Of a DNA stretch of 64,000 bases, positions 1 to 64,000 are shown one piece after another. This DNA is from Synechococcus sp. HK01-R (GTDB lineage: Bacteria > Cyanobacteriota > Cyanobacteriia > PCC-6307 > Cyanobiaceae): assembly GCF_014217855.1 (NCBI RefSeq), contig NZ_CP059059.1, positions 620,001-684,000 of the forward strand. The letters are read 5' to 3'. Position 1 is the stretch's first letter. Each line of letters opens with the position of its first letter. Made by a program: the position numbers and the translations under genes. The notes beneath the pieces are model-generated. The model had not been told where the DNA came from, searched no databases, and worked only from the letters and a program-made list of their open reading frames with translations.

Positions 1-176
1 GCAGCCATCAGGGTGGCCGTGACAGTGGCCTGAGATGGCGAGGCCAATGAAGGAGTCAGAGCTGATGCGGTCATGTTGAAACAAATAATGGGAACTGCCT
101 TAAGAACAGCATCTCCTGTGAGACCTCTCAGCAGCTCAATGAGCCTCTCCGAATCGGGAGCATCCAACTGAAGCAT
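1..176 (-). CDS. Unrecognised protein, N-terminal part only (runs off the left edge)
   Basis: An open frame on the minus strand starts with ATG at 176 and continues without a stop to the window edge, giving 58 residues. An in-frame TAG lies two codons upstream of the ATG, so this is the earliest possible start in this frame. The peptide begins MLQLDAPDSERLIELLRGL and continues with an Ala/Thr/Ser-rich stretch. Residue use looks like a real protein: an acidic, leucine-rich amphipathic start and no rare-residue runs. I see no clear Shine-Dalgarno sequence, and I do not recognise the family. It is divergent from the TrpD2-like gene, separated by about 360 bp. Confidence 0.5.
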   Translation of the reverse strand, partial: MLQLDAPDSERLIELLRGLTGDAVLKAVPIICFNMTASALTPSLASPSQATVTATLMA

Positions 177-251
177 CGACTACAGAATCAAAGGATTTTG
201 ACCAGCATTTGGCAGCCGTTTTAACAGATTATTGGCAGCAATCCTTGCACT

Positions 252-476
252 ATGAATGCACCAATAAATCATGATGTCATGGCATTCGTCCGCCGCACAC
301 TCACGACAAGCTGGTCGACTATGGCCGCGACCATGAACAAGATCTGGAGACCAAGAGCAGCTAGCTCAAAGCAACGCTTCCCCAACTTGATCGTTGAACG
401 CCTCTATTACGCCGAGGGACGCCAGCATCCGGACCATCCCCTCCATGGCCTGCAAATCGGCCTTGCCCGTTGGTAG
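252..476 (+). CDS. Doubtful small ORF (74 aa), possibly a decaying gene
   Basis: This ATG-started frame has no visible ribosome binding site. The second half (NLIVERLYYAEGRQHPDHPLHG) reads like a real protein, with a 'DGR..HP.HG' flavour that I vaguely associate with small cyanobacterial hypotheticals. The first half does not. An overlapping frame at about 290-350 gives an equally protein-like acidic stretch (HDKLVDYGRDHEQDLETKSS) ending in TAG. One reading is a short gene broken by a frameshift; the other is that nothing is encoded. The assignment is not secure. Confidence 0.25.
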   Translation: MNAPINHDVMAFVRRTLTTSWSTMAATMNKIWRPRAASSKQRFPNLIVERLYYAEGRQHPDHPLHGLQIGLARW

Positions 477-486
477 CGGTTGTTAC
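473..486. promoter_or_regulatory. Perfect NtcA-type palindrome GTA-N8-TAC
   Basis: GTAGCGGTTGTTAC matches the NtcA consensus GTA-N8-TAC exactly and lies 53 bp before the GTG start of the TrpD2-like gene. NtcA is the global nitrogen regulator of cyanobacteria. I do not see a clean TAN3T -10 box about 22 bp downstream on either strand. A six-base-specified palindrome is also expected by chance about every 4 kb, so this is only a candidate site. Confidence 0.3.
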
Positions 487-538
487 CTCCAGAGGGTGAG
501 GCAATCAAGAACGATCGCTCCATGACGGGCTTTCCACC

Positions 539-1618
539 GTGCCTCAGTCGGCCACCAGCACCCCTGAGCTCCGCCAACGCTTCAAAGAGCTGCTGCGCAA
601 AGTTGGCAGCGGTGAGCACACCAGTCGTGGCTTGAGCCGCGGGGAAGCCGATGAAGCCCTCGCTCTGATGCTTCAAGGGCATGCATCGGACACGCAAATC
701 GGTGCCTTCCTGATCGCCCACAGGATCCGTCGTCCGGAACCCCAAGAACTGGCAGGGATGGTGGACACCTACCGACGCCTGGGCCCGCAACTGACCAGCG
801 CGTCGGCTCAGCCAAAGCCGGTCTGCTTTGGCATGCCGTTCGATGGACGCACCCGCACAGCACCTCTGTACCCCCTGACCGCTCTGGTGCTCTGCGCTGC
901 CGGTCAGCCGGTGGTCCTCCAAGCTGGCGCTCGCATGCCGGTGAAGTACGGCGTCACAGCCCTGGAACTGTTCCAAGATCTGGGCCTGGATCTCCAGGGG
1001 CTGCCCCTGAACGCTGTGGCCTCTGGCTTCCAGCACCATGGCCTCGCCCTTATCCACCAGCCCGACCACTTCCCCCTCGCCGACAGCCTGATCCGTCATC
1101 GGGACGACCTGGGCAAACGACCACCGGTGGCCAGTGCCGAACTGCTCTGGACTGCCCACCACGGCGACCACCTGTTCGTGAGTGGTTTTGTGCACCCACC
1201 CACCGAAAGCCGCGCCTGGGAAACCCTGAGCCTGCTGGGGGAAGAGGATGTGATCACGGTGAAAGGGCTTGAAGGCAGCACAGACCTGCCGATCAGCCGG
1301 GCCTGCATCACGGCCCGCATGCGCCGCACAAAACCAGCGGAGCGGATGATCCTTCATCCGCGCGATCACGGTTGTTTCGGCCCCGACCAGGAGTGGACGA
1401 ACCTGGAAGCCTGGACGGAGCAGGCCCACGCAGCCCTCCGCGGTGCTGGCCCCCTGGCGGCAGCCCTGCGCTGGAATGCCGGTTGCTACCTCTGGTTCTG
1501 CGGTGTCAGTGCAAGCCTCAGTGCCGGCCTGGAGCGCGCGGAACAGTGCTTGCAGAAGGCAGAGGGCCAAACCATGCTCGAGTCTCTGATCCGTTGGCGC
1601 TCTGCTGTAGGAGGGTGA
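539..1618 (+). CDS. TrpD2-like glycosyl transferase family 3 protein (not a standard anthranilate phosphoribosyltransferase)
   Basis: The 359-residue protein starts with GTG. It has the N-terminal helical bundle of the family (about residues 10-80) and then the alpha/beta catalytic fold. Where true TrpD enzymes carry the PRPP-binding GTGGD loop, this one reads 'FGMPFDGRTRTAPLYP', so the diphosphate-binding loop is absent. That is typical of the TrpD2/YbiB branch; E. coli YbiB has been reported as a nucleic-acid-binding protein rather than an enzyme of tryptophan synthesis. The MFS gene follows after 21 bp and is probably co-transcribed. An NtcA-like site lies upstream. Fold and family are fairly sure; the function is not. 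Confidence 0.8.
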   Translation: MPQSATSTPELRQRFKELLRKVGSGEHTSRGLSRGEADEALALMLQGHASDTQIGAFLIAHRIRRPEPQELAGMVDTYRRLGPQLTSASAQPKPVCFGMPFDGRTRTAPLYPLTALVLCAAGQPVVLQAGARMPVKYGVTALELFQDLGLDLQGLPLNAVASGFQHHGLALIHQPDHFPLADSLIRHRDDLGKRPPVASAELLWTAHHGDHLFVSGFVHPPTESRAWETLSLLGEEDVITVKGLEGSTDLPISRACITARMRRTKPAERMILHPRDHGCFGPDQEWTNLEAWTEQAHAALRGAGPLAAALRWNAGCYLWFCGVSASLSAGLERAEQCLQKAEGQTMLESLIRWRSAVGG

Positions 1619-1639
1619 GATCCTCCGCAGCGCCCAGCC

Positions 1640-2902
1640 TTGCGTCGGCCTCCCGTTCCCACCCTGCTCAGCGCCTTTCTGACGCTGCTCAATGACCGGC
1701 TGGGTGAAAGCATCGTGTTTCCGCTCCTGCCGTTTCTGCTGGCGGGATTCAATGCCGATGGACGCACCCTGGGTTTGCTCGCCGGCAGTTATGCCTTCGC
1801 GCAGTTCACCGTCACACCGCTGATCGGCGCCCTGAGTGATCGCTTCGGTCGAAGGCCCGTGATCGCCACCTGTGTGAGCGGTTCGGTCTTAGGGCTCGGT
1901 TTGTTCGCGATCACGGTGAGCCTCGACTGGCCGATCGGATCGACCCTGCCGCTGATGCTTCTGTTCGCAGCGCGGCTGATCGATGGCATGAGTGGCGGCA
2001 CTGCAGCCACGGCAGGAGCCGTGCTTGCGGATGTGACCCCACCGGAACGCCGAGCTCAGGCCTTCGGTCTGATCGGCGTGGCCTTCGGACTCGGTTTCAT
2101 CATCGGACCGTTTCTCGGAGGGCAGCTGGCCCGCATCTCAGTCACCCTGCCGGTGTGGGTGGCCACAGGCTTCGCCGTGCTCAACCTGGTGGTGGTTCTA
2201 CTGCTGCTGCCGGAGACCCACGCCCGTGATGCCCGCCGGGCAATGCCGCGAAAACGGGATCTCAACCCCTTTGCTCAGATCGCCAAGGTGATGGGCAACC
2301 CAGCGGTGGGACGTCTCTGTCTGAGCTTCTTTCTGTTCTTCCTGGCCTTCAACGGCTTCACCGCCATCCTGGTGCTCTACTTCAAGCAGCGGTTCAACTG
2401 GGGCCCGGAGCTGGCCACCACTGCTTTTCTGATCGTCGGAGTGGTCGCCACCCTGGTGCAAGGCGGCCTGATCGGACCTCTGGTGAAACGACTCGGTGAG
2501 TGGCGTCTCACCCTGATCGGACTCGGACTGGTGATTGCAGGCTGCCTGCTGATTCCCGCCACGGATCCTGAGCAAGCCCAAGTCGGGGTGTTCAGTGCCG
2601 TGGCGATTCTGGCCACCGGCACAGGTCTGGTGACGCCAAGCTTGCGCAGCCTGGTGTCTCGACGCCTGGATAGCGAGGGCCAGGGTGCTGCTCTAGGCAG
2701 CCTTCAGGCTCTGCAGAGTCTGGGCAGTTTTCTCGGCCCCCCCGTGGCCGGACTCAGCTACGACCTGGTCGGTGCCGCCAGCCCTTTCCTGGGCGGTGCC
2801 ATGGTCCTTGCCCTGGTCATCCTGCTGGTCAGCGGCAGCCCCCTACCCCGAAACACAGACCTGAACACAAGCTCTCCAGAACACAGTCGGGGCAAAGCGT
2901 GA
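1640..2902 (+). CDS. MFS transporter (DHA1 / TetA-like efflux protein)
   Basis: This 420-residue membrane protein has about 12 hydrophobic segments. The MFS motif A lies between segments 2 and 3 (GALSDRFGRRP, residues 63-73). A second half-motif (GPLVKRLGEWRL) lies at the start of the C-terminal half. Both the length and the short polar loops fit 12-segment drug:H+ antiporters of the tetracycline-exporter type. The substrate cannot be read from sequence. The start is TTG at 1640; no earlier ATG or GTG is available before the previous gene's stop at 1618. It likely forms a unit with the upstream TrpD2-like gene. Polyphosphate kinase follows 43 bp later. Confidence 0.85.
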   Translation: MRRPPVPTLLSAFLTLLNDRLGESIVFPLLPFLLAGFNADGRTLGLLAGSYAFAQFTVTPLIGALSDRFGRRPVIATCVSGSVLGLGLFAITVSLDWPIGSTLPLMLLFAARLIDGMSGGTAATAGAVLADVTPPERRAQAFGLIGVAFGLGFIIGPFLGGQLARISVTLPVWVATGFAVLNLVVVLLLLPETHARDARRAMPRKRDLNPFAQIAKVMGNPAVGRLCLSFFLFFLAFNGFTAILVLYFKQRFNWGPELATTAFLIVGVVATLVQGGLIGPLVKRLGEWRLTLIGLGLVIAGCLLIPATDPEQAQVGVFSAVAILATGTGLVTPSLRSLVSRRLDSEGQGAALGSLQALQSLGSFLGPPVAGLSYDLVGAASPFLGGAMVLALVILLVSGSPLPRNTDLNTSSPEHSRGKA

Positions 2903-2945
2903 TTGCTACGTTGCGCGGACAGCAGCCGCCTCTCCAGGCCCACCC

Positions 2946-5111
2946 ATGTCCGCTCATCACCTGGCCCCGGAGCACTACATCAACCGGGAACTGAGCTGGA
3001 TCGCCTTCAACGAACGAGTGCTGGAACTCGCACTCGATGAGCGAACACCCCTTCTGGAGCAGGCAAAATTCAGCGCGATTTTCAGCAACAACCTCGACGA
3101 ATTCTTCATGGTGCGAGTCGCCTCCCTGAAGAGTCAGGTGGAGGCTGGTATCAGCAAACGCAGTGAGGATGGACTGACTCCCCTTGAGCAGCTGCATAAG
3201 ATCCGCGAACGGCTGACGCCGGTCTTAGAGCAGCAACAAAAGCATTACCGCAGTCGACTGAAATCACAGCTGCGCGAGCATGGCGCCCACCTGCTCGATT
3301 ACGAGCAGCTGAACAAGAAACAGCGCCTCTGGATCGACAACTTCTTCCAGACAGCAATCTTTCCGGTGCTCACGCCGCTGGCCGTGGATCCGGCCCATCC
3401 CTTCCCCTTCGTCAGCAACCTGAGTCTCAACGTCGCCGCCCTGATCCTCGATCCCCAGTCAGGCCAACGCCAACTGGCCAGGGTGAAGGTGCCCCAAAAG
3501 ATCCTGCCCCGGTTCGTTGCGATCCCTACCGATCTCAGCGATTTGGAGCGTGAGCCCCTCCACACCGCCGTGCCCTTAGAGCAGGTGGTGGCCTTCAACC
3601 TCAGCCTTCTCTTCCCTGGCATGAAGATCGAAGGCCATTATTTCTTCCGCGTCACCCGAGACGCCGACCTGGAACTGCGTGATCTCGAGGCCGACGATCT
3701 CATGATCGCGATCGAGCAGGGCCTGCGCAAACGGCGCATGGGTGGAGAGGTGGTACGCCTCGAGGTGGCCGATGAAATGCCCCAGGACGTGATCGACATG
3801 CTGATGGAAGGCATGTCTGTAGAAGAGGAAGACCTGTATCGAATCGGTGGTCCCCTCGGCCTCGATGACCTCTTTGGTCTGCTGGCAATCCCCCTGCCTC
3901 AACTCAAAGATCAGGGCCACAGCGGCCAGACCCCAGCGATTCTGTCCCGGGCCCAGCGCAGCATGCTCGAGGACGGCTCGATCAAGGAAGAGGAATTTGA
4001 AAGCATCTTCTCGGTGATCCGTCGGCGTGATGTGCTGCTGCACCACCCCTACGACCTGTTCTCCACCTCCGTGGAGGAATTCATCAATCAGGCCGCTGAT
4101 GATCCACTGGTGATGGGGATCAAGATGACCCTCTATCGCACCTCCAAGGATTCACCGATCATCGCCGCCCTCATCCGTGCAGCCGAAAACGGAAAGCAGG
4201 TGATGGCTTTGGTGGAGCTGAAGGCCCGCTTCGATGAAGACAACAACATCCAGTGGGCCAAACACCTGGAGCGATGCGGCGTCCATGTGGTGTACGGGGT
4301 GATCGGCCTCAAAACCCACACCAAGATCGTGCTGGTCGTGCGCAAGGAGAAGGAGCGCCTGCGCAGCTACGTGCACATCGGTACTGGCAACTACAACTCC
4401 AAGACCTCGAAGCTTTACACCGATGTGGGGCTTCTCTCTGCCCGTCCGGAACTGGGCCAGGATCTGGTGGAACTATTCAACTATCTAACGGGCTTCTCGA
4501 AACAGCAAAGTTTCCGTCGCCTGCTCGTAGCCCCAGTGTCCCTGCGCAAGGGGATGGAACAACTGATTCGCCGGGAGATCGATCACGCCCGCGAGGGTCG
4601 CACCGGTCACATTCGGGCCAAAATGAATTCACTTGTGGATCCGGAGATCGTCGCACTTCTCTATGAAGCCTCCCAGGCAGGGGTGCGCATTGAACTCATC
4701 ATTCGCGGCATGTGCTGCCTACTTCCTGGACGAGAAGGTCTCAGTGAAACAATCAGTGTGGTGAGCATCCTGGGCCGCTTCCTCGAGCACTCCCGGATTT
4801 TCTGGTTCGCCAATGGCGGTGAGCCCGAGGTATTCATCGGCAGTGCGGATTGGATGCCCCGCAACCTCGACCGCAGGGTGGAGGCGGTGACCCCTGTCGA
4901 GGAGCCAGCCCTGCGCGAGCAACTGGAGCGCCTGCTCGCTCTCTACCTGGCGGACAACCAGGGTGCCTGGGACATGCAGAGCGATGGCAGTTTCCAGCGC
5001 CGCTTCGCCGACACTGAAAGCTGCAACTCCCAGCTGCAACTGATCGATCGTTGGCGGCAGGGCGTTCCCTCCGAAACAGCGCTCAAAGAAGCCAATGCAA
5101 ACGATTCTTGA
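2946..5111 (+). CDS. ppk: Polyphosphate kinase 1
   Basis: This 721-residue enzyme makes polyphosphate from the gamma-phosphate of ATP, and runs the reverse reaction. All four PPK1 domains are present: the N-terminal helical part (ELSWIAFNERVLELA, near residue 15), the head domain, and the two phospholipase-D-like C domains. The autophosphorylated histidine is His458 in 'IGLKTHTKI'. A second conserved histidine, His477 in 'VHIGTGNYNSKTSKL', follows 19 residues later, the same spacing as His435/His454 in E. coli. Length is normal for the family. It starts at ATG 2946. The gene fits with pstS elsewhere in the window as part of phosphate handling. Confidence 0.97.
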   Translation: MSAHHLAPEHYINRELSWIAFNERVLELALDERTPLLEQAKFSAIFSNNLDEFFMVRVASLKSQVEAGISKRSEDGLTPLEQLHKIRERLTPVLEQQQKHYRSRLKSQLREHGAHLLDYEQLNKKQRLWIDNFFQTAIFPVLTPLAVDPAHPFPFVSNLSLNVAALILDPQSGQRQLARVKVPQKILPRFVAIPTDLSDLEREPLHTAVPLEQVVAFNLSLLFPGMKIEGHYFFRVTRDADLELRDLEADDLMIAIEQGLRKRRMGGEVVRLEVADEMPQDVIDMLMEGMSVEEEDLYRIGGPLGLDDLFGLLAIPLPQLKDQGHSGQTPAILSRAQRSMLEDGSIKEEEFESIFSVIRRRDVLLHHPYDLFSTSVEEFINQAADDPLVMGIKMTLYRTSKDSPIIAALIRAAENGKQVMALVELKARFDEDNNIQWAKHLERCGVHVVYGVIGLKTHTKIVLVVRKEKERLRSYVHIGTGNYNSKTSKLYTDVGLLSARPELGQDLVELFNYLTGFSKQQSFRRLLVAPVSLRKGMEQLIRREIDHAREGRTGHIRAKMNSLVDPEIVALLYEASQAGVRIELIIRGMCCLLPGREGLSETISVVSILGRFLEHSRIFWFANGGEPEVFIGSADWMPRNLDRRVEAVTPVEEPALREQLERLLALYLADNQGAWDMQSDGSFQRRFADTESCNSQLQLIDRWRQGVPSETALKEANANDS

Positions 5112-5312
5112 TCTTCGTTACGACTGCTACAACATTGGCTGACAAAATAATCAGTTTCCTACAGGGAACAGAGGTCGCTTCCATTCAATATCTGCATCGC
5201 CAACAGAAGTGAGACGGCCAAGTATCAAACTCGTTCGAATGTCCTGAAAAGCTTCCAATTCATACAACGCACCCTCAGCTCATAGTGCTAAATTGCGCGC
5301 AAATCTAATCTC

Positions 5313-5318
5313 AGGAGG
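5313..5318 (+). promoter_or_regulatory. Consensus Shine-Dalgarno of the sigma-factor gene
   Basis: A full AGGAGG lies 8 nt before ATG 5327 and 5 nt before an adjoining in-frame GTG at 5324. The spacing favours ATG. Such a complete SD is uncommon among the genes of this window. Confidence 0.75.
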
Positions 5319-5326
5319 CCAGGGTG

Positions 5327-6349
5327 ATGGGGATCCCTCTGGAATCTGTCGAAGGAGCACATCGCGCTTCTTCGTCGGAACCTGTATTGCCGAACACATC
5401 GCGTGTTCGCAATGATGGTGCATCCAAACCAGCGCAAGGATCACGTCAGTCCCGCCAGGGCGGACGACTGTCCACTGATTCCATTGGCTATTACCTGAGC
5501 AGCATCGGCAGGATTCCTCTGCTGACGGCCGCCGAAGAAATCGAGCTTGCACACCACGTGCAGTCCATGAAGCAGCTGCTCGAGCTGCCTGAGCAAGAGC
5601 GCAGCCCACGCCAGAAGCATCAGATCCGCATGGGCAAACGCGCCCGGGATCGCATGATGGCGGCCAACCTGCGCCTCGTGGTGAGCGTCGCCAAGAAATA
5701 CCAAAATCAGGGCCTGGAACTGCTGGACCTGGTTCAGGAAGGGGCGATCGGCTTAGAGCGGGCTGTCGACAAGTTCGATCCCGCCATGGGTTACAAATTT
5801 TCCACCTATGCCTACTGGTGGATCCGTCAAGGGATGACCCGGGCCATCGATAACAGCGCCCGCACCATTCGCCTGCCCATCCACATCAGCGAGAAGCTCT
5901 CGAAGATGCGGCGCATCTCCCGTGAGCTCTCCCATCGTTTCGGTCGCCAGCCCAATCGCCTAGAGCTGGCCCATGCCATGGGGATCGAACCACAGGATCT
6001 GGAAGACCTGATCGCCCAAAGCGCCCCCTGCGCCTCTCTCGACGCTCACGCCCGCGGCGAAGAAGATCGCAGCACCCTCGGTGAACTGATTCCCGATCCC
6101 AATGGCAGCGAGCCGATGGAGGGAATGGACCGCAGCATCCAGAAGGAGCATCTGGGCGGCTGGCTCTCCCAGCTGAATGAGCGGGAGCAGAAGATTCTCC
6201 GCCTTCGCTTTGGCCTTGATGGCCAAGAGCCCCTGACCCTTGCAGAGATTGGTCGTCAGATCAGCGTGTCCCGTGAACGGGTGCGCCAACTGGAGGCCAA
6301 GGCCATTCTCAAGCTGCGGCTCATGACCAACCACCAGCAGGCGGCCTGA
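5327..6349 (+). CDS. RNA polymerase sigma factor, RpoD-like group 2
   Basis: The 340-residue sigma-70 protein lacks the long N-terminal region 1.1 and the big non-conserved insert of a primary sigma factor. After a variable serine/arginine-rich head (residues 1-48), region 1.2 (DSIGYYLSSIGRIPLL, 51-66) follows. Region 2 covers about 105-177 and includes the core-binding 'QEGAIGLERAVDKFDP' and -10-reading 'YAYWWIRQGMTRAI'. Region 3 is next, and region 4 has a C-terminal helix-turn-helix (about 303-331, LAEIGRQISVSRERVRQLE). Group 2 factors in cyanobacteria are non-essential and respond to light, nutrients or stress. Which letter name it carries cannot be decided here. A 215 bp non-coding region precedes it. 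Confidence 0.95.
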   Translation: MGIPLESVEGAHRASSSEPVLPNTSRVRNDGASKPAQGSRQSRQGGRLSTDSIGYYLSSIGRIPLLTAAEEIELAHHVQSMKQLLELPEQERSPRQKHQIRMGKRARDRMMAANLRLVVSVAKKYQNQGLELLDLVQEGAIGLERAVDKFDPAMGYKFSTYAYWWIRQGMTRAIDNSARTIRLPIHISEKLSKMRRISRELSHRFGRQPNRLELAHAMGIEPQDLEDLIAQSAPCASLDAHARGEEDRSTLGELIPDPNGSEPMEGMDRSIQKEHLGGWLSQLNEREQKILRLRFGLDGQEPLTLAEIGRQISVSRERVRQLEAKAILKLRLMTNHQQAA

Positions 6350-6369
6350 TTACACCCCTGCCCCTGCTG

Positions 6370-6996
6370 GTGATCGCCGCCTGGCTGGCCTGCGTGCTCG
6401 GCATGGCAGTGGTCGCCCGCAGGCTCTGGCCGGAGCGTCGAGAGCTGAGCCGGAAGATCGTGCACATCGGCACCGGTCCAGTCGTCCCTCTGGCCTGGTG
6501 GCTCGGGATTACGGCGGCCGTCGCGATTCCCATCGCACTGCTGGTCACCCTGGTGGCCTTGATCAATCACCGCTGGCGACTGCTGCCGGCCGTCGAGGAC
6601 ATCGAGCGCCACAGCTACGGCACCGTCGCCTATGGCCTTTCCATCAGCGTGCTGCTCATTGCGTTCTGGCCTGACCATGCCGATGCCGTCTGCGCCGGTG
6701 TGCTGGTGATGGCTTGCGCCGATGGTCTTGCCGGATTAATCGGTCGCGGCATTCCCTCCGCCAGTTGGCGTCTGTGGGGTCAGCGCAAGTCGATGCTCGG
6801 AACCCTCACGATGGCCCTGGTCAGCCTGTTGGTGCTGATCGTGCTGGCAGCACTGACCTCGCCGTCTCCACCGCTCACCAGTTTGTTGATCATCGCGGGG
6901 CTGGCCACAGTGCTTGAACAACTCAGCCGGTGGGGCATCGACAACTTTTCTGTACCAGTGACTGTGGCCATCTGCTGGTGGAGCCTGAATCCCTAA
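6370..6996 (+). CDS. Phytol kinase / dolichol-kinase family membrane protein
   Basis: This polytopic membrane protein has about 208 residues and 5-7 hydrophobic segments. It carries the family hallmark 'SRKIVHIGTGP' near residue 35 and 'ADGLAGLIGRG' near residue 120. In plants and cyanobacteria this CTP-dependent kinase family (VTE5, Sec59-like) phosphorylates phytol released from chlorophyll, feeding tocopherol and phylloquinone synthesis. The start is uncertain: GTG 6370 is the first standard start, but the frame is open back to the sigma-factor stop at 6347-6349, and the residues before GTG (PLPL) look like part of the first membrane segment. It likely shares a transcript with the sigma gene. 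Confidence 0.75.
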   Translation: MIAAWLACVLGMAVVARRLWPERRELSRKIVHIGTGPVVPLAWWLGITAAVAIPIALLVTLVALINHRWRLLPAVEDIERHSYGTVAYGLSISVLLIAFWPDHADAVCAGVLVMACADGLAGLIGRGIPSASWRLWGQRKSMLGTLTMALVSLLVLIVLAALTSPSPPLTSLLIIAGLATVLEQLSRWGIDNFSVPVTVAICWWSLNP

Positions 6997-7313
6997 ACCC
7001 GCAACAGCCTCTCCCAGTGACGCTGCCAGTCCCCGTGGCTTCCAAGACCCACCACGAGCAGCTGTTCCCTGGGAAGCCGTTGCAATCCCGCCTGCCAGCT
7101 GGTGATTTGCTCTGCTTTCTCCATCCACAACGCCATCACATGGCCTTGGAGCCGGTCAGCATCCCAGTGCTGTTGAACAGCCATCCACTGCGTCCACTGC
7201 AACAAAGCGTCCAACTGGATCGGGCGAAAGCCCTTGAGTAACAACCCAGTTTCCTGCTCGAGCTCAAACAGACGCAGTGAATCCCCGAAACCAAAGAAGT
7301 GAAGAAACACCAT
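6993..7313 (-). CDS. Conserved-looking hypothetical protein (106 aa)
   Basis: It starts at ATG 7313 and its stop overlaps the end of the kinase-like gene on the other strand by 4 bp. The protein begins with an aromatic-rich MVFLHFFGFGDSLRLFELE and has a Trp/Gln-rich middle with several WxxW-like pairs. It has no signal peptide, no clear membrane segment and no motif I recognise. The composition and its place as the only reading of this stretch argue that it is real. I can offer no function. Confidence 0.55.
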   Translation of the reverse strand: MVFLHFFGFGDSLRLFELEQETGLLLKGFRPIQLDALLQWTQWMAVQQHWDADRLQGHVMALWMEKAEQITSWQAGLQRLPREQLLVVGLGSHGDWQRHWERLLRV

Positions 7314-7429
7314 AGGCCTCAGCCTTCCTAAGAGGTTTCCTCAACCTAGGCAATACGCAACGATGCGAAGTTCAGCCTGAACGAATTATTTAACTGGCGC
7401 ACATCAACGAATTAATGATCAACAATCTT

Positions 7430-7452
7430 GGCACTCTCACGAGGAGAGTGCC
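7430..7452 (-). terminator. Hairpin overlapping the end of the DAHP synthase gene
   Basis: GGCACTCTC and GAGAGTGCC form a perfect 9 bp stem around a 5 nt loop. The stem includes the last codons and stop of the minus-strand DAHP synthase gene. It is not followed by a real T-run on that strand (AAGATTGTTGATC follows), so it may be a weak terminator or an RNA 3'-end stabiliser rather than a classic intrinsic terminator. Confidence 0.45.
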
Positions 7453-8510
7453 AAAGGGCGACCTGCGGCCACCGCTGCTGCCAAACCATCAAGAAGTTGC
7501 TCTGTGGTGTCGATGCTGATGCAGGCATCTGTGACGCTCTGCCCGTAAGTCATGGCCGAACGGTCGGCATTGAGCTTCTGGCTGCCCTCCACGAGATGGC
7601 TTTCCAGCATCACGCCCATCAACTGGCCTGAACCCTGTCGCACCTGATCAGCAACTGCTGAGAGCACCTCTCCCTGACGACGGAAATCCTTGTTGGAATT
7701 GCCATGACTGCAATCCACCATCAAGCGGGCGGGGAGTCCGGCCTGCACCAGAGCCGCAGACGCCTCCTGCACAGCCTCCAGGTGGTAGTTCGTGCCCCTG
7801 CTGCCCCCACGCAGCACGAGATGACCGTCAGGATTTCCGGTGGTGCTCACGATCGAGGCATGACCATGACCGTTGATCCCTAGGAAATGGTGGGGCCTCG
7901 AGGCGGCCTGAATCGCATGGATTGCAATCGTGGCACTGCCATCGGTGCTGTTCTTGTAACCGACTGGCATCGAAAGGCCTGAAGCCATCTCCCGGTGGGT
8001 CTGACTTTCTGTCGTGCGTGCGCCAATCGCCGTCCAACTGATCAGATCAGCGATGTACTGGGGGACCACAGGGTCCAGCAGTTCAGTGGCTGCCGGCATA
8101 CCGTCGCGGGACAGATCCAGCAGCAGCGAGCGTGCCATCCGCAAGCCTGTATTGATGTCGTAGGAGCCATCGAGGTGCGGGTCATTGATCAACCCCTTCC
8201 AGCCAACGGTGGTGCGCGGCTTCTCGAAATACACCCGCATCACCACCTCCAACTGATCGGCATGACGCTCCCGCAGAGGCGCAAGACGGCGGGCATACTC
8301 CCGGGCCGCGTCAACATCGTGAACCGAACAAGGGCCCACGATCACCAGCAGCCGCTGGTCCTCGCCCCGCAGGATTGCCTGGATGCGTCCACGGGCCGCT
8401 GCAACCGTCTGTGTCGCCGCCGCATCGGTGGGCAAATCAGCGTGAAGCAGAGAGGGAGCCACAAGGGGGCGGGTCTCCACCACATGCAAATCGGAGGTGG
8501 TGGTGCTCAT
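7437..8510 (-). CDS. 3-Deoxy-7-phosphoheptulonate (DAHP) synthase, class I
   Basis: The enzyme condenses phosphoenolpyruvate and erythrose-4-phosphate, the first step of the shikimate pathway. The 357-residue protein has the AroF/G/H-type blocks in order: 'VIVGPCSVHD', 'KPRTTVGWKGLINDP', 'GARTTESQTHREMASGLS', 'PVGYKNSTDG' and 'DCSHGNSNKD'. I chose ATG 8510; a TTG four codons upstream also opens the frame, but the GGGG just before ATG suits a ribosome site. Which aromatic amino acid inhibits it cannot be read from the sequence. It diverges from aconitase B across about 110 bp. aroE of the same pathway lies 13 kb to the right and is not linked to it. Confidence 0.95.
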   Translation of the reverse strand: MSTTTSDLHVVETRPLVAPSLLHADLPTDAAATQTVAAARGRIQAILRGEDQRLLVIVGPCSVHDVDAAREYARRLAPLRERHADQLEVVMRVYFEKPRTTVGWKGLINDPHLDGSYDINTGLRMARSLLLDLSRDGMPAATELLDPVVPQYIADLISWTAIGARTTESQTHREMASGLSMPVGYKNSTDGSATIAIHAIQAASRPHHFLGINGHGHASIVSTTGNPDGHLVLRGGSRGTNYHLEAVQEASAALVQAGLPARLMVDCSHGNSNKDFRRQGEVLSAVADQVRQGSGQLMGVMLESHLVEGSQKLNADRSAMTYGQSVTDACISIDTTEQLLDGLAAAVAAGRPLALSS

Positions 8511-8622
8511 ACCCCGCGCCAAGAAAAACCCAGATTACGGACAATCCCGGCAGCATCCGACACCAGGTCCGTTCACCCCAACAAGAAGAATGGATGCCAA
8601 GACCGCTGCCTGAGCCATCGCC

Positions 8623-11223
8623 ATGCTGAGTGCCTACCGAGCCGCCGCCGCCGAACGCACCGCCCAGGGGATCCCTGCCCTGCCCCTGACAGCGGAGCAA
8701 ACCCAGGCTCTCACCGGCCTACTCGAGGCACCCCCCGCAGGAGAGGAGCAGGAGCTGCTGCACCTGCTCAGTGAGCGCATCCCACCCGGCGTGGATGAGG
8801 CCGCCTACGTCAAAGCCTCCTGGCTCAGCGCGGTGGCCCAGGGCTCAGCCAGCAGTCCGCTGGTGACACCCCTTGAAGCCGTTCGCCTGCTGGGAACGAT
8901 GGTCGGTGGCTACAACGTGGCAGCCCTGATCGAGCTGCTGCAGCACAGCGACAGCAGCCTGGCCGCCTGTGCCGCTGAGGGCCTGAGCCGCACCCTGCTC
9001 GTCTACGACGCTTACAACGAAGTGATGGAGCTTGCTGGCTCCAACCGCTTTGCCAAGCAAGTCGTTGACAGCTGGGCCGCCGCCGACTGGTTCACCTGCC
9101 GACCCGCCCTGGCAGAGGAGATCACTGTCACGGTGTTCAAGGTGGAGGGCGAAACCAACACCGACGACCTCTCTCCAGCGACCCACGCCACCACTCGACC
9201 AGACATCCCGCTGCACGCCCTGGCGATGCTGGAATCCAGGGATCCGGAAGGCCTGAGCACGATCGAGACGCTCAAGGCCAAGGGACACCCGGTGAGTTAC
9301 GTGGGCGATGTGGTCGGCACCGGCAGCTCCCGCAAGAGCGCCATCAACTCCGTGCTCTGGCACACCGGCAACGACATCCCCCATGTGCCAAACAAGCGCG
9401 CCGGTGGGGTGATCCTGGGCGGAAAGATCGCCCCGATCTTTTTCAACACAGCCGAAGACTCAGGTGCTCTGCCGATCGAATGCGACGTCACCGCCCTCAA
9501 CACCGGCGATGTGATCACGATCCGACCCCATGCGGGCACGATCGAGCGGGCGGCCGGGGAAGCCAATGCCGGTGAGATCATCGCCCGCTTCGAACTCAAG
9601 CCGAGCACGATCACGGATGAGGTGCGCGCCGGTGGGCGTATCCCCCTGATGATTGGTCGCGCGCTCACCGACAAGGTGCGCAACCAGCTCGGTCTGCCCC
9701 CGTCCGACCTGTTCATCCGTCCATCGGCACCGGTGGACACCGGCAAAGGCTTCACCCTGGCCCAGAAGATGGTGGGCAAGGCCTGCGGCCTGCCGGGCGT
9801 GCGCCCAGGCACCAGCTGCGAGCCACTGATGACCACCGTGGGCAGTCAGGACACAACGGGTCCGATGACTCGCGACGAAATGAAGGAGCTGGCCTGCCTG
9901 GGCTTCTCCGCTGATCTGGTCATGCAGAGCTTCTGCCATACCGCCGCCTATCCCAAACCGGTGGATCTCCAGACCCAAAAGGAGCTGCCCGACTTCTTTG
10001 CCCAGCGGGGCGGCGTTGCCCTGCGCCCCGGCGACGGCATCATCCACAGCTGGCTCAACCGGATGCTTCTGCCCGACACCGTCGGCACCGGCGGTGACAG
10101 CCACACCCGCTTCCCTCTAGGAATCTCTTTCCCGGCCGGTTCCGGTCTGGTGGCCTTCGCCGCGGCCATCGGCGCCATGCCGCTCGACATGCCCGAATCC
10201 GTGCTGGTGCGCTTCAGTGGCTCCCTTCAGCCGGGGGTGACCCTGCGCGATGTCGTGAACGCAATCCCCTGGGTGGCAATCCAGAAAGGCCTGCTCACCG
10301 TGGAGAAAGCCAACAAGAAAAACCTGTTCAACGGCCGGATCATGGAAATCGAGGGTCTGCCCGATCTGAAGCTTGAGCAGGCCTTCGAACTCACCGATGC
10401 CTCGGCGGAGCGCTCCTGTGCCGGCTGCACGATCAAGCTCTCGGAGGCAACGGTCAGCGAATACCTCCGCAGCAACGTGGCGCTGCTTAAAAACATGATC
10501 GCCCGGGGCTACAGCGACGCCCGAACCCTGGCCCGTCGCATCAAGGCGATGGAAGCCTGGTTGGCCGATCCCCAGCTGCTGAGCGCCGACAGCGATGCCG
10601 AGTATGCCGAGGTGCTCGAGATCAACCTTGATGAGCTCACCGAACCCGTGATCGCCTGCCCCAACGATCCCGACAACGTGAAGCTGCTCAGCGAGGTGGC
10701 CGGCGATGCCGTGCAGGAGGTGTTCATCGGATCCTGCATGACCAACATCGGCCACTACCGCGCCGCGGCCAAGGTGCTGGAGGGAGCCGGTCAAAACAAA
10801 GCGCGCCTCTGGGTGTGTCCGCCCACCCGTATGGATGAGGACATGCTGAAACAAGAGGGCTATTACGCCACCTTCGAGGCAGCCGGCAGCCGCATGGAAA
10901 TGCCCGGTTGTTCACTCTGCATGGGCAACCAGGCCCGTGTGGACGACAACACCACGGTGTTCTCCACCAGCACCCGCAACTTCAACAACCGACTGGGCAA
11001 AGGCGCCCAGGTGTATCTAGGCAGCGCCGAACTGGCCGCGGTCTGCGCCCAACTGGGCCGCATCCCAACCGCAGATGAATACCGCAACATCGCCGCCGAA
11101 AAGATCGATCCTCTCTCCACTGAGCTTTACCGCTATCTGAACTTTGACCAGATCTCTGGCTTCGAAGACGAAGGGCGTGTCGTGAGTGCCGACGACGAAG
11201 CGAAGGTGCTAGCGGGGGCTTGA
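8623..11223 (+). CDS. acnB: Aconitate hydratase B (bifunctional aconitase / 2-methylisocitrate dehydratase)
   Basis: The 866-residue protein is close in length to E. coli AcnB (865). It interconverts citrate and isocitrate, feeding 2-oxoglutarate for nitrogen assimilation. The N-terminal HEAT-like domain (about 1-160) and the swivel domain precede the catalytic domains, the arrangement special to AcnB. The [4Fe-4S] ligands are Cys705 (GSCMTNIGH) and Cys763/Cys766 (GCSLCMGNQ), matching Cys710/769/772 of E. coli. It starts at ATG 8623. The stop at 11221-11223 lies about 40 bp before the likely start of the next gene. Confidence 0.97.
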
Positions 11224-11261
11224 TCCCCCTTGCTGGCACCCGCCTTGGTAGAACGCACCGC

Positions 11262-12755
11262 ATGGTTGTTCTGAGCGAACCGAAGCAACGCCGGCACCAG
11301 CTGGGTTCCAGTCGCAGCATCCGCCGATTACTGGAGCGGCGCTGGTGGGTCGTGGTTCTGGCCTTGATGCTCACCGGGCTCGGGGCCGCTCTGACCGGGG
11401 TGCTGTTCAAGGCGGGTATCAAGCTTCTGGGCAGCTGGCGACTGGAGCTTCTGGCCGACCTGCCCGCCTGGGCGGTCCTCCCAGGCCTCGGCGCCGTCGG
11501 CGGCCTGATCTCAGGCCTGATGGTTGCCAATCTGGCGCCGGCCGCCGGCGGATCCGGCATCACCCACATCATGGGCTTCCTCAAACATCGGGCCGTACCG
11601 ATGGGCCTGCAGGTGGGATTGGTGAAGCTGATCGCAGGCATCGTGGCGATCGGCAGCGGTTTTCCCCTTGGCCCCGAAGGCCCCTCCGTGCAAATGGGGG
11701 GATCGGTCGCCTGGCAAATGGCCCGATGGCTCAAGGCCCCGGTGGCCTTCCGACGCGTGATCGTGGCCGCCGGCGGTGGGGCCGGTATCGCAGCGGTGTT
11801 TAGCGCCCCGATCGGCGGCTTTGTCTACGCAGTGGAGGAACTGCTGCATTCCGCCCGCCCGGTGGTGCTGCTGCTGGTGATCGTGACCACCTTCTGGGCC
11901 GATGCCTGGGCCGACGTCCTTGGCCTGGCCGGACTCAGTCCCAGCAGCGGAGGGCTTGACGCCACCGAAGGCTTTCAACTCGAACGGGAGTACACGCCTC
12001 TGGTGAATTTTCTACCGATCGATCTTGGTTATCTGATCGCGCTGGGGGTGGTCGTCGGAGTGCTCGCAGAGCTGTATTGCCGCTATGTGCTCGCCATGCA
12101 ACGCAAAGGCAACGCCTGGTTTGGAGACCGGCTTGTGCTGCGCATGGTGATCAGTGGCGGAGTGCTCGGAGGCGTGTATGCCTTTCTGCCTGAACCCTTT
12201 CACAACCTGGAGGGCCTCCAGCATCTGATCGCCGATGGCAGCGCCGACATCCCGATGGCGCTTGGGACCTTCACCGTGTTGTTCTTCAGCACAGGGCTGG
12301 CAGCCGCCTCTGGAGCTCCTGGCGGCCTGTTCTTTCCCATGCTCACCCTGGGAGGCTCCATTGGCCTGGCCTGCGGGATCTGGGTGGAAGCGCTCACTGG
12401 GCATGTGCCCAGCACTTACGTCTTTGCCGGCATGGGCGCCTTCGTGGCCAGCTGCTCGCGCACGCCGATCACAGCGATGTTTCTGGCCTTCGCGCTCACC
12501 AAAGATCTTCTGATCCTCAAGCCAATTCTGGTGGCCTGCCTGGCCAGCTTTCTGATCGCGCGGCTCTTTGATCACCGCTCGATCTACGAACGCCAACTGG
12601 GAATGGAACTGCAGGTGGAGGACCACCTGGCCGCTAAACGAGAGCGCCGAGGCGGCATCCACCACGCCTGGGATGGGTCGGTCCGACGCCGGGCCTTTCA
12701 GCCTCCCCCACCACCGCAGCCTGCGATTCAACCTTCAGATGACCCTGCAGGATGA
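11262..12755 (+). CDS. CLC-family chloride channel / H+-coupled anion exchanger
   Basis: The membrane protein (497 residues from ATG 11262) has the three CLC selectivity motifs: 'GGSGITHIM', 'GPEGPSVQMGG' and 'GAPGGLFFPMLTLGG'. The gating glutamate is Glu139, corresponding to Glu148 of E. coli ClcA. Glu193 in 'YAVEELLH' corresponds to the internal proton glutamate Glu203. Both are present, so a 2Cl-/H+ antiporter is more likely than a passive channel. The frame is open 14 codons further to a TTG that overlaps the acnB stop, but ATG 11262 is the better start. There are no C-terminal CBS domains; the proline-rich tail is short. Confidence 0.92.
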   Translation: MVVLSEPKQRRHQLGSSRSIRRLLERRWWVVVLALMLTGLGAALTGVLFKAGIKLLGSWRLELLADLPAWAVLPGLGAVGGLISGLMVANLAPAAGGSGITHIMGFLKHRAVPMGLQVGLVKLIAGIVAIGSGFPLGPEGPSVQMGGSVAWQMARWLKAPVAFRRVIVAAGGGAGIAAVFSAPIGGFVYAVEELLHSARPVVLLLVIVTTFWADAWADVLGLAGLSPSSGGLDATEGFQLEREYTPLVNFLPIDLGYLIALGVVVGVLAELYCRYVLAMQRKGNAWFGDRLVLRMVISGGVLGGVYAFLPEPFHNLEGLQHLIADGSADIPMALGTFTVLFFSTGLAAASGAPGGLFFPMLTLGGSIGLACGIWVEALTGHVPSTYVFAGMGAFVASCSRTPITAMFLAFALTKDLLILKPILVACLASFLIARLFDHRSIYERQLGMELQVEDHLAAKRERRGGIHHAWDGSVRRRAFQPPPPPQPAIQPSDDPAG

Positions 12756-12809
12756 TGGGGTATCCCGGACGCCCTCCTGAACCAGGAAACCCTGCTGTTT
12801 GATCCGGCA

Positions 12810-14411
12810 GTGCCGGAACCAGGCGCCCTGCGGACGGTGCTGGCCTTTCCGAGCACCTACACGGTGGGCATCACCAGCCTCGGTTATCAGATCGTCTGGG
12901 CCACCCTGGCGATGCGCCCCGATCTGGACGTCCGCCGCCTGTTCACCGATCAGGGAGATCCACCGCACCGACACTGCGACCTCTTTGGTCTTTCCCTGAG
13001 CTGGGAGCTTGACGGACCCGTGCTGCTCGATCTGCTCGAACAGCAGCGGATTCCTATCTGGAGTGCTGATCGCAGCGACAACGATCCGCTGGTGTTCGGC
13101 GGTGGGCCGGTACTCACCGCCAACCCAGAGCCCCTGGCGCCTTTTTTTGATGTGGTGCTGCTTGGTGATGGAGAGGAGCTACTGCCAGCCTTCATCGATG
13201 CGCTCCAGAGCGTGAGAGATCAACCCCGGGCGCAACAGCTGCGCCACCTGGCCCGGATCCCAGGCATCTACGTGCCTGCGCTCTATGCACCCCGCTACGA
13301 CCCGGATGGCTGCCTGCGGTCGATCGAGCCGATCGAAGCGGACTGCCCCGCGCGAATCGCCAAACAGACCTGGCGGGGCAACAGCCTCAGCCACTCCACG
13401 GTGATTACACCGGAAGCGGCCTGGCCAGACATTCACATGGTGGAGGTGGTACGTAGCTGTCCGGAGCTGTGTCGCTTCTGCCTCGCCAGCTACCTGACCC
13501 TGCCCTTCCGCACCCCCTCCTTGGATGACGGCCTGATTCCAGCTGTGGAGAAAGGACTCACCGCCACCCGACGCCTAGGACTTCTCGGCGCCTCCGTCAC
13601 CCAACACCCCCAGTTCAGCGAACTGCTGCATTGGCTTGGCCAAGACCGCTTCGAGGATCTGCGCGTCAGCGTCAGTTCAGTGCGGGCCGCCACGGTGACA
13701 CCGGATCTCGCCCAGGGGCTAGCCCGTCGTGGCAGTAAGTCGCTCACGATCGCGATCGAAAGCGGCAGTGAACGGATGCGCGGAGTCGTGAATAAGAAAC
13801 TGAGCACCAGCGAAATCGAAGCAGCAGCGCGGCATGCCAAGCAGGGAGGCCTGAGCGGTCTCAAGCTCTATGGCATGGTCGGGCTACCAGCTGAAGAGGA
13901 GAGCGATGTGGAAGACACCGCCTCTCTGCTGCTGGATCTCAAGAAAGCCACTCCGGGGCTGCGCCTGACCCTGGGTGTCAGCACCTTCGTCCCGAAGGCG
14001 CACACCCCTTTCCAGTGGCAAGGCGTGCGACCGGAGGCTGAACAACGACTCAAGCTTCTGGCGAAACGGCTCAAGCCAAAGGGGATTGAGCTGCGACCGG
14101 AAAGCTACGGATGGAGCGTGATTCAAGCCCTGCTCTCCCGCAGCGATCGTCGGCTCGCTCCGGTGATCGCCGCCGTGCGCGGGTCGCAGGACAGCCTGGG
14201 GGGTTGGAAGAAGGCCTACCGGGCAGCACGGGCAGGGGAGCTGCCATCAACCACCAGCGCCGGAGTCACCCTGCCCGTTCCCCCGCCCTGGGAGCAGGTA
14301 GTTCATGACGTTTGGGATGAACAGATGGTTCTGCCCTGGACCCATCTCGACGGCCCCCTCAGCCCGTCGACCCTGGCGGCCCATCAGCGGCAGGCACTGG
14401 ATCTGGCCTAA
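12810..14411 (+). CDS. B12-binding-type radical SAM protein
   Basis: The cluster-binding motif is Cys217-x3-Cys221-x2-Cys224 (CPELCRFC). It is preceded by a Rossmann-like cobalamin-binding-type domain (residues 1-150) with 'STYTVGITSLGYQIVWATL' and 'FGGGPVLTANPEPL'. The 'AIESGSERMRGVVNKKLS' block is typical of radical SAM TIM barrels. The reaction is unknown; relatives are found across cyanobacteria and are annotated only as radical SAM proteins. The first standard start is GTG 12810, but the frame is open back to the CLC stop at 12755, and 'LNQETLLFDPAVPEPG' upstream of GTG looks like protein. The true start may therefore be earlier at a rare codon. The 3' end overlaps the next, convergent gene by 53 bp. 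Confidence 0.85.
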   Translation: MPEPGALRTVLAFPSTYTVGITSLGYQIVWATLAMRPDLDVRRLFTDQGDPPHRHCDLFGLSLSWELDGPVLLDLLEQQRIPIWSADRSDNDPLVFGGGPVLTANPEPLAPFFDVVLLGDGEELLPAFIDALQSVRDQPRAQQLRHLARIPGIYVPALYAPRYDPDGCLRSIEPIEADCPARIAKQTWRGNSLSHSTVITPEAAWPDIHMVEVVRSCPELCRFCLASYLTLPFRTPSLDDGLIPAVEKGLTATRRLGLLGASVTQHPQFSELLHWLGQDRFEDLRVSVSSVRAATVTPDLAQGLARRGSKSLTIAIESGSERMRGVVNKKLSTSEIEAAARHAKQGGLSGLKLYGMVGLPAEEESDVEDTASLLLDLKKATPGLRLTLGVSTFVPKAHTPFQWQGVRPEAEQRLKLLAKRLKPKGIELRPESYGWSVIQALLSRSDRRLAPVIAAVRGSQDSLGGWKKAYRAARAGELPSTTSAGVTLPVPPPWEQVVHDVWDEQMVLPWTHLDGPLSPSTLAAHQRQALDLA

Positions 14412-15660
14412 GCATCATCCGCAACCCGGCCAGCAGAATCCAGCCGGCGATGTTGAGCCGACTGTCAAAGAACGGCATATCGGTGCCATGCAGCACCACC
14501 AGGATCAAGACCGACGCCCACCAGGCCCGATCGAAGAGGGTGCGCAGCCCCCTCCGAAGACTGGTGATCAACAGAGCCAAAACAAAACCGATGAGGAGCA
14601 TGGCCACCGATAGGCCATGGCTCAGAGCGAGCTCCAGGGGAAGGTTGTGGGCATGGCCGTGCCACTTGCCGGTCCGCAAGGGGTAGAGAACGGAGAAGGC
14701 AGCTGCCCCCCAGCCCAGCCAGGGACGTTCCCCGATCAGCTGCAAAGCAACTCCCCATTGACTGAGACGGGTGGAAGCCAGCGCCCGCTCCGCCGCATGG
14801 CGACTATCGGTGAGCCGAGACCAGATCGCTTCAGGCACAAGGGCCCGGGCCGGCTGCTGAAACGCTGATGGCACCCCTGGCAGCACAGCCAGCAGCAGTG
14901 GAAACAGAGCCAGCAGCAACAGCGGTAGCAACCAGAACCAGCTCTGAGCTCCCAGCACGATTGGAACAGCCAGCACCAACGCTCCCCAGGCATTACGGGA
15001 ATCGGTGAGCAGCAGAGCGGCCACCTGGGCAGTCGCGAGGAGGATCGCCAGGGCCCGCCGCTCTGGTTTCAACCCCGGCTGCACAAGGGCTGCAAGCGCA
15101 AAGGGCCAGACCAAAGCCAGCCAAGCCCCGGCGATATTGGCGTAATCGAACAACCCGGACAGACGGCCGCTCGGTTCACCCCCCGGGGTCACAAACCAGA
15201 TGATCAGGCCGTTGAATAACTGCCAAGGACCCTGCCAACCCCACCAGATCTGGCCCAGACCGGTCACCAGCACTGGCACGGTTCCCACCACCAGCCAAAG
15301 GGCGGTACGCCGGCGTCCGTCGGCATCAGAGACATAGGGCTGAAAGCCCCAGAACCCCCAGAAGAAAGGAAGCCAATTGGCAAGTCCAGCCCAGGCCAGC
15401 GGTCCTGAATAGGCGCGCAAACATCCGCTGACCATCAGCACCGCGGCCAGGATCAGGGGCAGCGTCCAGGGATCGCTCCAGCCGTTGCGCTCCCGACGCA
15501 GACTGCCGATCAGCAGCGCTGGGAAGAGCAGCAGGCTCCCTAACAGCGCAGAGGAAGGCAGCAGAACAACTCCCAACTGAAAGAGCAGCCAGCCACTGGG
15601 GGCTGCCTGCCGCGGCCGCTCAGTGGCCAAGGCTCCCGCCAGAACACGGACCGGGCTCAC
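14359..15660 (-). CDS. O-antigen ligase / IctB-like polytopic membrane protein (Wzy_C family)
   Basis: This 433-residue protein has about 10-12 hydrophobic segments and the Wzy_C core: 'LLTDSRNAWGALVLAVP', then 'RLSQWGVALQLIGERPWLGWGAAAFSVLYP', then the loop 'WHGHAHNLPLELALSHGLSVA'. The family covers O-antigen ligases and polymerases; in cyanobacteria it includes IctB, named for a proposed role in inorganic carbon transport that is not settled. The start is GTG 15660, overlapping the purU stop by 4 nt (GTGA), which suggests translational coupling. Its 3' end runs 53 bp into the radical SAM gene on the other strand. Confidence 0.8.
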   Translation of the reverse strand: MSPVRVLAGALATERPRQAAPSGWLLFQLGVVLLPSSALLGSLLLFPALLIGSLRRERNGWSDPWTLPLILAAVLMVSGCLRAYSGPLAWAGLANWLPFFWGFWGFQPYVSDADGRRRTALWLVVGTVPVLVTGLGQIWWGWQGPWQLFNGLIIWFVTPGGEPSGRLSGLFDYANIAGAWLALVWPFALAALVQPGLKPERRALAILLATAQVAALLLTDSRNAWGALVLAVPIVLGAQSWFWLLPLLLLALFPLLLAVLPGVPSAFQQPARALVPEAIWSRLTDSRHAAERALASTRLSQWGVALQLIGERPWLGWGAAAFSVLYPLRTGKWHGHAHNLPLELALSHGLSVAMLLIGFVLALLITSLRRGLRTLFDRAWWASVLILVVLHGTDMPFFDSRLNIAGWILLAGLRMMLRPDPVPAADGPPGSTG

Positions 15661-16511
15661 GCGAACACCGCAGTGCGGCCGCGATAGACCATCACCTGAC
15701 GACGCAGATGCAGTCGCAGCGCCCTGGAGAGTGCCAGGCGTTCGGTATCACGGCCCTTGCGGATCAGATCCTCCACCTCATCGCGATGGCTCACATGCGC
15801 AATGGTTTGCTCGATGATCGGGCCGTCATCGAGATCTTCGGTGACGTAATGAGCCGTGGCGCCGATCAGCTTCACACCTCGCTCCCAGGCCCGGTGGTAG
15901 GGCTGAGCACCCTTGAACGCGGGCAGGAAGGAATGGTGAATGTTGATGACGGTGGGGAACTCGGCAAGGAAGTCTGCACTGAGGACCTGCATGTACTTCG
16001 CGAGCACCGCTAGTTCAATCCGATGCTCCCGAAGCAGCGACAAGATCGTCTGCTCTGCCTCGGCTTTGCGCTCCTTCTCCACAGGAACACACACAAACGG
16101 CACACCGAAGTCCTTGCAGAGGGGCTCAAGATCGGGATGGTTGGCGATCACCAGGGGCACCTGCATCGGCAGCTCGCCGCTTCGGGCACGCCAGAGCAGA
16201 TCCAAGAGACAGTGACTCTGCTTGCTGGCAAAGATCGCCACCCGGGGATGCTCATCAGAAAAGTGAAGCTGCGCCTCACCACCAAGGCGTTCTGCCAGGG
16301 CCGCAGCCGCCGGTGCAATCGCCTGGCGCGGTAACCCGAAACCGTCCAGCCCCCATTCAATCCGGCTGAGAAAGAGGCCGGCACCGGCATCGGTGTGGTG
16401 ATCGGCGTGGCGAATGTTGCCGCCATTGGCCGCGACCCATCCAGCCAACTCGCTCACCAGGGCCGGTCGATCCGGACAGATCACCTGAAGAATCACCGAT
16501 GGGGATGACAC
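15657..16511 (-). CDS. purU: Formyltetrahydrofolate deformylase
   Basis: The 284-residue enzyme hydrolyses 10-formyl-THF to formate and THF. That balances one-carbon pools and can supply formate to the formate-dependent purine enzyme PurT, which is also present in this window. An N-terminal ACT domain (about residues 5-80, 'LQVICPDRPALVSELAGWV') precedes the formyltransferase domain with the catalytic block 'INIHHSFLPAFKGAQPYHRA' and 'TAHYVTEDLDDGPIIEQ'. The length is normal. It starts at GTG 16511. It is the first gene of a pair with the membrane protein downstream (4 nt overlap). Confidence 0.95.
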   Translation of the reverse strand: MSSPSVILQVICPDRPALVSELAGWVAANGGNIRHADHHTDAGAGLFLSRIEWGLDGFGLPRQAIAPAAAALAERLGGEAQLHFSDEHPRVAIFASKQSHCLLDLLWRARSGELPMQVPLVIANHPDLEPLCKDFGVPFVCVPVEKERKAEAEQTILSLLREHRIELAVLAKYMQVLSADFLAEFPTVINIHHSFLPAFKGAQPYHRAWERGVKLIGATAHYVTEDLDDGPIIEQTIAHVSHRDEVEDLIRKGRDTERLALSRALRLHLRRQVMVYRGRTAVFA

Positions 16512-16588
16512 GATTCACCAACGTGGAAGCATCGATTCTGACCCTGTGCGATCACGGTTAAAGTCCACGGGTCTTCCCTGGAATCCCA

Positions 16589-17047
16589 ATGCTGAGCGCC
16601 ATGCGTCGCCTCGCTGCGTTCTGCCTCTGCCTCGTCCTCTGCTTTGGCCTTGCGGCCTGCAGCGGCGGCGCGAAGGCCAAGCCCGCCACCATCAGCCCCG
16701 AGGAGATGGCCGTGATCCGCCGTCAGGCAGAGGGATTCATCAGTGCCCAGGAGCGACTGCCTGAACTGGCAGCGCTCGTGAACAAGCGCGACTGGACCTT
16801 CACCCGCAACCTGATCCATGGGCCCATGCAGGAAGTCGGCCGCGAAATGCTGTACATCAATCAGCGTCTGCTGCCAGGCGACCGGGCAGAAGCCAATGAG
16901 CTGGCTACGTCCCTGAAGGACGCCCTGGCGAACCTTGACGAAGCAGCCCGACTCCAGGACGGTGTGAAGCTCCAGAAGGCCTATGTGGAAGTCGCCACCG
17001 GCTTCTCCAACTACGCCAAGGTGATCCCCGCTCAAGCCCTCAGCTGA
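16589..17047 (+). CDS. psbQ: Photosystem II extrinsic protein PsbQ (CyanoQ), lipoprotein
   Basis: The precursor has 152 residues. The signal peptide is hydrophobic and Cys-rich and ends in the lipobox LAAC, with Cys24 as the lipidated residue, so the mature protein is anchored on the lumenal face of the thylakoid. The rest is a four-helix protein with the PsbQ-type blocks 'LAALVNKRDWTFTRNLIHGPM' and 'FSNYAKVIP'. CyanoQ stabilises the oxygen-evolving complex. The start is ATG 16589 or ATG 16601 (residue 5). The stop at 17045-17047 overlaps the probable start of the oxidoreductase gene. Confidence 0.92.
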   Translation: MLSAMRRLAAFCLCLVLCFGLAACSGGAKAKPATISPEEMAVIRRQAEGFISAQERLPELAALVNKRDWTFTRNLIHGPMQEVGREMLYINQRLLPGDRAEANELATSLKDALANLDEAARLQDGVKLQKAYVEVATGFSNYAKVIPAQALS

Positions 17048-18165
17048 GCGCCTCAGTCACTGTCATCGGAGCCGGAGCCGTTGGGGCCGGCTGCGCCTGG
17101 CGCCTTGCCAAGGCCGGTCATTCCGTCACCCTGATCGATCCCAGCCTCGGCTCTCCACCCCCCTCCGGAGAGCGTTCCGGTCCGCTCGACAGCGGCACCG
17201 TCGCGTCCCTGGGAATCCTGATGGGACTGGTCTTCAGGCGATCCAGTGGTCGCGCCTGGCGCCTGCGGCGACGCAGCATGGAACTCTGGCCGCAATGGGC
17301 AGAGGAGCTCGGTGACCAAGAGCAGCCACTTCAGCTCCAGACACCTTTGGTGCAAGTGGCCGCCACCGCAGAAGAAGGCTTGCGGATGCAAGCGCTTGCC
17401 GAGGAGCGTGAGAGTTCAGGGCTGCGTTTCCTTAGCCAGGAGCACCTGCAGCGGCAGCATCCCGACTGGCCTGGCGGAGAGCATGGAGCCCTCCACTCCG
17501 CCCAGGATGGACGCATTGATCCCCTAGCGCTCCTGAAGGCCCTGCGGAAGCAGCTGACTCGGCTCGATGTGACCCTGATCAGCGAAGCGGTGACGAGAAT
17601 CCGCCGCGCTCAACCATCGCCTGCGCTGATCGGGAAACCCTGGACTCTGGAGCTTCACAGCAGTGGGTTGCTCGAAACCGACCAGGTGGTGATCTGCAGT
17701 GCCCTGGCCGCCCAACCGTTGCTGACAGAACTGGGCCATCAGCGTGCGATGGAACCGGTCCTAGGCCAAGTGCTGGACCTGGAGCTGGCGGAACCAAGCG
17801 CACCCTGCTCCCCCTGGCCGGCAGTGCTGGTCTGCCAGGGCATCAATCTGGTGCGGCAGGGTGCATCGGCGAACGGTCGTCAACGACTTTGGCTGGGAGC
17901 AACCCTGGAGCCAGGAACCCAGGCCGATCCGCAAGCCCTGAACCAGCTGCTCTCCCTGCAAGGCCAGGCTCCCGCCTGGTTGCAGCGGGCAACCGTCGTC
18001 CAGCACTGGCAAGGGCTTCGAGCCCGACCGATCGATCGGCCTGCACCACTCCTGGAGGTGCTCGAACCAGGCCTGATCCTGGCCAGTGGCCACTACCGAA
18101 ACGGTGTGCTGCTGGCTCCGGCAACAGCGGAGTGGGTCTGCGAACAGATCACAACCCGAAGATGA
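17044..18165 (+). CDS. FAD-dependent amine/amino-acid oxidoreductase (DAO family, glycine-oxidase-like)
   Basis: The dinucleotide-binding fold needed by this family starts right after the psbQ stop: 'SVTVIGAGAVGAGCAWRLAKAG' with 'VTLIDPS' 20 residues later. It is encoded upstream of the first ATG in frame (17221). No ATG, GTG or TTG in frame precedes it. The simplest start is CTG 17044, overlapping the psbQ TGA by 4 nt (CTGA), giving 373 residues. An ATG 17221 start would delete the FAD-binding site. The C-terminal part 'GLRARPIDRPAPLLEVLEPGLILASGHYRNGVLLAPATAEWV' is typical of the DAO/ThiO family, so a role in thiazole synthesis is possible but not shown. Confidence 0.8.
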   Translation: MSASVTVIGAGAVGAGCAWRLAKAGHSVTLIDPSLGSPPPSGERSGPLDSGTVASLGILMGLVFRRSSGRAWRLRRRSMELWPQWAEELGDQEQPLQLQTPLVQVAATAEEGLRMQALAEERESSGLRFLSQEHLQRQHPDWPGGEHGALHSAQDGRIDPLALLKALRKQLTRLDVTLISEAVTRIRRAQPSPALIGKPWTLELHSSGLLETDQVVICSALAAQPLLTELGHQRAMEPVLGQVLDLELAEPSAPCSPWPAVLVCQGINLVRQGASANGRQRLWLGATLEPGTQADPQALNQLLSLQGQAPAWLQRATVVQHWQGLRARPIDRPAPLLEVLEPGLILASGHYRNGVLLAPATAEWVCEQITTRR

Positions 18166-18166
18166 C

Positions 18167-18185
18167 AAGAGCCTTACAGGCTCTT
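18167..18185 (+). terminator. Hairpin between the oxidoreductase gene and pstS
   Basis: AAGAGCC and GGCTCTT form a perfect 7 bp stem around a 5 nt loop (TTACA), one base after the oxidoreductase stop. No T-run follows (AAAGG), so it may be a weak terminator or an operator-type inverted repeat upstream of pstS. About 75 bp separate it from the pstS ATG. Confidence 0.35.
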
Positions 18186-18260
18186 AAAGGCCAACCCGAA
18201 AAGGTCTGCATAGGGTCCGGTTATGGAGTGTTGCTCCATGCCTCTTTGCCCTTGGTGTCC

Positions 18261-19268
18261 ATGCAATCCACACCCTTGCGCCGCGCTCTGACCGCCGCTG
18301 CTGGCGTGACCGCCACCTTCGCCCTCGCCTCCTGTTCCTTCGGTGGCAGTGGCGGTGGTGATCAGGTCAAAGGCAACCTCAACGGCGCCGGTGCCTCCTT
18401 CCCAGCAGCCATCTACACCCGTTGGTTCCAGGAGCTGGCCCCCCAGGGCGTGAACGTGAACTACCAGTCGGTCGGATCCGGCGCCGGTGTGCGGCAATTC
18501 ACCGCTGGCACCGTGGACTTCGGTGCTTCCGACAAACCAATGAAGGCGGAGGAGATTGCCCAGGTGAAGCGGGGTGTGCTGCAAATCCCGATGACCGCTG
18601 GTGCCATTGCCGTGGCTTACAACCTCAAGGACTGCGACCTGAAACTGAGCCAAGAGCAGTTGGCTGGCATCTTCCTGGGCAAGATCAGCAACTTCAAGGA
18701 GCTCGGTTGCGCCGATCAGGCCATCACCGTGGTGCGTCGTTCCGATGGATCAGGCACCACCTACAACTTCACCAAGCACCTCTCCGCCATTAGTGAAGCC
18801 TGGAAGAACGGCCCAGGCGCAAACAAATCGATCAAATGGCCCACGGGTGTCGGGGCCAAAGGCAATGAAGGCGTGGCAGCCCAGCTGAACCAGATCCAGG
18901 GCGGCATCGGCTATGTGGAATCGGCCTATGTGAAGGGCAATCTGCAAGCTGCCGCTCTCACCAATGCCTCTGGCGAGCTGGTGAAGCCCACCAACGAGAC
19001 CGAAAGCCTGGCTCTCGATTCCATCGATCTCGGCCCCGATCTGATCGGTGGTAATCCCAATCCACCCAAGGGTTACCCGATCGTCACCTTCACCTGGATC
19101 CTGGCTTACAAAACCGGGAATGCCGACAAGACCGATCGCCTGAAGAAGACCTTCGACTTCATGCTCTCGGATACAGCCCAGAGCCAGGCCCCATCCCTCG
19201 GTTATGTGAGCCTGCCCGCAGGGGTCGTGGAGAAGGCCAAGGCTGCTGTGTCTGAGATCAGCCAGTGA
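18261..19268 (+). CDS. pstS: Phosphate ABC transporter substrate-binding lipoprotein PstS
   Basis: The precursor has 335 residues from ATG 18261. The signal peptide ends in the lipobox LASC with Cys25 lipidated. The mature protein has the phosphate-cleft blocks 'LNGAGASFPAAIYTRWF', 'YQSVGSGAGVRQFTAGTVDFGASD' and 'VRRSDGSGTTYNFTKHL', which bind phosphate by serine/threonine and aspartate contacts. The frame stays open upstream into the previous gene, but ATG 18261 places the signal peptide correctly; ATG 18162 would add 33 residues. No pstCAB genes are adjacent, so this is an orphan binding protein, as is common in marine Synechococcus. It is expected to be PhoB-regulated, but I could not single out a convincing Pho box. 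Confidence 0.95.
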   Translation: MQSTPLRRALTAAAGVTATFALASCSFGGSGGGDQVKGNLNGAGASFPAAIYTRWFQELAPQGVNVNYQSVGSGAGVRQFTAGTVDFGASDKPMKAEEIAQVKRGVLQIPMTAGAIAVAYNLKDCDLKLSQEQLAGIFLGKISNFKELGCADQAITVVRRSDGSGTTYNFTKHLSAISEAWKNGPGANKSIKWPTGVGAKGNEGVAAQLNQIQGGIGYVESAYVKGNLQAAALTNASGELVKPTNETESLALDSIDLGPDLIGGNPNPPKGYPIVTFTWILAYKTGNADKTDRLKKTFDFMLSDTAQSQAPSLGYVSLPAGVVEKAKAAVSEISQ

Positions 19269-19306
19269 TCCTCTGAAACCGATCCGTCTGATGCGTCAGA
19301 CAGCAA

Positions 19307-19330
19307 AAAGGGGGCCTTAGGGCCCCCTTT
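19307..19330. terminator. Bidirectional intrinsic terminator between pstS and dnaK
   Basis: AAAGGGGGCC and GGCCCCCTTT form a perfect 10 bp stem around the loop TTAG. T-tracts lie on the 3' side of both strands. It lies 38 bp after the pstS stop and 40 bp before the dnaK stop, so it can end both convergent transcripts. Confidence 0.9.
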
Positions 19331-19370
19331 CTTGATGGCGCAGATCGAGCGAACGACGCTCAGGCGGCAA

Positions 19371-21272
<1,902 letters not shown>

Positions 21273-21401
21273 GGGATCCCACCTCCTCGATTGAGTCCGT
21301 CTTGAACTTCTGCATCCTCAACAATGGGGCCTCCTACAGGCGAGGTGTGGTTCCCGAACAGTTGGCCAGGCAGGCTGGGGAGTCAGCGCGCAGACCCGTT
21401 C

Positions 21402-22307
21402 ATGACCAGCCCCGGGACCATCGGCGCCAGCACCGGTCTGGTGGGCCTTCTCGGCGATCCGGTGCATCACTCACTCTCCCCTGCAATGCACAACGCTGCT
21501 CTGCAGGCGATAGGGCTCGATTGGGTGTTTCTGGCCCTACCGACTCCTGCTGACCAGCTAGGCACCGTGACCCAGGGGCTTCAGGCGATCGGCTGCCGCG
21601 GCCTGAACGTGACCATTCCCCACAAGCAAACCGTTGCCGGTCTCTGCCGGGAACTCAGCCCCCTGGCCCAGAGAGTCGGTGCCGTCAATGTCCTGGTGCC
21701 GCACGCCGATGGCGGCTGGTATGGCACCAACACCGACGTTGAAGGCTTCTACAGCCCCCTGCAGGAAGCTGAATCCGACTGGAGCGAGCGCCGAGCTCTG
21801 GTGCTGGGCTGCGGTGGAAGCGCCCGCGCCGTGGTGGCAGGACTGACCGAACTCGGCTGCACCCGGATCCAGATCGCCGGTCGTCGCCAGACGGTGCTGG
21901 AAGACGTGATGGCAGCCTGCGGGAGCTGGTCCCCTCAACTGGAAACGCTCCTCTGGAGTGACGACGAGATCCTCAACGATGCGCTGGAGCACAGCGATGT
22001 TGTGGTTAACACCACCCCTGTGGGAATGGCCTCTCCTTCAAAACCGGAGGCCGCTGAAGCAAGCCCTCTGAGCACCCACCAAATCGATCGCCTGAAACCG
22101 GGGAGCTGGATGGTCGACATCATCTACACACCCAGGCCAACTCGCTTGCTCCAACTGGCGGCAGCCCAGGGCTGTCAGACCCTGGACGGTCTGGAAATGC
22201 TGGTGCGACAGGGGGCAGCCGCCCTGCGCCTCTGGTCCGGTCGCCAGGACGTTCCAGTCGGGATCATGCGAGAGGCCGCCCTGGCACAACTGACCCCTCA
22301 GGGCTGA
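21402..22307 (+). CDS. aroE: Shikimate dehydrogenase
   Basis: The enzyme reduces 3-dehydroshikimate to shikimate with NADPH. The 301-residue protein (from ATG 21402) has the substrate motif 'GDPVHHSLSPAMHN'. The catalytic pair is Lys75 in 'LNVTIPHKQ' and Asp112 in 'GTNTDVEGF'. The NADP-binding loop is 'VLGCGGSARAVV', with basic residues 'AGRRQ' that favour NADP. The frame is open 26 codons further up to ATG 21324, but those residues are not part of the fold and would sit in the divergent promoter region with dnaK. The length is normal with the chosen start. Confidence 0.95.
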   Translation: MTSPGTIGASTGLVGLLGDPVHHSLSPAMHNAALQAIGLDWVFLALPTPADQLGTVTQGLQAIGCRGLNVTIPHKQTVAGLCRELSPLAQRVGAVNVLVPHADGGWYGTNTDVEGFYSPLQEAESDWSERRALVLGCGGSARAVVAGLTELGCTRIQIAGRRQTVLEDVMAACGSWSPQLETLLWSDDEILNDALEHSDVVVNTTPVGMASPSKPEAAEASPLSTHQIDRLKPGSWMVDIIYTPRPTRLLQLAAAQGCQTLDGLEMLVRQGAAALRLWSGRQDVPVGIMREAALAQLTPQG

Positions 22308-22339
22308 CCGCCTAGCGTCAGCCAAGCCATAACCGCCGC

Positions 22340-22804
22340 ATGTCCATCCCCGTCTGGCAGCGACTGCTCGGCCTGCTGGTTTACGTGCTGCCCTGGAGTG
22401 ATGCCATCCCCTTTGGCAGCCACCTGATGGGTCAGTTCCCCTGGCTGCAATGGCTCACCCTTCCGGCACTGCCGCTTGTGCTGCTGGAGCGGGGAATCCC
22501 CTTCGGCAACCTGCTGATCTTCTTCCTGTTGTTTTTGGCCGTTGTTCGCAACAGCAACGTGCCTTACTTCATCCGCTTCAACACGCTCCAGGCCCTGTTG
22601 GTAGACATCGTCGTGGTGCTGCTGGGCTATGCCTTCGCAATCCTGCTGCAGCCCCTGGGTGGCGGCCTGATGCTGCGAACCCTCTCCAGCACGGTGGTGA
22701 TCGCCGTGCTCGCCGTGGTGATCTTTGCAGTGATCGAATGCCTGCGGGGACGGGAACCGGATCTACCTGGTCTCAGTCAGGCGGTACGCATGCAGCTCTA
22801 CTGA
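22340..22804 (+). CDS. Tic20 / Ycf60-family membrane protein
   Basis: This 154-residue protein has four hydrophobic segments. It carries the family signature 'YFIRFNTLQALLVDIVVVLLGYA' (residues about 75-97), and the 'LPWSDAIPFG' start is also typical. In chloroplasts Tic20 is part of the inner-envelope import machinery; the cyanobacterial role is unknown. It starts at ATG 22340, 32 bp after aroE and 80 bp before rpsF. Confidence 0.85.
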   Translation: MSIPVWQRLLGLLVYVLPWSDAIPFGSHLMGQFPWLQWLTLPALPLVLLERGIPFGNLLIFFLLFLAVVRNSNVPYFIRFNTLQALLVDIVVVLLGYAFAILLQPLGGGLMLRTLSSTVVIAVLAVVIFAVIECLRGREPDLPGLSQAVRMQLY

Positions 22805-22884
22805 GCTGTCAACCCCCCAGGCGTTAAGTTGGTGAATCCGTCGCTCACCCTGGTGAGCCTTCTGTCCCCGTCGGATCGGATTCC

Positions 22885-23271
22885 ATGACCCAGCAGCCCT
22901 ACTACGAGACGATGTACATCCTCCGCCCGGATATTCCGGAAGAGGAGGTCGAGTCCCATCTCACCAAGTATCGGGACATCCTTGTGGAAGCCGGGGCCGA
23001 AGTGCTGGACAACCAGATGCGCGGCAAGCGCCGCCTGGCCTACACGATTGCCAAGCACAAGGAAGGGATCTACGTGCAGCTCAGCCACAACGGTGATGGC
23101 CAGCAGGTGGCCGTGCTGGAGAAGGCGATGCGCCTGAGCGAAGACGTGATCCGCTACCTCACCGTGAAGCAAGAAGGCCCTCTGCCCGCACCCCGGGTGA
23201 TGCCTGGCAGCGAAGCGGCGAGCGCAGAGCCTCAGGCAGCGGAACAGGAAACCGCAACCGCCAACGCCTGA
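22885..23271 (+). CDS. rpsF: 30S ribosomal protein S6
   Basis: The 128-residue protein has the S6 fold: '[18 protein letters not shown]' at the start, then '[20 protein letters not shown]' and '[13 protein letters not shown]'. Like other cyanobacterial S6 proteins it has a C-terminal Ala/Glu/Pro-rich extension (about 25 residues) beyond the bacterial core. S6 binds 16S rRNA with S18 in the platform of the small subunit. It starts at ATG 22885. It is not joined to rpsR here. Confidence 0.95.
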
Positions 23272-23329
23272 AGCCGGTTCCTGAAACAGCGGGATTGATG
23301 CAGCCATGGCACGGCGATAATGTCCGGTC

Positions 23330-23689
23330 ATGGCTGAACGATCGGACCCCTATCAAGCACCCTTCCCTGTTTGGAGAGCTCTCCATGAGCCCAGCGAGGA
23401 AGAAGCAACCGATGTGAATCAACTCCGGCAGCGCGTCCAGGAGTTGGAGGCCAGGGTTGAGGAGTATGAAGCCCTGCTTGAGGAACTGCCTGCTTTGTTC
23501 GAACGCAAGTTCCAGCAAAGGCTGGAACCACTTCTCGAGCGGTATCGACTGCTGGCCAATGCCCAGGACCTGAATACCACCAAGACGCCGCCCCTCCTCA
23601 AAGCAGCCCTGCGCTGGAGACAACGCAACACCTGCGAAGTCAACAATCTCAAAGGCAACAATGGCGAAGTCCCTGAAAGGGCTGCCTGA
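23330..23689 (+). CDS. Hypothetical coiled-coil protein (119 aa)
   Basis: It starts at ATG 23330. The middle part (residues 28-75) is a strong Leu/Glu heptad region (QLRQRVQELEARVEEYEALL) predicted to form a coiled coil. The N-terminus has a Pro/Trp patch and the C-terminus is basic and polar. There is no membrane segment and no catalytic motif. Such short coiled-coil proteins are common next to ribosomal genes in picocyanobacteria, with unknown roles. It ends 3 bp before the argG stop on the other strand. Confidence 0.7.
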   Translation: MAERSDPYQAPFPVWRALHEPSEEEATDVNQLRQRVQELEARVEEYEALLEELPALFERKFQQRLEPLLERYRLLANAQDLNTTKTPPLLKAALRWRQRNTCEVNNLKGNNGEVPERAA

Positions 23690-23692
23690 ACG

Positions 23693-24898
23693 TCAGCGGC
23701 GGCGAGCAGCAGCCCAGAGCCTGATCGGCAGCCCCCACACGTAGATGAACCCCTCGGCGGCGCGGTGATCGAATTGATCGTCGCTGCCATAGGAGGCCAT
23801 GGCCGGCACATAGAGGCTGCTGGTCTCCGAGGCTCTGCCGATCACGATCGCGTTGCCCTTGTGCAGGCGCAGACGCACCACCCCATTGACGTGTTGCTGG
23901 GTGCGATCCATAAAGCCATCCAGGGCTTCTTTGAGCGGACCGAACCAGAGCCCCTGATAGATCAGATCAGCCCATTGCATCTCCAGCTGTCGCTTAGTGC
24001 GAAGCACATCCGCAGCCAAGGTGAGGCTCTCGAGTTCCTGGTGGGCCTGAATCAGCAGTAACAGCCCCGGGGTCTCATAGATCTCCCGGCTCTTGATGCC
24101 CACCACCCGGTTTTCAATCATGTCGAGACGGCCAATGCCGTGACGGCCAGCCAGACGGTTAGCCTCACGAACCAGGGCCACAGGATCAAGGCGCTGGCCA
24201 TTGATGCTGACGGGATTGCCCGCTTCAAAAACGATCTCGATCTCCTCGGCCTGGTCGGGGGCATCACTGATCGAGGCGGTCATGGCAAACACCTCCTCAG
24301 GAGGCGGCACCATCGGATCCTCGAGCGGTCCAGCCTCGATGCTGCGACCCAACAGATTCAGATCGATCGAGTAAGGGGATTTCTTACTGACAGGAGCCGG
24401 AATCCCGCACCGCTCTCCGTAGGCAATCGTCTCCTCGCGGCTCATGCCCCACTCTCGAGCGGGCGTCAGCACCTTCAGATCCGGAGCCAGGGCGGCGATG
24501 GCCACATCAAAGCGCACCTGGTCATTGCCCTTACCGGTGCAACCGTGAGCCACGGCATCGGCACCGACTTCGCGAGCCACCTCCACGAGACGGCGGGCAA
24601 TCAGTGGCCGGGCCAGCGCTGTGGAGAGGGGATAGCGACCTTCGTAGAGCGCATTGGCACGGATCGCAGGGAAGGCAAAGTCACGAATAAAAGGCTCGAT
24701 CAGATCGCCCACCAGCGACTGGCTGGCGCCTGCCTCAAGGGCCTTGAGACGAATCGGCTCCAACTCGTCGCCCTGACCTAGATCCGCGGCGAAGGTGATC
24801 ACCTCCTCCACACCCCACTCCTGCTTCAGATAGGGGATGCAGACACTGGTATCGACCCCACCGGAATAGGCGAGCACCACTTTCTTCGCGCGCCCCAT
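23693..24898 (-). CDS. argG: Argininosuccinate synthase
   Basis: The enzyme joins citrulline and aspartate using ATP in arginine synthesis. The 401-residue protein has the N-type ATP pyrophosphatase P-loop '[18 protein letters not shown]', then '[15 protein letters not shown]' and '[17 protein letters not shown]'. It starts at ATG 24898, which overlaps the stop of the small upstream membrane protein by 1 nt (TAATG), so the two are likely translationally coupled. argH, the next enzyme of the pathway, lies on the other side of the origin at 56.7 kb. Confidence 0.97.
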
Positions 24899-25122
24899 TA
24901 ACTGGACTCCTGATCACGATCGTCTGATTCTCCCTCCCCGTCGGCCCAGCCCAGCAAGAGCCACACCGCCAGCACCACAGGAGGACCGAACACCAACACC
25001 AGCAGTCCTGGCCAGGCAAGCGGCACAGGATCTGGATGGGTCGCACCCCAGAGCCTTAATGCAGCGCTGATGAACAGCGCCAGCAACCAGACCCCAAGCA
25101 ACGAGCTCAGCTTGAGGGGCAC
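24898..25122 (-). CDS. Small membrane protein, unknown (74 aa)
   Basis: It has two hydrophobic segments (residues about 6-26 and 36-60) and an acidic tail ([13 protein letters not shown]). It starts at ATG 25122. The stop shares one base with the argG start, so it is the first gene of a two-gene unit. The family is not recognised. Confidence 0.65.
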
Positions 25123-25197
25123 GCTTTGAGTGGCAAGGTGGACATCAACGCTGTCTCCTATGATGACGGATTGGACTGATTGGACTTGTCCTTAGCG

Positions 25198-25452
25198 ATG
25201 AGCAGCGCCCTCGACAGCATCAACCCGGCTCTGACCCGCTACGGGCGCAAGGAGCCCGCACCGGTGCTGCCCCTGCGTGAGGAACCCGATCTGCTGAGCT
25301 GGCTGGAGACCAGCGGTCGTCTGGTGGAAGACGAGGAGTCGACCTCACCGGAAGTGAGCACGGTGGAAGAGGAAGAACTCTCCGCACTGATGGGCGAGAA
25401 GGAGGACTACAACGCCGCTGACGAGCAGAGCGAAGAGAACTGGGAAGACTGA
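25198..25452 (+). CDS. DUF3134 protein
   Basis: The 84-residue protein (ATG 25198) matches the cyanobacterial DUF3134 pattern: 'NPALTRYGRKEPAPVLPLRE' then 'EPDLLSWLETSGRLV', followed by a very acidic C-terminal half (Glu/Asp-rich, ending ENWED). There is no membrane segment. The function is unknown. TTG 25180 would add six residues (MDLSLA) and is a poorer start. It is divergent from the argG unit and precedes mraY by 50 bp. Confidence 0.85.
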   Translation: MSSALDSINPALTRYGRKEPAPVLPLREEPDLLSWLETSGRLVEDEESTSPEVSTVEEEELSALMGEKEDYNAADEQSEENWED

Positions 25453-25502
25453 TCCCACAGGCCTGAACCGCCCTAATCTCGGCGCGCCCGAACGCCCCTG
25501 CC

Positions 25503-26603
25503 TTGAGCGACTCCCTGGCGCCGAGATCCAGTTCAGACGGACGCATTGCAGCGACGGTTCTGGCCGTCGTTGTGTTCAGCATCGCCTTTGCAGCCGATCG
25601 TTGGATCCCCAATAGCCTGCTGAGCCTGCCGCTGCTGGTGGCCAGCCTGATCGCGGCCGCGACAACGGCCTGGGGGGTGCCGCAGCTGCGGGCCCTAAAA
25701 ATGGGGCAAGTGATTCGGGAAGACGGACCCGAGGCCCATCAACGCAAAGGCGGAACACCAACCATGGGTGGCTTGCTGGTGGTGCCGGTCGGGGTGATCG
25801 TCGGCTCCCTCAGTGCCGTGGGCGAGGAAAGCGGTCCACGGCTGCTGGCGGTTGCAGCGGTCACCCTCGCTTACATGGTCATCGGCGGAATCGATGACTG
25901 GCGCAGCCTCACACGACAGACGAACAAAGGACTGACGGCACGAGGCAAGCTACTGCTGCAGGGCCTGACAGCGATTCTTTTCCTTGCCCTTGCAGGATCC
26001 CAGGGCTGGATCAGCAGCAGCGTTGCCCTGCCCTTTGCTCTGACCCTGTCTCTGGGATGGCTGATCTGGCCCCTCGCCCTGTTTGTGTTCCTGGCGGAAA
26101 GCAATGCCACGAACCTCACCGATGGCCTCGATGGACTGGCCTCCGGCTGCGGAGCTTTGGTGTTTACAGGGCTTGCCCTGCAGCTGATGGTGCGTGGCAA
26201 CAGTGGTGATCCAGCCCTGGCTGGCTTCTGCATGGCCATGGCCGGAGCCTGGCTGGGCTTTCTCGCCCACAACCGCAACCCGGCAAGACTGTTCATGGGT
26301 GACACCGGATCCTTGGCGATGGGGGCTTCCCTCAGCGCCGTGGCGCTGCTCAGCAACAGCCTCTGGCCTCTTCTGGTGATGGGTGGTGTGTTCCTGGCGG
26401 AATCCCTCTCCGTGATCCTTCAGGTTTGGGTGTTCAAGGCCACCAAAGGCCCCGATGGCGTCGGCCGTCGCGTGTTCCGAATGGCACCGCTGCATCACCA
26501 TTTCGAACTGGGTGGCTGGAGCGAACAGACGGTGGTGCGCAGCTTCTGGCTGATCAATGCTGGCCTCGTGCTGCTGGGGTTGCTCTTCCTTCCTCTTCCA
26601 TAA
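25503..26603 (+). CDS. mraY: Phospho-N-acetylmuramoyl-pentapeptide transferase
   Basis: MraY transfers phospho-MurNAc-pentapeptide to undecaprenyl phosphate, making lipid I at the cytoplasmic membrane. The 366-residue protein has about ten membrane segments. It carries the Mg2+/catalytic motifs 'GGIDDWRSL', '[13 protein letters not shown]' and '[12 protein letters not shown]', plus the family-specific loop '[16 protein letters not shown]'. The start is TTG 25503. Other mur genes are not adjacent. Confidence 0.96.
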
Positions 26604-26740
26604 AGGGAAGGAAGACCCCTGAATCCAACTGACACGATGCCGTTGCTTTCCCGTTACGGTTTCGTCTCAGGTTGAAGAAGTTTCCGTTCTTCGGAGAGCA
26701 TGAAGCTCATCCCCGAGTCATCGACCCTGGACGCATTGCC

Positions 26741-26989
26741 ATGGCCTATTTCACCTGGAAGGAAGCTGGACTCACCAGCGATTGCCCCAGCCTCCAAGCC
26801 ATGGCGGCCCGCTTCGAAGAAGCCGCGAGCCTGATGCGACGGATGGCCGGTGAAGGATTCCAGTTGGAACGTTCCGCCGGAGAGGCAAGGATCACCCATC
26901 CCCAGGCGGAGGTGTTCGATGCCTGGGGGTTCATCAATGAGGAATCGCCGGAACGGCAACTCACCTTGATTCCGGATCAACCCGATTGA
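26741..26989 (+). CDS. Conserved-looking hypothetical protein (82 aa)
   Basis: From ATG 26741 the protein begins MAYFTWKEAGLTSDCPSL. It has an amphipathic Ala/Met/Arg helix (RFEEAASLMRRMAGEGFQLE), a basic linker and 'FDAWGFINEESPERQLTLIPDQP'. The frame is open 23 codons upstream to a TTG at 26672, adding 'KKFPFFGEHEAHPRVIDPG', which also looks plausible. No known family. It is soluble and slightly acidic. Confidence 0.65.
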   Translation: MAYFTWKEAGLTSDCPSLQAMAARFEEAASLMRRMAGEGFQLERSAGEARITHPQAEVFDAWGFINEESPERQLTLIPDQPD

Positions 26990-27000
26990 GCCAAGCGACC

Positions 27001-27087
27001 TCACTGTCGCCGGAGCGCACCGACAATCCAAACCACAAGAAACGCGAGCGACGAAACACCCAGATAGATCAGAGCCCACTTCTGCAT
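27001..27087 (-). CDS. Possible single-span membrane peptide (28 aa)
   Basis: The peptide starts with ATG 27087 (MQKW), has one membrane span (ALIYLGVSSLAFLVVWIVGAL) and a basic end RRQ. A GGGAG lies about 10 nt upstream. The same frame is open to ATG 27162 and ATG 27204; the last lies face to face with the purT start. It resembles the small one-helix subunits of thylakoid complexes in size and charge pattern, but I do not match it to any of them. Confidence 0.4.
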   Translation of the reverse strand: MQKWALIYLGVSSLAFLVVWIVGALRRQ

Positions 27088-27202
27088 GGTGGCGATCTCC
27101 CAGCCGAACAACAGACCATCCGCCGCATCGCCAGCCGTGGAAAACGCAAAGACGACAGGCATGGCCGGTGGAGCGCGAAGATCACCCCATGCTGCCCTGT
27201 CC

Positions 27203-28375
27203 ATGACGATGACCCTGTTTCCAAAAACGGTGATGCTGCTGGGTAGCGGCGAACTGGGGAAAGAGGTGGTGATCGCTGCCCAGCGCCTCGGATGCCGGGT
27301 GATCGCCTGCGATCGCTATGCCAACGCTCCCGCGATGCAGGTTGCGGATGCGGCGGAGGTGTTCGCCATGACCGACCCAGAGCTGCTCCAAACGGTGGTG
27401 CGACGTCATCAACCGGATGTGGTGATTCCGGAAATCGAGGCCCTGGCCGTGGATGCCCTCCAGGCCCTGGAGGATGACGGCATCCGGGTGATCCCTACGG
27501 CACGGGCGACAGCAGTCACCATGAACCGGGACCGGATCCGAGACCTGGCGGCTGGCCCCCTGGGACTGCGTACCGCGCGTTTCGCCTATGCCGCCAACCT
27601 CGAAGAACTGAGACAGGCTGCGGAACCATTGGGTTGGCCCGTGGTGGTGAAGCCGGTGATGAGCTCCTCCGGCAAAGGGCAAAGCGTGGTGAACAGTGCC
27701 GATGAACTGGACGCGGCCTGGCAGGCAGCGGTTTTAGGGGCCCGCGGAAGCGCTGAGCGGGTGATCGTGGAGGAATTCCTTCGCTTCGAGCTGGAAATCA
27801 CCCTGCTCACGATTCGTCAGAGCGATGGCACCACCCTGTTCTGCCCACCGATCGGTCACGAACAGAGCGGTGGTGACTACCAATGCAGCTGGCAGCCCGC
27901 CGCCCTCAGCGCCGGACAGCTGGAACAAGCCCAAGCCATGGCGCGCAGCGTTACCGACAACCTGGGCGGTGCGGGACTGTTTGGAGTGGAGTTCTTCCTC
28001 TGCGGCGATGAGGTGATCTTTTCGGAGCTCTCGCCACGCCCGCATGACACTGGCCTGGTGACACTGATCAGCCAGAACCTGAGTGAGTTCGAACTGCATC
28101 TACGCGCCGTGCTCGGTTTACCGATCCCAACGATCCGCTGCGAACAACCCTCAGCCAGCCGCGTGATCCTGGCGAATGAGCACCTGAACCAAGTGCGTTA
28201 CGCAGGACTGACAGAGGCCTTGCAGGAGAACAACACCGAAGTGCTGCTGTTTGGAAAACCCGATGCACGCCCTGGCCGGCGCATGGGGGTCGCCCTCGCA
28301 CAGGGATCGGATCTGAACGAAGCCCGCAGCAAGGCAGACCGAGCGGCTGACCGGATTCAGGTGCTAAGCGCCTAG
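27203..28375 (+). CDS. purT: Formate-dependent phosphoribosylglycinamide formyltransferase (GAR transformylase 2)
   Basis: PurT uses formate and ATP to formylate GAR in purine synthesis. It is an alternative to folate-dependent PurN, and fits with purU here as a formate source. The 390-residue ATP-grasp protein starts 'VMLLGSGELGKEVVIAAQRLG'. It has the ATP-binding 'GWPVVVKPVMSSSGKGQSVV' and 'FGVEFFLCGDEVIFSELSPRPHDTGLVTL'. ATG 27203 places the first strand correctly; an upstream ATG at 27086 would add 39 unlikely residues. The stop overlaps the sucrose-phosphate synthase stop in a shared CTAG. Confidence 0.95.
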   Translation: MTMTLFPKTVMLLGSGELGKEVVIAAQRLGCRVIACDRYANAPAMQVADAAEVFAMTDPELLQTVVRRHQPDVVIPEIEALAVDALQALEDDGIRVIPTARATAVTMNRDRIRDLAAGPLGLRTARFAYAANLEELRQAAEPLGWPVVVKPVMSSSGKGQSVVNSADELDAAWQAAVLGARGSAERVIVEEFLRFELEITLLTIRQSDGTTLFCPPIGHEQSGGDYQCSWQPAALSAGQLEQAQAMARSVTDNLGGAGLFGVEFFLCGDEVIFSELSPRPHDTGLVTLISQNLSEFELHLRAVLGLPIPTIRCEQPSASRVILANEHLNQVRYAGLTEALQENNTEVLLFGKPDARPGRRMGVALAQGSDLNEARSKADRAADRIQVLSA

Positions 28376-30507
28376 CGACGCTGAAGAAAGCGATAGTGCT
28401 GGAGCCCTTCCAGCACACCAGACACTTTGGAGCGACTGGCAAAGAACACGCGCTGCTGCTGACGGAAGCCCTCCAGGCAAGGGTCATGTTCGGCAGGCAC
28501 CACCGTGGCAGGCAGACCACGCACCAGTTCGGCATCGCCCTGCTGACTGGCCACCACCAAAATCCGATCGAGGGGCAGTTGCCAGCGAAGCGCGAGGAAA
28601 CGGATCGCTTCACTGCGAGAAGCCCGCAGTGGCAACACATCCAGAAACCAGTGGCAGCGAAGGTAGGGACGCGCCGCCTGGCGACGTTGGCGCAGGCGCT
28701 GACGCACCAACGCCAGAATCGCCTCGCCAGGTTGTCGAAGCAAGTAGCTGACCTTGAAGGGGCCCTGCTGGGCTGAATCCTGCAACTCCAGATGGGCACC
28801 GAGATCGGAAAGACTTCGTTCCACCTCATCTCGCTGCCAGTCCACCGCAATCCGCGCAGCCCACTGGGGATCGGCTTCGAGATCCTCTCCGTAGGCGATC
28901 TCCGTGCCTGCCCGGGTGATCCACACACTGGGCGACGGCAGGTGCAGCTCAGCAAAACGGTGACGGGCCGCGGCCAGCGAACGACCGCTGAGAATCCCAA
29001 AACTGCCAGCCCCGGCCCCTGGCCCACTGGCCTCTAACTGCTGCCGAAGCAGCTGAAGCGCGTCAGCATCGGGCTGCTCGAGGCTGCTGTCGAGATCCAA
29101 CAGCAGCAACCGATCACCAAGCGGACGCCTCTCAGGGCTGGTGGTTCGGGCTGCAACTAGGGATGCAGCCGCATGGACCCGCTGCTGCATCAAGGCCAGA
29201 TAGCGGCAGACGTGGGCATCCCAGCTGAAATGACGACTGACCGCCTCAATGCCGTTGTCGCGCCAGCGACGCCAGCGCTCCGGATCCGAGCTGGCCCGTT
29301 CCAGACCATCCTGAAGCGCCTCCAGGTCGGTCACATCCACCAGCAAACCGTTATCGCAACGCGCCAGGATGTCGCGCGGTCCGCCGTCATCAGTCGCCAC
29401 CATCGGCAAGCCACAGGCCGCGGCCTCCAAAAGGGTGAGCCCGAAGGGTTCCGTGAGCGCCGGATTCACAAACAAACCGCGACGACGAGCCGCCCAGCGA
29501 TACACGGCTGGAATCTGCGCGCGCTGATGCTGTTTGGGATAGGCAACCTTGCCGTAGAGGTCGTAACGGTCCACCAGGTCGAACACCTGCTGAAACACCT
29601 CTCGCTGCTGTTTTTCGAGTTGACGGGGATCCTCTCGACAGCCGAGCACAAGCACCAGATTGTGGCGTTGCCGCAACACCGCAGAACGACCGAACGCCTC
29701 CACCAGTGCCGGAATGTTCTTGCGACGAACCGCCCTGGAAATCGCCAGCAGGGGAGGGAGTTCCGGTTCCCTGAGAAAGGACGCCAAAAGACCATCCACC
29801 ACAGGAGCTTCCCCTGGCGTGGCATCGGGATGGAACCGCTGGGAGTCCACTCCCGGCGGCACCACCTGAGCCTGTTCGGCCTGGAAGCGGCCGTAACGGG
29901 CATATTGCTCATCCGCCTCCTGGCGGGTGCTGGTGATCACGAGATCGGCATGGGCCAGGGCGAGCTCCTCGGCATCGATGCGCCGACTGATTGCAAACGC
30001 CTGCTCGATTTGTTCGTGATCCCCACCAGCGGCAAGCAAGCGACGCAATTTCTCGCGACCGAGGGAATGGCCGGTGAAGACCAGAGGGATGCCAAGCCGG
30101 CGACTGACCAGGGCGCCCACGTATCCGGCATCGGCGTAATGGGCGTGAATCCAATCCGGTCGATGCTGAGGATGCTGGAGACGGGTCACCAACTGATCAG
30201 CCAGCTCGTCGAGATGCGGCCAGAGCAATTCTTTGCGCAGATAGCGGCGTGGTCCGAAGGGAAAGCGCAGGATCGAAGCCCCCGGCGCGATCAGTTCCTC
30301 GCTTCGGGCGTAATCAGCGGAGACGCGCCGGTCCTGAATCAGGCGAGTGACAACCTCAACCCGCTCCACTTCCGGACGAGCGGCCAGGCCCCTGGCCAGT
30401 TCGAGCACGTAGAGGGTCTGACCGCCAGTGTCGGCATCACGGCCAAGCTCAAGATCATGCGACCGAAACAGTCCGTGCAGGTGCAGATGCAACAGCTTCA
30501 AACCCAC
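28372..30507 (-). CDS. sps: Sucrose-phosphate synthase with C-terminal SPP-like domain
   Basis: The enzyme joins UDP-glucose (or ADP-glucose) and fructose-6-phosphate to sucrose-6-phosphate; sucrose is an osmolyte in picocyanobacteria. The GT-B glucosyltransferase part (about residues 1-450) opens with 'LLHLHLHGLFRSHDLELGRDADTGGQTLYV' and has the GT4 nucleotide-sugar motif 'ALTEPFGLTLLEAAACG'. A HAD-like SPP domain follows. Its catalytic motifs look degraded: 'DLDSSLEQ' for DLDxT, 'LPLRASRSEA' for LPKxASKGxA, and 'ASQQGDAEL' for the usual GDSGND. I chose GTG 30507, 711 residues; the frame is open to TTG 30534. It shares a CTAG stop site with purT. Confidence 0.93.
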   Translation of the reverse strand: MGLKLLHLHLHGLFRSHDLELGRDADTGGQTLYVLELARGLAARPEVERVEVVTRLIQDRRVSADYARSEELIAPGASILRFPFGPRRYLRKELLWPHLDELADQLVTRLQHPQHRPDWIHAHYADAGYVGALVSRRLGIPLVFTGHSLGREKLRRLLAAGGDHEQIEQAFAISRRIDAEELALAHADLVITSTRQEADEQYARYGRFQAEQAQVVPPGVDSQRFHPDATPGEAPVVDGLLASFLREPELPPLLAISRAVRRKNIPALVEAFGRSAVLRQRHNLVLVLGCREDPRQLEKQQREVFQQVFDLVDRYDLYGKVAYPKQHQRAQIPAVYRWAARRRGLFVNPALTEPFGLTLLEAAACGLPMVATDDGGPRDILARCDNGLLVDVTDLEALQDGLERASSDPERWRRWRDNGIEAVSRHFSWDAHVCRYLALMQQRVHAAASLVAARTTSPERRPLGDRLLLLDLDSSLEQPDADALQLLRQQLEASGPGAGAGSFGILSGRSLAAARHRFAELHLPSPSVWITRAGTEIAYGEDLEADPQWAARIAVDWQRDEVERSLSDLGAHLELQDSAQQGPFKVSYLLRQPGEAILALVRQRLRQRRQAARPYLRCHWFLDVLPLRASRSEAIRFLALRWQLPLDRILVVASQQGDAELVRGLPATVVPAEHDPCLEGFRQQQRVFFASRSKVSGVLEGLQHYRFLQRR

Positions 30508-30591
30508 ACTCACCCCCGACGCACAACAGAGCAATCGAGCGATTGCCTTTGGTTAAGAGATAAGGGCGGCAATCAAGCAAAAAACTGAAAA

Positions 30592-30606
30592 GAATCTGAG
30601 AGATTC
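30592..30606. promoter_or_regulatory. Inverted repeat upstream of sucrose-phosphate synthase
   Basis: GAATCT-GAG-AGATTC is a perfect 6 bp inverted repeat with a 3 nt spacer in the AT-richer, roughly 240 bp region between the sps start and the next gene's stop. It could be an operator. No regulator can be named, and a chance occurrence is possible. Confidence 0.25.
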
Positions 30607-30750
30607 GCCATAGATCACCCTCGCAAGCGCGAAACCGCTCTGCCTGCAAGGGGATTAGAGCAAAGGCTCAGGAGAACGACGCAACAACCACATGAGGAAA
30701 TGCAAACAGATCAGGGGTTGATGAAAAGCAGCCACCTGTCTTAGAGGCTC

Positions 30751-32301
30751 CTACAAACCGCTGGTCACATCCACCAATGGTCGAGCGGAACTGCCCCAGC
30801 GACCGGCGCTGAAGGTGAACGTGGTCGACACGCCCAACTGCTCGTGAATCCACGCAAGGATCAGGGGCCCAAGCACTGGTGGGTCCGCTTGATCGGCAGG
30901 GGCCCAAAGATTGAAATGGTCACCCCCTGAAACAAGCACCAGCCGATGACCACGAGCCATCGGCTGGCCACGACGCATAGGGGTGACCGCCTCAGGATCC
31001 GGAGGCACCACCCAGTCACTGGTGCCGCTCACAAACAGGGCCTTAGCCTGAGCGGAGGGCGCACTGGTTTCGTCGAACAGCAGCATCAGCGGGGGGCTCA
31101 CGGCCACCACAGTCGTCACGCGGGGATCGGCAAGGGACCCTTGCTCCGCCCCGGTCAGCCAGCTGCACTGAAGGATCCAACTGAGGTTGCGTTCCGGATC
31201 GCGAGGATCCTGACAACGGTCCTTGAGTTTGCGACTCGTGGTGCCCAGGCCCCCAAGCTGCAGGGCGGACACGGCCCCCCAGGAATGGCCGACCACCGCC
31301 ACAGCCCTGGTGTTGAGTGCCGTGCCAGGCAACAGGGATCCGGCTTCGATGCCATCAAGCAGTGCCTGAACGTCCAGCGGTCGCAGTCGTAACTCCTCTG
31401 GACCCGGTGGGGGCTGATCCCCGAGGAGCATTGCTTTCTGCTGTTGGGAATCGCTGCCGGGATGGCGAGGCAGCAGCACGGTGTATCCCTGGGAAGCAAG
31501 CAAACGGCCCCAACCCTCAAAGCTGGCAGGTTCGTCCCAGAGGCCATGAGAAATCACCACCAGGCGACCATTGGCCGCTCCCGTGGGCTTTACCACCGTG
31601 AGGCTGATCGGCTGAGGGCGGTGAGCCACCGACAGGCTGAGCTGCTCACGGGTCCAACCGGTTGCGGCCGATGCCAGCAGCGAGGACGGTGCCGGCACTG
31701 CCGGAGTTCCCTGCTGCACCAGCTGGCGCGCATCATCCCAGTTGTTCTGAAGCCTCTGGGCGTAGAACGCAAGAGCCTGAAGATTGAGTGTGATGCTCTC
31801 GCCAGGGATGTTCTGCAACAACCCGAGCACGGTGGGTTGTCCATCCCGGTACGTCGCCGCCAGCGCATCGCTGACCATGCGACCACTCGTGTCGATGGGC
31901 AATCCCTCCACCTCCACCAACTCCGAAGCAGCCACTAAGGCTTGCTCAAGCAGAGGATGGCCGACCATTTGCTCAGCGACGCCTCCGGTCTGTTCCGGCA
32001 GTGGTGCCGTAAGCAGCTGATTGAGCAGGCGCAGCACCGCACCCTCGCCGGCGCGATCGAGCTCCTGCAGATCCGGATTCGCCTGGATCAGTTCCGCAGC
32101 CGTTCGCACCTGAGCGATGTCCAGGGTGATCGTCATCTCCATCACCGGCAGGCGTAGCTGGAGGCGATCGACTGCCTCAGCAGGGAGAGGGGCCAAGCCC
32201 ATGCCGCCGAAACAGCAGGCCACCCCAGCAGCCATGGAAAGCAGGGGCTGTTGAATCCAGCTCTGTTTCATGCGACCCGTTTTCATGCAGCCCTTTTTCA
32301 T
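30751..32301 (-). CDS. Exported alpha/beta hydrolase with N-terminal DUF1400 domain
   Basis: The 516-residue protein has a signal peptide, then a DUF1400 domain (about residues 45-190, 'VDRLQLRLPVMEMTITLDIAQV'), then an alpha/beta hydrolase. The nucleophile elbow is 'VVGHSWGAVSALQLG' and a late 'SGGDHFNLWAP' supplies the probable histidine, so it looks catalytically complete. Relatives are called lipase or dienelactone-hydrolase-like; the substrate is unknown. The first codons are three imperfect 15-nt repeats each starting with ATG (32301, 32286, 32271). The first overlaps the uvrA stop by 4 nt (ATGA). A stand-alone DUF1400 protein lies at 38.9 kb. Confidence 0.85.
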   Translation of the reverse strand: MKKGCMKTGRMKQSWIQQPLLSMAAGVACCFGGMGLAPLPAEAVDRLQLRLPVMEMTITLDIAQVRTAAELIQANPDLQELDRAGEGAVLRLLNQLLTAPLPEQTGGVAEQMVGHPLLEQALVAASELVEVEGLPIDTSGRMVSDALAATYRDGQPTVLGLLQNIPGESITLNLQALAFYAQRLQNNWDDARQLVQQGTPAVPAPSSLLASAATGWTREQLSLSVAHRPQPISLTVVKPTGAANGRLVVISHGLWDEPASFEGWGRLLASQGYTVLLPRHPGSDSQQQKAMLLGDQPPPGPEELRLRPLDVQALLDGIEAGSLLPGTALNTRAVAVVGHSWGAVSALQLGGLGTTSRKLKDRCQDPRDPERNLSWILQCSWLTGAEQGSLADPRVTTVVAVSPPLMLLFDETSAPSAQAKALFVSGTSDWVVPPDPEAVTPMRRGQPMARGHRLVLVSGGDHFNLWAPADQADPPVLGPLILAWIHEQLGVSTTFTFSAGRWGSSARPLVDVTSGL

Positions 32302-35243
32302 GCAGCAGTGGCCATCTCTTGGGCGGGATGTTGCTCGAGCACCTTGCGTAGATAACGACCGGTGTGACTGCTGGGGTGCTGGGCCACCTCCTCAGGGGTC
32401 CCGCAGGCGACGATCTGCCCGCCCTTGTCACCCCCTTCTGGACCCAGATCGATGATCCAGTCGGAACAACGGATCACATCGAGATTGTGTTCGATGCAGA
32501 TGATCGAATTGCCCTTATCCACCAGTCGCTGCATCACATCCATCAACTTGTGCACGTCGTAGAAGCTCAGACCGGTCGTGGGCTCATCGATCAAATAGAG
32601 CGTTTTGCCGGTGGCACGGCGTGAAAGTTCGGTGGCCAGCTTCACCCGCTGTGCTTCGCCGCCGGAGAGGGTTGGTGCCGGCTGACCGAGCTTCACGTAG
32701 CCGAGACCCACATCCACCAAGGTGCGCAGCCGATCCGCCGCCTGGGGAATGGCTGAGAAGACATCAGCCGCCTGCTCGACGGTCATCTCAAGCACATCAG
32801 CAATGGTGTGGCCCTTGTAGGTGACCTGCAGGGTCTCGCGATTGAAGCGAGCCCCTTTGCAGACATCACATTGCACATACACATCAGGGAGGAAATTCAT
32901 CTCAATCACGTTCACCCCCTGACCGCGGCATGCCTCGCAGCGACCACCCTTGACATTGAAACTGAACTGACCGACCTGATAGCCACGGGCCTTCGCCTCC
33001 ACCGTGGCCGCAAACACCTGACGGATCGGATCGAAGGCACCGGTGTAGGTGGCCGGATTAGAGCGGGGCGTGCGACCGATCGGCGACTGGTCGATCACGA
33101 TCACCTTGTCGATCGACTTAAGACCGCGCAGTTCTCCCAAACCCTGCGGGAACGGCACCTTATGACCGAGACCGTGCTCCAGGGCGGGGTGCAGCAGTTC
33201 ATTGACCAGGGTGCTCTTACCGCTGCCGCTCACCCCGGTGACCGACACCAGACGACCAAGGGGGAACTCCACGCTCAGACCTTTGAGGTTGTTGCGGGCG
33301 CAATCGAGCAGCTTGAGGCTTCGGCTACCAGCGTTGCGCCGCTCCGCTGGCGTGGGAATGCTGCGGCGGCCACTGAGATACGCCCCCGTGAGCGACTGCT
33401 CCGCAGAGAGCAGATCGTCCAACGAACCCTCCGCCACGATGTGGCCCCCATGCACTCCAGCTCCAGGGCCGATATCCACCAAATGATCCGCCGCACGGAT
33501 CGTGTCTTCGTCGTGTTCCACCACCACCAGGGTGTTCCCCAGATCACGCAGACGCTCCAAGGTGGCCAACAGGCGATCGTTGTCACGCTGGTGCAAACCG
33601 ATGCTCGGTTCATCCAGCACGTAAAGCACACCGGTGAGACCGGCGCCGATCTGAGTGGCGAGACGAATCCGCTGGGCCTCTCCGCCGGAGAGGGTCATCG
33701 CCGGGCGATCGAGGCTCAGGTAATCGAGCCCCACATCCAGCAGGAAACGCAGGCGCATGCGGATCTCCCGCAGCACCAGATCACCGATCTGAATCTGACG
33801 AGATGAGAGCAGGGGTTCATCGCCATCGGCAGCGCCGACACCCATGAGTCGTTCAATGCGTTCCAGGGTTTGACCAACGCTCACAGCGGTCAGCTCAGTG
33901 ATCCGGAACGGACCCACGCGCACCGCCAGAGCCTCCGGACGCAGCCGTTGACCAGCGCAAGTCGCGCAAGGCACCAGCTCGAGATATTTCTCCAACTTCT
34001 GACGTTGGGCCTCGCCACTGGCATCCCGCAGCTGACGCTCAAGGATTGGCAGGATCCCCTCGAAGGGCCTCTGGTAGCCGGCGCTCTTGCGATAGCGGCT
34101 GTCGGCCTGGATCAGGATCGGCTCGTGGCTGCCGTTGAGCAGCACATCCCGTTGGTCGTCATTGAGCTCCTGCCAGGGGGTTTTGATCTCAAACCCGAAG
34201 GCCTCCCCGACTGAATAGAGAAGGGAGAAGTAATAGCTGTTGTCCTTCTCTGCCCAAGGAGCAACGGCGGCATACACCGGCAGTGAGGGATCGGGCACCA
34301 CCCGCTCCGGGGTGAATTTGCGCAGGTGTCCGATGCCGTGGCAGTCCTCGCACGCGCCGTAGGGACTGTTGAAGGAGAACAGGCGGGGCGAAAGCTCCTC
34401 AAACACAGCGCCGTGTTCCGGACAAGCGAAGTTCTCGGAGTAGAGCCGCTCCCGTTCCATGCCATCAGGAAGCTCCTCGTCCTTCTTGGGCACCACCTCC
34501 ACCACCGCGAGGCCATCTCCACGTTTGAGGGCCGTGCGCAGTGAGTCGGTAAGACGCTCCTGGATCCCCTCACGGGCCACCAAACGGTCCACCACCACAT
34601 CAATGCTGTGGCTGTGGTTCTTGTCGAGTTCGATGTTGTCGGAGAGCTCGCGCACCTCACCATTGATGCGAACCCGTGCAAAGCCCTCGGCCGCAAGGCC
34701 ACTGATCAGCTTGCTGTGGGTGCCCTTCTTGCCGCGCACCACTGGAGAGAGCAGCTGATAGCGGGTGCCCTCCGGGAGGGTGAGGATCTGATCGACCATT
34801 TCGTCGATGGTCTGAGGGCGGATCGGTCGATCGCACTGGGGACAGTGAGGTTCACCGGCACGACCGAACAGCAGACGCAGATAGTCCTGGATCTCCGTAA
34901 CCGTGCCCACCGTGGAGCGAGGGTTGTGGCTGGTGGATTTCTGATCAATCGAGATTGCTGGCGAAAGCCCCTCGATCGCATCGACGTCGGGCTTATCCAC
35001 CTGACCGAGGAACTGCCGGGCGTAGGCGGACAGGCTCTCGACGTAACGGCGCTGTCCTTCCGCAAAGATCGTGTCAAAAGCCAGAGAGCTCTTGCCGCTT
35101 CCGCTCACACCGGTGAACACCACCAGCTTGTTGCGCGGAATCGTGACGTCGACGTTCTTGAGGTTGTGCTGACGGGCGCCGCGCACACGGATCACGTCCT
35201 CGAGAGAGCCGCCGCTGAGGTTGACCGGAACCGCAGCCTTCAT
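32298..35243 (-). CDS. uvrA: Excinuclease ABC subunit A
   Basis: UvrA is the damage-sensing ATPase of nucleotide excision repair. The 981-residue protein has two ABC modules: Walker A 'FTGVSGSGKSSLAFDT' near residue 35 and 'VTGVSGSGKSTLVNELL' near 665. Two ABC signatures 'TLSGGEAQR' follow. The zinc-finger cysteines lie in 'CPEHGAVF...CEDCHGIG' and 'CEACRGQGV...CDVCKGARF'. The length is slightly above E. coli UvrA (940). It starts at ATG 35243. It is the lead gene of an overlapping pair with the DUF1400 hydrolase, and recN lies 46 bp upstream in the same direction, making a repair-gene run. Confidence 0.98.
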   Translation of the reverse strand: MKAAVPVNLSGGSLEDVIRVRGARQHNLKNVDVTIPRNKLVVFTGVSGSGKSSLAFDTIFAEGQRRYVESLSAYARQFLGQVDKPDVDAIEGLSPAISIDQKSTSHNPRSTVGTVTEIQDYLRLLFGRAGEPHCPQCDRPIRPQTIDEMVDQILTLPEGTRYQLLSPVVRGKKGTHSKLISGLAAEGFARVRINGEVRELSDNIELDKNHSHSIDVVVDRLVAREGIQERLTDSLRTALKRGDGLAVVEVVPKKDEELPDGMERERLYSENFACPEHGAVFEELSPRLFSFNSPYGACEDCHGIGHLRKFTPERVVPDPSLPVYAAVAPWAEKDNSYYFSLLYSVGEAFGFEIKTPWQELNDDQRDVLLNGSHEPILIQADSRYRKSAGYQRPFEGILPILERQLRDASGEAQRQKLEKYLELVPCATCAGQRLRPEALAVRVGPFRITELTAVSVGQTLERIERLMGVGAADGDEPLLSSRQIQIGDLVLREIRMRLRFLLDVGLDYLSLDRPAMTLSGGEAQRIRLATQIGAGLTGVLYVLDEPSIGLHQRDNDRLLATLERLRDLGNTLVVVEHDEDTIRAADHLVDIGPGAGVHGGHIVAEGSLDDLLSAEQSLTGAYLSGRRSIPTPAERRNAGSRSLKLLDCARNNLKGLSVEFPLGRLVSVTGVSGSGKSTLVNELLHPALEHGLGHKVPFPQGLGELRGLKSIDKVIVIDQSPIGRTPRSNPATYTGAFDPIRQVFAATVEAKARGYQVGQFSFNVKGGRCEACRGQGVNVIEMNFLPDVYVQCDVCKGARFNRETLQVTYKGHTIADVLEMTVEQAADVFSAIPQAADRLRTLVDVGLGYVKLGQPAPTLSGGEAQRVKLATELSRRATGKTLYLIDEPTTGLSFYDVHKLMDVMQRLVDKGNSIICIEHNLDVIRCSDWIIDLGPEGGDKGGQIVACGTPEEVAQHPSSHTGRYLRKVLEQHPAQEMATAA

Positions 35244-35289
35244 CGGCAGATCCTAAGAGGGCTTCAGAGTCTACGGAGATGAATCCAAC

Positions 35290-36981
35290 TCAGGCGGCTC
35301 GTTGCTCCAGCAAGCTGGCCGCATAGGCACGCGCTTCGTTCAGATCACCACCGGCGAGCTCCGCCAATTCCTGCTCTCGGGCCTGAGTGTCCCGCAGGTG
35401 GGACACTCGCGAGCGGGTCACACCAGCATCCACCGCTTTACTGACGCGGAAGTGATGGTCAGCAGCAGCGGCCACCAATGGCTGATGCGTCACGCAGAAC
35501 ACCTGCCGGTGACGCGACAACCGTCGCAAAAGATCCGCCATTGCACCGCTGACGCGGCCACTCACACCGGAATCGATCTCGTCAAACAGCAGCGTGCTGG
35601 ACCCATCGACATCAGCCAGGCAGGTCTTAAGAGCCAGCAGAAAGCGCGACATCTCTCCACCAGAAGCCACCTCGCCAAGCGGCGCTAAGGGCTGGCCGGG
35701 GTTGGCTGAAAAGAGAAAGCGAATCGCATCCGCCCCGGATTCGGAAGGGTCGGCCGGATCGACAGCCACCTGAAAGCGAACATTGGCCAGACCCATGGGG
35801 CGCAGATAAGCCAAGAGGTCCTCCTCCAGCTGATGGGCCACTCCCTTGCGCAGGGCGGTCAGCTGTTGATTGACCTCATCCCGACGCTGACGGGCCGCGG
35901 CTTCCTGTTGCTCCAGGGCGTGGACAACGGCTTCCGCTCCTCCGGGCTCGAAGCTCTCGCGCAATCCATCACGCAGCACGCAGAGCTCCGCAAGATCCTT
36001 GCCATGACGCCGCTCCAGGCGTTTGAGCAAAGCCAAGCGCTCCTGCAGATCACTGAGCCGGGCGGGGTCACTCTCCAGGGCAGCTCCATAGGTCTCCAGA
36101 TCACGGATGAGATCCCGCAACCCCGCCTCCAGATCCAAACAGCGGTCACCCAGACCCTGGAGGGAGGCATCCAGCTGGGCCATCTGTTGCAGTTCATGGC
36201 AACAGACCAGCAGATGATCCACAGCGGAGGGCGCCTGATCGGCACCGTCCTGAAGGCGCCCGATCAAAACGGCAAGCCCCTCCTGGAGGCGCACGCCATG
36301 GACCAGTCGATCCTGTTCAGCAGTGAGAAGGGCGATCTCATTGGGATCATCCAGAGCCGCAGTCTCCAGTTCCTCCAACAGGGCCTGATGATGCTCCCGC
36401 TCCCGCTCGAGCCGTTCACGATCCTCGCGGGCTCTCTCGAGAGTGCGCTGCTGATCGCGCCATTGCTGCCAGGCGCGACGCACCACACCCAAAGGTTCCT
36501 CAAGGGCGATGGAACCCAGTTGGTCGAGCCATTGGCGCTGCAATCCCGGTCGAGCTAGCTGCTGGGTCTGCCCCTGAACCGTGAGATCGATCAACATCGG
36601 CCGAAGGGAGAGCACCTGCTGACGATTCACGGCCACGCCATTGAGGCGAAAGCGGCTGCTAAGGCGATCGTCCTGCCGACGCCAATCGCGACTGATCAGG
36701 AGCTCCTCCTCCTCATCGAGAGGCAGCTCCTGCTCTTCCAACCAGGTGAGCATCGTGGGCTGCAGAGAAAAACGGGCTTCGATGGAGGCCCGCTCCCGGT
36801 CGTGGGGCACCAAACGCTGAGCCGCCGGACCCTGCAGGCCACCGAGCACAGCATCGAGGGCATCCAAAAGGATTGACTTACCTGCTCCCGTCTCTCCTGT
36901 GAGCACGGTGAAGCCCCGCTCAAAATCGAGCTCCAGGCGGTCGATCAGGGCGATGTTCTGGAGGCGCAGCCCGGTCAGCAC
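35290..36981 (-). CDS. recN: DNA repair protein RecN
   Basis: RecN is an SMC-like ATPase acting in double-strand-break repair. The 563-residue protein has Walker A 'LTGETGAGKSILLDALDAV' near residue 30. A central coiled coil (about 160-380, rich in Glu/Arg/Leu) follows, then the C-terminal signature and Walker B 'ASGGEMSRFLLALKTCLADVDGSSTLLFDEIDSGVSG' and 'FCVTHQPLVAAAADHHFRV'. It starts at GTG 36981. It is divergent from the UbiB-like kinase with 75 bp between them, which must hold both promoters. Confidence 0.97.
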   Translation of the reverse strand: MLTGLRLQNIALIDRLELDFERGFTVLTGETGAGKSILLDALDAVLGGLQGPAAQRLVPHDRERASIEARFSLQPTMLTWLEEQELPLDEEEELLISRDWRRQDDRLSSRFRLNGVAVNRQQVLSLRPMLIDLTVQGQTQQLARPGLQRQWLDQLGSIALEEPLGVVRRAWQQWRDQQRTLERAREDRERLEREREHHQALLEELETAALDDPNEIALLTAEQDRLVHGVRLQEGLAVLIGRLQDGADQAPSAVDHLLVCCHELQQMAQLDASLQGLGDRCLDLEAGLRDLIRDLETYGAALESDPARLSDLQERLALLKRLERRHGKDLAELCVLRDGLRESFEPGGAEAVVHALEQQEAAARQRRDEVNQQLTALRKGVAHQLEEDLLAYLRPMGLANVRFQVAVDPADPSESGADAIRFLFSANPGQPLAPLGEVASGGEMSRFLLALKTCLADVDGSSTLLFDEIDSGVSGRVSGAMADLLRRLSRHRQVFCVTHQPLVAAAADHHFRVSKAVDAGVTRSRVSHLRDTQAREQELAELAGGDLNEARAYAASLLEQRAA

Positions 36982-37056
36982 GACAGCTCCCGGTGGTCGC
37001 GTTGACCGTAGCGGCTGCCCAGCTCGTTTAGAAGGGGTGCACTGGCGTCGCCGGCC

Positions 37057-38919
37057 GTGATGAATCAGGAACTCGGAGATTTCATCGAGGCCTCAGGCCT
37101 GATGGAGTACGACCCTGCCGCGATCACCCGGATCTACGCGGGGCATCCCAACCGTCTGCTCAAACGCCTCTGGCAGACCCTGGTGCCGATCGGACTCCTG
37201 CTACTGGGCATCGGTTTCGACTGGCTCTTTCAACTGCTGAAGAGCCCGGAACGGGCCAGGCAACGGGCCGGGGAATGCGCCGAACTGCTCGTGGATCTGG
37301 GACCGGCCTTTATCAAGGCAGGGCAGGCTCTTTCCACCCGACCAGACATCGTTCCTCCGGTGCTTCTCGAGGAACTCGCCCAACTGCAGGACCAGCTCCC
37401 AGGATTCTCCAGCGAGCTGGCGATGGCCTGCATCGAAGAGGACCTGGGAGCACCGGTTGACACCATCTTCGCGACCCTTGAACGGGAGCCGATCTCCGCG
37501 GCCTCGCTCGGTCAGGTGCATCGGGGGGTGCTGAAGGGAGGACAGCGGGTGGCTGTGAAAGTGCAACGGCCAGGACTGCGGGAACAGATCACCCTCGACC
37601 TCTACATCGTCCGCAACATCGCTGCCTGGCTCAACAGCAACATCGGGCTGATCCGCAGCGATCTGGTGGCCCTGATCGATGAACTGGGCCGGAGAGTCTT
37701 CGAGGAGATGGACTACCTCAACGAAGCGCAAAACGCCGAGACCTTCCGCGATCTCCACAGCCACAACCCGCGCATCGCCGTACCGCGCATCTACAGGGAA
37801 GCCACCAGTCGCCGGGTGCTCACCATGGAGTGGATCGATGGGGTGAAGCTCACCAATCTCGAGGCTGTGCGGGCCATGGGAATCGATCCCGATGACATGG
37901 TCGAGGTGGGGGTCAACTGCAGCCTCCAGCAGCTACTGGAACATGGTTTTTTCCATGCCGATCCCCATCCGGGGAATCTGCTCGCTCTTCAAGACGGACG
38001 GCTCTGCTACCTCGATTTCGGAATGATGAGCGAGGTGAGCCGAGAGTCGCGAACGGGGTTGATCCAGGCCGTGGTGCATCTGGTGAACCGCAACTTCAGC
38101 AAGCTCTCCAAGGATTTCGTGACCCTGGGCTTTCTGGCGGAAGACGTGAATCTCGAACCGATCGTTCCAGCCTTCGAGAGCGTGTTCAGCCAGGCCTTGG
38201 AGATGGGAGTCAACCGGATGGACTTCAAGAGCGTCACCGATGACATGTCGGGAGTGATGTATCGCTTCCCCTTCCGGGTGCCGCCCTACTACGCCCTGAT
38301 CATTCGCTCCCTGGTGACCCTGGAGGGAATCGCCCTAAGCGTCGATCCTGAGTTCAAGATCCTCGGTGCCGCCTACCCCTACTTCGCCCGTCGATTGATG
38401 GAGGACCCGGATCCGCAGCTGCGTCAGAGCCTCAAAGAAATGCTGTTTGACGGCGATGCGTTCCGTTGGGCACGCCTGGAGAATCTGATGGCCAGTGCCG
38501 CCAGTCAAGCCCAGCTGGATCTCGACACCCTGCTGGATCAGGTGCTCGATTTCCTGTTCTCCCCTAACGGCGGCATGCTGCGCAACCAACTGGTGGAGGC
38601 GGTGGTCGATCGCATCGACAGTTTTGGATGGCTAGCAATGCGTCGGATTGGCCGCCAGCTTCCCCGGCCCCTGCAACCACCAGCTCTGATGATGCAATCC
38701 GACTGGAACGACAGCGACATGCTGGATCTCGAACCGATCCGGCAACTGCTGAGCGTGCTCCAACAACTACCGGGATTCCGTCCGGAACTTCTGCTCAGTC
38801 GTTTACCCCGCTTGCTTCGAGAACCCGATGCACGCCGGATGGGTTTCAAGGTGGCCAAAGGGTTGGCCGAACGAGGAGTTGTCCGCCTTGTGAAGGTCGC
38901 CGCCGGAGTCCCTGCCTAA
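37057..38919 (+). CDS. ABC1/UbiB (AarF)-family atypical kinase
   Basis: The 620-residue protein has the family motifs: the inhibitory KxGQ ('FIKAGQALSTRPDIVPPVL', near residue 90), the Ala-rich loop 'SAASLGQVHRG', catalytic-lysine 'VAVKVQRPG', 'FFHADPHPGNLLALQDG' and the DFG-type 'CYLDFGMMSE'. A hydrophobic segment lies near residues 48-64. Members support quinone synthesis; in cyanobacteria and chloroplasts this means plastoquinone or tocopherol homeostasis (ABC1K). Several paralogues are normal per genome, so the substrate is not fixed. It starts at ATG 37057. The DUF1400 protein follows after 23 bp. Confidence 0.93.
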   Translation: MMNQELGDFIEASGLMEYDPAAITRIYAGHPNRLLKRLWQTLVPIGLLLLGIGFDWLFQLLKSPERARQRAGECAELLVDLGPAFIKAGQALSTRPDIVPPVLLEELAQLQDQLPGFSSELAMACIEEDLGAPVDTIFATLEREPISAASLGQVHRGVLKGGQRVAVKVQRPGLREQITLDLYIVRNIAAWLNSNIGLIRSDLVALIDELGRRVFEEMDYLNEAQNAETFRDLHSHNPRIAVPRIYREATSRRVLTMEWIDGVKLTNLEAVRAMGIDPDDMVEVGVNCSLQQLLEHGFFHADPHPGNLLALQDGRLCYLDFGMMSEVSRESRTGLIQAVVHLVNRNFSKLSKDFVTLGFLAEDVNLEPIVPAFESVFSQALEMGVNRMDFKSVTDDMSGVMYRFPFRVPPYYALIIRSLVTLEGIALSVDPEFKILGAAYPYFARRLMEDPDPQLRQSLKEMLFDGDAFRWARLENLMASAASQAQLDLDTLLDQVLDFLFSPNGGMLRNQLVEAVVDRIDSFGWLAMRRIGRQLPRPLQPPALMMQSDWNDSDMLDLEPIRQLLSVLQQLPGFRPELLLSRLPRLLREPDARRMGFKVAKGLAERGVVRLVKVAAGVPA

Positions 38920-38942
38920 ATTCCGCTGGCTAGGACCTGCCG

Positions 38943-39536
38943 ATGCTTCGTTCCACCTCCGACCAATCACGGCGACGCGCTGTACTCGCCCTAACGACAG
39001 GTCTGGGCATCGGTCTCAGCAGCCTGTTGGCACCCGCCCACGCCGCCAAGGATGTGGCCTTCGTCAGCGGTGCCTTTCGGCGTTCGATTTCGGTAGCGGA
39101 TCTTGCATACCTGGCTGACACGGGCAAACCCCGCGGTCTGCTGGCCGACATCCTGCGCCTCAGCCGTCAGGACCCTGAGGCTGTCGCCAAGCTCCTGAAC
39201 CAAAAGCTCGATCTGCCCCTCGTGCTCACCAGTCGACTGATGTCGACCCGGATCGGCGATGTGATCATCCAACGGGTGGCAAAAATCATCTATCCACTGA
39301 TGGTGCCTGCCCCGTCCGTGAGCGTGCCGGCCATTCGCGCCGGAGTGATTAACGGACTGCAAAAAGGCAGTGGTGGATTGAATGCGATCAAGTTTCTGGA
39401 GGCCTACCCAGCCGAGATCATGGAGGTGAACATCCCTGCCCTGATGGCCGTGATCGAAAAGGCGGAATCGATCGCAGGACTGGTGAAATTCTTCTCCGAA
39501 TCCCCCCTCGATGGACTCAAGGAAGCCAAGCCCTGA
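38943..39536 (+). CDS. Exported stand-alone DUF1400 protein (no hydrolase domain)
   Basis: The 197-residue protein has an Arg-rich N-terminus (DQSRRRAVLALTTGLGIGLSS) and a hydrophobic stretch ending PAHAA, a Sec- or possibly Tat-type signal peptide. The mature part follows the DUF1400 pattern: 'SISVADLAYLADTGKPRGLLADI', 'LNQKLDLPLVLTSRLMSTRIGDVII' and 'AIRAGVINGLQKGSGGLNAIKFLEAYPAEIMEVNI'. The alpha/beta hydrolase part found in the 516-residue relative is missing, so it is probably not an enzyme by itself. It starts at ATG 38943. Its operon partner is the ABC1-type kinase. Confidence 0.8.
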   Translation: MLRSTSDQSRRRAVLALTTGLGIGLSSLLAPAHAAKDVAFVSGAFRRSISVADLAYLADTGKPRGLLADILRLSRQDPEAVAKLLNQKLDLPLVLTSRLMSTRIGDVIIQRVAKIIYPLMVPAPSVSVPAIRAGVINGLQKGSGGLNAIKFLEAYPAEIMEVNIPALMAVIEKAESIAGLVKFFSESPLDGLKEAKP

Positions 39537-39594
39537 ATCCATCCAACTCAAAAGCCAGGGCCCAGACGCATAGATTCCTTGGGTCCTTTGCGTT

Positions 39595-40707
39595 GTGCCG
39601 GTGTCTCTGCTCCAGAAGCTGCGCAGGCGTCTGATCACCGGTCCTGTGATGCAGGACTGGCCAGGCCTGATCGAGGCCTACAGGAGCTGGCTCCCCGTCA
39701 GTGACGCTACGCCTGTCATCACCCTGAGGGAGGGAGCCACCCCCCTGATTCCCGTGCCTTCAGTCAGCGAGCGGATCGGCCGCGGCGTGAAGGTCTACGT
39801 GAAGTACGACGGTCTGAACCCAACGGGATCCTTCAAAGACCGGGGCATGACCATGGCGATCAGCAAAGCCAAGGAAGCAGGCTGCGAAGCAGTGATCTGC
39901 GCCAGCACCGGCAACACATCCGCTGCAGCTGCCGCCTACGCCCGCCGGGCCGGCATGCGGGCGTTTGTGCTGATTCCCGATGGCTACGTGGCCCAGGGAA
40001 AACTGGCTCAGGCCTTGGTCTACGGCGCCGAGGTTCTAGCAATCCGTGGAAACTTCGATCGCGCCCTCGACATCGTGCGTGAAGTTTCCGACCGCTATCC
40101 GGTCACCCTGGTGAATTCGGTGAATCCCTACAGGCTCCAAGGACAGAAGACAGCTGCCTTCGAAGTGATCGAAGCCCTGGGTGATGCTCCGGACTGGCTG
40201 TGTATTCCCATGGGTAATGCGGGCAATATCACCGCCTACTGGATGGGGTTCCAGGAGTACCACCAAGCTGGTCGCAGCCGCAGGCTGCCCCGAATGATGG
40301 GGTTCCAGGCCAGTGGATCCGCCCCACTCGTCAACGAGACCACGGTGGAAGATCCAGAAACGATTGCCACAGCGATCCGGATCGGTAATCCAGTGAACCG
40401 GGAGAAAGCGATCTCAGCCCGCCAGGCCAGCAATGGCGCCTTCCTCGACGTCACCGATGCCGAAATCGTGGCCGCCTACAAACTGCTGGGAGGGCAAGAA
40501 GGTGTGTTCTGCGAACCCGCCAGCGCCGCATCCGTCGCCGGTCTACTGAAGCGGAAGGATGAGGTGCCGAGCGGAGCCACTGTGGTGTGTGTGCTCACAG
40601 GCAATGGCCTCAAGGATCCCGATTGTGCGATCCAGAACAACGATGCCTCCTTCCACACGGATCTCGATCCAGACCTGGGCACGGTGGCCAAGGTCATGGG
40701 GTTCTGA
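39595..40707 (+). CDS. thrC: Threonine synthase
   Basis: The enzyme converts O-phosphohomoserine to threonine with PLP. The 370-residue protein is of the short class. Its PLP lysine lies in '[19 protein letters not shown]', the phosphate-binding loop is '[15 protein letters not shown]', and '[19 protein letters not shown]' and '[17 protein letters not shown]' follow. It starts at GTG 39595. It ends in a strong intrinsic terminator and is the last gene before the putative origin. Confidence 0.96.
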
Positions 40708-40724
40708 AAACAGAGCGAAGTCTC

Positions 40725-40748
40725 CCCCCTCTTAGAGGGGGTTTTTTT
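40725..40748 (+). terminator. Strong intrinsic terminator after thrC
   Basis: CCCCCTC and GAGGGGG form a 7 bp stem with a TTA loop, followed by seven T. It lies 17 bp after the thrC stop and closes the left replichore's last plus-strand transcript before the origin gap. Confidence 0.93.
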
Positions 40749-40815
40749 ATGAGTCAGCACCGCAACCAGCCAGCAAACTGCCTGCGGAAGACGGCTGCCA
40801 ACCATTTCCAGAACC

Positions 40816-40824
40816 CGTGGAAAA
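40816..40824 (-). promoter_or_regulatory. DnaA-box-like 9-mer
   Basis: TTTTCCACG on the minus strand differs from TTTTCCACA at the last base. It is the partner of the identical plus-strand 9-mer 147 bp further on. Confidence 0.5.
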
Positions 40825-40970
40825 CCCTGGCAAACAAGCCTCGTCGACCAACGGCATCGTCTCCACAGCCTGTGCAATCTGTGCAGAACGGTTATTTCTC
40901 CAGATCAGCCTCCTCTCTCTCCCCAGGGCTGTGAACTGGAGATCGTCCATGAGGCAGGCGCTCTGGGCCT

Positions 40971-40979
40971 TTTTCCACG
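40971..40979 (+). promoter_or_regulatory. DnaA-box-like 9-mer
   Basis: TTTTCCACG on the plus strand, followed about 30 bp later by the AT-rich stretch. A box next to a candidate unwinding element is the arrangement expected of an origin. Confidence 0.5.
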
Positions 40980-41138
40980 CTTTCCCCAGCACCGACTACG
41001 GCTGTTTGGATTGGTTTTAAAAAAGATCTAATCCTTAATCCGGATCAGGAACAAACCAGATCCAATGCCATTGCACTTCTCCCGAGCCTGTGAAACCGTG
41101 GGAGGCCATTCAGAATCAACGGTCCAGACGTTGACGCC

Positions 41139-42275
41139 ATGAAACTGGTCTGTTCCCAGGCTGAACTCAACGCCGCTCTGCAGCTGGTCAGTCGCGCTGT
41201 CGCGTCCCGCCCGACCCATCCGGTGTTGGCCAATGTGCTGCTCACGGCCGATGCCGGAACAGGTCGGCTGAGCCTCACCGGGTTTGATCTCAATCTCGGC
41301 ATTCAGACGTCCCTGGCTGCCTCTGTTGACAGCAGTGGAGCCGTCACCCTGCCCGCCAGGCTCCTGGGGGAGATCGTTTCGCGGCTCTCGAATGAATCTC
41401 CAGTAACCCTGGCGTCGGATGAGGCGGGGGAACAGGTGGAGCTCACCAGCCTCAGCGGCAGCTATCAGATGCGTGGCATGCCCGCTGATGAATTCCCCGA
41501 GCTGCCGCTCGTTGAGAACGGCACAGCCCTGCGATTGGATTCGGCGGCCCTCGTGCGAGCCCTGCGGGCCACCCTCTTCGCCAGCAGCGGTGATGAAGCC
41601 AAGCAGCTGTTGACCGGCGTGCATCTCCGCTTTGAGGGGCGCCATCTTGAGGCTGCCTCCACGGATGGTCACCGACTGGCGGTGCTGGCGGTGCCCGATG
41701 CCCTTCAGGAGGATCAGGACGAGCTCGCGGTGACCTTGCCCGCCCGCTCCCTGCGGGAGGTCGAGCGCTTGGTGGCGGGTTGGAAGGGGGACGACCCTGT
41801 GACCCTTTTTTATGACCGGGGGCAGGTTGTGGTGCTTGCCGCAGATCAAATGGTGACCAGTCGCACCTTGGAGGGCACCTATCCCAACTATCGGCAGCTG
41901 ATTCCCGAAAGCTTCAGCAGGGTGCTCGAACTGGATCGCCGAGGCTTCATCGCCGCTCTTGAACGGGTGGCTGTCCTGGCCGATCAGCACAACAACGTGG
42001 TGCGAATTGCCAGTGACCCCAGCTCCGGTCTCGTGCAGATCAGTGCAGATGTTCAGGATGTCGGCAGTGGTTCTGAGTCCTTGCCCGCCGAGTTGAGTGG
42101 TGAAGCTGTGCAGATCGCCTTCAACGTCCGTTATGTGCTGGATGGTTTGAAAGCCATGGAGGGTGATCGGATCCGTCTTCGTTGCAATGCCCCCACCACG
42201 CCGGCTGTCCTCTCGGCCGCCGATGATGAATCCAGCTTCACCTACCTGGTGATGCCTGTTCAGATCCGCAACTGA
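41139..42275 (+). CDS. dnaN: DNA polymerase III beta subunit (sliding clamp)
   Basis: The 378-residue protein has the three clamp domains in series: 'MKLVCSQAELNAALQLVSRAV' opens domain 1; 'LRATLFASSGDEAKQLLTGVHLRFEG' and 'LEAASTDGHRLAVL' lie in domain 2; 'PNYRQLIPESF' leads into domain 3. It ends 'SFTYLVMPVQIRN', matching the usual conserved C-terminus. It forms a dimeric ring that tethers polymerase III and organises mismatch repair. It starts at ATG 41139. In this organism group it is conventionally gene number one of the genome. Confidence 0.98.
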   Translation: MKLVCSQAELNAALQLVSRAVASRPTHPVLANVLLTADAGTGRLSLTGFDLNLGIQTSLAASVDSSGAVTLPARLLGEIVSRLSNESPVTLASDEAGEQVELTSLSGSYQMRGMPADEFPELPLVENGTALRLDSAALVRALRATLFASSGDEAKQLLTGVHLRFEGRHLEAASTDGHRLAVLAVPDALQEDQDELAVTLPARSLREVERLVAGWKGDDPVTLFYDRGQVVVLAADQMVTSRTLEGTYPNYRQLIPESFSRVLELDRRGFIAALERVAVLADQHNNVVRIASDPSSGLVQISADVQDVGSGSESLPAELSGEAVQIAFNVRYVLDGLKAMEGDRIRLRCNAPTTPAVLSAADDESSFTYLVMPVQIRN

Positions 42276-42279
42276 GTCC

Positions 42280-43077
42280 TTGTCACGTCCCGATCAGATC
42301 CTGCTGAGCGATCTGCTGCGGCATCGGGTCCGTTGCGATCAGGGCCTCGATCACGGCCCCGGAGTGATGGCCTGGATGCATCCACCGGTGCATCGGTTGC
42401 TGGGTTGGGTCAGTCGTCCATCAGCGCTGCGCACCACTCGAGCGGTTTGGCGTCTTGATCAATGGCGCGGGCTCAGTGAGCAGGAGGCCTTTGTCAAAGG
42501 TCCCCCGGCAGAGGCTGACCTCGCCACGCTTGAGCGTCTTCCCACGTTGATGGAGGCTGATCTGCTCGATCGGCACGGAGAACGGCTGGGCAGCATTGCT
42601 GATTTGGCTGTCGTACCGGCCACCGGTCAGATCCTCCACTACCTCGTGTGCAGGAGTGATCCACGGTTGCCCGGCAGCAGTCGCTGGCGTCTGAGTCCCG
42701 ATCGGATCGTGGATCAGCAGCCTGGTCAGGTCACCACGGCGCTCCGGGAACTGGATGAATTGCCCTTGGCCCGAGCCAGCGTTCGTCAGGATTTTCTGCG
42801 GCGCTCCCGCCACTGGCGCGAACAGCTGCAGCAGATGGGTGATCGCGCCGGTGAACGGCTCGAAGGTTGGTTGGAGGAGCCCCCCTGGGAGGGCTCTGGG
42901 GGCGACTTTGATGCGGAAGTGGACGACCACGACCAGGAGCGTTCTCAAGCTCGATGGTCTGATGCATCGTCTTGGGAGGAAGAGGATTGGGGGGAGACCT
43001 GGGCTGACGAACAACCGGTGCGTCCTGACTCCCCCTCATCACGACGGCGGGATGACGATCCCGATCCCTGGATCTGA
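42280..43077 (+). CDS. PRC-barrel-like hypothetical protein next to dnaN
   Basis: The 265-residue protein starts at TTG 42280, 4 bp after the dnaN stop, so the two are surely co-transcribed. A PRC-barrel-like segment is visible at about residues 90-130 ('[32 protein letters not shown]'). The C-terminal third is disordered and very acidic, with Trp and Arg ([13 protein letters not shown], ending DDDPDPWI). Its place between dnaN and purL is conserved in picocyanobacteria as I recall. The function is unknown; the acidic tail would suit a protein-binding role. Confidence 0.8.
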
Positions 43078-43118
43078 TCCCGCCGTCGGCAACACTGGGA
43101 GAAGCTGACATCCCGTTT

Positions 43119-45449
43119 GTGGCTTCGTCTCCTGCTTCGGCGCAGTCGTTTGATGTGTCCGCCGCTCTCCGTCAGGAGGGATTGACCGAGGAGGACTACC
43201 GCGAAATCCAGCGCCGTCTTGGACGGGACCCGAATCGGGCGGAGTTGGGCATGTTCGGTGTGATGTGGTCGGAACACTGCTGTTACCGCAATTCCAGGCC
43301 GTTGTTGCGGGGATTCCCCACGGAAGGACCGCGCATTCTTGTGGGGCCTGGTGAAAACGCAGGTGTCGTGGATCTCGGTGACGGACACCGTCTCGCCTTC
43401 AAGATCGAGAGTCACAATCACCCGTCGGCGGTGGAACCGTTCCAGGGAGCGGCGACCGGCGTGGGCGGCATCCTGCGGGACATCTTCACCATGGGGGCCC
43501 GTCCGATTGCCTTGCTCAACGCGCTCCGCTTCGGACCTCTGGACGAGCCGAGCAATCGGGGCCTGCTTGAGGGCGTGGTCGCCGGCATTGCCCATTACGG
43601 CAACTGTGTCGGCGTTCCCACCGTTGGCGGGGAGGTGGCCTTTGATCCCTCCTACAGCGGCAATCCCCTCGTGAATGCCATGGCACTCGGTCTGATGGAG
43701 ACCGATGACATCGTCAAATCCGGGGCCATGGGTGTCGGTAATCCCGTGGTTTACGTGGGCAGCACCACCGGTCGCGATGGCATGGGTGGGGCCAGCTTTG
43801 CCAGTGCGGAACTGAGTGCTGCTTCTTTGGATGACCGACCCGCTGTTCAGGTGGGCGATCCCTTTTTGGAGAAGGGATTGATCGAGGCCTGTTTGGAGGC
43901 TTTCAAAAGTGGAGATGTGGTTGCTGCTCAGGACATGGGCGCGGCTGGTCTGACCTGCAGCTGCTCGGAAATGGCAGCCAAGGGAGATGTGGGTGTGGAG
44001 CTGGATCTTGATCGCGTGCCCGCCAGGGAGGAGGGAATGACCGCCTACGACTATCTGCTGTCGGAATCCCAGGAGCGGATGTTGTTTGTGGTGCGTGCCG
44101 GGCGGGAGGAAGCGTTGATGGAACGCTTCCGCCGCTGGGGCCTGCAGGCGGCTGTGGTCGGTCGTGTTCTTGAGGAGCCCGTGGTTCGGGTGCTCCAGCA
44201 CGGTGCCGTGGCGGCGGAGATTCCGGCTCGCGCGCTGGCGGAGGACACCCCGATCAATACGCATACCTTGATCGCGGACCCCCCTCTGGACATACAGCAG
44301 CACTGGCGCTGGACCGAGGCCGATCTGCCCGCCGCGGACCCAGGCCACGACTGGGGAGAGGATCTGCTCCGTTTGTTGGATGACCCAACCATCGCCAGCA
44401 AACGTTGGGTCTATCGCCAGTACGACCAGCAGGTGTTGGCCAACACCGTCATTCCTGCCGGTGGCGCCGATGCCGCTGTTGTGCGCCTTCGACCGCAGCA
44501 GGGGGATGGCTCTCTATCGGCTGTGGAGCGGGGCGTGGCCGCCACGGTGGACTGCCCCAACCGTTGGGTCGCCCTGGACCCGGAGCGTGGAGCCATGGCA
44601 GCCGTTGCGGAAGCAGCCCGCAATCTCAGCTGTGTTGGTGCCGAACCACTCGCCGTCACCGACAACCTCAACTTCCCTTCACCGGAAACCGACCGTGGTT
44701 ACTGGCAACTCGCCATGGCCTGCCGCGGTCTCTCGGAAGCCTGTAGGCAGCTCAACACTCCCGTCACCGGTGGCAACGTGTCTCTCTACAACGAGACGCG
44801 AAGCGACGATGGCACGCTCCGACCGATTCATCCGACCCCGGTGGTGGGCATGGTCGGTCTGGTGGAGACCATCGCTTCGGTGATCGGTCTGGGTTGGCGC
44901 CGTTCCGGGGATCCCCTGTTTCTCCTGGGTGTCGCCCCTGATGAAGCCAATGACGATCGATTAGGCCTGGCTGGCAGCGCTTATCAGGGGGTGATTCATG
45001 GCCTGCTCAGCGGCCGGCCGCCGCGGCCTGATCTTGCCCTTGAGGCTCGTGTGCAGGCCCTCGTGCGTGCCGGGGCCGCTTCCGGTCTGCTCGCTTCAGC
45101 CCATGACTGCAGCGATGGTGGTTTGGCTGTGGCTCTGGCTGAGAGTTGTTTAGCGGTTGGTCTCGGTGCACAGATTGATCTGTCCGCTGGCGCTGCGCGG
45201 CCGGAACGTCTCCTCTTTGCCGAAGGTGGTGCGCGGATCGTGATCTCCGTGAAGGCTGAATGTCTGTCGGCCTGGACGGCTTTGTTGGCGGGTCCTGAAG
45301 GTCGGGAGGTGCCGGTCACGGCCCTGGGAACCGTGACGGATCAGCAGCGACTGACCCTCAGCATCGGTGATCAGCGCATGATCGATACCCCTGTTGAGGC
45401 CTTGGTTCAGGCCCATGAGCAGGCCTTGCCCCGCCGGATGGAGGCGTGA
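43119..45449 (+). CDS. purL: Phosphoribosylformylglycinamidine synthase subunit II
   Basis: This is the FGAR amidotransferase ATPase subunit in purine synthesis. The 776-residue protein is the small PurL type that works with separate PurQ and PurS. It has '[21 protein letters not shown]', the catalytic '[36 protein letters not shown]', '[19 protein letters not shown]' and '[10 protein letters not shown]'. It starts at GTG 43119. purF follows 45 bp later in the same direction, making a two-gene purine unit near the origin. Confidence 0.97.
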
Positions 45450-45494
45450 GGGCGTGAGGCACAATCAGAAGGAACTCTGAAGACGAGGCGCCCT

Positions 45495-46960
45495 GTGCAT
45501 CAGTTTGCGGCTGAGCGTCCCGATCGAATGGAGGAGGCCTGCGGCGTTTATGCCGTGCTCGCGGCTGATCAGCCCGTGGCCAACCTCACCTATTTCGGCC
45601 TTTACTCCCTTCAGCATCGCGGTCAGGAATCAGCTGGGATCGCTGTCTTCAATCAGGGCAAGGTGCGCCTGCATAAGGACATGGGTCTGGTCAGCCAGGT
45701 GTTTGACCAGGATGTGCTCGCTCGTATGCCCGGCCATCTCGCCGTTGGCCATAACCGCTATTCCACCACCGGTAGCAGCCGCGTCTGCAATGCCCAACCT
45801 GTGGTGCTGATGACCCGCCTTGGTCCGTTTGCCTTGGCCCACAACGGCAATCTGGTCAATGCCGCTGAGTTACGGGAGCGGGTTGACGATGGTGCTGCCG
45901 AATTCACGTCCACGACTGATTCAGAGCTGATCGCCCTGGCGATTCAGCAGGCTGTCGAGCGTGGGCTCGATTGGGAGCCGGCCATTCGCGAGGCCGCGGC
46001 CCTCTGCCGAGGCGCCTTCAGCCTCGTGATTGGCACATCAGATGCTCTCTTCGCGTTGCGCGATGGTTACGGCATTCGGCCACTCGTGTTTGGCCGTTTA
46101 GGTGAGGCCGCCGATGGTCACTGGGTGGTGAGCAGTGAAACATGCGGTCTCGACATCATCGGAGCTAGTTATGAAGATGATGTGAAACCTGGTGAGATCG
46201 TTCGTTTTTGTTGTGGTGATCTAGAGCCTAAGCGTGATCACTGGGTCGAGGCATCGACGCGGATGTGTGTGTTTGAAATGATTTATTTTGCTCGCCCTGA
46301 TAGTCGTTTCTTTGGGGAATCTCTCTACAGCTACCGGCAGCGAATTGGCCGGATTCTTGCTAAGGAATCGGCTGTCGAAGCCGATCTCGTGATTGGTGTC
46401 CCTGACTCGGGAATCCCCGCTGCAATTGGCTACTCCCAGGAGAGTGGTATCGCCTTTGCTGATGGACTGATCAAGAATCGCTATGTCGGTCGAACCTTTA
46501 TTCAACCGACTCAGGCGATGCGTGAAGCGGGAATCCGCGTGAAGCTCAATCCTTTGCCTGATGTGCTGGCTGGCAAGCGTGTTGTGGTGATTGATGACTC
46601 AATCGTGCGTGGTACGACCAGCCGAAAATTGGTGCAAGCCCTTCGCGATGCCGGCGCCACGGAGGTCCATATGCGTATTAGCTCTCCCCCGGTGACCCAT
46701 CCCTGTTTCTATGGCATTGACACCGACACTCAGGATCAGCTGATTGCAGCTCGCCTCACGATCGAGGAGATCACCGCTCACCTCAAGGTGGATTCGTTGG
46801 CCTATCTGAGTAAGGAGGGCATGGTGGAGGCCGCCAAGGCTAAGTCCGAGCATTTCTGCACGGCTTGTTTTGATGGTGCCTATCCAATTCCCATGGATCA
46901 AAGCGTCAGCTCCAGCAAGTTGATGTTGGAGCCCTCGGGTGTGGCTGCGGTTAACAGGGC

Positions 46961-46970
<10 letters not shown>
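45495..46970 (+). CDS. purF: Amidophosphoribosyltransferase
   Basis: This enzyme makes phosphoribosylamine from PRPP and glutamine, the committed step of purine synthesis. The 491-residue precursor has a short propeptide before the catalytic Cys16 in 'EEACGVYAV' (class II glutamine amidotransferase). The PRPP loop is '[18 protein letters not shown]'. Fe-S type cysteines are present in '[10 protein letters not shown]', '[10 protein letters not shown]' and '[12 protein letters not shown]', as in the B. subtilis [4Fe-4S] enzyme. It starts at GTG 45495. A segment around 46141-46320 is much lower in GC than its surroundings. The stop shares a 10 bp palindrome with the convergent gene. Confidence 0.97.
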
Positions 46971-49438
<2,468 letters not shown>

Positions 49439-49505
49439 CCGGATCGGGAATTCTGAGGGCGGAAGGGGCTCAGCCTACAGATCTCTGCGGGATTGATCAG
49501 GCGAT

Positions 49506-50402
49506 TCAGCGTCCGCTGCTGGGATCGGCATTGGCTTCCGCCCGTTCGACAGCGTCTTTAAGGGTCGAGCTGGAGAGGAGCGTGCTCGTGGCCTGGCGCA
49601 GATTCAGACCCCAGAGCTGTTGTTTTTGATGGGCCGGCAGCACGTAATTGGGATCCTCCGCCAGGGCCTGACGGGCCAGGGTCAGGGCTTCATCACTGCC
49701 GGGTGACTGGCTGTTAAGGGCGGCGGCCAGCGCCAGCATCGGTTCTGCGTTGCGTTTGATGTTCAGCACCCGCCGCCAGCGCTGGATTGCCTCGCTGGTG
49801 TTGCCCATTTCAAACAGCACCAGTGCCTGGTTGTTCACCGCTTCCCAGAAGGTGGGTTTGAGTGATGACGCTTTTTCAAATGCCTTCAGTGCAGACCTGT
49901 AGTCGGTCTGCATAATCCGGGCGTTCCCCAGGTCGAAATAGGCGCCAGGGTTGTTGGGATCGAGCTTCAGCCCTTCATCCAGCAGGGGGATCGCGTCATC
50001 TGGCCTGTTGTCCCGAAGGGCTAGAGATGCTTCTGCGAACCAGAGGCCGGCCTTCTTGGGGTTCAGTTGTTTGGCCCGTGCGAGAGATTCGGCGGCCTGA
50101 TTCAGTTGCTCGCTGCGCAGCTGGGCTTCCGCCAGAACCGACCAAAGTCGTTCATCGTTGGGTTGCAGACGCACGGCGAGGGCAGCCAGACGGGCGGCTT
50201 CCTCGGGCTGTCCGAGCTTCAGAAGTTGTGCAGCGGTGCGTCCGATGCCGATGCCGGAACCCTCCAGTTCTTGGCTGCTGGGTAAATACACCGTTGGAAC
50301 CAGTGCCCTCGAGGCAGGTGGCAGCATCACGCTGGCCAGGCCCATCAATGCCGCTGCACACCAGGTCGCTCTGCCGACGCGCTGACCCTGCCGCCTCATC
50401 AC
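49506..50402 (-). CDS. Exported TPR-repeat protein
   Basis: The 298-residue protein has a signal-like N-terminus (RVGRATWCAAALMGLASVMLPPASRA). About five to six tetratricopeptide repeats follow from residue 55 to 255, such as 'AEAQLRSEQLNQAAESLARAKQLNP' and 'YFDLGNARIMQTDYRSALKAFEKASSLKP'. TPRs form a superhelix that binds other proteins; no enzyme domain is present. The start is GTG 50402 or ATG 50399, overlapping the queG stop, so the pair is co-translated. It is a conserved neighbour in picocyanobacteria near dnaN. The partner is unknown. Confidence 0.85.
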   Translation of the reverse strand: MMRRQGQRVGRATWCAAALMGLASVMLPPASRALVPTVYLPSSQELEGSGIGIGRTAAQLLKLGQPEEAARLAALAVRLQPNDERLWSVLAEAQLRSEQLNQAAESLARAKQLNPKKAGLWFAEASLALRDNRPDDAIPLLDEGLKLDPNNPGAYFDLGNARIMQTDYRSALKAFEKASSLKPTFWEAVNNQALVLFEMGNTSEAIQRWRRVLNIKRNAEPMLALAAALNSQSPGSDEALTLARQALAEDPNYVLPAHQKQQLWGLNLRQATSTLLSSSTLKDAVERAEANADPSSGR

Positions 50403-51376
50403 TGTGCCTCAGATCCGTTCAGGTTAGGCGGGCTCTCCACAGCCGCTGCTGCCGCGTTTCGTCTCCACATCCAGGGTTTGATCCGGCGCAGTGCCGATCC
50501 CTGCAATTTGTCTCTCCAGGTGACGTCATCCCAGCTGAGTGCCTGTTGGCGCGTCAGGCTGAGCACCCAGGGTCGCGGTTGCACATCGGGATCCTCACTG
50601 CTGGGGATCGAGCCTTGATTCCAAGGACAGATCTCCTGGCAGATGTCGCACCCGGCCACCCAGGGTCCGAGGGAGCTGCTGATCGCCTTTGGCAGTTCCG
50701 TCGTTCGGTTCTCGATGGTGTGATACGCCAGACAGAGTCGTGAATCGACGACAAAAGGTTCGCGAATTGCGGCGGTTGGACAGGCCTCCATGCAGCGTGT
50801 GCAGCGACCGCAGAGGGGCTTGGCAGCCTGGTCTGGATCCAGCTCCAAGGTGGTGAGTAGATGGCCGATCACCATCCAGGAGCCCCGCTGTTGATGGATC
50901 AGGTTGCTGTGCTTGCCGATCCAGCCCAGACCGGCTTCCTCAGCCCAGGCTTTGTCTAGTAGCGGTTCAGCATCCACACAGGCTCTCCAGCCCACGCCGG
51001 GATGTTGGGCTTCCAGCCAGCGACCCAGGCGTTTTAGCCGTTGGCTGACCACGCGGTGATAATCCCTTCCCCAGGCATATCGGGCGATCGCCAGGGCTCC
51101 CGGTTCCCGGTTGGAAGCCACGTGGTAATTGAGACCCACCGCAAGCAGGCTTCTGGCCCCTTCCAGCAACCGATCCGCAGCTTGACGCCGCGGTGCGGCC
51201 ATCCAGCCCATCTCTGCCTGGTGGCCTGCTTCCAGCCAGCGTTGCAGGGCGGCTGTGCGCAGCTGCAGTCGAGCGCTACCCGGCAGTCGAGCGATGCCGA
51301 CAGGATCGAACCCCTGGAGGCGCGCCTGCTGTTTCAGGGCCCTGCTGAGCTGGCACAGATCGGTGTCATGCGACAC
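50399..51376 (-). CDS. queG: Epoxyqueuosine reductase
   Basis: QueG performs the last step of queuosine synthesis in tRNA, reducing epoxyqueuosine with cobalamin. The 325-residue protein has the N-terminal cobalamin-binding part ('LQGFDPVGIARLPG', 'ARYAWGRDYHRVV'). A ferredoxin-like part follows with eight cluster cysteines in 'CGRCTRCMEACPTAAI' and 'GCDICQEICPWNQ'. It starts at GTG 51376. It overlaps the TPR gene by 4 nt. It is divergent from the HpsJ-like gene with about 40 bp between. Confidence 0.95.
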   Translation of the reverse strand: MSHDTDLCQLSRALKQQARLQGFDPVGIARLPGSARLQLRTAALQRWLEAGHQAEMGWMAAPRRQAADRLLEGARSLLAVGLNYHVASNREPGALAIARYAWGRDYHRVVSQRLKRLGRWLEAQHPGVGWRACVDAEPLLDKAWAEEAGLGWIGKHSNLIHQQRGSWMVIGHLLTTLELDPDQAAKPLCGRCTRCMEACPTAAIREPFVVDSRLCLAYHTIENRTTELPKAISSSLGPWVAGCDICQEICPWNQGSIPSSEDPDVQPRPWVLSLTRQQALSWDDVTWRDKLQGSALRRIKPWMWRRNAAAAAVESPPNLNGSEAQ

Positions 51377-51417
51377 GGAAATCGACCGTAAAGTTGGGCA
51401 CCTTTTGGCATCTTGCC

Positions 51418-52083
51418 GTGTCCGCTTCCGCTTCGGGTTCCTCCTCCAACCTGCGCCTCGCGCCGGTGCTGCGTTGGCTCGGTCTCACCCTGGTGGTTCT
51501 TCTCGCTCTGCAGATCTCCGTTGTGCTCAGCGGTGCGGATTGGTCTGAGCCGGCTTTTCAGCAGCTGTTGATCGAGCGGCTGGTCAGCCAGGCACCGATG
51601 GGTTTTGTCGGTTTGCTGTTGATGCTGATCGGTTCCCGTCTGGATCATCCCGGTGCTGAGCGCACCGTGATCCGTTGGGTTGTCTGCGTTCTTTCCGCCC
51701 TGCTCACGGTGGTCATGATCGCGGTGGTTCCCATGGCGATCAGCGGCAACCAGACCCTTTCCGGTCAAGCGGACCAGACCCTTCAGCAGCGTCGCGGTCA
51801 GCTCGAGATGGCCCGTCAGCAAGGCAAGAATCCCGACAACGTCAAAATGCTCGGCGACCAACTGGCCCAGGCCGGTCAGCTCCCAGCCGGGGCGAGCGAT
51901 GAAGAGAAAACCAAGGCGGCTCAGCTCTTTATCGATGGTCAGCTTCAGCAGATGGACGACCAGATCCAGCAGGCGGAGCGTCAGCGCAACCTTGCGGTGA
52001 ATCAGCGCCGTTACGGCGGCACCGTCAGTGCTGTGGTGCTGGCTATCGCCTTCGTTCTTCTTGCCTTTGCAGCCGTTCTCTGA
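51418..52083 (+). CDS. HpsJ-like membrane protein
   Basis: From GTG 51418 the protein has 221 residues. There are three N-terminal membrane segments (about 15-35, 55-75 and 85-110), then a long cytoplasmic or periplasmic helix rich in Gln/Asp (about 115-190, with 'QLQQMDDQIQQAERQRNL'), and a last membrane segment at the end (VSAVVLAIAFVLLAFAAVL). This layout fits the cyanobacterial HpsJ family, first tied to hormogonium polysaccharide in filamentous species; the role in unicells is unknown. TTG 51394 would add eight residues. Confidence 0.7.
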   Translation: MSASASGSSSNLRLAPVLRWLGLTLVVLLALQISVVLSGADWSEPAFQQLLIERLVSQAPMGFVGLLLMLIGSRLDHPGAERTVIRWVVCVLSALLTVVMIAVVPMAISGNQTLSGQADQTLQQRRGQLEMARQQGKNPDNVKMLGDQLAQAGQLPAGASDEEKTKAAQLFIDGQLQQMDDQIQQAERQRNLAVNQRRYGGTVSAVVLAIAFVLLAFAAVL

Positions 52084-52158
52084 ACGGCTTTTCTGACTGA
52101 TCCTCTGGCCGCTGGTTAGGTTGGACAGACCTCGTCGACTCCAGGACCGGGACGTTTC

Positions 52159-52908
52159 TTGGTGCAGTCCAACCCCAGACCTGATCTGCCGCTCAGCGCC
52201 AGACTTCAACAGGATCTCAAGAATGACCTGATTGCTGGCTTGCTGGTGGTGATTCCGCTTGCCACCACGATCTGGCTGGCGACCACGGTGAGTCGCTTCG
52301 TTCTGGCCTTTCTCACCTCGATTCCGAAGCAGTTCAACCCCTTCATCACTCTCAATCCGCTGCTTCAGGACCTGATCAACCTGGCTTTGGGGCTCACGGT
52401 TCCTCTGTTGGGCATCCTCCTGATCGGTTTGATGGCCCGCAACATCGTCGGCCGTTGGCTGCTCGAGTTCGGGGAGGGAACCCTGTCGAGGATTCCCCTG
52501 GCTGGGTCGGTCTACAAAACCCTCAAACAGCTGCTGGAGACGTTTCTTCGTGACAACTCCAAGCGCTTTCGTCGGGTCGTGCTGGTGGAGTATCCGCGGG
52601 AGGGTCTCTTCAGCGTCGGTTTTGTGACTGGGATCGTTGGCCCCTCTCTGCAAGCGGAGCTTGATCAGCCCTTGCTGAGCGTGTTCATTCCCACGGCGCC
52701 CAACCCCACCACCGGGTGGTACACCCTGGTGCCGGAGAGCTCCGTCCGTGATCTGAATATTTCCGTGGAGGATGCCTTCCGCACGATCATCTCGGCTGGG
52801 ATCGTCAATCCCGATGAACGGGAAGCACCGGTGAATCGCAGTTTCTCCAGTTTGATCTCCCAGTTGCGGGCCTCCGTGACGCCCTCTTCAAGCACCTCCG
52901 AAGCCTGA
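52159..52908 (+). CDS. DUF502 membrane protein
   Basis: The 249-residue protein has two strong membrane segments (about 25-50 and 75-98) and the DUF502 blocks 'LIAGLLVVIPLATTIWL', 'GRWLLEFGEGTLSRIPLAGSVYKTLKQLLETF', 'VVLVEYPREGLFSVGFVTG' and 'VFIPTAPNPTTGWYTLVP'. The start is TTG 52159 or GTG 52162. The function is unknown across bacteria. It lies 36 bp before nusB and likely shares its transcript. Confidence 0.88.
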   Translation: MVQSNPRPDLPLSARLQQDLKNDLIAGLLVVIPLATTIWLATTVSRFVLAFLTSIPKQFNPFITLNPLLQDLINLALGLTVPLLGILLIGLMARNIVGRWLLEFGEGTLSRIPLAGSVYKTLKQLLETFLRDNSKRFRRVVLVEYPREGLFSVGFVTGIVGPSLQAELDQPLLSVFIPTAPNPTTGWYTLVPESSVRDLNISVEDAFRTIISAGIVNPDEREAPVNRSFSSLISQLRASVTPSSSTSEA

Positions 52909-52944
52909 CGCTTGCGTTTGCCGTTCCTCTTTCGCGAATCCTCC

Positions 52945-53598
52945 ATGCAGTCCCGATCCCTGGCCCGAGAGCTGGCTCTTCTGGTGCTTGGTCAACTTCC
53001 TGACCGTGAGGTGAAAGCAATTCAGGAGTCGTCTAAGGCTGACTTCTCTGTGGAGAGCCTGCTCCAGAAAGCGCTTGACACGCTTCTTCAGCATTGGCGC
53101 GAGACCCTTGATGGCTGTGCTGCCGATCTGGAGAAGGCCCAGCAGCATTTGCTGGACAGCGAACTGAAGGATGGCGATCGCAGTGACAATGCCGTGGTGC
53201 GCGACCAGCTCAAGGCGTCCCTGGCGTCAGCTGAGCAGGTGCTGAACGGTTTGTCTGGATCTTTAGAGCTGCCTCGACTGCTGGCCCTCGCCGATCAGGA
53301 TCGTGTGCGGGAGGACGCCAGGCAGCGGATCGCGTTGGTGCTGGAGCAGCGCACCAGCATTGATGCCCGTTTGGATGGAGTGATGGAGGGCTGGAGGCTG
53401 ACCCGTCTGCCTCGCATTGATCGGGATATTTTGCGTTTGGCTGTTGTGGATCTCACCGCGCTGAAGACCCCCGCAGCGGTTGCTTGTAATGAGGCTGTCG
53501 AGCTGGCCAATCGTTACAGCGATGATCAGGGGCGGCGCATGATCAATGGAGTGCTTCGCCGTCTCCAGGCGGCGGCATCCACCTCGTCCCTGTCCTGA
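52945..53598 (+). CDS. nusB: Transcription antitermination factor NusB (extended cyanobacterial form)
   Basis: From ATG 52945 the protein has 217 residues, longer than the roughly 140 of E. coli NusB. The N-terminal NusB part 'SRSLARELALLVLGQLP' and the C-terminal part 'RIDRDILRLAVVDLTALKTPAAVACNEAVELANRYSDDQGRRMINGVLRRL' are clear. An insert of about 70 residues, rich in Leu/Asp/Glu helices, separates them. NusB with S10 supports rRNA antitermination. TTG 52912 upstream would add 11 residues. ftsY follows 26 bp later. Confidence 0.93.
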   Translation: MQSRSLARELALLVLGQLPDREVKAIQESSKADFSVESLLQKALDTLLQHWRETLDGCAADLEKAQQHLLDSELKDGDRSDNAVVRDQLKASLASAEQVLNGLSGSLELPRLLALADQDRVREDARQRIALVLEQRTSIDARLDGVMEGWRLTRLPRIDRDILRLAVVDLTALKTPAAVACNEAVELANRYSDDQGRRMINGVLRRLQAAASTSSLS

Positions 53599-53624
53599 CC
53601 TCCGGTCACTCAAGCCCCGCATCG

Positions 53625-55202
53625 ATGGTTTACGACTGGTTCAATCGCACCTCCGTCCCGCCCGGACAGGAGCCCGCCGATGGAGAGGTGACCGCTGCTG
53701 AACCCGCAGAGGCGGCTGAACCTGCGGCTGATCCATCACAGGCCAATGGGGCAGTTGTCGATGAGGATCCCCTGGAGTGGGCCCGGCAGGCCTACGCACG
53801 CCTGAAGGCGCAAAAGGCCCAGGAAGCATTGGCTGTTCAGGCAAAACAGGCTGTTCAGGCAAAACAGGCTGTTCAGGCAGAACAGGCTGTTCAGGCAGAA
53901 CAGGTTGCTCCTGTTAAGGAGTCCATCGCGTCCTCTGAGTCAGCTCCTCTCTCTGAGTCTCAAGAGCGCGAATCCACACCTGAAGCGTCATCCGCGGTGT
54001 CGCCTGATCCGGCTCCAACAGCGGGTTTGTCCTTGCTGGAGCAGGCAGCGGCCCAGCGTCAGGAACGCCGCGAAGATCTCGAACGCCGGAGCCTTCCAGT
54101 CGATCCCGTGGAGCCGGCCCAACCGGCTCAGTCCTTGGAGATCAGCGGATCTCCTGCTCTGGTCAGCGATGGTGACGATCCACAGCTCGGGGCATTCGAT
54201 GACACCTTCACCTGGTCTGCCGAGGTGCTCGCAGCCCAGGGGCGCCGCGCTGAGCAGGTCTCGCTTGAAGAGATTGATTGGCTCGGTCGCCTGCGGCGCG
54301 GCCTTGAAAAGACTCGCCAGGGTTTTGTTACCAGCCTGCTGGAGAATCTGGGCGACGACCCCCTCACTCCAGAGGTGGTGGATGAACTGGAGGCTCTGCT
54401 GCTGCGGGCAGATGCCGGCGTGCAGGCCACCGATCAGGTGATGGAGGCCTTGCGCCGACGCCTGAATAAAGACGTGGTCGATCCTCGCGAAGGGATCCGG
54501 TTCCTGAAAGAGCAGCTGCGCAATCTGCTGGAGAAGCCCATTCATGACAGCGGTGTCGAGCTTCTCGCTCCGGAGCGCGGTCGTCTCAATATCTGGCTGA
54601 TGGTGGGCGTGAACGGTGTGGGCAAGACCACCACCCTCGGCAAACTCGCCAATCTCGCCGTCCGCAGTGGCTACAGCGCTCTTGTGGCCGCGGCCGACAC
54701 CTTTCGTGCGGCGGCGGTGCAGCAGGTGGCGGTCTGGGCTGATCGCAGTGATGTGCCGGTGGTCTCCAATCCCTCGGCCAATGCCGATCCCGCGGCGGTG
54801 GTGTTCGATGCGATCGGTGCCGCCCGTTCCCGCAACGCCGATCTGCTCTTGGTGGATACGGCTGGTCGGCTTCAGACCAAGCACAACCTCATGGAGGAAC
54901 TGCAGAAGATCCGTCGGATCGTTGATCGGCTTGCTCCGGAGGCCAAGGTCGAGTCTCTCCTGGTGCTCGATGCGAGCCAGGGGCAGAACGGTCTGAAACA
55001 GGCGATGGCCTTTGCCAAGGCTGCTGATCTCACGGGTGTGGTGATCACCAAGCTTGATGGCACCGCCCGCGGTGGGGTCGCTCTGGCGGTGGCATCGGAG
55101 GCAGGTTTGCCGATCCGTTTCATCGGAGCAGGGGAGGGGATCCGAGATCTACGGCCTTTCAACAGCTTTGAGTTTGTCGAGGCATTGCTGGCCGGTCGCT
55201 GA
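53625..55202 (+). CDS. ftsY: Signal recognition particle receptor FtsY
   Basis: FtsY receives SRP-bound ribosomes at the membrane. The 525-residue protein has a long acidic, low-complexity A domain (about 1-210) and then the NG GTPase: G1 'MVGVNGVGKTTTLGKLA', 'AADTFRAAAVQQ', G3 'LLLVDTAGRLQTKHNLMEEL' and G4 'VITKLDGTARGG'. In the A domain, residues 70-93 are four copies of a six-residue unit (AVQAKQ/AVQAEQ) encoded by near-identical 18-nt repeats. It starts at ATG 53625. Confidence 0.97.
   Translation: MVYDWFNRTSVPPGQEPADGEVTAAEPAEAAEPAADPSQANGAVVDEDPLEWARQAYARLKAQKAQEALAVQAKQAVQAKQAVQAEQAVQAEQVAPVKESIASSESAPLSESQERESTPEASSAVSPDPAPTAGLSLLEQAAAQRQERREDLERRSLPVDPVEPAQPAQSLEISGSPALVSDGDDPQLGAFDDTFTWSAEVLAAQGRRAEQVSLEEIDWLGRLRRGLEKTRQGFVTSLLENLGDDPLTPEVVDELEALLLRADAGVQATDQVMEALRRRLNKDVVDPREGIRFLKEQLRNLLEKPIHDSGVELLAPERGRLNIWLMVGVNGVGKTTTLGKLANLAVRSGYSALVAAADTFRAAAVQQVAVWADRSDVPVVSNPSANADPAAVVFDAIGAARSRNADLLLVDTAGRLQTKHNLMEELQKIRRIVDRLAPEAKVESLLVLDASQGQNGLKQAMAFAKAADLTGVVITKLDGTARGGVALAVASEAGLPIRFIGAGEGIRDLRPFNSFEFVEALLAGR
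53832..53903 (+). repeat. Four tandem 18-nt repeats inside ftsY
   Basis: The unit GCTGTTCAGGCAAAACAG occurs twice, then the same unit with one change (GCAGAA for GCAAAA) occurs twice, perfectly in phase and in frame. The near identity of the copies suggests recent slippage or unequal exchange. Confidence 0.95.
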
Positions 55203-55238
55203 ACCCTTGCTACCTTGCGGGTCCTGCCATGGTTGGCC

Positions 55239-56648
55239 GTGAGCAGTAAGCCACCACGGCGCCACTCCACTCCGCGTCAACGCAGTGCCCCCCAGGCATT
55301 GACGGCTACGGCATCGTTTCGGCAGCTTCTCGACAGCCTTTCCAACGAACAGCGCACCAACCAGGACCTGTTGGTGTCTCTCGGTTTCACTCTGCGCAGC
55401 TTCACCAACCTTGATCGTTTCCTGGAGCTGGTGCCCGTGGTGGCATCGCGGCTCGTTGGAGTGGAAGGAGCCCTGTTGGTGCCGTTTCAGGCGGATGGGC
55501 GCCTCTGGCGTGAGCAGCTCCAGGTTTTGCCGTCCGATCGATCGGAGGAGCTTCTGCGACAGGTCGCCGCCTACGAGCCTGGGCTGGTTGTGGGTTTCGC
55601 CTCAGAGGAGAGTCAGCTTCAGGGTCTCGATTATCTGGTTCAGCGTCAGCTCGGTCGAGCGGAGCTGTTTGCCACCAGCCTCGTGGCCCGTGGTCGTCCT
55701 CGGGGTCGTCTGTATGTGTTCAGCCATGGGCCGTCCATGGCCTGGAGCGAGGTGCATCGCCGCCACGTGCAACTGGTGGCCGATCTGGCCGCGGTGGCGA
55801 TTGAAAACGACCTGATGCTGCAGCAGGCCCGTCGCCATGAACGGGTGGATCGCCAGCTCAGCATTGGTGCGGAGATCCAGGCGCAGCTGCTGCCCGATCG
55901 CTGCCCGGTGATTGAAGGGGTGGAGTTGTCGGCCCGTTGCCGCCCGGCGTTTCAGGTGGGCGGTGACTACTACGACTTCATCCCGACGCGACCGGAATTG
56001 ATCGGGCGGCGACGTGAACGGGGTCGTTGGGCTCTCGTGATGGGGGATGTGATGGGCAAGGGGGTGCCGGCCGGTTTGCTGATGACCATGCTCCGGGGGA
56101 TGCTCCGCGCCGAGGTGCTGAGCGGACTGCCTCCGGATCGCATCCTCCATGACCTCAATCAGCTGGCCCAGGAAGATCTGGCCCAGTCCCACCGGTTCGT
56201 CACCCTTTTTTATTCCGATTTCGATCCACGCACCCGCCGGCTTCGTTTTGCGAATGCGGCCCATAACCCGCCGCTGATTTGGCGTGCCCAACAGCGGACG
56301 ATCAGTCGCCTCGATGCACCGGGTCTGTTGATCGGTCTTCAGCCGGAGGCCGACTACGGCTGCGGCGATGTGGTGCTCGAACCCGGTGACGTGATTCTGT
56401 ATTACACCGATGGGGTCACGGAGGCCCCTGGCATCACGGGTGATCGCTTTGATGAAGCTCGCCTGATGCGAACCCTTGAGGCGGCCTGTCGTTCTGGGAT
56501 GGGCTCCCAGGGCATCCTCGATCAGCTGTTTACCCGTCTGGATCGTTTTATCGGTGCGGATCGGCAGTTGGAGGATGACGCCTCGATGGTGGTGCTCAAG
56601 GTGCGTGAGGAGGTGATGCTTCCGTCTGTTCCCCGTTCTGCCCTCTGA
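55239..56648 (+). CDS. PP2C-type (RsbU/SpoIIE) serine phosphatase with GAF-like sensor domain
   Basis: From GTG 55239 the protein has about 469 residues. After a basic head, a GAF-like domain (about 50-210) precedes a short coiled linker and the PPM phosphatase domain with the metal-binding 'FQVGGDYYDFIPT', 'WALVMGDVMGKGVPAGLLM', 'ILYYTDGVTEAPG' and 'DDASMVVLKV'. Such phosphatases act on anti-sigma-factor antagonists in partner-switching. No antagonist or anti-sigma gene is nearby. The frame is open to TTG 55215. Confidence 0.9.
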   Translation: MSSKPPRRHSTPRQRSAPQALTATASFRQLLDSLSNEQRTNQDLLVSLGFTLRSFTNLDRFLELVPVVASRLVGVEGALLVPFQADGRLWREQLQVLPSDRSEELLRQVAAYEPGLVVGFASEESQLQGLDYLVQRQLGRAELFATSLVARGRPRGRLYVFSHGPSMAWSEVHRRHVQLVADLAAVAIENDLMLQQARRHERVDRQLSIGAEIQAQLLPDRCPVIEGVELSARCRPAFQVGGDYYDFIPTRPELIGRRRERGRWALVMGDVMGKGVPAGLLMTMLRGMLRAEVLSGLPPDRILHDLNQLAQEDLAQSHRFVTLFYSDFDPRTRRLRFANAAHNPPLIWRAQQRTISRLDAPGLLIGLQPEADYGCGDVVLEPGDVILYYTDGVTEAPGITGDRFDEARLMRTLEAACRSGMGSQGILDQLFTRLDRFIGADRQLEDDASMVVLKVREEVMLPSVPRSAL

Positions 56649-56680
56649 CAAGCTGAAGGCTGGTGGCGTGAACGGCAGGT

Positions 56681-58087
56681 ATGGCAGCGGGAGTGACGGG
56701 CGGCGGCTCGGGCACCTGGAGTGATCGGTTTGAAGAGGGCTTGCACCCGGCGATCGAGCGCTTCAACGCCTCCATCGGGTTTGACATCACCCTGTTGCAG
56801 GAGGACCTGGATGGCTCGATCGCCCATGCACGCATGCTTGCTGAATGCGGAGTGATCAGCGATGAAGAGGCTGGTCAGCTCTGCGCCGGTTTGGAGCAGA
56901 TTCGCAGCGAAGCGGCATCCGGCAACTTCCAGCCTGGCCTGGCCGATGAGGATGTGCATTTTGCGGTTGAGCGGCGTCTGATTGCCTTGCTGGGTCCGGT
57001 CGGTAAGAAGCTTCACACCGGCCGCAGTCGCAATGATCAGGTGGGAACGGATCTGCGTCTCTGGTTGCGCAGGAGAATCGACGCGCTGGAGCAGGCGGTT
57101 GTGCGTTGTCAGCATGCCCTGCTCACGCAGGCCGATCGCCATCGTGAGACCTTGATTCCGGGCTACACCCATCTGCAGCGGGCCCAACCGCTTTGTTTGG
57201 CCCACCATCTGCTGGCCTACGTGGAAATGCTCGAGCGCGATCGTGAGCGACTCAGGGATGTGCGCGTTCGGGTGAACATCTCTCCGTTGGGGGCTGCGGC
57301 ATTGGCTGGTACACCCGTGCCGATCAATCGACGCAGCACGGCAACGGCCCTGGGTTTTGAGCGGGTCTATGCCAACAGTCTTGATGCGGTGAGCGATCGG
57401 GATTTCACGGTGGAGTTCTCCGCAGCGGCTGCTTTGGTGATGGCCCACCTCAGCCGCTTGGCGGAGGAGGTGATCTTCTGGGCGAGTGAGGAATGCGGTT
57501 TCGTACGTCTGACCGACCGCTGCGCTACCGGCAGCAGCCTGATGCCTCAGAAGAAGAATCCAGATGTACCGGAACTGGTGCGTGGAAAGTGTGGCCGGGT
57601 CTTCGGCCATTTGCAGGGCCTATTGACGATGATCAAGGGGTTGCCGCTTGCTTACAACAAGGATTTTCAGGAAGACAAGGAAGCCCTGTTTGATGTTGTT
57701 CGCACGACCTCTGATTGTCTCGAGGCCATGGCGATTCTTCTCGAGGAGGGGGTGGAGTTCCGACCGGAGCGTCTCGAGCAGGCTGTCGCCTCTGATTTTT
57801 CCAATGCCACCGATGTGGCTGACTATCTGGTGACCCGTGGTGTGCCCTTCCGTGAGGCTTATCAGTTGGTGGGTGCAGTGGTGAAGCGTTGCCTTCAGGA
57901 CGGTGTGCTTTTGCGTGATCTCAGTCTTGAGCAGTGGCAGCAGTTTCATCCGGTGATTGAGGCGGATCTGCTGGAGGCGCTTGTGCCTCGCCGCGTGGTG
58001 GCGGCCCGTCTCAGTGAGGGGGGAACGGCTTTTGTTCGCGTTGAGGAGCAGCTGGCTCTCTGGTCTGAACGTTTGTCAACGAAGTGA
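56681..58087 (+). CDS. argH: Argininosuccinate lyase
   Basis: The enzyme cleaves argininosuccinate to arginine and fumarate. The 468-residue protein has '[20 protein letters not shown]', '[11 protein letters not shown]' and the fumarase/aspartase signature '[12 protein letters not shown]' with the catalytic serine. The length is typical. It starts at ATG 56681, 32 bp after the phosphatase gene. Confidence 0.97.
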
Positions 58088-58143
58088 CTCACTGGGTCTA
58101 CGCTAAACAAGCCAGAGGCCATTGATCCCTTTTCGGACCATGA

Positions 58144-58170
58144 ACCGATGGCAGGTCAGGTCCCATCGGT
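58144..58170 (+). promoter_or_regulatory. Hairpin in the leader of the RRM gene
   Basis: ACCGATGG and CCATCGGT form a perfect 8 bp stem with an 11 nt loop, 27 nt before the GTG start of the RNA-binding protein. The motif GGTCC occurs three times in the leader and its complement GGACC once. This may be a leader for autoregulation or temperature sensing. Confidence 0.4.
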
Positions 58171-58197
58171 CCCTCTTATCAACGGTCCATTAGGAAA

Positions 58198-58785
58198 GTG
58201 AGCATTTTCGTCGGCAATTTGCCCTTCCGCGCTGAGCAGGAAGACATCATTGAATTGTTCGCCGCCCATGGCGAAGTCACCAACTGTGCCCTTCCTCTGG
58301 AGCGCGACACCGGCCGCAAGCGTGGTTTCGCCTTCGTCGAAATGGCGGATGAGGCAGCAGAAGCTGCTGCGATTGAAGCCCTTCAGGGTGTTGAACTGAT
58401 GGGCCGCCCCCTGCGCATCAACAAAGCCGAACCCCGAGGCAGTGCTCCCCGTCGAGGCGGTGGTGGCGGCTACGGCGGTGGCGGCTATGGCGGTGGTGGT
58501 GGCTACGGCGGTGGCGGTGGCGGCCGTGGTGGCTATGGCGGTGGCGGCGGTTATGGGGGCGGCGGTGGTCGCTCTGATGACGGCGGTGGCGGTGGTTATG
58601 GCGGTGGTTCCGGTGCCCGTGGCTGGGAAGATCGCAGCTACGGCGGTGGTGGCGGTTATGGGGGCGGCGGTGGAGCTCCCCAGGGCGGTGACTACGACGA
58701 TGGCCGCAGTCGTCGCCGCCGCGGCGGTGGAGCTACTGCTCCCCAAGGCGACGATTACGGCGATTACGGCGGCGCAGAGGGCTGA
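58198..58785 (+). CDS. Glycine-rich RRM RNA-binding protein
   Basis: The 195-residue protein has one RRM (residues 1-80): RNP2 is 'SIFVGNLPF' and RNP1 is 'KRGFAFVEM', with the aromatic residues intact. The C-terminal 110 residues are Gly/Tyr/Arg-rich low complexity (GGGGYGGGGYG, with RGG-like and RRR patches), predicted disordered. Cyanobacterial Rbp proteins of this type are often cold-induced and bind mRNA. It starts at GTG 58198 with AGGAA before it. The leader is 110 nt long and structured. Confidence 0.93.
   Translation: MSIFVGNLPFRAEQEDIIELFAAHGEVTNCALPLERDTGRKRGFAFVEMADEAAEAAAIEALQGVELMGRPLRINKAEPRGSAPRRGGGGGYGGGGYGGGGGYGGGGGGRGGYGGGGGYGGGGGRSDDGGGGGYGGGSGARGWEDRSYGGGGGYGGGGGAPQGGDYDDGRSRRRRGGGATAPQGDDYGDYGGAEG
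58478..58680 (+). repeat. Glycine-codon low-complexity tract
   Basis: Irregular runs of GGCGGTGGC-type codons with interspersed TAT/TAC encode the Gly/Tyr-rich tail of the RRM protein. The repeats are imperfect and not evenly spaced. Confidence 0.85.
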
Positions 58786-58821
58786 TCCCTTTCGCTGTTC
58801 CAGGCGATCAGCAGCACAGGT

Positions 58822-59829
58822 TCAGAGCCCGGCATCCTCAAGCTGCCGGGCAGCTGACTCGAGAACGGTCAGATCGGCTCCTTTGCGTTGGGCGTTCTGA
58901 CCAAGATCCCTGCGCCAGTGGCGTGCTCCAGGCACTCCTTCCACCAGTTGCACGAGATGACGGCCCATGTCCCAGAGTCGTCCCCCCCGTTGGAGGTGCC
59001 GTTCCGCATGGGGCATCAGTCCCCTCACCACCCCTGAGGCGCTGACCGGTGGTCGTGCTGAATCGCCGTAGATCAGTTGGTCCACCTCGGCCCAGCGCAG
59101 GGGATGGGCGTAAGCCGCACGACCCACCATGGCTCCATCGCAGTGGCGCAGGGCATTGAGACAGTCGCTTGGGGTGTCCAGCCCGCCATTCAGCTCGATG
59201 GTGAGCTCGGGTCGGCGCTCCTTCAGGGCAATCACTCGGTCGTGCTGCAGAGGCGGAATTGTGCGGTTCTGTTTGGGATCCAGTCCCTCCAGCCAGGCCT
59301 TGCGGGCATGCACGCTGAATCGTGATGCGCCAGCGGCGGCCACTGCATCCACGAAGGCGGTGAGTAAAACATCGCTGTCGAGCGCATCGATACCGACCCG
59401 ATGCTTGACCGTCACCGGCAGATCCGAAGCGGCTTTCATAGCTGCGACGCATCGGGCCACCGTCTCTGGTTCGGCCATCAGGCAGGCACCGAAATTCCCT
59501 GCTTGCACTCTGGGGCTCGGGCAGCCCACGTTGAGGTTGATCTCGTCATAGCCCCAGTCGGCGGCCATTCGGGTTGCTTCCGCCAGCAGCAGGGGATTGT
59601 CTCCACCCACTTGCAAGGCAAGGGGGTGCTCTTCTGGATCAAATCCCAGCAGTCGCTCCCGCCGATCGCTGTGGTGCAACGCTTGGGCCACCACCATCTC
59701 GCTGTAGAGCAAGGCTCTCCTGCTGATCTGCCGCATCAGCAGGCGGAAGTGACGATCGGTGCAGTCGAGCATTGGCGCCACACTGAAGCGCCAGGGCGGT
59801 TCCCGGTCGGAGCTGGTGGGGGAATCCAT
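58822..59829 (-). CDS. dusA: tRNA-dihydrouridine synthase, DusA type
   Basis: The FMN enzyme reduces uridines in the tRNA D-loop. The 335-residue TIM-barrel protein has 'FSVAPMLDCTDRHFR', the catalytic cysteine in 'NLNVGCPSPRVQAGNFGACLM', 'VTVKHRVGID' and 'FSVHARKAWLEGLDPKQNR', then 'IELNGGLDTPSD'. The DusA-specific 'LNVGCPS..' and 'KQNR' blocks support the subfamily. It starts at ATG 59829, divergent from msrB with about 60 bp between. Confidence 0.95.
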   Translation of the reverse strand: MDSPTSSDREPPWRFSVAPMLDCTDRHFRLLMRQISRRALLYSEMVVAQALHHSDRRERLLGFDPEEHPLALQVGGDNPLLLAEATRMAADWGYDEINLNVGCPSPRVQAGNFGACLMAEPETVARCVAAMKAASDLPVTVKHRVGIDALDSDVLLTAFVDAVAAAGASRFSVHARKAWLEGLDPKQNRTIPPLQHDRVIALKERRPELTIELNGGLDTPSDCLNALRHCDGAMVGRAAYAHPLRWAEVDQLIYGDSARPPVSASGVVRGLMPHAERHLQRGGRLWDMGRHLVQLVEGVPGARHWRRDLGQNAQRKGADLTVLESAARQLEDAGL

Positions 59830-59891
59830 CCCCCCATGCTGCCTCGCGCCAGGCCTCGCTTAGAACACCATCATTGCTTTTGCTCTCTGCC

Positions 59892-60404
59892 ATGACCTTT
59901 TCCATTCGGCAGCGGCTACTGAGCCGTCGCTCTCTGCTGGGCCGCGTCATGGTGGTTGCGTTCGGTTGGATGGCAGCTCCCAGGCCTGTCCTGGCGGCGT
60001 CTAAGGCAGCAGACCCCGCCTGGACTCTCTCGGATGCTGAATGGAAGCGTCGGCTCACACCAGAGGCCTATCAAGTGTTGCGGCGGGAAGGGACCGAGCG
60101 CCCCTTCACCAGTCCCCTGAATGGTGAGAAGCGCAAGGGCACGTATCACTGCGCTGGCTGTGACCTGCCTCTGTTTTCCTCTGCCGCCAAGTTCGACAGC
60201 GGTACGGGTTGGCCCAGCTTCTGGGAGCCGTTGGCCGGTGCGGTTGCCACGAAAGTAGATTTCAAATTGATCATTCCGCGCACCGAGTACCACTGCCGTC
60301 GTTGCGGGGGCCATCAGGGTCATGTGTTTGATGACGGTCCAAGGCCCACCGGCAAGCGCTACTGCAACAACGGCGTCGCCCTCCGGTTCCAGCCCTCTGC
60401 ATGA
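59892..60404 (+). CDS. msrB: Peptide-methionine (R)-S-oxide reductase MsrB with a twin-arginine signal
   Basis: MsrB repairs oxidised methionine. The protein (170 residues from ATG 59892) has a signal with 'LSRRSLLGRVMVVAFGW', matching S/TRRxFLK of Tat substrates, and an Ala-x-Ala cleavage region (PVLAAS). The mature part has two zinc CxxC pairs ('CAGC', 'CRRC'), 'FDSGTGWPSFWEP' and the catalytic cysteine in 'RYCNNGVALRF'. An exported MsrB would act in the periplasm or thylakoid lumen. TTG 59874 would add six residues. Confidence 0.93.
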   Translation: MTFSIRQRLLSRRSLLGRVMVVAFGWMAAPRPVLAASKAADPAWTLSDAEWKRRLTPEAYQVLRREGTERPFTSPLNGEKRKGTYHCAGCDLPLFSSAAKFDSGTGWPSFWEPLAGAVATKVDFKLIIPRTEYHCRRCGGHQGHVFDDGPRPTGKRYCNNGVALRFQPSA

Positions 60405-61641
60405 TCTGATCGTGATCGGCGGTGGTGCCGCCGGCTTCATGGCAGCAATCACGGCTGCCGAGCAGGGGCTCAGGGATGTCCTGGTCCTCGAGGCCACCCC
60501 TGAGCCCCTCAGCAAGGTGCGCATCAGCGGCGGCGGTCGTTGCAATGTCACCCATGCCTGCTGGGATCCGATCGAACTGGTGGGCCATTACCCCCGCGGT
60601 AATCGCCCCCTGCGCGGTCCCTTCAGTCGTTTCGCCTGCGGGGATGCTGTGGGCTGGTTTGCCGATCGAGGTCTGGAGCTTGTCGAGGAGCCGGATGGTC
60701 GGATGTTTCCTGTCGCCAACCGATCAGAGGCGGTGATCCAGTGTTTGCGCCGTGCAGCTCGGAGTGCTGGGGTTGAGCTTCAGCTGCGTGCTCCGGTGCG
60801 CAGCCTGCGGCAGCAGGACGAAGGGTTTCTGCTCGAGGGCCATGGCCGCCAAGGCGAGACAGCTCCGCTTTGGACGGCCCGTCGGGTGCTCGTGGCCACC
60901 GGTGGTCATCCCAGTGGACGGCGACTGGCTGCCGCTCTCGGGCACCAGATCGTCGATCCCCTTCCCTCGCTGTTCACCCTGGCACTTCAGGCCCCCGGGC
61001 TTACAGCCTGTTCTGGGGTGGCGCTCGATGGCGTGGAACTGGAGCTCAGCCTGTCCGGCGGTCGCTGGCGACAGCTGGGCAGGGTGCTGATCACCCACTG
61101 GGGGCTCAGCGGTCCGGCGACCCTCCGACTAACGGCCTTCGCTGCTCGTGGGTTGCATGCGGAGCGGTATCGAGGCGAGCTGACCGTGCGCTGGTTGGCT
61201 GGGTTGGCCAATGCTGAGGTCTCCGCAGCCCTGCAGACCCTGCGCCATCAGGAATCACGCCGCAGCCTCGCCGCAGCCCGACCCTATCCGCAGCGGCTGC
61301 CACGGCGGCTCTGGCTCACCCTGCTCGCTCAGGTGGGAGCTGATCCTCAGCGTCGCTGGGCGGACTGCCCAGCTGCCTGGGAGCGAGCCCTGGTGCAGGC
61401 GTTGACTGGCAGTCGCTATCCGATCCGGGGTCGAGGTCCTTTTGGAGAGGAGTTTGTGACGGCCGGTGGTGTCGCGCTTGGCGAGGTCAATCTGGCAACG
61501 ATGGAGAGCCGACTGGTGAACGGTCTTTACTTCGCAGGGGAGCTGCTGGATGTGGATGGGGTCACCGGCGGCTTCAACTTCCAGCACTGCTGGAGCAGCG
61601 GTTGGCTGGCGGGTCAGGCGATCGCTGCCTCCCTCCTCTGA
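60331..61641 (+). CDS. HI0933/BaiN-like NAD(P)/FAD-dependent flavoprotein
   Basis: The FAD Rossmann motif 'DLIVIGGGAAGFMAAITAAEQG' begins near residue 27. 'ATPEPLSKVRISGGGRCNVTH' is the hallmark of the HI0933 family, as are 'VATGGHPSG' and the C-terminal 'FVTAGGVALGEVNLATMESRLVNGLYFAGELLDVDGVTGGFNFQHCWSSGWLAG'. Its reaction is unknown. ATG 60331 overlaps msrB by 74 nt. No standard start lies between it and the FAD motif, so either the overlap is real or a rare start codon is used. Confidence 0.88.
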   Translation: MTVQGPPASATATTASPSGSSPLHDLIVIGGGAAGFMAAITAAEQGLRDVLVLEATPEPLSKVRISGGGRCNVTHACWDPIELVGHYPRGNRPLRGPFSRFACGDAVGWFADRGLELVEEPDGRMFPVANRSEAVIQCLRRAARSAGVELQLRAPVRSLRQQDEGFLLEGHGRQGETAPLWTARRVLVATGGHPSGRRLAAALGHQIVDPLPSLFTLALQAPGLTACSGVALDGVELELSLSGGRWRQLGRVLITHWGLSGPATLRLTAFAARGLHAERYRGELTVRWLAGLANAEVSAALQTLRHQESRRSLAAARPYPQRLPRRLWLTLLAQVGADPQRRWADCPAAWERALVQALTGSRYPIRGRGPFGEEFVTAGGVALGEVNLATMESRLVNGLYFAGELLDVDGVTGGFNFQHCWSSGWLAGQAIAASLL

Positions 61642-61648
61642 GCACTGT

Positions 61649-62899
61649 TCACTGGATCTGGTCGAACACCGTGAACATCGGCAAATACATGGCCAGCAGG
61701 ATTGAGCCGACGATGCCACCCACCACGACGATCATGGCCGGTTCCAGCATCGAGGTGAGCGCTTTGACCGCCGCCGACACCTCGTCTTCGTAGAAGTCCG
61801 CCACTTTGCTGAGCATCTGGTCCATCTCGCCGGTTTCTTCACCGATCGCGAGCATGCTGAGGGCCATCTCCGGCAGCACCTTCTGGCGGTTCAGGGCTGT
61901 GCTCAGAAGCACCCCCTCCTGGACGAGCGTTCTTGAAGCAAGGATCGCGTCCGAGATGATCGAATGACCGGCCGTCTCGCTGGAGATTTCCAGGGACATC
62001 AGGATCGGCACGCCGGCGCGGGTGAGGGAACTGAAGATCCGGCAGAACTGAGCGGTGGCCGTTTTCATGATCAGGTCGCCGAACAGGGGTAGGCGCAGCG
62101 TTATCCGATCCACCACACGACGGCCTTTGTGGGTGTTGTAGTAGCGAGCGAATAGCCAGACCCCCACCAGCAGCCCCCCCGCGAAGATCAAGGAGGCGGA
62201 GGATCGCAGCAGTTTGCTGAGGTCCACCATCAGCTGGGTGAACAGGGGCAGTTCCGCCCCCAGGTCTTCGAAGATTCCGGCAAAGGTGGGAATCAGAAAG
62301 ATCGTCATGCCCAGGAACACGAGGATGGCGATCACCAGCACCGCAACCGGATAGCCCAGCGCGCCTTTGATCTGGTTCTGCAGGCGGGCGTTGTCTTCGA
62401 GCAGTTTGGCCAGGCGTTTCAGGGATTCATCGAGCACACCCCCCGCCTCGCCCGCCTCCACCATGGCCACGGTGAGCTGATCAAAGACCTTCGGCCATTG
62501 CCGCATGGCTGCACCCATCGCCGTGCCCTGGTTCACCTCCAGTTGAACGGCGACGAGAGCCTTCTTGAACATCGGCAGTTTTTGCTGGCTGGCCATGAGA
62601 TCGAGGCTGCGCACGATCGGTACGCCGGCATCCACCAGCGCGGCCAGCTTGCTGGCCCAGACGGCCTTCTCCTTCACGCCCGGAGGTTTCTGAAACGCCT
62701 CCCCCAGGTCGAGGGAGAGCAGACCGGCCTTGGCTTGGCCGCCTGCAGCTGTCTGATCCTTGGTTTTGGCACGTAGATCCGTGGCCTTGATGCCGCGTCT
62801 CCTGAGCTGGCGCCTGGCGTCGACGGGATCACTGGCACGGATCGTCACCGATCGCGCCTGTCCTGAGGCGGAGGTGTAGCTGGCGGTGAAGGTGACCAT
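61649..62899 (-). CDS. pilC: Type IV pilus / type II secretion inner-membrane platform protein PilC
   Basis: The 416-residue protein has two GspF domains (about 75-195 and 280-400), each ending in membrane helices. The motifs 'FQKPPGVKEKAVWASKLAALVDAGVPIVRSL', 'VEAGEAGGVLDESLKRLAKLLE' and 'MLAIGEETGEMDQMLSKVADFYEDEV' are typical. An N-terminal head reads 'SVTIRASDPVDARRQLRRRGIK'. PilC anchors the assembly ATPases and shuttles pilin. It starts at ATG 62899, 15 bp after pilT. Pili in unicellular cyanobacteria serve motility and DNA uptake. Confidence 0.95.
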   Translation of the reverse strand: MVTFTASYTSASGQARSVTIRASDPVDARRQLRRRGIKATDLRAKTKDQTAAGGQAKAGLLSLDLGEAFQKPPGVKEKAVWASKLAALVDAGVPIVRSLDLMASQQKLPMFKKALVAVQLEVNQGTAMGAAMRQWPKVFDQLTVAMVEAGEAGGVLDESLKRLAKLLEDNARLQNQIKGALGYPVAVLVIAILVFLGMTIFLIPTFAGIFEDLGAELPLFTQLMVDLSKLLRSSASLIFAGGLLVGVWLFARYYNTHKGRRVVDRITLRLPLFGDLIMKTATAQFCRIFSSLTRAGVPILMSLEISSETAGHSIISDAILASRTLVQEGVLLSTALNRQKVLPEMALSMLAIGEETGEMDQMLSKVADFYEDEVSAAVKALTSMLEPAMIVVVGGIVGSILLAMYLPMFTVFDQIQ

Positions 62900-62914
62900 C
62901 GATCAGCGCCTGGG

Positions 62915-63988
62915 TCAGCCGTTCAGCAACCGTTCCAGTTCGGACGGTTTGCTCGCTTTGGTTCTCGCCTCATCCAGGCTGATCTCGCCGCGGTTGACCA
63001 AATCCGCTAAGGCCTTCTCCAGGGTCTGCATCCCCTGCTCTCCCCCGGTCTGGATCTGCGAGTAGAGCTGAGCGGTCTTGCCCTCGCGGATCAGATTCGC
63101 CACGGCTGGTGTGTTGATCAGGATTTCCTGGGCCATCACCCGGCCGAACTGGCCTGGTTGAGGATTCTCTTTCCGGCAGAGGGTCTGGGAGAACACCGCC
63201 ACCAGGCTTCCAGACAGCTGCACGCGGATCTGGGTCTGCTGGCCGGGTGGGAATACATCCACCATGCGGTCGACGGTTTGAGCGGCCGAGCTGGTGTGCA
63301 AGGTGCCAAACACCAGGTGACCTGTTTCCGCGGCGGTGATCGCCAGCTGGATTGTTTCGAGATCGCGCATCTCCCCCACAAGGATCACGTCCGGGTCCTC
63401 CCGCAGGGCTGCTCGCAGGGCATTGGCGAAGCTGCGGGTGTCTTCGTTGAGCTGCCGTTGGTGCACCAGGCTGCGATCACTTCGATACACAAACTCGATT
63501 GGATCTTCGATCGTGAGGATGTGCTCTGCTCGGGTGTGATTGATGTGGTCGAGGAGGGCCGCGAGCGTCGTGGTCTTGCCGGAGCCCGTCGGGCCGGTCA
63601 CCAGCACCAGCCCTCGCGGTCGCTTGCTCGTTTCCACCACCACCGAAGGCAGCTGCAGGGCCTCAATGCTGGGGATGCTGCTGCCGAGGGCCCGCAGGCA
63701 GGCGGCGTAACTGCCTTTCTGGCGATAGACGTTCACGCGGAATCGCGCCACCCCCTTCAGGCCGTAGGCGCAGTCCAACTCCCACGTCTGTTCGAGGGTC
63801 TTGCGCTGACTGTTGTTCAGCATCGAGAAGATCAGCCGGTTGCAGGTCTCCTCCGTCAGGGGGGTCTCCGTGAGGGGGCGGAGCTGCCCGCTGAAGCGTC
63901 CGTAGGGAGGTTGCCCGCTGGCGAGGTGCAGGTCGCTTCCGCTGCCCTGAACCAGCTGTTCCATCAGGTCTTCAATCATCAGGTCCAT
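62915..63988 (-). CDS. pilT: Type IV pilus retraction ATPase PilT
   Basis: The 357-residue ATPase has Walker A 'LVTGPTGSGKTTTLAALLDHIN', the Asp box 'ILTIEDPIEFVYRSDRS', Walker B 'ALREDPDVILVGEMRDLETIQLA' and the His box 'TGHLVFGTLHTSSAAQTVDR'. The PilT-type tail 'AQEILINTPAVANLIREGKTAQLYSQIQTG' separates it from PilB. It starts at ATG 63988, 12 bp from the window edge; the frame stays open to the edge, so an upstream start cannot be excluded. pilB is the expected next gene outside the window. Confidence 0.95.
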   Translation of the reverse strand: MDLMIEDLMEQLVQGSGSDLHLASGQPPYGRFSGQLRPLTETPLTEETCNRLIFSMLNNSQRKTLEQTWELDCAYGLKGVARFRVNVYRQKGSYAACLRALGSSIPSIEALQLPSVVVETSKRPRGLVLVTGPTGSGKTTTLAALLDHINHTRAEHILTIEDPIEFVYRSDRSLVHQRQLNEDTRSFANALRAALREDPDVILVGEMRDLETIQLAITAAETGHLVFGTLHTSSAAQTVDRMVDVFPPGQQTQIRVQLSGSLVAVFSQTLCRKENPQPGQFGRVMAQEILINTPAVANLIREGKTAQLYSQIQTGGEQGMQTLEKALADLVNRGEISLDEARTKASKPSELERLLNG

Positions 63989-64000
63989 GGCAGGCAGCTC

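What the first reader, a model, noticed from the sequence alone, without database searches (positions are those of the whole stretch)
40708..41138. Candidate oriC: inverted DnaA-box-like pair plus AT-rich element upstream of dnaN
The 431 bp gap is the longest gene-free stretch here. It carries TTTTCCACG twice in inverted orientation 147 bp apart, weaker relatives, and a 30 bp stretch with only 7 G/C right before dnaN. An origin beside dnaN is established for Synechococcus elongatus and assumed for picocyanobacteria. The box spelling (final G) and the small number of strong boxes are worth recording.
Basis: partly seen in the sequence, partly recalled or inferred. Interest (0 to 1): 0.6.

Follow-up and report, generated by a model that had tools for sequence, protein, structure and literature searches.

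The report
Cyanobacterial replication origin with variant DnaA-trios
This stretch is almost certainly where this marine Synechococcus-type bacterium starts copying its chromosome, and the three-letter repeats that the starter protein DnaA is thought to grip carry a cytosine swap, which laboratory work in another bacterium suggests can still work.

Summary
The gap 40708-41138 (thrC - gap - dnaN) is the chromosome origin. On the one-contig 2.48-Mb genome, 20 of 20 sampled 20-kb stretches fit one GC/AT-skew switch at this gap and one near the antipode. In 29 genomes of the genus (window included) the gap holds a nearly indel-free array ending in two abutting DnaA boxes (40971-40988), a 4-nt spacer, trinucleotide repeats (40993-41007) and an AT-rich stretch: the layout of the B. 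subtilis 'basal unwinding system' (BUS). The composite occurs once per genome in 28 of 31 genomes. An origin at this place is already in print for picocyanobacteria.

Not found in print by my searches: the trios deviate from the published NAN rule, and the window's gap fails it. Slot 3 is 3'-GCC/GCT-5' in 29 of 29. In 89 Cyanobiaceae loci trio middles are only A or C (356 of 356); all 22 inferred changes are A<->C, against about 25% at control sites. This matches amino-group recognition shown biochemically in B. subtilis. DnaA keeps all five trio-contact residues. Function of the C-trios is inferred, not shown.

The parts
40708..41138 (.). oriC region: intergenic gap between threonine synthase (thrC) and dnaN
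   Evidence: genes; skew switch; alignment of 29 genomes
40725..40741 (+). terminator-like hairpin plus T-run after thrC; left border, not origin function (2 such sites found against 0.8 expected in shuffles, so weak by itself)
   Evidence: mean major-base frequency 0.85 against 0.57 just left of it in 29 genomes
40859..40867 (+). weak DnaA-box-like site GTCTCCACA; at about this position some congeners carry CTTTCCACA, TTCTCCACA or TTTTCCCCA
40880..40888 (-). weak DnaA-box-like site TTCTGCACA; at about this position some congeners carry TTTTCCCCA, TTTTGCACA or TTTTTCACA
40980..40988 (+). proximal DnaA box 2, CTTTCCCCA, abutting box 1
   Evidence: 6 of 9 columns invariant in 29 genomes
40989..40992 (+). 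4-nt spacer (GCAC)
   Evidence: the best placement uses 4 nt in all 29 genus genomes
40993..41007 (-). DnaA-trio element: + strand CGA-CTA-CGG-CTG-TTT, read on the - strand as 3'-GCT-GAT-GCC-GAC-AAA-5'
41008..41045 (.). AT-rich unwinding stretch (DUE candidate); lowest 30-mer 41010-41039 with 6 G/C. The 30 bp after trio 4 average 78% AT in 29 genomes, against 48% for the last 431 bp before dnaN
41068..41100 (.). gapless conserved block between the AT-rich stretch and dnaN; role unresolved (dnaN leader/promoter or weak inverted DnaA site)
   Evidence: block 41067-41100, mean major-base frequency 0.86
41139..42275 (+). dnaN (DNA polymerase III beta clamp), origin-adjacent marker gene

Best explanation
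The gap is the single, bidirectional, DnaA-dependent chromosomal origin. DnaA binds the abutting boxes at 40971-40988, helped by distal sites out to 40816 that raise its local concentration. From there a DnaA filament is loaded onto the adjacent trinucleotide repeats on the - strand (40993-41007). It captures the first two bases of each trio and melts the AT-rich stretch at 41008-41045, where the helicase would load. The trios are a variant: here slots 1 and 3 have cytosine in place of the middle adenine. DnaA should still accept them, because both bases offer the amino group that Asn187 (B. subtilis numbering) contacts. Shown here: skew, box and trio conservation, the base-substitution pattern, DnaA residues. 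Inferred: DnaA binding, unwinding and the use of C-trios.
For: Skew: 9 of 9 sampled left-arm stretches have negative GC and positive AT skew, and 11 of 11 right-arm stretches the reverse. The switch is at the gap; the terminus lies between 1.88 and 1.98 Mb, and the antipode is at about 1.90 Mb. The 20 kb on either side of the gap have GC skew -0.027 and +0.044. Composite of box pair plus trio element: exactly once per genome in 28 of 31 genomes of the genus, each 130-170 bp upstream of dnaN, with two reversed-control hits in all (the pattern was built from these genomes, so its uniqueness, not its presence, is the test). G003 misses because the element lies across the record ends; G014 and G017 have no dnaN match. 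40793-41008 has almost no indels in 29 genomes. The canonical version (TTTTCCACA pair, 4 nt, CTACTACTACTA) sits upstream of dnaN in many other cyanobacterial families. Trio middles: 244 A, 112 C, 0 G/T in 89 loci x 4 slots. All 22 tree changes are A<->C, against 24-27% for the same changes at dnaN fourfold sites, nominal P 9e-14. DnaA keeps N187, I190, I193, R202 and E228 in 29 of 29 genus DnaAs found. B. subtilis biochemistry shows A->C tolerated (PMC10721633).
Against: No binding, unwinding or marker-frequency data for this organism. dnaA lies 908 kb away; dnaA apart from dnaN is reported for cyanobacteria (PMC7198777, passage). The window's gap fails the published BUS rule as I coded its first step. 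18 of 29 genus genomes pass at the box pair, but 16 of these only in a shifted frame 15 nt from box 2 and 2 in frame from slot 4 on, so another reading of the repeats is possible. Parsimony changes are not strictly independent, and repeat slippage could multiply them. 25 of 114 loci were left out of the count: 24 with a box-pair score below 13 of 18, and L067, which was mis-anchored. Read by eye 23 of the 25 fit; L050 has CAA in slot 4 and L060 shows no element. With L067 still in, the tree gave 3 other changes, which match its mis-anchored letters. Outside the family some later slots do depart: of 27 CTA-first loci, L188, L197, L213, L222 and L224 have G or T middles (+ strand C or A) within slots 2-4.
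Confidence: 0.85

Rival explanations
1. It is the origin, but the in-frame repeats are not read as trios. Only the two boxes plus the AT-rich stretch matter, or DnaA uses a shifted run of A-middle triplets further in (GTT-TTA-GTA...).
For: The published rule picks the shifted run in 16 of the 18 rule-passing genus genomes; the spacer is then 15 nt, within the allowed 0-16 (rule).
Against: Spacer and slots are conserved (63% of columns 40989-41007 at >=90%), while the AT-rich part into which the shifted run extends is not (3%). Middle bases in slots 1-4 move only between A and C; slot 5 middles are mixed (T>A, T>G, T>C on the + strand). The window itself has no run that passes the rule.
Confidence: 0.1
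2. The conserved blocks are mainly dnaN promoter and leader elements under DnaA or other control; initiation happens elsewhere.
For: A conserved block lies at 41068-41100 near dnaN.
Against: The skew switch coincides with the gap. No sigma-70-type promoter match was found in 40650-41200 (a simple scan). Boxes, repeats and AT-rich stretch stand in origin order and match the dnaN-side arrays of other cyanobacterial families.
Confidence: 0.03
3. A second or the true origin lies near dnaA (1.569 Mb), where three TTTTCCACG fall within 18 kb.
For: TTTTCCACG at 1551482, 1557370 and 1563288; dnaA at 1569171.
Against: GC skew is positive on both sides (samples at 1.488 and 1.612 Mb). No box within 2 mismatches of TTTTCCACA in the 90 bp upstream of dnaA.
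Confidence: 0.02

Closest known systems
Basal unwinding system (BUS) of bacterial origins: DnaA boxes plus DnaA-trios (B. subtilis incC; tested in vitro with S. elongatus DnaA), PMC8287927, PMC6669920, PMC10721633
   Same: Two co-oriented abutting boxes, short spacer, trinucleotide repeats on the opposite strand reading 3'-G-x-x-5', then AT-rich DNA; distal boxes upstream
   Different: Middle base C instead of A in slot 3 of all 29 genus genomes (and in slot 1 here), so the window fails the published rule of three NAN trios; weaker boxes
Predicted picocyanobacterial origin next to dnaN (PMC2836286 for Prochlorococcus; PMC7522525 sets base 1 of marine picocyanobacterial genomes 174 bp before dnaN)
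   Same: Same place; thrC and dnaN as flanking genes in PMC2836286
   Different: In the passages I read, those papers give place, flanking genes or DnaA boxes nearby, not the box-trio anatomy or the variant trios
Cyanobacterial oriC with DnaA boxes TTTTCCACA (Cyanothece 51142, Anabaena 7120, S. elongatus), PMC4674748 (passages)
   Same: In Cyanothece: boxes and AT-rich stretch upstream of dnaN
   Different: Those list several perfect TTTTCCACA; here the gap has none, the ninth base is free and the array is degenerate

Membership tests
DnaA-dependent bacterial chromosome origin (oriC) | Replication-strand skew switches at the site | tested here: met
   20 of 20 sampled stretches consistent
DnaA-dependent bacterial chromosome origin (oriC) | Cluster of DnaA boxes conserved in relatives | tested here: met
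DnaA-dependent bacterial chromosome origin (oriC) | AT-rich unwinding element beside the boxes | tested here: met
DnaA-dependent bacterial chromosome origin (oriC) | Intact DnaA encoded in the genome | tested here: met
   TIGR00362 at 515 bits, cut-off 343.9
DnaA-dependent bacterial chromosome origin (oriC) | Replication starts there / DnaA binds there | not testable with these tools
   needs marker frequency or footprinting
Basal unwinding system (BUS) | Co-oriented tandem DnaA boxes, the better one <=2 mismatches and the other <=4 | tested here: met
   TTTTCCACG (1 mismatch to TTTTCCACA) and CTTTCCCCA (2)
Basal unwinding system (BUS) | Trio array within 16 bp downstream on the opposite strand, first base usually G | tested here: met
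   4-nt spacer after box 2; first base G (+ strand C) in slots 1-4 of 29 genus genomes, except TTA in slot 2 of 8
Basal unwinding system (BUS) | At least three consecutive trios with middle adenine (3'-NAN-5') | tested here: not met
   window: middles C-A-C-A-A; no rule-passing run on either strand of the gap (first step of the published search, box taken as TTTTCCACA). So it works like a BUS with variant trios, and is not a member by the strict rule
Basal unwinding system (BUS) | Boxes and trios both needed for DnaA to open the DNA | not testable with these tools
   needs the strand-separation assay

The most novel reading that the evidence does not exclude
Picocyanobacterial origins use a relaxed trio code 3'-G(A/C)N-5', read through the amino group of the middle base. 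A<->C swaps have happened repeatedly (22 inferred changes) and C-trios become commoner as local G+C rises (Spearman 0.72, 83 loci), so natural evolution has run the A-to-C experiment done in B. subtilis. If so, the NAN rule used to find such origins misses a real class, and G/T middles are the forbidden ones in this family.
Probability: 0.72. Interest if true: 0.6.

Novelty: new variant of a known kind. Interest (0 to 1): 0.5.

Why it matters
The origin itself is expected. The variant trios matter because they give independent evolutionary support for a recent structural claim (capture of the middle base through its amino group by DnaA Asn187) and name natural origins in which to test it. They also suggest a wider search rule, 3'-G(A/C)N-5', for the 15% of bacterial origins in PMC8287927 where no trios were found. 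For marine picocyanobacteria they give an exact candidate place for the unwinding start, useful for growth estimates from sequencing depth.

Tried and rejected
Rejected: dnaA-proximal origin (skew); an RNA gene in the gap (no tRNA, and no Rfam match at gathering score, in the window); final G as a signature; 'longest gap'; a sigma-70-type promoter in the gap (none by a simple scan). The first composite pattern had a one-base spacing error and hit 9 of 31 genomes; corrected (28 of 31). The first placement of trios used trio letters in its score, which could bias the middle base; repeated with boxes only and a fixed 4-nt spacer. An ISM regular expression missed most DnaA rows; replaced by an alignment. 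DnaA was compared only in 29 genus, 14 other-genus and 13 other-family genomes, not for the 71 named loci.

Papers. Three searches bear on natural C-middle trios and showed no report of them; one search lists 16 papers from 2022 on with 'DnaA-trio', of which I saw passages of four (PMC10721633, PMC10225481, PMC10797057, PMC13220808) and only the listing of the rest. Searches were about where picocyanobacteria replicate from. I read sections 13 and 14 part 1 of PMC8287927 and sections 10-11 of PMC10721633; of the other cited papers I saw passages. Supplementary files and preprints were not open to me. A 2026 review passage still calls the motif NAN (PMC13220808).

Full report
What was checked. 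The window lies at 620001-684000 of a 2,479,154-bp genome in one contig. The gap 40708-41138 sits between threonine synthase (TIGR00260, 331 bits) and dnaN (TIGR00663, 326 bits). The two TTTTCCACG are at 40816-40824 (-) and 40971-40979 (+), and the AT-rich stretch at 41010-41039 has 6 G/C of 30. Two exact copies in 431 bp, with 15 in the genome, has P about 3e-6; nine looser matches against 1.16 expected gives P about 4e-6 (words chosen post hoc). At one mismatch the gap ties with two other places in the window. Three details were wrong or weaker than stated: the AT-rich stretch ends about 100 bp before dnaN, two other uncovered stretches are longer by a crude ORF cover, and the last base of the box is not constrained.

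It is the origin. Of 20 sampled 20-kb stretches, the nine on one arm all have negative GC and positive AT skew and the eleven on the other arm the reverse. The switch falls at this gap and the other between 1.88 and 1.98 Mb; the antipode is at about 1.90 Mb. dnaA is 908 kb away, at 1,569,171-1,570,580, inside one arm. Published work places picocyanobacterial origins here: Prochlorococcus origins are flanked by dnaN on the 3' side and threonine synthase on the 5' side (PMC2836286, passages), and marine picocyanobacterial genomes were numbered from 174 bp before dnaN as approximately the origin (PMC7522525, passage). In 12 of the 29 genus genomes with dnaN the record has dnaN at base 174. So the place is not new.

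Anatomy. I aligned the gap in 29 genomes of the genus (the window and 28 others; 2 of 31 had no dnaN match). The left 80 bp, with the terminator-like hairpin, is freely variable (29% gaps). From 40793 to 41008 there are almost no gaps (0.2% or less). Mean major-base frequency is 0.85 at the distal inverted box, 0.88 at the abutting pair, 0.88 at the spacer and trinucleotide element and 0.86 at 41067-41100, against 0.57-0.63 in between; the start of the dnaN coding sequence gives 0.88. The CCAC core is in the first box only in 14 genomes, the second only in 9 and both in 6, while the pair as a whole is always kept. A pattern for pair plus trio element is found exactly once per genome in 28 of 31 genomes and always at dnaN; the reversed control gives two hits in all. 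The pattern was built from these genomes, so the informative part is that it occurs nowhere else in them. The three misses are explained: the element lies across the record ends in G003, and G014 and G017 have no dnaN match.

The wider family. Upstream of dnaN in many other cyanobacterial families the same place carries TTTTCCACA-TTTTCCACA, four bases, CTACTACTACTA and AT-rich DNA. A scoring hit was found in 31 of 43 such loci, 27 of them beginning with CTA; 12 had none, and ten of the 43 showed no box within one mismatch in 900 bp. This is the layout of the basal unwinding system described in B. subtilis. PMC8287927 (sections 13 and 14 part 1 read) shows that S. elongatus DnaA opens its own box-plus-trio scaffold and that both parts are needed. 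In B. subtilis a distal box acts from afar, in either orientation, to raise local DnaA (PMC6669920, passages), which is a reasonable role for the 40816 box and the weak sites between.

The variant. The published rule asks for at least three consecutive trios with middle adenine on the strand opposite the box. The window has C-A-C-A-A in slots 1-5 and no rule-passing run on either strand of the gap (I coded the first step of the published search, with TTTTCCACA as the box). At the box pair 11 of 29 genomes fail, 16 pass only through a shifted frame 15 nt from box 2, and 2 pass in frame from slot 4 on. Slot 3 is CGG (28) or CGA (1) in 29 of 29. To avoid bias I anchored on the box pair alone with a fixed 4-nt spacer in 114 Cyanobiaceae loci: 29 genus, 14 other-genus, and 71 of the 80 named loci (L009-L017 left out as probable duplicates; some of the rest may overlap between sets). 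Ninety scored 13 or more of 18 and one of these, L067, was mis-anchored. In the remaining 89 loci x 4 slots, on the trio strand, the first base is G 347, A 9; the middle is A 244, C 112, G or T 0; the third is T 232, C 113, A 10, G 1. On a dnaN tree rooted with four other-family loci, all 22 inferred middle-base changes are A<->C (11 each way), first-base changes are G<->A only, and third-base changes are of several kinds. At 56 dnaN fourfold sites on the same tree the changes matching A<->C are 24% and 27%, nominal P 9e-14. Repeat slippage and shared ancestry weaken that figure but do not explain the absence of G and T. Of the 25 excluded loci, read by eye, 23 fit; L050 has CAA in slot 4 and L060 shows no element. 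Outside the family, of the 27 CTA-first loci only L203 shows a C-middle (CGG, slot 4), while L188, L197, L213, L222 and L224 have other middles within slots 2-4, mostly where the repeat breaks off or shifts frame. So the A-or-C-only pattern is a statement about Cyanobiaceae.

Why that is telling. In the B. subtilis complex the first two bases of each trio are captured: G by Arg202 and Glu228, and A through its amino group by Asn187; the third base is not captured. Changing the middle A to C kept strand separation near native and, in vivo, supported faster colony growth and more initiation than G or T. The authors say this raises the possibility that homologues read a range of sequences (PMC10721633, passages and sections 10-11 read). 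The natural pattern here has that shape: first base nearly fixed, middle base A or C, third base looser. The DnaA of all 29 genus genomes in which it was found keeps Asn187, Ile190, Ile193, Arg202 and Glu228, as do 13 of 14 other-genus and 13 of 13 other-family ones compared; the exception, G173, has Ser and Lys at two positions but canonical trios. The searches named under Tried and rejected found no report of natural C-middle trios; that is a limited search.

What is shown and what is not. Shown: place, skew, conservation, substitution pattern, DnaA residues. Inferred: DnaA binding, filament loading, melting at 41008-41045, and acceptance of the C-trios. Not resolved: the conserved block 41068-41100.

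Noticed in passing
window 41068-41100: Gapless, strongly conserved block (CCATTGC-CTTC ... CCTGTGAAA) between the AT-rich stretch and dnaN in the 29 genus genomes; could be dnaN leader/promoter or a weak inverted DnaA site.
   Followed up: partly
G000:C1:1551482, 1557370, 1563288: Three of the genome's 15 TTTTCCACG lie within 18 kb of dnaA.
   Followed up: no
window 17392-17888 and 59830-60321: Stretches of 497 and 492 bp not covered by a crude ORF cover, with no tRNA and no Rfam match at gathering score.
   Followed up: no
L237 (G173): DnaA of a small, AT-rich same-family genome has Ser and Lys at the positions of Asn187 and Arg202 that hold the trio bases, while its trios are canonical.
   Followed up: no
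L195, L211, L215, L216, L218, L219, L220, L221, L223, L225: No DnaA box within one mismatch in 900 bp upstream of dnaN in these other-family cyanobacteria; G156, G163 and G170 have no DnaA match at all, in line with published loss of DnaA dependence in some cyanobacteria (PMC7198777, passages).
   Followed up: partly
G117 and G132: 12 and 6 DnaA-like matches in one genome each, against 1 in most of the 146 genomes.
   Followed up: no
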